Positions 1 to 10,537 of a DNA stretch of 10,537 nucleotides are shown one piece after another. The stretch covers positions 1 to 10,537 of the forward strand of contig JAFUCW010000106.1 in assembly GCA_017459485.1 (NCBI GenBank), given 5' to 3'. How positions within the stretch are numbered: the stretch's first letter is position 1; every line of letters starts with the position of its first letter. Made by a program: the position numbers and the translations under genes. The stretch comes from Eggerthellaceae bacterium. GTDB lineage: Bacteria > Actinomycetota > Coriobacteriia > Coriobacteriales > Eggerthellaceae. Under the pieces are notes generated by a model. It ran no database searches. It was not told where the DNA came from and saw nothing but the letters and a program-made list of their open reading frames with translations.

Positions 1-383
1 AGGGCGCCTACGCCTTCGAGATCCGCGAGTTCGAAACGGGCGCCGAGGGCGTCGCCTACGACGGGCACGCGGCGCGCGCCACGGTGACCGTGTCCAAGGG
101 GTCCGACGGGAACTACGCCGCCGCGGTCTCCTACGACGAGGGCGCCCCCAACGCGTTCGTGAACGTCTACACTCCGCCCGAGAAGCTGCAGGTGAAGCAG
201 CCCGATCCATCCACTCCGTCCACTCCATCCGCATCGTCTGCCTCGCCTGCCTCGACCGTCGGATCCCAGACACTTGACAAGACGGCCACTTCGAACACGG
301 CCGATGAATCGCCAATCGTATGGCTGGTGAGTTTGCTTCTTGTCTCTGCTGGTGTGGCTCTGTGCGCGAGGAGGGCTCTGTAG
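1..383 (+). CDS. C-terminal part of a cell-surface protein with pilin-type isopeptide domain (5' end outside window)
   Basis: The open frame enters from the left edge (first complete codon at base 3) and ends at TAG 381-383. The visible start reads as the last strands of a FctA/Spy0128-like isopeptide-linkage domain: G-x-Y-x-F-x-I-x-E, then V-x-Y-D, a V-T-V strand, Y-x-A-x-V-x-Y, and a closing F-V-N-V-Y. In this family the Glu of the I-x-E strand catalyses, and the Asn of F-x-N-x-Y accepts, an intramolecular Lys-Asn bond. A Pro/Ser/Thr-rich wall-spanning linker follows (about 174-270), then a hydrophobic stretch and a CARRAL tail, the layout of a sortase substrate. The expected LPxTG is degenerate: LDKTA at 273-287. 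It may be an adhesin or pilin shaft subunit. An internal GTG at 84 is not the real start, since homologous domain sequence continues upstream of it. Confidence 0.75.
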   Translation, partial: GAYAFEIREFETGAEGVAYDGHAARATVTVSKGSDGNYAAAVSYDEGAPNAFVNVYTPPEKLQVKQPDPSTPSTPSASSASPASTVGSQTLDKTATSNTADESPIVWLVSLLLVSAGVALCARRAL

Positions 384-413
384 CGTCGCTCGCGGTTGAT
401 TGCTGACGCACAA

Positions 414-432
414 AAATGTGTACATATTTTCC
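414..432 (+). promoter_or_regulatory. Left operator box of the HEAT-gene promoter
   Basis: AAATGTGTACATATTTTCC. The TGTACA core (419-424) lies in a partly palindromic AT-rich box. It is the exact reverse complement of 472-490 (19 of 19 bases). It overlaps the place where a -35 would sit for the TACAAT -10 at 453-458. The same type of box occurs twice at the aconitase promoter. The binding protein is unknown. Confidence 0.7.
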
Positions 433-458
433 TCATGTCAACCATAAATGAATACAAT
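430..458 (+). promoter_or_regulatory. Candidate promoter of the HEAT-repeat gene
   Basis: TACAAT at 453-458 matches the -10 consensus at 5 of 6 positions. With a 17-bp spacer the -35 would be TCCTCA at 430-435, a weak match that overlaps the left operator box, so an activator or a weak basal promoter is possible. The start of transcription would be near 465, leaving the right box in the leader. A second TATAAT at 563-568 without a clear -35 is an alternative. Confidence 0.4.
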
Positions 459-471
459 ACATAGCATCATT

Positions 472-490
472 GGAAAATATGTACACATTT
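472..490 (-). promoter_or_regulatory. Right operator box of the HEAT-gene promoter
   Basis: GGAAAATATGTACACATTT, the perfect inverted copy of 414-432. Its TGTACA core (480-485) is centred 61 bp from that of the left box. It lies just downstream of the predicted transcription start, a position suited to a roadblock or to loop-type repression with the left box. Confidence 0.7.
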
Positions 491-630
491 ATCCCTCAAA
501 TCCGCTTCTGGACTTCTTGTTTGCTTGAGGGTTTTGTCTAAGGGGGTGCGATTGCCCTTGCGTATAATTCTGATGGACTTACATGCCCTTTTTGATAGGG
601 CGAAGCTATTTTCGTGCAGAGGAGCGCAAC

Positions 631-1245
631 GTGGCAGAGAAGCAATTGACGATAGACGAACTCTACGACGGCGCAATGCGTCGCAAGAAGGACCTTGCGA
701 AGCTGACCGATAACCTTTCGGGCGCATCCCGCCGCGACCGCCAGCAGGCCGCCAAGGTGCTTGCCATGGTCGCGAAGGCGGATCCCAAACGTGCTGCTAT
801 GGTGATTGATTCGCTTGTTGATGCCCTGAACAGGCCGGAAGCTCAAACGCGGTGGGAGTGCCTGGATGCGCTCACCGAATGCGTGGCCGTTGACACGCGC
901 GGATGCGAAAAGGCGATCCCAGGGGCGGATGCCTCCTTGTTCGACGAAGAAAACGGCCCGGTGCGCCTTGCAGCCATGCGGTTCCTGTGCGCAATCGGTG
1001 CAACGACGGCGAACCGCTCCGACAAGGTATGGCCGCTTGTTGATGAAGCGATTCAGTGCTATCACGGGGACCTTGAGTTCCAGGACATGCTTATCGCGGT
1101 CATCGGGTTTTCGGAGGGTACCCTGTCGGCGAACGTGAAAAAAGAACTGCGCAATCGTATGGCTTTCGACGCAGCCAACGGCAAGGGCGTGCTGAAAAAG
1201 CGCGCCGAGCAAATCGTGAAGAATACGCGCAAGAAGTCCAAGTAA
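631..1245 (+). CDS. HEAT/ARM-like helical repeat protein
   Basis: A 204-residue, probably cytoplasmic protein with no signal peptide or membrane segment. I chose GTG 631 because GAGGAG at 619-624 sits 6 bases upstream; an ATG at 583 in the same frame has no ribosome binding site and would add non-conserved-looking residues. After a basic N-terminal helix (about residues 14-36), pairs of amphipathic helices follow in HEAT style, for example the stretch around RDRQQAAKVLAMVAK, then AAMVIDSLVDALN, RWECLDALTECV, VRLAAMRFLCAIGA and VWPLVDEAIQCYH. The C-terminus is Lys-rich (KKRAEQIVKNTRKKSK). HEAT-repeat proteins are usually scaffolds that bind protein or nucleic acid; no catalytic motif is visible. 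It is a single-gene unit whose promoter shares a paired operator with the aconitase gene downstream. Its specific role is unknown; the fold is an inference from helix pattern. Confidence 0.7.
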   Translation: MAEKQLTIDELYDGAMRRKKDLAKLTDNLSGASRRDRQQAAKVLAMVAKADPKRAAMVIDSLVDALNRPEAQTRWECLDALTECVAVDTRGCEKAIPGADASLFDEENGPVRLAAMRFLCAIGATTANRSDKVWPLVDEAIQCYHGDLEFQDMLIAVIGFSEGTLSANVKKELRNRMAFDAANGKGVLKKRAEQIVKNTRKKSK

Positions 1246-1292
1246 AAGCTGGGCGCTACGTTCGGGCTGTCGCAATCTTGGGGAATGGGCAT

Positions 1293-1321
1293 GTCGAAAA
1301 GGTGCGGTTTTCGGCGTTTTT
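1293..1321 (+). terminator. Probable intrinsic terminator of the HEAT-repeat gene
   Basis: GTCGAAAA (1293-1300) pairs with TTTTCGGC (1308-1315) around a 7-base loop, with one G-T wobble, and five T residues follow at 1317-1321. The stem is AT-rich, so it may be weak. A second, GC-rich hairpin (AGGCC/GGCCT and GCTC/GAGC, 1328-1349) lies directly behind it but lacks a T-tract; the two may act together. Confidence 0.45.
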
Positions 1322-1349
1322 GCCTTGAGGCCTGCTCGCCGAGCGGCCT

Positions 1350-1500
1350 TCTCTCCGTGCGGCGCGACCTTGGTGCTGCGCCTCTGTTTGCAGTAGGGGA
1401 CCGGAGGGTCTTGCTGCTTCGCGTTCGACGCCGGCTCCGTTCCTGGCATTGTGCCGACTTGCGTGCATGTGACCGACTGCGTACGCCCTGCATCCGTATA
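1350..1500. other. Non-coding intergenic stretch
   Basis: About 150 bases (part of a 350-base gap between the HEAT gene and aconitase) in which I see no credible gene. The open frames here have no ribosome binding site and no recognisable protein character. No tRNA fold or repeat is evident. It ends at the operator pair of the aconitase promoter. Confidence 0.5.
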
Positions 1501-1501
1501 G

Positions 1502-1518
1502 AATGTGTACATTTTTCT
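1502..1518 (+). promoter_or_regulatory. Left operator box of the aconitase promoter
   Basis: AATGTGTACATTTTTCT, exact reverse complement of 1560-1576 (17 of 17). It shares AATGTGTACAT and the following T-rich flank with the box at 414-432. Core TGTACA at 1506-1511. It ends directly before the TTGCTG -35 (1519-1524). Confidence 0.72.
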
Positions 1519-1548
1519 TTGCTGAACAAGATAAGTGTTGTATATAAG
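1519..1548 (+). promoter_or_regulatory. Candidate aconitase promoter
   Basis: TTGCTG (1519-1524) and TATAAG (1543-1548) with an 18-bp spacer; TATATA at 1541-1546 with a 16-bp spacer is an overlapping alternative. Predicted start of transcription is near 1555, immediately before the right operator box. The -10 sits 37 and 24 bp from the two box centres, nearly the same geometry as at the HEAT gene (34 and 27 bp). Confidence 0.55.
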
Positions 1549-1559
1549 TATCAACTACG

Positions 1560-1576
1560 AGAAAAATGTACACATT
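1560..1576 (-). promoter_or_regulatory. Right operator box of the aconitase promoter
   Basis: AGAAAAATGTACACATT, the inverted copy of 1502-1518, with core TGTACA at 1567-1572. Centre-to-centre distance to the left box is 61 bp, as in the HEAT-gene pair. The box lies in the predicted leader, 9 bases before the Shine-Dalgarno sequence, and contains an ATG (1566) that creates a spurious upstream start in the aconitase frame. Confidence 0.72.
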
Positions 1577-1595
1577 TTTGCCCGAAGGAGAGGAA

Positions 1596-4295
1596 ATGAG
1601 CGAAATCAAGACAGCGGCACTGTCCGCAGGTGGTGTCGACTTCGTATACTACCCGATCTCTCAGGTGGAAGGCTCCGACGCGCTGCCGTACGCTTTGCGC
1701 GTAGTGCTGGAGAACATCCTGCGCAATGCCGAAAACGCCGATGTTGCCCAAGAGGCTGCGCGAAGACTGATGGATGCGGCACGGTCCGGTCAGGCGGGCG
1801 AAGAGATCGAGTTCTCACCCGCCCGGGTGCTGTTCCAGGACTTCACGGGCGTGCCGGTGTTCGTCGACTTCGCAACTATGAGGGAGGCGTGCGCAGACCT
1901 TGGTGGAGACGCGTCGATGATCAACCCGCTTGTTGCATGCGACCTGGTAGTGGACCATTCCGTGATCGCCGACGTGGCAGGATGCGCCGATGCGCTCGAG
2001 CGCAACATGGAGCTGGAGTTTTCCCGCAACCGCGAACGTTACGACTTCTTGAAGTGGTCGCAGACCTCCTTCGACAACGTGTCCAGTGTTCCGCCTGGTC
2101 AGGGCATATGCCATCAGGTGAATGTGGAGGCTATAAGTTCCGTCGTTCTGTCGAACGGCGGAAGTGCCGACGCTGCGGGGGGCGCGCTTGGGGATGGTTC
2201 CGCGTCAGCTGCTACGCTTGCGTACTTCGATACGGTGGTGGGGACGGATTCGCATACTCCTACGGCCAACGGGCTTGGCGTGCTCGGATGGGGCGTGGGC
2301 GGCATCGAAGCCGAAGCGGCCGCACTTGGGCAACCCATTCCGTTGCTCGTTCCGCGTGTCCTGGGCGTGGAGCTTACGGGCGAGATGGCAGAGGGCGTGT
2401 CTGCCATGGACGTGGCATTGACGTTCGCGGAAATGCTGCGCGCAGAAGGCGTAGTCGGCTGCTTCGTCGAATGCTTCGGCGAAGGCGTGGGCAACCTGAG
2501 CTCCACGCAGCGCGCCTGCATCGCCAACATGACGCCCGAGTACGGTTCTACCTGCACGCTGTTTCCTGTAGACGAGCGCACGCTTGACTACCTTCAGACG
2601 ACGGGACGTTCTCAGCAGCAGGTGGCGCTGGTGGAGGCCTACGCGAAGGCGCAGGGTATGTGGGCTGGTGCCGGCGCATCGGCGGCTCCGCGCGCGTACG
2701 CGAAGGTCCTGCACCTGGACCTAGGAAGCGTCAAGCGCAGCATTGCGGGGCCGTCGCGTCCGCATGACCGCTTCGACTTCGCGCAGTCGGCAACACGTTT
2801 CCGCGAAATCTGCGCCGATCGCGGCCTTGCTGGCGAAAACGCCGTCGAAGTGGAGGTTGGAGGCCAGGCGCAAAGGCTCGTTGACGGCGCGGTGGCAATT
2901 GCTGCTATCACTAGCTGCACAACTGCCACCGACCCTGCCATGATGGTCGCAGCAGGCTTGTTGGCGCGTAATGCCGCGCAGCGCGGGCTTGCATCCGCGC
3001 CTTGGGTAAAGACCATCTTCGCTCCCGGATCGCGTGCCACCGAGCTGCTCCTTGAGCGCGCTGGCTTGCTCGATGGCCTGCGCCAACTGGGCTTTTTCAC
3101 GTGCGGGTTCGGGTGCATGAGCTGCATCGGCAACTCGGGCCCTCTCTCTGCGCCCATGCACGAAGCTGCCGACAAGGTGGAGCTTGCGGCGGTGCTGTCG
3201 GGCAATCGCAACTTCGAGGGCCGCATATCTCCTGACGTGGCGCAAAACTACCTTATGCCGCCGGCGCTCGTGGTGGCCTATGCGCTTGCAGGCTTCATGG
3301 ACTACGACTTTGCCGAAGAACCTGTCGGGGTCTCTGCAGATGGCGAAGACGTGTTCCTGGCGGATCTTTGGCCAACCAATGCAGAGATCGCGCGCGTTCT
3401 GGACCAGGCGGTCGACGAGTCGCTCTACGCGCAAGGCTCCGCCCACTTGCTCGAAGGAGACGAAGCATGGAAGGCGCTTGGGCGGCAGGCATCGTCAACG
3501 TTTGCATGGGACGAAGCGTCCACTTACGTGCGCCGCGCCCCCTACTTCGACGACATGGGGCAACTGCTCGAAGAACCGTGTGCCATCGAAGGTGCGCGCG
3601 TGCTGGCTTACCTGGGCGATTTCATCACCACCGACCATATTTCCCCGGCAGGATCGATCGCCCTCGACTCCGCCGCCGCTGCGTACCTGCGCGACCACGG
3701 GGTGGAAGAGGCCGATTTCAACACCTACGGCGCGCGCCGCGGCAACCACGAGGTCATGATGCGCGGCACTTTTGCCAACGTGAAGCTGGAAAACAAGCTG
3801 GCCGAAGGGCGCAGGGGAGGCTGGACGCGCGACATGATCGACGGCCAGGTGAAGCTGATCTTCGACGCGTCGGAGCACTACGCTGCCGAAGGTGTTCCCA
3901 GCGTCGTGCTGGCGGGCAAGATGTATGGTTCAGGAAGTTCCCGCGACTGGGCGGCGAAGGGTCCAGTGCTTCTGGGCGTGCGCGCCGCGTTTGCGGAAAG
4001 CTTCGAGCGCATCCACCGCTCCAACCTGATAGGCATGGGCGTGCTGCCCTTGCAGTTCGCAGAAGGGCAGAGCGCAGAAAGCCTTGGCCTGGATGGCACT
4101 GAATCGTTCGACATTCCCATGCCCGACTTTGCTGGCCCTTGGCCACAGCAGGTGCAGGTGCGCGCCACCCGCGAAGATGGTAGTGTGCGTGCGTTCGAGG
4201 CGACAGTGCGCATCGACACGCCCACCGAAGCGGCGTACTACCGCAACGGCGGCATCCTGCAGTACGTGCTGCGCAAGTGCATCCGCAACGCATAA
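1596..4295 (+). CDS. acnA: Aconitate hydratase, AcnA/IRP1 type
   Basis: An 899-residue cytoplasmic [4Fe-4S] enzyme that interconverts citrate and isocitrate through cis-aconitate (EC 4.2.1.3), feeding isocitrate and 2-oxoglutarate/glutamate synthesis. ATG 1596 is chosen because AAGGAG (1585-1590) lies 5 bases upstream; the in-frame ATG at 1566 is inside an operator box and has no ribosome binding site. Cluster ligands are Cys441 (SCTTATDP) and Cys507/Cys510 (GCMSCIGNSGPL); the 66-residue spacing equals that of animal IRP1 as I remember it. Other family motifs: QDFTGVPVFVDF, PGQGICHQVN, GTDSHTPTANGLG (about 216-228), TTDHISPAG (Asp680-His681) and YGSGSSRDWAAKGP (777-790) in the swivelling C-terminal domain. 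Length is normal. Odd: a Gly/Ser/Ala-rich insertion (about 188-207) between PGQGICHQVN and GTDSHT. It is a single-gene unit with its own promoter, a paired operator and a strong terminator. Confidence 0.97.
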   Translation: MSEIKTAALSAGGVDFVYYPISQVEGSDALPYALRVVLENILRNAENADVAQEAARRLMDAARSGQAGEEIEFSPARVLFQDFTGVPVFVDFATMREACADLGGDASMINPLVACDLVVDHSVIADVAGCADALERNMELEFSRNRERYDFLKWSQTSFDNVSSVPPGQGICHQVNVEAISSVVLSNGGSADAAGGALGDGSASAATLAYFDTVVGTDSHTPTANGLGVLGWGVGGIEAEAAALGQPIPLLVPRVLGVELTGEMAEGVSAMDVALTFAEMLRAEGVVGCFVECFGEGVGNLSSTQRACIANMTPEYGSTCTLFPVDERTLDYLQTTGRSQQQVALVEAYAKAQGMWAGAGASAAPRAYAKVLHLDLGSVKRSIAGPSRPHDRFDFAQSATRFREICADRGLAGENAVEVEVGGQAQRLVDGAVAIAAITSCTTATDPAMMVAAGLLARNAAQRGLASAPWVKTIFAPGSRATELLLERAGLLDGLRQLGFFTCGFGCMSCIGNSGPLSAPMHEAADKVELAAVLSGNRNFEGRISPDVAQNYLMPPALVVAYALAGFMDYDFAEEPVGVSADGEDVFLADLWPTNAEIARVLDQAVDESLYAQGSAHLLEGDEAWKALGRQASSTFAWDEASTYVRRAPYFDDMGQLLEEPCAIEGARVLAYLGDFITTDHISPAGSIALDSAAAAYLRDHGVEEADFNTYGARRGNHEVMMRGTFANVKLENKLAEGRRGGWTRDMIDGQVKLIFDASEHYAAEGVPSVVLAGKMYGSGSSRDWAAKGPVLLGVRAAFAESFERIHRSNLIGMGVLPLQFAEGQSAESLGLDGTESFDIPMPDFAGPWPQQVQVRATREDGSVRAFEATVRIDTPTEAAYYRNGGILQYVLRKCIRNA

Positions 4296-4299
4296 TCCG

Positions 4300-4337
4300 C
4301 CGTCTTCTGTGCCCAAGGGACAGAAGACGGTTCTTGT
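4300..4337 (+). terminator. Intrinsic terminator of aconitase
   Basis: CCGTCTTCTGT (4300-4310) pairs perfectly with ACAGAAGACGG (4320-4330), an 11-bp stem with a 9-base loop, followed by TTCTTGT. It begins 5 bases after the aconitase stop codon. The T-tract is interrupted, but stem and position make termination very likely. Confidence 0.85.
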
Positions 4338-4386
4338 GACCGCGGGGATAGGCGCAGCATGTCAGAGAGATGAGGCTCGGACCCTA

Positions 4387-4486
4387 CTGTCATTCTGAGC
4401 GTAGCGAAGGATTTTCCGGATGCGCTAAAGGGGCAAGGCAGGTTCTTGCGCACCAAAGGGCGGGGTTCGACTCGTCTACGGCAAGC
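4387..4486. repeat. REP-like intergenic repeat
   Basis: Begins with CTGTCATTCTGAGCGTAGCG, very close to a short repeat (GTCATTCTGAGCGAAGCGAAG) that I remember as dispersed in intergenic DNA of many bacterial phyla. A short arm pair TGCGC (4421-4425)/GCGCA (4448-4452) and a GGGTTCGACTCGTCTACGG-like tract follow. The right end abuts the broken end of a rhomboid gene on the minus strand, so it may have inserted there or grown there after the gene decayed. No protein frame is credible here. Boundaries are approximate. Confidence 0.5.
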
Positions 4487-4690
4487 TCAGCAGGTGTCGT
4501 TGTGTACGAGTACTGCGGTAACGATTCGCCACCATTCACCTTGGTTGACATCGTTCCACGCGTTCCCGAAGCGCCCAATCGCTTCGTCACCACCGCACAA
4601 GACGAAAACAACGACAAACGCAATACAAATAGCGACGGTAACCGGCGGGAAGGGCTGGAGTACCTTTCTTGCAGTAATGGCACTTTTCAT
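4487..4690 (-). pseudogene. Truncated rhomboid-family intramembrane protease, N-terminal fragment
   Basis: A 67-residue minus-strand frame, ATG at 4690-4688, TGA at 4489-4487. It carries a hydrophobic first membrane segment (VTVAICIAFVVVFVLC) and then NDVNQGEWWRIVTAVLVH, which matches the rhomboid L1-loop/TM2 signature (GEWWRLxTxxFxH). Rhomboid proteases need six membrane segments with a Ser-His dyad in GxSG and a later His; all of that is missing because the frame stops 5 residues after VLVH. No rhomboid-like continuation is visible in the other minus-strand frames downstream; instead a REP-like repeat starts. The ribosome binding site is weak (AAAGGG, 4 bases from ATG). It is most likely a non-functional remnant. 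Confidence 0.65.
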
Positions 4691-4832
4691 AGTGCCCTTT
4701 CTAACTGCGGATTCGTTCGTCTTGCGTTGCCCGGGAGAAAGCCTGCAAAGCTAGCTTTCGGCCGTCGGGCAGACGCATCCTTGGATGGCATCTTTGGATA
4801 TCCCAGGAATTGCAAACAGCTTTTTTGTCGAC

Positions 4833-5147
4833 TCATACTACGATTTTCGTCAGGTCGCGCGAACCGTACGCGAAGCGGCGAACTTCCATTACGTCGTTAT
4901 CCACCACGTAGAGCACCATGTAGTTGCCTACGGGAAACCAGTAGTAGGGGAGGCGTCGGCTCCTTGTCGTTTTGTATATTGCAGCATTGGTGGGGTTTTC
5001 AAGGTGCTCGAGGATTCCCTGTTCCACTTGGTCTGCCAGGCGCTGAGCGGCAAGGGGGTTTTCAAGCACATCGCGAATGTAGAGCAGCGCTTGTAGCAGG
5101 TCGTCCCAAAAGATTGGGAGGTACTGGAGCCTATACCGCTTCGGCAT
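4833..5147 (-). CDS. ParE/RelE-superfamily toxin of a type II toxin-antitoxin pair
   Basis: A 104-residue basic protein. The N-terminal two-helix region (IFWDDLLQALLYIRDVLENP) and the C-terminal strand set (YWFPVGNYMVLYVVDNDVMEVRRFAYGSRDL) match ParE_toxin/RelE architecture, ending in the usual YGxRDL motif. RelE-type members cleave mRNA at the ribosome, ParE-type members poison gyrase; sequence inspection does not decide between them. Its ATG (5147-5145) overlaps the end of the antitoxin gene by 17 bases, with AGGAA as ribosome binding site inside that gene, so the two are translationally coupled. The order is antitoxin first, toxin second, as is normal. No frame damage is seen, so it is presumably active. 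Confidence 0.88.
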   Translation of the reverse strand: MPKRYRLQYLPIFWDDLLQALLYIRDVLENPLAAQRLADQVEQGILEHLENPTNAAIYKTTRSRRLPYYWFPVGNYMVLYVVDNDVMEVRRFAYGSRDLTKIVV

Positions 5148-5403
5148 GGCCTGTTCCTAGCGTTTTGCGGAGGGAGTCGAAGACCTCTTCGTGTGTGTAG
5201 AGCACGTTTGTGGTGGCGGCTTGCGCGTCGGCCACGTCGAGCAGGCTTTCGACGCTGCCGTTCAAGTGCTCGAATTGTTCGATGCTCATGACGACCATGG
5301 AGCCATAACCGTTCTTGGTAAGGAAGACCGGTCCTTCGTTTTGCACGCAGTCTTCGATTTCGGAATAATGGTTCCTCAGATCAGAAACTGGTCTAATGTT
5401 CAT
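5131..5403 (-). CDS. Phd/YefM-family antitoxin
   Basis: A 90-residue protein with the Phd/YefM N-terminal fold: MNIRPVSDLRNHYSEIEDCV, then PVFLTKNGYGSMVVMSIEQFEHL, the family pattern IRPVSDLRN...G.PVFLTKNG...V.S.E..E. This part dimerises and binds operator DNA. The C-terminal part (about 50-90) should wrap and neutralise the toxin. The start ATG (5403-5401) has AGGAGA a few bases upstream. It overlaps the downstream toxin gene by 17 bases. Transcription is probably autorepressed through the 11-bp direct repeats immediately upstream. Confidence 0.9.
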   Translation of the reverse strand: MNIRPVSDLRNHYSEIEDCVQNEGPVFLTKNGYGSMVVMSIEQFEHLNGSVESLLDVADAQAATTNVLYTHEEVFDSLRKTLGTGHAEAV

Positions 5404-5413
5404 GGCAATCTCC

Positions 5414-5440
5414 TATCAGAATGTTATCAGAATATTATCA
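5414..5440 (-). promoter_or_regulatory. Operator/promoter region of the toxin-antitoxin operon
   Basis: On the plus strand TATCAGAATGT (5414-5424) and TATCAGAATAT (5425-5435) stand in tandem, followed by TATCA (5436-5440), an 11-base period that puts each copy on the same helix face. On the coding (minus) strand the tract reads TGATAATATTCTGATAACAT and includes a GATAAT -10-like element. The repeats adjoin the antitoxin ribosome binding site, as expected for antitoxin-mediated autorepression. Confidence 0.55.
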
Positions 5441-5640
5441 TTGCAGCGTGCTGCCGGCAAGCCGTTTCAATTGATTGTCTGCTGGCGGGAAGCTTCGTTG
5501 CCAAAGTCCGCATAGCACATGTTGGAACGCGCTGCCTGCACGTGTCGATACGCTAACAGAACGGGACGTGCGAGGCAAAGACGTTCTACTAGACAAAACG
5601 CCACTTTCGAATGACCCTCTGGCAGAACGGCGGATGCACT
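5441..5640. other. Non-coding stretch between the toxin-antitoxin operon and the membrane-protein gene
   Basis: Two hundred bases between the divergently arranged antitoxin gene and the membrane-protein gene. I see no gene, no clear promoter for the downstream gene, and no repeat. An ATG at 5611, in frame with the downstream gene, has no ribosome binding site. Confidence 0.4.
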
Positions 5641-7785
5641 ATGGACAGAAAGCAAATGGAAGAGTTTTTCAAGGCCGTGGGCTTCGTGCCCCCCGAGGAC
5701 GGGGAAGAGCGCGCAAGCGGCCCGACGGCGAGCAGCGAAGGCGGTACGGGCAGTAGCGGAAACGGTGGTGGCGCCACCGTGGGCTCCGACCCCGACGGCT
5801 GGACCGTCATCGGCGGCGGCAAGAGGCGCGGGCGCAAAGGCGGCTCGGGCGGGTCGGGAGGCTCGGGGGGGTCCAACGGGGGATCGGGCGGAGGCAGCGG
5901 GATTGTCGATTTCTTCATGAACCGCCTTCCCAGCTGGAGCAAGAAGGCGCTCATCTTCCTTGCCATTGTGGTGGTCCTTGTGCTCCTGTTCCTGTACTGG
6001 TGGTTCCATCCGCCGATCAACATTCATTCGCAGGACACGTGGAGCTTCATCCTAATATTCATCCTGCTTCCTACCTTCTTGATCTTGCATGGGCGCCGTC
6101 GCGCCTACGAGACGGGCGGAGGCAAGCGCGAGGCAAGCCCGAAAAAGGCGAAGACGTTCAGGTTCCTTTCCTATATTCCGCTTGCGCTTGCGGTGCTTGG
6201 GCTGATAGGCGCCGTTGCCGGCTGGAGCTTCTGGCCCGGCAACGCGGAGCGCTACTCCAACTTGCTCAAGATCGAAAACACCGACTTCGCTACCGACATC
6301 CAGGAAGTGGACTACAACTCCATCCCGGTCATCGACGGCGCGTCGGCGCAGATTCTGGGCAACCGCACCTTGGGCGAGATTCCCGAATACGTCTCGCAGT
6401 TCGAAATCTCCAGCCTGTATTCCCAGATCAACTACCAGCAGCGCCCGGTGCGCGTGAGTCCGCTTAACTACGCGGACTTCTTCAAGTGGTTCTACAACAT
6501 GGACACGGGCATTCCTGCCTACGTGCTGGTGGACATGGCAAGCCAGGACACGCGCGTCGTGCGCCTTGACCAGCCCATCTACTATTCCGAGTCCGACCCG
6601 TTCTTCAAGAACATCGACCGCCACGTGCAGCTTTCCTATCCGTTCTACATGTTCGAGCAGAAAAGCTTCGAAATCGACGAAGACGGCACGCCGTGGTGGA
6701 TTTGCCCGGTGCAGACGCGCACCATCGGCCTGTTCGGCGGCGAGACCATCAAACGCGTGGTGCTGGTGAACGCGAATTCGGGCGAGACGTTCGACTACGC
6801 CATTGAAGACGTGCCCCAATGGGTCGACCGCGCCTATCCTTCCGACTTGCTCATCCAGCAGTACAACTGGTTCGGCAGCCTCAACGGCGGTTGGCTGAAC
6901 AGCTGGCTTGGTCAGTCGGGTGTGGTCCAGACCACGCCGGGCACGAGCGGCTTTTTGGGATACAACTACATTGCCAAGGACGATGACGTGTGGCTCTACA
7001 CGGGCGTGACTTCCGCAACAGCGGACAATGCCATCGTCGGGTTTGTGCTGGTGAACCAGCGCACGGCAGATGCGCACTACTATGCCATCGCGGGCGCCAC
7101 TGAAGAGTCGGCGATGCGATCGGCGGAAGGCCAGGTGCAGAACCTGCGCTACGAGGCTACGTTCCCGCTGCTGCTCAACATTAACGGGCAGCCGACCTAC
7201 TTCATGGCCCTCAAGGACGGTGCCGGTCTGGCGAAGAAGTTCGCGATGATAGACATCCAGCGCTACCAGAACGTGGCCGTGGGCGACACGGTGGCAGAAT
7301 GCCAAAAGAGCTACAAGGCACTGTTGGCGACCAACGGCATTTCGTCTGGCGGTTCTGCCGATGCGGGGACGCTGACGGCGAAGGGCGAGATCGCGTCCAT
7401 CGCGCAAGCGGTCATCGACGGCAATTCGCATTTCTACCTGACGCTCGACGGAGACGGCAATATCTACGACTGCCCGCTTCCGGCGTTGATTGAAGTGGTG
7501 GGCTTCTCCGTGGGCGACACGGTCGAGCTGGGCTATTTCGAATCCGAGCCGACCTGCACGGTATCGGAGATCTCCGGCACGACGGCATCCGGTGCGAAGG
7601 TGGATTCGACCGCCACGCCCCAAGCGGCAAGTACCTCTGGGGATGCGGCCGGCGGCATGGCCGGTGTGGACGCGGCTGCAGACGGCGTGGTCGGCGCAGG
7701 CGCGGCGGGTGCAGGTGCGATCGGCGCAGGCACGGCGGAGTCTGCCGACGCGCTTGCCGGTCAGGCGGTGTCGAGCGCTGCATGA
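5641..7785 (+). CDS. Large membrane-anchored protein of unknown function with Gly-rich cytoplasmic tail
   Basis: 714 residues from ATG 5641, preceded only by a weak GGCGGA (5629-5634). Residues 1-35 are acidic and charged; about 35-92 are Gly/Ser-rich with a basic KRRGRK patch and repeated GGS units. Three membrane segments follow (about 103-120, 134-150, 176-197). The segment between the second and third is basic (RRR, KREASPKKAK), so it is probably cytoplasmic, placing residues after about 198 outside. The external part is a large soluble domain rich in Tyr, Trp and Phe (for example YYSESDPFFKNIDRHVQLSY, WWICPVQTRTIGLFGG, QGVVQTT-like turns, FPLLLNINGQPTYFMALKDGAG), then a small beta-rich domain (about 575-642) and an Ala/Gly-rich tail repeating GAGAAGAGAIGAG. 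No catalytic motif is recognised. I recall similar uncharacterised proteins in Firmicutes and Coriobacteria, but cannot name a family. Possible roles are envelope sensing or surface-layer support; this is inference only. Confidence 0.85.
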   Translation: MDRKQMEEFFKAVGFVPPEDGEERASGPTASSEGGTGSSGNGGGATVGSDPDGWTVIGGGKRRGRKGGSGGSGGSGGSNGGSGGGSGIVDFFMNRLPSWSKKALIFLAIVVVLVLLFLYWWFHPPINIHSQDTWSFILIFILLPTFLILHGRRRAYETGGGKREASPKKAKTFRFLSYIPLALAVLGLIGAVAGWSFWPGNAERYSNLLKIENTDFATDIQEVDYNSIPVIDGASAQILGNRTLGEIPEYVSQFEISSLYSQINYQQRPVRVSPLNYADFFKWFYNMDTGIPAYVLVDMASQDTRVVRLDQPIYYSESDPFFKNIDRHVQLSYPFYMFEQKSFEIDEDGTPWWICPVQTRTIGLFGGETIKRVVLVNANSGETFDYAIEDVPQWVDRAYPSDLLIQQYNWFGSLNGGWLNSWLGQSGVVQTTPGTSGFLGYNYIAKDDDVWLYTGVTSATADNAIVGFVLVNQRTADAHYYAIAGATEESAMRSAEGQVQNLRYEATFPLLLNINGQPTYFMALKDGAGLAKKFAMIDIQRYQNVAVGDTVAECQKSYKALLATNGISSGGSADAGTLTAKGEIASIAQAVIDGNSHFYLTLDGDGNIYDCPLPALIEVVGFSVGDTVELGYFESEPTCTVSEISGTTASGAKVDSTATPQAASTSGDAAGGMAGVDAAADGVVGAGAAGAGAIGAGTAESADALAGQAVSSAA

Positions 7786-7814
7786 CGCACGAAAAGAAGA
7801 AGGCGGACGGTGCC

Positions 7815-7876
7815 CAGTGATTAGTGACCGGTGACCATTGTTCAATGGCCATTGTTCAGTGTCCAGCGCCCAGCGC
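7815..7876. repeat. Cluster of short direct and palindromic repeats
   Basis: CCATTGTTCA occurs twice (7835-7844, 7849-7858). The pair also forms overlapping palindromes: CCATTG-TT-CAATGG (7835-7848) and CAATGGCCATTG (7843-7854). Around them are near-tandem GTGACC units (7825-7830 region and 7831-7835) and a doubled CCAGCGCC/CAGCGCC. It lies between the membrane-protein stop and the radical SAM start; it could be a decayed microrepeat or a regulatory hairpin. Confidence 0.45.
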
Positions 7877-7918
7877 CATTCGCCTTTTTGTTCAAGACCT
7901 TGACGAGCAAGGAGCGCA

Positions 7919-8827
7919 ATGCTCAACGAAGGTGGCATAGTTCCCGACGAGGCAGAGGGCCTGCGCGAGGTCACGCTTTACACGGGAGACGAAATTTACC
8001 TTCCCATTTGGGAGAACGACTCTGCTGCGCTTGAGGTTCAGCTGGGATGCTCGTGGCATCGCTGCAAGTTCTGCGACTTCGCCAACGACCCCTACCATGT
8101 GTTTTCGCTTCCCGAAATAGAGGCGAAGGCGCAGATGCTCCAACCTTTCGCCGAAGGCAAGGATCGGCTGTTCCTGCTTGGCGAAAACCCCTTTTCCCAG
8201 CCGATGGACAGGCTCGAGTGGATCTTCAACATTAGGGACCGATGGCTTCCTGGCCTGACAAAAGTGGCCATGTATGCCCGCTTTGACGACGTGCTGCGCA
8301 AGTCGGATGCGGAAATCGGTGCGCTCAAGGAACGCGGGCTGGTAGAGCTGCATATGGGGCTGGAATCGGGCAGTCAGCAGGTGCTCGACCTTATGGACAA
8401 GGGCATTTCGACCCTCCAGGCTCTGCGTGCCTGCGAACGCCTTCATCGCATTGGCGTGGACTTCTCCTTCACCATGATGGCGGGGGCGGGGGGCCGTGCG
8501 CTCTCTGCGGACCACGCGCGCGAGTCGGCGGCTTTCCTGAACGCGTCGCAGCCTAAGCGCGTATGGGTAACCGGTCTGCTCGTTTGGGAAAACACGCCAC
8601 TTGCTCGCATGGTCGAGCAAGGGCAGTTCGCTCCGTGCTCCTTCGAACAGCGCTTGCGAGAAATGCGTGACATGGTGGCCGCCATGGACATGGAAGACTG
8701 CACCTTCGTGGATTCAACTGTGCTGGGCCAGTACACCATCCAGGGCCATCTTCCCGAACAGAAGGACGCCATCGTCGCCACCATGGAGGCGCTCCTCAAT
8801 TCCCAAGACCTCAACCTGCTTTCGTGA
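7919..8827 (+). CDS. Radical SAM enzyme with CX4CX2C cluster motif
   Basis: 302 residues, with AAGGAG (7909-7914) 4 bases before ATG 7919. After a short N-terminal strand region (LREVTLYTGDEIYLPIW), the sequence LEVQLGCSWHRCKFCDF supplies three cysteines as C-x4-C-x2-C, a spacing seen in a radical SAM subgroup (GCSHNxCxFCxMY-like) rather than the usual C-x3-C-x2-C. These should bind the [4Fe-4S] cluster that cleaves S-adenosylmethionine. Further barrel motifs are LFLLGENP, VAMYARFDDVLR, the LHMGLESGSQQVLDLMDKG helix-turn and RVWVTGLLVWENTPL. There is no extra cysteine-rich SPASM or B12 domain, so it is a short, cytoplasmic, single-domain member. The substrate is unknown; such genes are generally annotated only as radical SAM protein. 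Neighbours give no pathway. Confidence 0.9.
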   Translation: MLNEGGIVPDEAEGLREVTLYTGDEIYLPIWENDSAALEVQLGCSWHRCKFCDFANDPYHVFSLPEIEAKAQMLQPFAEGKDRLFLLGENPFSQPMDRLEWIFNIRDRWLPGLTKVAMYARFDDVLRKSDAEIGALKERGLVELHMGLESGSQQVLDLMDKGISTLQALRACERLHRIGVDFSFTMMAGAGGRALSADHARESAAFLNASQPKRVWVTGLLVWENTPLARMVEQGQFAPCSFEQRLREMRDMVAAMDMEDCTFVDSTVLGQYTIQGHLPEQKDAIVATMEALLNSQDLNLLS

Positions 8828-8951
8828 CAGGGCGGATTGAGGGCGCCGCGTAACCCGCTGTAGGACAGGGGTTGGAGGTCTGTCTTGTCTAGGTCCTGCT
8901 GGAGTGTCGGCAAACGAATAGGGTCAAACAAGCCTTCGTCTTGCAAAATGG
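8828..8951. other. Non-coding stretch downstream of the radical SAM gene
   Basis: I see no gene here. No strong T-tailed hairpin follows the radical SAM stop directly; the first candidate terminator is the palindrome at 9002-9028, about 175 bases on. Confidence 0.4.
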
Positions 8952-8980
8952 TATAACCCTTCCTTTAACGGAATGGTTTT
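8952..8980. promoter_or_regulatory. Imperfect upstream copy of the palindromic operator
   Basis: TATAACCCTTCC at 8952-8963 is repeated exactly at 8999-9010, 47 bp downstream. Here the right arm is GGAATGGTT (GGAAGGGTT in the perfect copy), so the arms differ by one base. The arrangement looks like an auxiliary site for the same protein that binds the perfect palindrome. Confidence 0.5.
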
Positions 8981-9001
8981 AATGCACTAAGGAAGTACTA
9001 T

Positions 9002-9028
9002 AACCCTTCCGATATCGGAAGGGTTTTT
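9002..9028. promoter_or_regulatory. Perfect 24-bp palindrome, probable operator and/or terminator
   Basis: AACCCTTCCGAT (9002-9013) is followed by its exact reverse complement (9014-9025), then TTT to 9028. As DNA it is an ideal dimer site, and it covers the -35 position for the TATAAT at 9031-9036. As RNA it is a 10-bp hairpin with a four-base loop followed by five T residues, so it could also terminate transcription from the radical SAM gene. Both functions may coexist. Confidence 0.65.
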
Positions 9029-9036
9029 GCTATAAT
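9007..9036 (+). promoter_or_regulatory. Candidate promoter of the HTH-HipA-like kinase gene
   Basis: A consensus TATAAT at 9031-9036 with a weak -35 TTCCGA (9007-9012, 18-bp spacer) inside the palindrome. Predicted transcript start is near 9043, giving a very short leader that goes straight into AAAGGAG (9045-9051) and the ATG at 9057; the transcript may be nearly leaderless upstream of the Shine-Dalgarno sequence. Confidence 0.5.
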
Positions 9037-9056
9037 GCCCTCAGAAAGGAGAGGGA

Positions 9057-10391
9057 ATGCTGACTACCTCTGAAGCGGCAAAACGCCTTGGCGTGTCTCA
9101 GCGTCGTGTCGTCGGGCTTATCCACGAAGGAGCGCTGGATGCCGAAAAGCGCAGCGGCGTGTGGTTCGTTGACGAAAAGAGCGTACAAACGCGTTTGCGC
9201 ACCGCCAACAGCAAGGGCGGGCGCCCGCCTGTCGGCCGCGGCAGGCACGACGTGACATTCACTCTCATGAACAGGACGCATGAGGTTGTCCAGCTTGTTT
9301 ACAACCGTGCGCGGAAGGAGTTCGTTTCCATTGGCGAAATCTCCGACCACAAGCGGGCGCCTTTGGGGCTTGTGCACAACGGGTCGATGTCGCTTGCAGG
9401 CTTTAACAGCTGGTGGCGTGGGCGCGGCATTCCACAGACCCGCGACAACCTCTCTACGGTTCTTGAACTGGCCCATGCGGAAGTGCCCGAAGAACTGCTC
9501 TACCGCAATCTGGGGCTTTCGCTTTCCGACCAGTATTGGATCTGCCCCGTCGATGCACCCTTGCGGTGGGAAGACATCAACTTCTTCACGAACGGCTTCG
9601 AAACGAGCTCCCGTCTGACAGCGCCCCAGTTTGGCGACAGTGCGCAAGACGCGCATCCCGACAACACGTCGGATGGCAACCTTGCAAAGCATTGGATTGT
9701 CCACGGCAAGAAGCGCATCTTGCAAAAAGGCGGACAGCACAATTCGCAGGAGCCTTACAACGAAGTTGTGGCGACCTCGTTGCACAAGCGCTTGCTCAAA
9801 AGGCGGCAGTACGTTCCGTATTCTTTGGGGAGCCTGAATGGGGAAGTGGTCTGCGAGTGTGCCGACTTCCTTTCCGACGAGGAAGAATACATTCCCGCGC
9901 ATTACGTTCAGAGAATCAAAAGCGCCGAACCGTCACAGTCGGACTATGCGCATTACGTAGCCTGCTGCGAAGAGCTGGGGGTTTATGACATAGAACACGC
10001 TTTGGCCTGCATGATGGTCTGCGACGACGTTATCGCCAATCATGACAGGCATTGGCGCAACTTCGGTATCGTCCGCAACGTCGAAACTCTGGAGTGCCGT
10101 CCTGCGCCCCTGTTCGATTCGGGGTCTTCGCTGTGGTGCAATGTGGATATGAAGACGCTCAAGACGGGCGACGCGGCGTTTCGTTGCAAGCCGTTTGACG
10201 ATAGGCCGTCGCGACAGCTGATGTTGGTGCACGATTTCAGCTGGGCGAACGAAAAAGCGCTCGACGGCTTTGTCGACGAAGCGCTGGAAATCCTCGGTCA
10301 AAACGAATGGATTACCCCACGTCTTCCGTACGTCAAAAAGAACCTCGAACATCGAGTGCATCGCATGCAGCACATATTCGAGTGGGAGTAG
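9057..10391 (+). CDS. Excisionase-type HTH fused to a HipA-like serine/threonine kinase
   Basis: 444 residues; AAAGGAG lies 5 bases before the ATG. Residues 2-48 form an excisionase/MerR-type helix-turn-helix (LTTSEAAKRLGVSQRRVVGLIHEGAL, then a VWFVDEKSVQTRL wing). About 65-130 resembles the HipA-like N-terminal subdomain (LMNRTHEVVQLVYN, FNSWWRGRGIP). The kinase core follows: DNTSDGNLAKHW and ILQKGG (Lys224, likely ATP-contacting), QEPYNEVVATSL, the catalytic loop NHDRHWRNFG (328-337, matching HipA N-x-D-x-H-x-x-N) and PLFDSGSSLW (351-360, the metal-binding Asp). All expected catalytic residues are present, so it should be active. HipA kinases phosphorylate glutamyl-tRNA synthetase in E. coli and cause persistence; related families have other substrates. 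No separate HipB-like gene is adjacent, so the HTH part may replace the antitoxin or repressor. Substrate and role are unproven. Confidence 0.85.
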   Translation: MLTTSEAAKRLGVSQRRVVGLIHEGALDAEKRSGVWFVDEKSVQTRLRTANSKGGRPPVGRGRHDVTFTLMNRTHEVVQLVYNRARKEFVSIGEISDHKRAPLGLVHNGSMSLAGFNSWWRGRGIPQTRDNLSTVLELAHAEVPEELLYRNLGLSLSDQYWICPVDAPLRWEDINFFTNGFETSSRLTAPQFGDSAQDAHPDNTSDGNLAKHWIVHGKKRILQKGGQHNSQEPYNEVVATSLHKRLLKRRQYVPYSLGSLNGEVVCECADFLSDEEEYIPAHYVQRIKSAEPSQSDYAHYVACCEELGVYDIEHALACMMVCDDVIANHDRHWRNFGIVRNVETLECRPAPLFDSGSSLWCNVDMKTLKTGDAAFRCKPFDDRPSRQLMLVHDFSWANEKALDGFVDEALEILGQNEWITPRLPYVKKNLEHRVHRMQHIFEWE

Positions 10392-10410
10392 GATAGTCTA
10401 GCCCTACATC

Positions 10411-10489
10411 TTGTCCGAAGCGAGAATAAGGCAAGGGTTTGGTCTGCCTTAGAGAGGACAAAACGATACGTCTACGCGTATAACCTCTC
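10411..10489 (+). other. Nested, partly exclusive hairpins in a non-coding tail
   Basis: Two structures can form. One pairs TTGTCC (10411-10416) with GGACAA (10456-10461) around TAAGGCA (10427-10433)/TGCCTTA (10445-10451). The other pairs GAGAGG (10452-10457) with CCTCTC (10484-10489) around ATACG (10466-10470)/CGTAT (10477-10481). They share bases 10456-10457 and so partly exclude each other. No T-tract marks a terminator. It could be a structured RNA, a leader of a gene beyond the window, or chance. The rest of 10392-10537 shows no gene. Confidence 0.35.
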
Positions 10490-10537
10490 AAGATCGCAGT
10501 GCTTCGAAGGGGACGGAGGTTCGTCTTAACACAAGGG

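What the first reader, a model, noticed from the sequence alone, without database searches (positions are those of the whole stretch)
414..1576. Two unlinked promoters share inverted operator pairs at exactly 61-bp spacing
Seen directly: TGTACA-centred boxes at 414-432/472-490 and 1502-1518/1560-1576. Each pair is a perfect inverted repeat (19 and 17 bases), the pairs resemble each other (AATGTGTACAT plus T-rich flank), and both have cores 61 bp apart. Each pair brackets a candidate -10 at almost the same position. No other TGTACA box of this type was seen in the window. Inference: a dedicated regulator binds both sites cooperatively, about six helical turns apart, by looping or by blocking the -35 and the early transcribed region. 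The motif does not match operators I know for aconitase control, such as actinobacterial AcnR, nor Fur, Rex, LexA or ArgR boxes.
Basis: partly seen in the sequence, partly recalled or inferred. Interest (0 to 1): 0.75.

Follow-up and report, generated by a model that had tools for sequence, protein, structure and literature searches.

The report
Dispersed twin-box repeats with partner gene
The two matching sequence pairs are probably not gene switches but two of at least 31 copies of a short scattered DNA element, which appears to belong to a previously undescribed nuclease-like gene that related bacteria carry between copies of the same kind of element.

Summary
In detail: two perfect inverted TGTACA-box pairs, 61 bp between cores. 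But they are not promoter operators. At least 31 complete pairs lie in this genome at 60-62 bp spacing, most with a recognisable off-centre inner core. They avoid divergent promoter regions (convergent 15, divergent 1), face either way, and are missing at the acnA site of all five same-genus genomes and at the HEAT site of the four where it could be read. Three genomes of two other genera carry cognate pairs, at 61 or 71-72 bp (one helical turn more). In two genomes the same Pfam-less ~400-aa gene sits between two such elements. Of 34 homologous gene loci from the class, 20 carry elements with matching boxes on both sides (cross-locus pairings 16 of 1122); boxes differ between loci, while a core like AACTGGG/GACCTGGG recurs (39 of 58 elements). 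At one syntenic locus the boxes changed on both sides together. The protein model (pLDDT 90.6) resembles Vsr/I-Bth0305I endonucleases and, more weakly, AbiEi. Best reading: a REPtron-like system, built on an unrelated nuclease-fold protein, that binds and probably spreads its own paired-box repeats. Binding, cutting and movement are inferred.

The parts
415..489 (+). Element 1 (75 bp), box-core-box, between an FctA-domain gene end and the HEAT gene
415..431 (+). Left box AATGTGTACATATTTTC
   Evidence: box profile from 62 boxes
473..489 (-). Right box (same sequence on the - strand)
449..467 (+). Inner core, type A (TGAATACAATACATAGCAT), assigned by eye
   Evidence: positions 35-53 of the element; profile of 17 type A elements
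1502..1576 (+). Element 2 (75 bp), box-core-box, between the HEAT gene and acnA
1502..1518 (+). Left box AATGTGTACATTTTTCT
1560..1576 (-). Right box (same sequence on the - strand)
1536..1553 (+). Inner core, type B (TGTTGTATATAAGTATCA), assigned by eye
   Evidence: 9 type B elements
509..568 (+). Conserved promoter-like block of the HEAT gene (TGGACTTCTTGTTT 509-522, TATAAT 563-568); lies outside element 1 and is not part of it
   Evidence: five genomes aligned
631..1245 (+).
1596..4295 (+). Aconitase gene (PF00330, PF00694); not part of the element

Best explanation
The two pairs are copies of a dispersed, non-coding element of about 75 bp: two 17-bp boxes in inverted orientation, 60-62 bp apart, around a separate off-centre core. 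Its partner is a ~400-aa protein whose model has a Vsr/EDxHD-like nuclease fold and an N-terminal part that resembles AbiEi, encoded elsewhere in the genome (contig C450) between two further copies. Shown: the element family, its spacing, its absence at orthologous sites that could be read, the cognate gene flanked by the same boxes in most loci tested, box and protein changing together. Inferred: two protein molecules bind the two boxes of one element as duplex DNA on the same face of the helix, bend it, and place the nuclease part at the core; nicking or cutting there lets elements be copied to new intergenic sites. It works like a REPIN-RAYT (REPtron) pair but is not one.
Confidence: 0.6

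Rival explanations
1. The partner protein binds the pairs, but as a chromosome organiser, boundary or self-marking protein; the elements are maintained binding sites rather than mobile DNA.
For: Boxes and core are conserved while the spacer is at 30.8% pairwise identity, so the sites are under selection or recent renewal; helical phasing; location near gene 3' ends; the gene is syntenic in some genera.
Against: Near-identical copies with shared short flanks at otherwise unrelated places; present in one of three g64 genomes and in one of six in the window's genus; elements on both sides of the gene itself.
Confidence: 0.2
2. Paired operators of a dedicated regulator of acnA and the HEAT gene.
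For: Element 2 ends 19 bp before the acnA start; spacing and symmetry fit cooperative binding.
Against: Convergent 15, divergent 1; no fixed orientation; the conserved HEAT promoter block lies downstream of element 1; absent in relatives.
Confidence: 0.07
3. Ordinary MITEs of a conventional transposon whose transposase is missing from this incomplete genome.
For: Inverted ends, intergenic, dispersed, patchy.
Against: No target-site duplication; ends far better kept than the interior; ends match the boxes beside the AbiEi/Vsr-like gene and vary with it.
Confidence: 0.07
4. DNA or RNA hairpins of the REP/REPIN type.
For: The arms could form a 17-19 bp stem. Own arms match slightly better than cross arms (p 0.044).
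Against: The difference is small, 14.81 against 14.55 of 17; the interior does not fold (mean z -0.29 against single-base shuffles, 2 of 31 below -2). No Rfam family reaches its cut-off at 300-1700; the one listed match (a microRNA family over element 1, 21 of 100 bits, E 0.48) looks like chance.
Confidence: 0.04

Closest known systems
REPIN / RAYT (TnpA-REP, REPtron) systems
   Same: Inverted doublets of a conserved 16-mer at preferred spacing (71 bp in the SBW25 GI group), dispersed in extragenic space, variable spacer, a gene that is mostly single-copy beside the repeats, repeat and protein co-evolving (PMC3116915 and PMC8266576, passages read).
   Different: No Y1/HUH domain among the Pfam matches of 50 members up to E 0.5; no GTAG tag; little sign of hairpin selection; a separate inner core shared between lineages whose boxes differ.
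EDxHD homing endonucleases (I-Bth0305I) and Vsr
   Same: Fold of residues ~197-345; I-Bth0305I is described as dimerising on a target of nearly 60 bp (review PMC3943268, passages read).
   Different: Not inside an intron or a split target site; whole elements flank the gene and are dispersed; active-site motif altered; activity unknown.
AbiEi antitoxin / autorepressor
   Different: AbiEi repeats are 3 bp apart and lie in the promoter; the two genes beside the G000 copy match PF18072 and PF00209, no toxin; a nuclease-like domain is attached.

Membership tests
REPIN-RAYT (REPtron) | Cognate protein is a Y1/HUH tyrosine transposase | tested here: not met
   50 members scanned against Pfam up to E 0.5: 14 families listed, none Y1_Tnp or HUH; model resembles Vsr/EDxHD instead
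REPIN-RAYT (REPtron) | Repeat is a palindrome with a GTAG-type tag that folds in single strands | tested here: not met
   No GTAG in the box profile; own-arm complementarity hardly above cross-arm, interior does not fold
REPIN-RAYT (REPtron) | Inverted doublets at preferred spacing, dispersed in extragenic space | tested here: met
REPIN-RAYT (REPtron) | Gene of the cognate protein accompanied by its repeats | tested here: met
   20 of 34 loci with matching boxes on both sides; 26 of 32 with at least one pair
REPIN-RAYT (REPtron) | Excision or transposition of the doublet | not testable with these tools
   no reads or strains at hand
EDxHD/Vsr-like homing endonuclease | Vsr-like nuclease fold | tested here: inconclusive
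EDxHD/Vsr-like homing endonuclease | Catalytic E, D, x-H-D residues | tested here: inconclusive
   E200 and D244 invariant in the 50-member alignment; N-Y-D where x-H-D is expected, D257 replaced by E or G in some loci; no superposition of the active site was made; the residue mapping is my own
AbiE toxin-antitoxin | Adjacent AbiEii toxin gene | tested here: inconclusive
   Only the G000 copy was looked at: neighbours match PF18072 and PF00209; no PADLOC model matches 3 members of the protein
MITE of a DDE transposon | Target-site duplication | tested here: not met
   30 of 31 G000 elements, own flanks no more alike than permuted ones
Promoter operator pair | Located at promoters, fixed orientation to the gene | tested here: not met
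   convergent 15, divergent 1, tandem 24, contig edge 9; orientation 13 same, 7 opposite in G000

The most novel reading that the evidence does not exclude
A new class of selfish or domesticated DNA in Coriobacteriia: a nuclease-fold protein (AbiEi-like plus Vsr/EDxHD-like) that recognises 70- to 95-bp two-box sites as a dimer, carries such sites on both sides of its own gene, seeds free copies through the genome, and changes its box specificity in step with both flanking copies while keeping a shared inner core, probably the point where DNA is processed. It would be a REPtron evolved independently of HUH enzymes.
Probability: 0.5. Interest if true: 0.9.

Novelty: categorically new. Interest (0 to 1): 0.8.

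Why it matters
It would be a second, independent solution to the REPIN-RAYT arrangement, with a protein family that matched nothing in Pfam (50 members), NCBIfam and PADLOC (3 members each) or the PDB sequences. Because box sequence and protein vary together over dozens of loci while the core recurs, it offers a natural data set for reading how a DNA-binding protein changes specificity, and makes the question of how such repeats spread and why hosts keep them testable with a non-HUH enzyme. It also warns that paired palindromes before genes in these genomes need not be operators.

Tried and rejected
Operator model: rejected on gene context and relatives. Hairpin/terminator model: arms hardly co-vary. 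Tyrosine-recombinase att sites were considered because of the inner dyad; no such enzyme was searched for. Target-site duplications: none. Viral origin: strict pair pattern 0 hits in viral contigs; single box 8 hits, none paired within the 90 bp printed on each side. Genome contigs: 2 single hits in unrelated genera, taken as chance; that search may leave out the window's own or very near records. De novo search for recurring inverted pairs in samples of G004, G002 and G001 found none comparable; G004 has an unrelated dispersed palindrome and its own paired element beside its homolog, not seen again in the stretches held. Attempt to locate the specificity-determining part of the protein by windowed correlation: no clear region. 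Six contig ends were seen inside elements, 1.1 expected; AT content or low coverage could cause this, so it was not used as evidence. Rfam: nothing at its cut-off in 300-1700. Gene calls come from a simple codon-usage script of my own, not from a published gene finder; G424 copies that are close relatives were counted apart. The 58 elements and the 29 boxes were picked by hand; the five loci without a clear pair (L180, L199, L211, L213, L217) were left out of the 29. PADLOC/NCBIfam scans covered 3 members only. Foldseek against viral models was tried once and not run, machine busy.

Literature: searches over the open PMC library listed no description of this family; most subscription papers are not held, so this is no proof that none exists. 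The original I-Bth0305I paper is not held. The active-site residues of EDxHD and Vsr enzymes and the GTAG tag as a REP hallmark are partly recalled, partly from the passages read.

Full report
OBSERVATION.

A GENOME-WIDE FAMILY. The window is a whole contig (C6) of an unnamed, 72% complete, 504-contig assembly. The single-box pattern with up to 2 mismatches gives 58+49 matches against 9+6 for the reversed control. I read 30 further contigs that held matches and found 31 complete pairs, the window's two included, and several cut off by contig ends. Lengths are 74 (2), 75 (12) and 76 bp (17), so 60-62 bp between TGTACA boxes. The profile of 62 boxes is AAT[G/C]TGTACAT[A/T]TTTT[C/T]. One unpaired box was seen, at L043:7811. 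Between the boxes there is an off-centre core: I assigned 22 elements to type A (T[GT][AC]A[GT]AC[AT]AT[AT]GTNNTTCATT; profile from the 17 of 76 bp) and 9 to type B (TGTT[AG]C[AT]TATA[AT]G[CT]ATAA) by eye; the spacer is at 30.8% pairwise identity. Orientation for these profiles was chosen by the core, so the core's strength is flattered.

NOT OPERATORS. With gene calls from my own script, 49 elements of G000 (31), G391, G423 and G424 (18) lie in convergent regions 15 times, divergent 1, tandem 24, contig edge 9; gene pairs with gaps of at least 100 bp in the same contigs give 33 convergent, 31 divergent, 103 tandem (Fisher p 0.0016). In G000 the core points with the downstream gene 13 times and against it 7 times. 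A promoter-like block before the HEAT gene is conserved in four relatives and lies downstream of element 1. The HEAT-acnA order is conserved in all five same-genus genomes, but none has the element there, and the gap shrinks to 7 bp in two of them (own gap 320 by the script's start, 350 to the ATG at 1596). Among the element sites whose two flanking genes were sought in the stretches held of relatives, three more could be compared: two are shorter in the relative (298 against 76, 152 against 7) and one is the same length (171 against 173).

OTHER GENOMES. The strict pair is found in none of the other 59 genomes of the first relatives search. A relaxed pair over 396 genomes of the class hit only G000 and G391, and another over 138 genomes of the family G000, G424, G423 and G391. 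In those three the box is GTGTACATATTTTC with A/T-rich outer letters that differ by genome. Of 18 pairs, 10 are spaced 61 bp and 8 are spaced 71-72 bp, one helical turn more. Many of their cores read GACCTGGGC or close to it. Four G424 copies are 79-89% alike over the element with up to about 41 bp on one side and 76 bp on the other, while the loci otherwise do not align; two G423 copies are 90% alike over 158 bp. These are copies of one ancestor, not sites that arose independently.

THE PARTNER GENE. Comparing genes within 400 bp of elements between genomes, the only family beside elements in two genomes is a ~400-aa protein: G000 C450 6307-7524 (-), between elements 6114-6189 and 7580-7655, and G391 C147 145-1332, between elements 13-81 and 1343-1411, 47% identical. 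Over 50 members Pfam shows only weak, scattered matches (best 0.024; MGTL in 5 members, the others in one each); 3 members match nothing in NCBIfam or PADLOC; the profile matches no PDB sequence up to E 10. The large protein collection gives 170 relatives among the 8000 candidates scored; of the 120 listed two bear names, from an Eggerthellaceae bacterium and Olsenella uli. Forty-one of 396 class genomes have it at E up to 1e-60.

THE ASSOCIATION TEST. Loci were available for 34 copies (7, 27; not every match was given a locus). An inverted pair with at least 15 of 17 complementary end positions and 65-95 bp long lies within 450 bp of the gene in 24 of 34, on both sides in 10; a like scan beside 23 distant paralogs, whose gene ends were only estimated, gives 3 and 1. 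Without the two loci found through elements: 26 of 32 on at least one side, 15 on both (at least 14 of 17, within 500 bp), 49 pairs in the flanks against 1 within 38 kb of gene body; six of the 34 lack any (L180, L199, L207, L211, L213, L217), though L207 has pairs with the box of its relatives farther off. In 20 of 34 loci some left and some right element in the roughly 1.5 kb held on each side carry the same box (at least 15 of 20), against 16 of 1122 cross-locus pairings, some of them species that share a box. So a typical gene copy sits between elements of one box type, and the type differs from copy to copy. Across types the core recurs: 39 of 58 hand-picked elements contain NA[ACT]CTG[CG], shuffled interiors mean 6, maximum 13 (in at least two rows the script marked an off-place match). 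Apart from those, the core lies at 31-37 in elements of 69-79 bp, at 39 in one of 84, at 45 in four of 85 and at 43-44 in four of 92-95 bp.

CO-VARIATION. Box similarity follows protein identity (29 loci, Mantel rho 0.33, p 0.0002); one pair, L209 and L215, has 74% identical proteins but boxes alike at only 10 of 17. G004 and G423, different genera, have 61% identical proteins and boxes that differ at 1 of 17 positions. At one syntenic place in genus g43 (L214, L218, L221, L222) the DNA is 75-93% identical along the flanks, yet the boxes are CGCGCACTCGTGCACGG in two species, TAACGGGCAAAATTCGA in the third and TAACACGCAGAATTCAG-like in the fourth, changed on both sides together. In genus g79 the gene is syntenic in four species beside arrays of elements. 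Strict copies of its TTACCGGC box pair were found in six of seven g79 genomes, 1-3 each; in G264 the one hit is the gene's own array, in the other five they lie away from the homologs listed; none in the other six genomes of the search nor in the reversed control. Whether G224 and G342 hold a gene copy with that box was not seen.

MECHANISM. Most likely two protein molecules bind the boxes of one element as duplex (arms hardly co-vary and the interior does not fold), on one helical face, and act at the core; copies spread to intergenic sites that tolerate them. Movement is inferred from dispersed copies, patchiness and shorter gaps in relatives; there is no target-site duplication, and the gene itself often stays in place, as reported for tnpA-REP genes (PMC8266576, passages). 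For G424 and G423 no gene copy with the GTGTACAT box was found. The system works like a REPtron but fails that family's defining tests (no HUH protein, no tagged palindrome, little hairpin signal).

Noticed in passing
window 8947-9046: Two palindromes of the form TATAACCCTTCC-N6-GGAA(G/T)GGTT upstream of the HTH_17/HipA_C-like gene 9057-10391; possible operators of a HipBA-like module.
   Followed up: no
window 4833-5403 (-): ParE toxin / Phd-YefM antitoxin gene pair.
   Followed up: no
window 4388-4420; L122 about 1768-1800: CATTCTGAGCGTAGCGAAGGATTTT-like stretch resembles one in an intergenic region of G391; looks like another dispersed intergenic repeat.
   Followed up: no
L043:3134-3201 and 7759-7826 (G000 C273): A half element: 51 bp of flank plus the left box is repeated at 88% identity and stops at the inner end of the box.
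   Followed up: partly
G004: L076 ~685, L081 4673, L088 393-460, L100 3111: A different dispersed repeat in the sister species, palindrome around GTGACACCAACGCGTCGTTGCTGTCAC followed by ATTTGGATAAT.
   Followed up: partly
L228, L229, L233 (G218, G342): In G342 two TTACCGGC elements lie 12.3 kb apart; in G218 the left surroundings of one meet the right surroundings of the other near a single element: a rearrangement close to elements.
   Followed up: no
G000 contigs C152, C183, C284, C319, C353, C388: Six contig ends were seen inside elements, 1.1 expected; strain variation or poor coverage.
   Followed up: no
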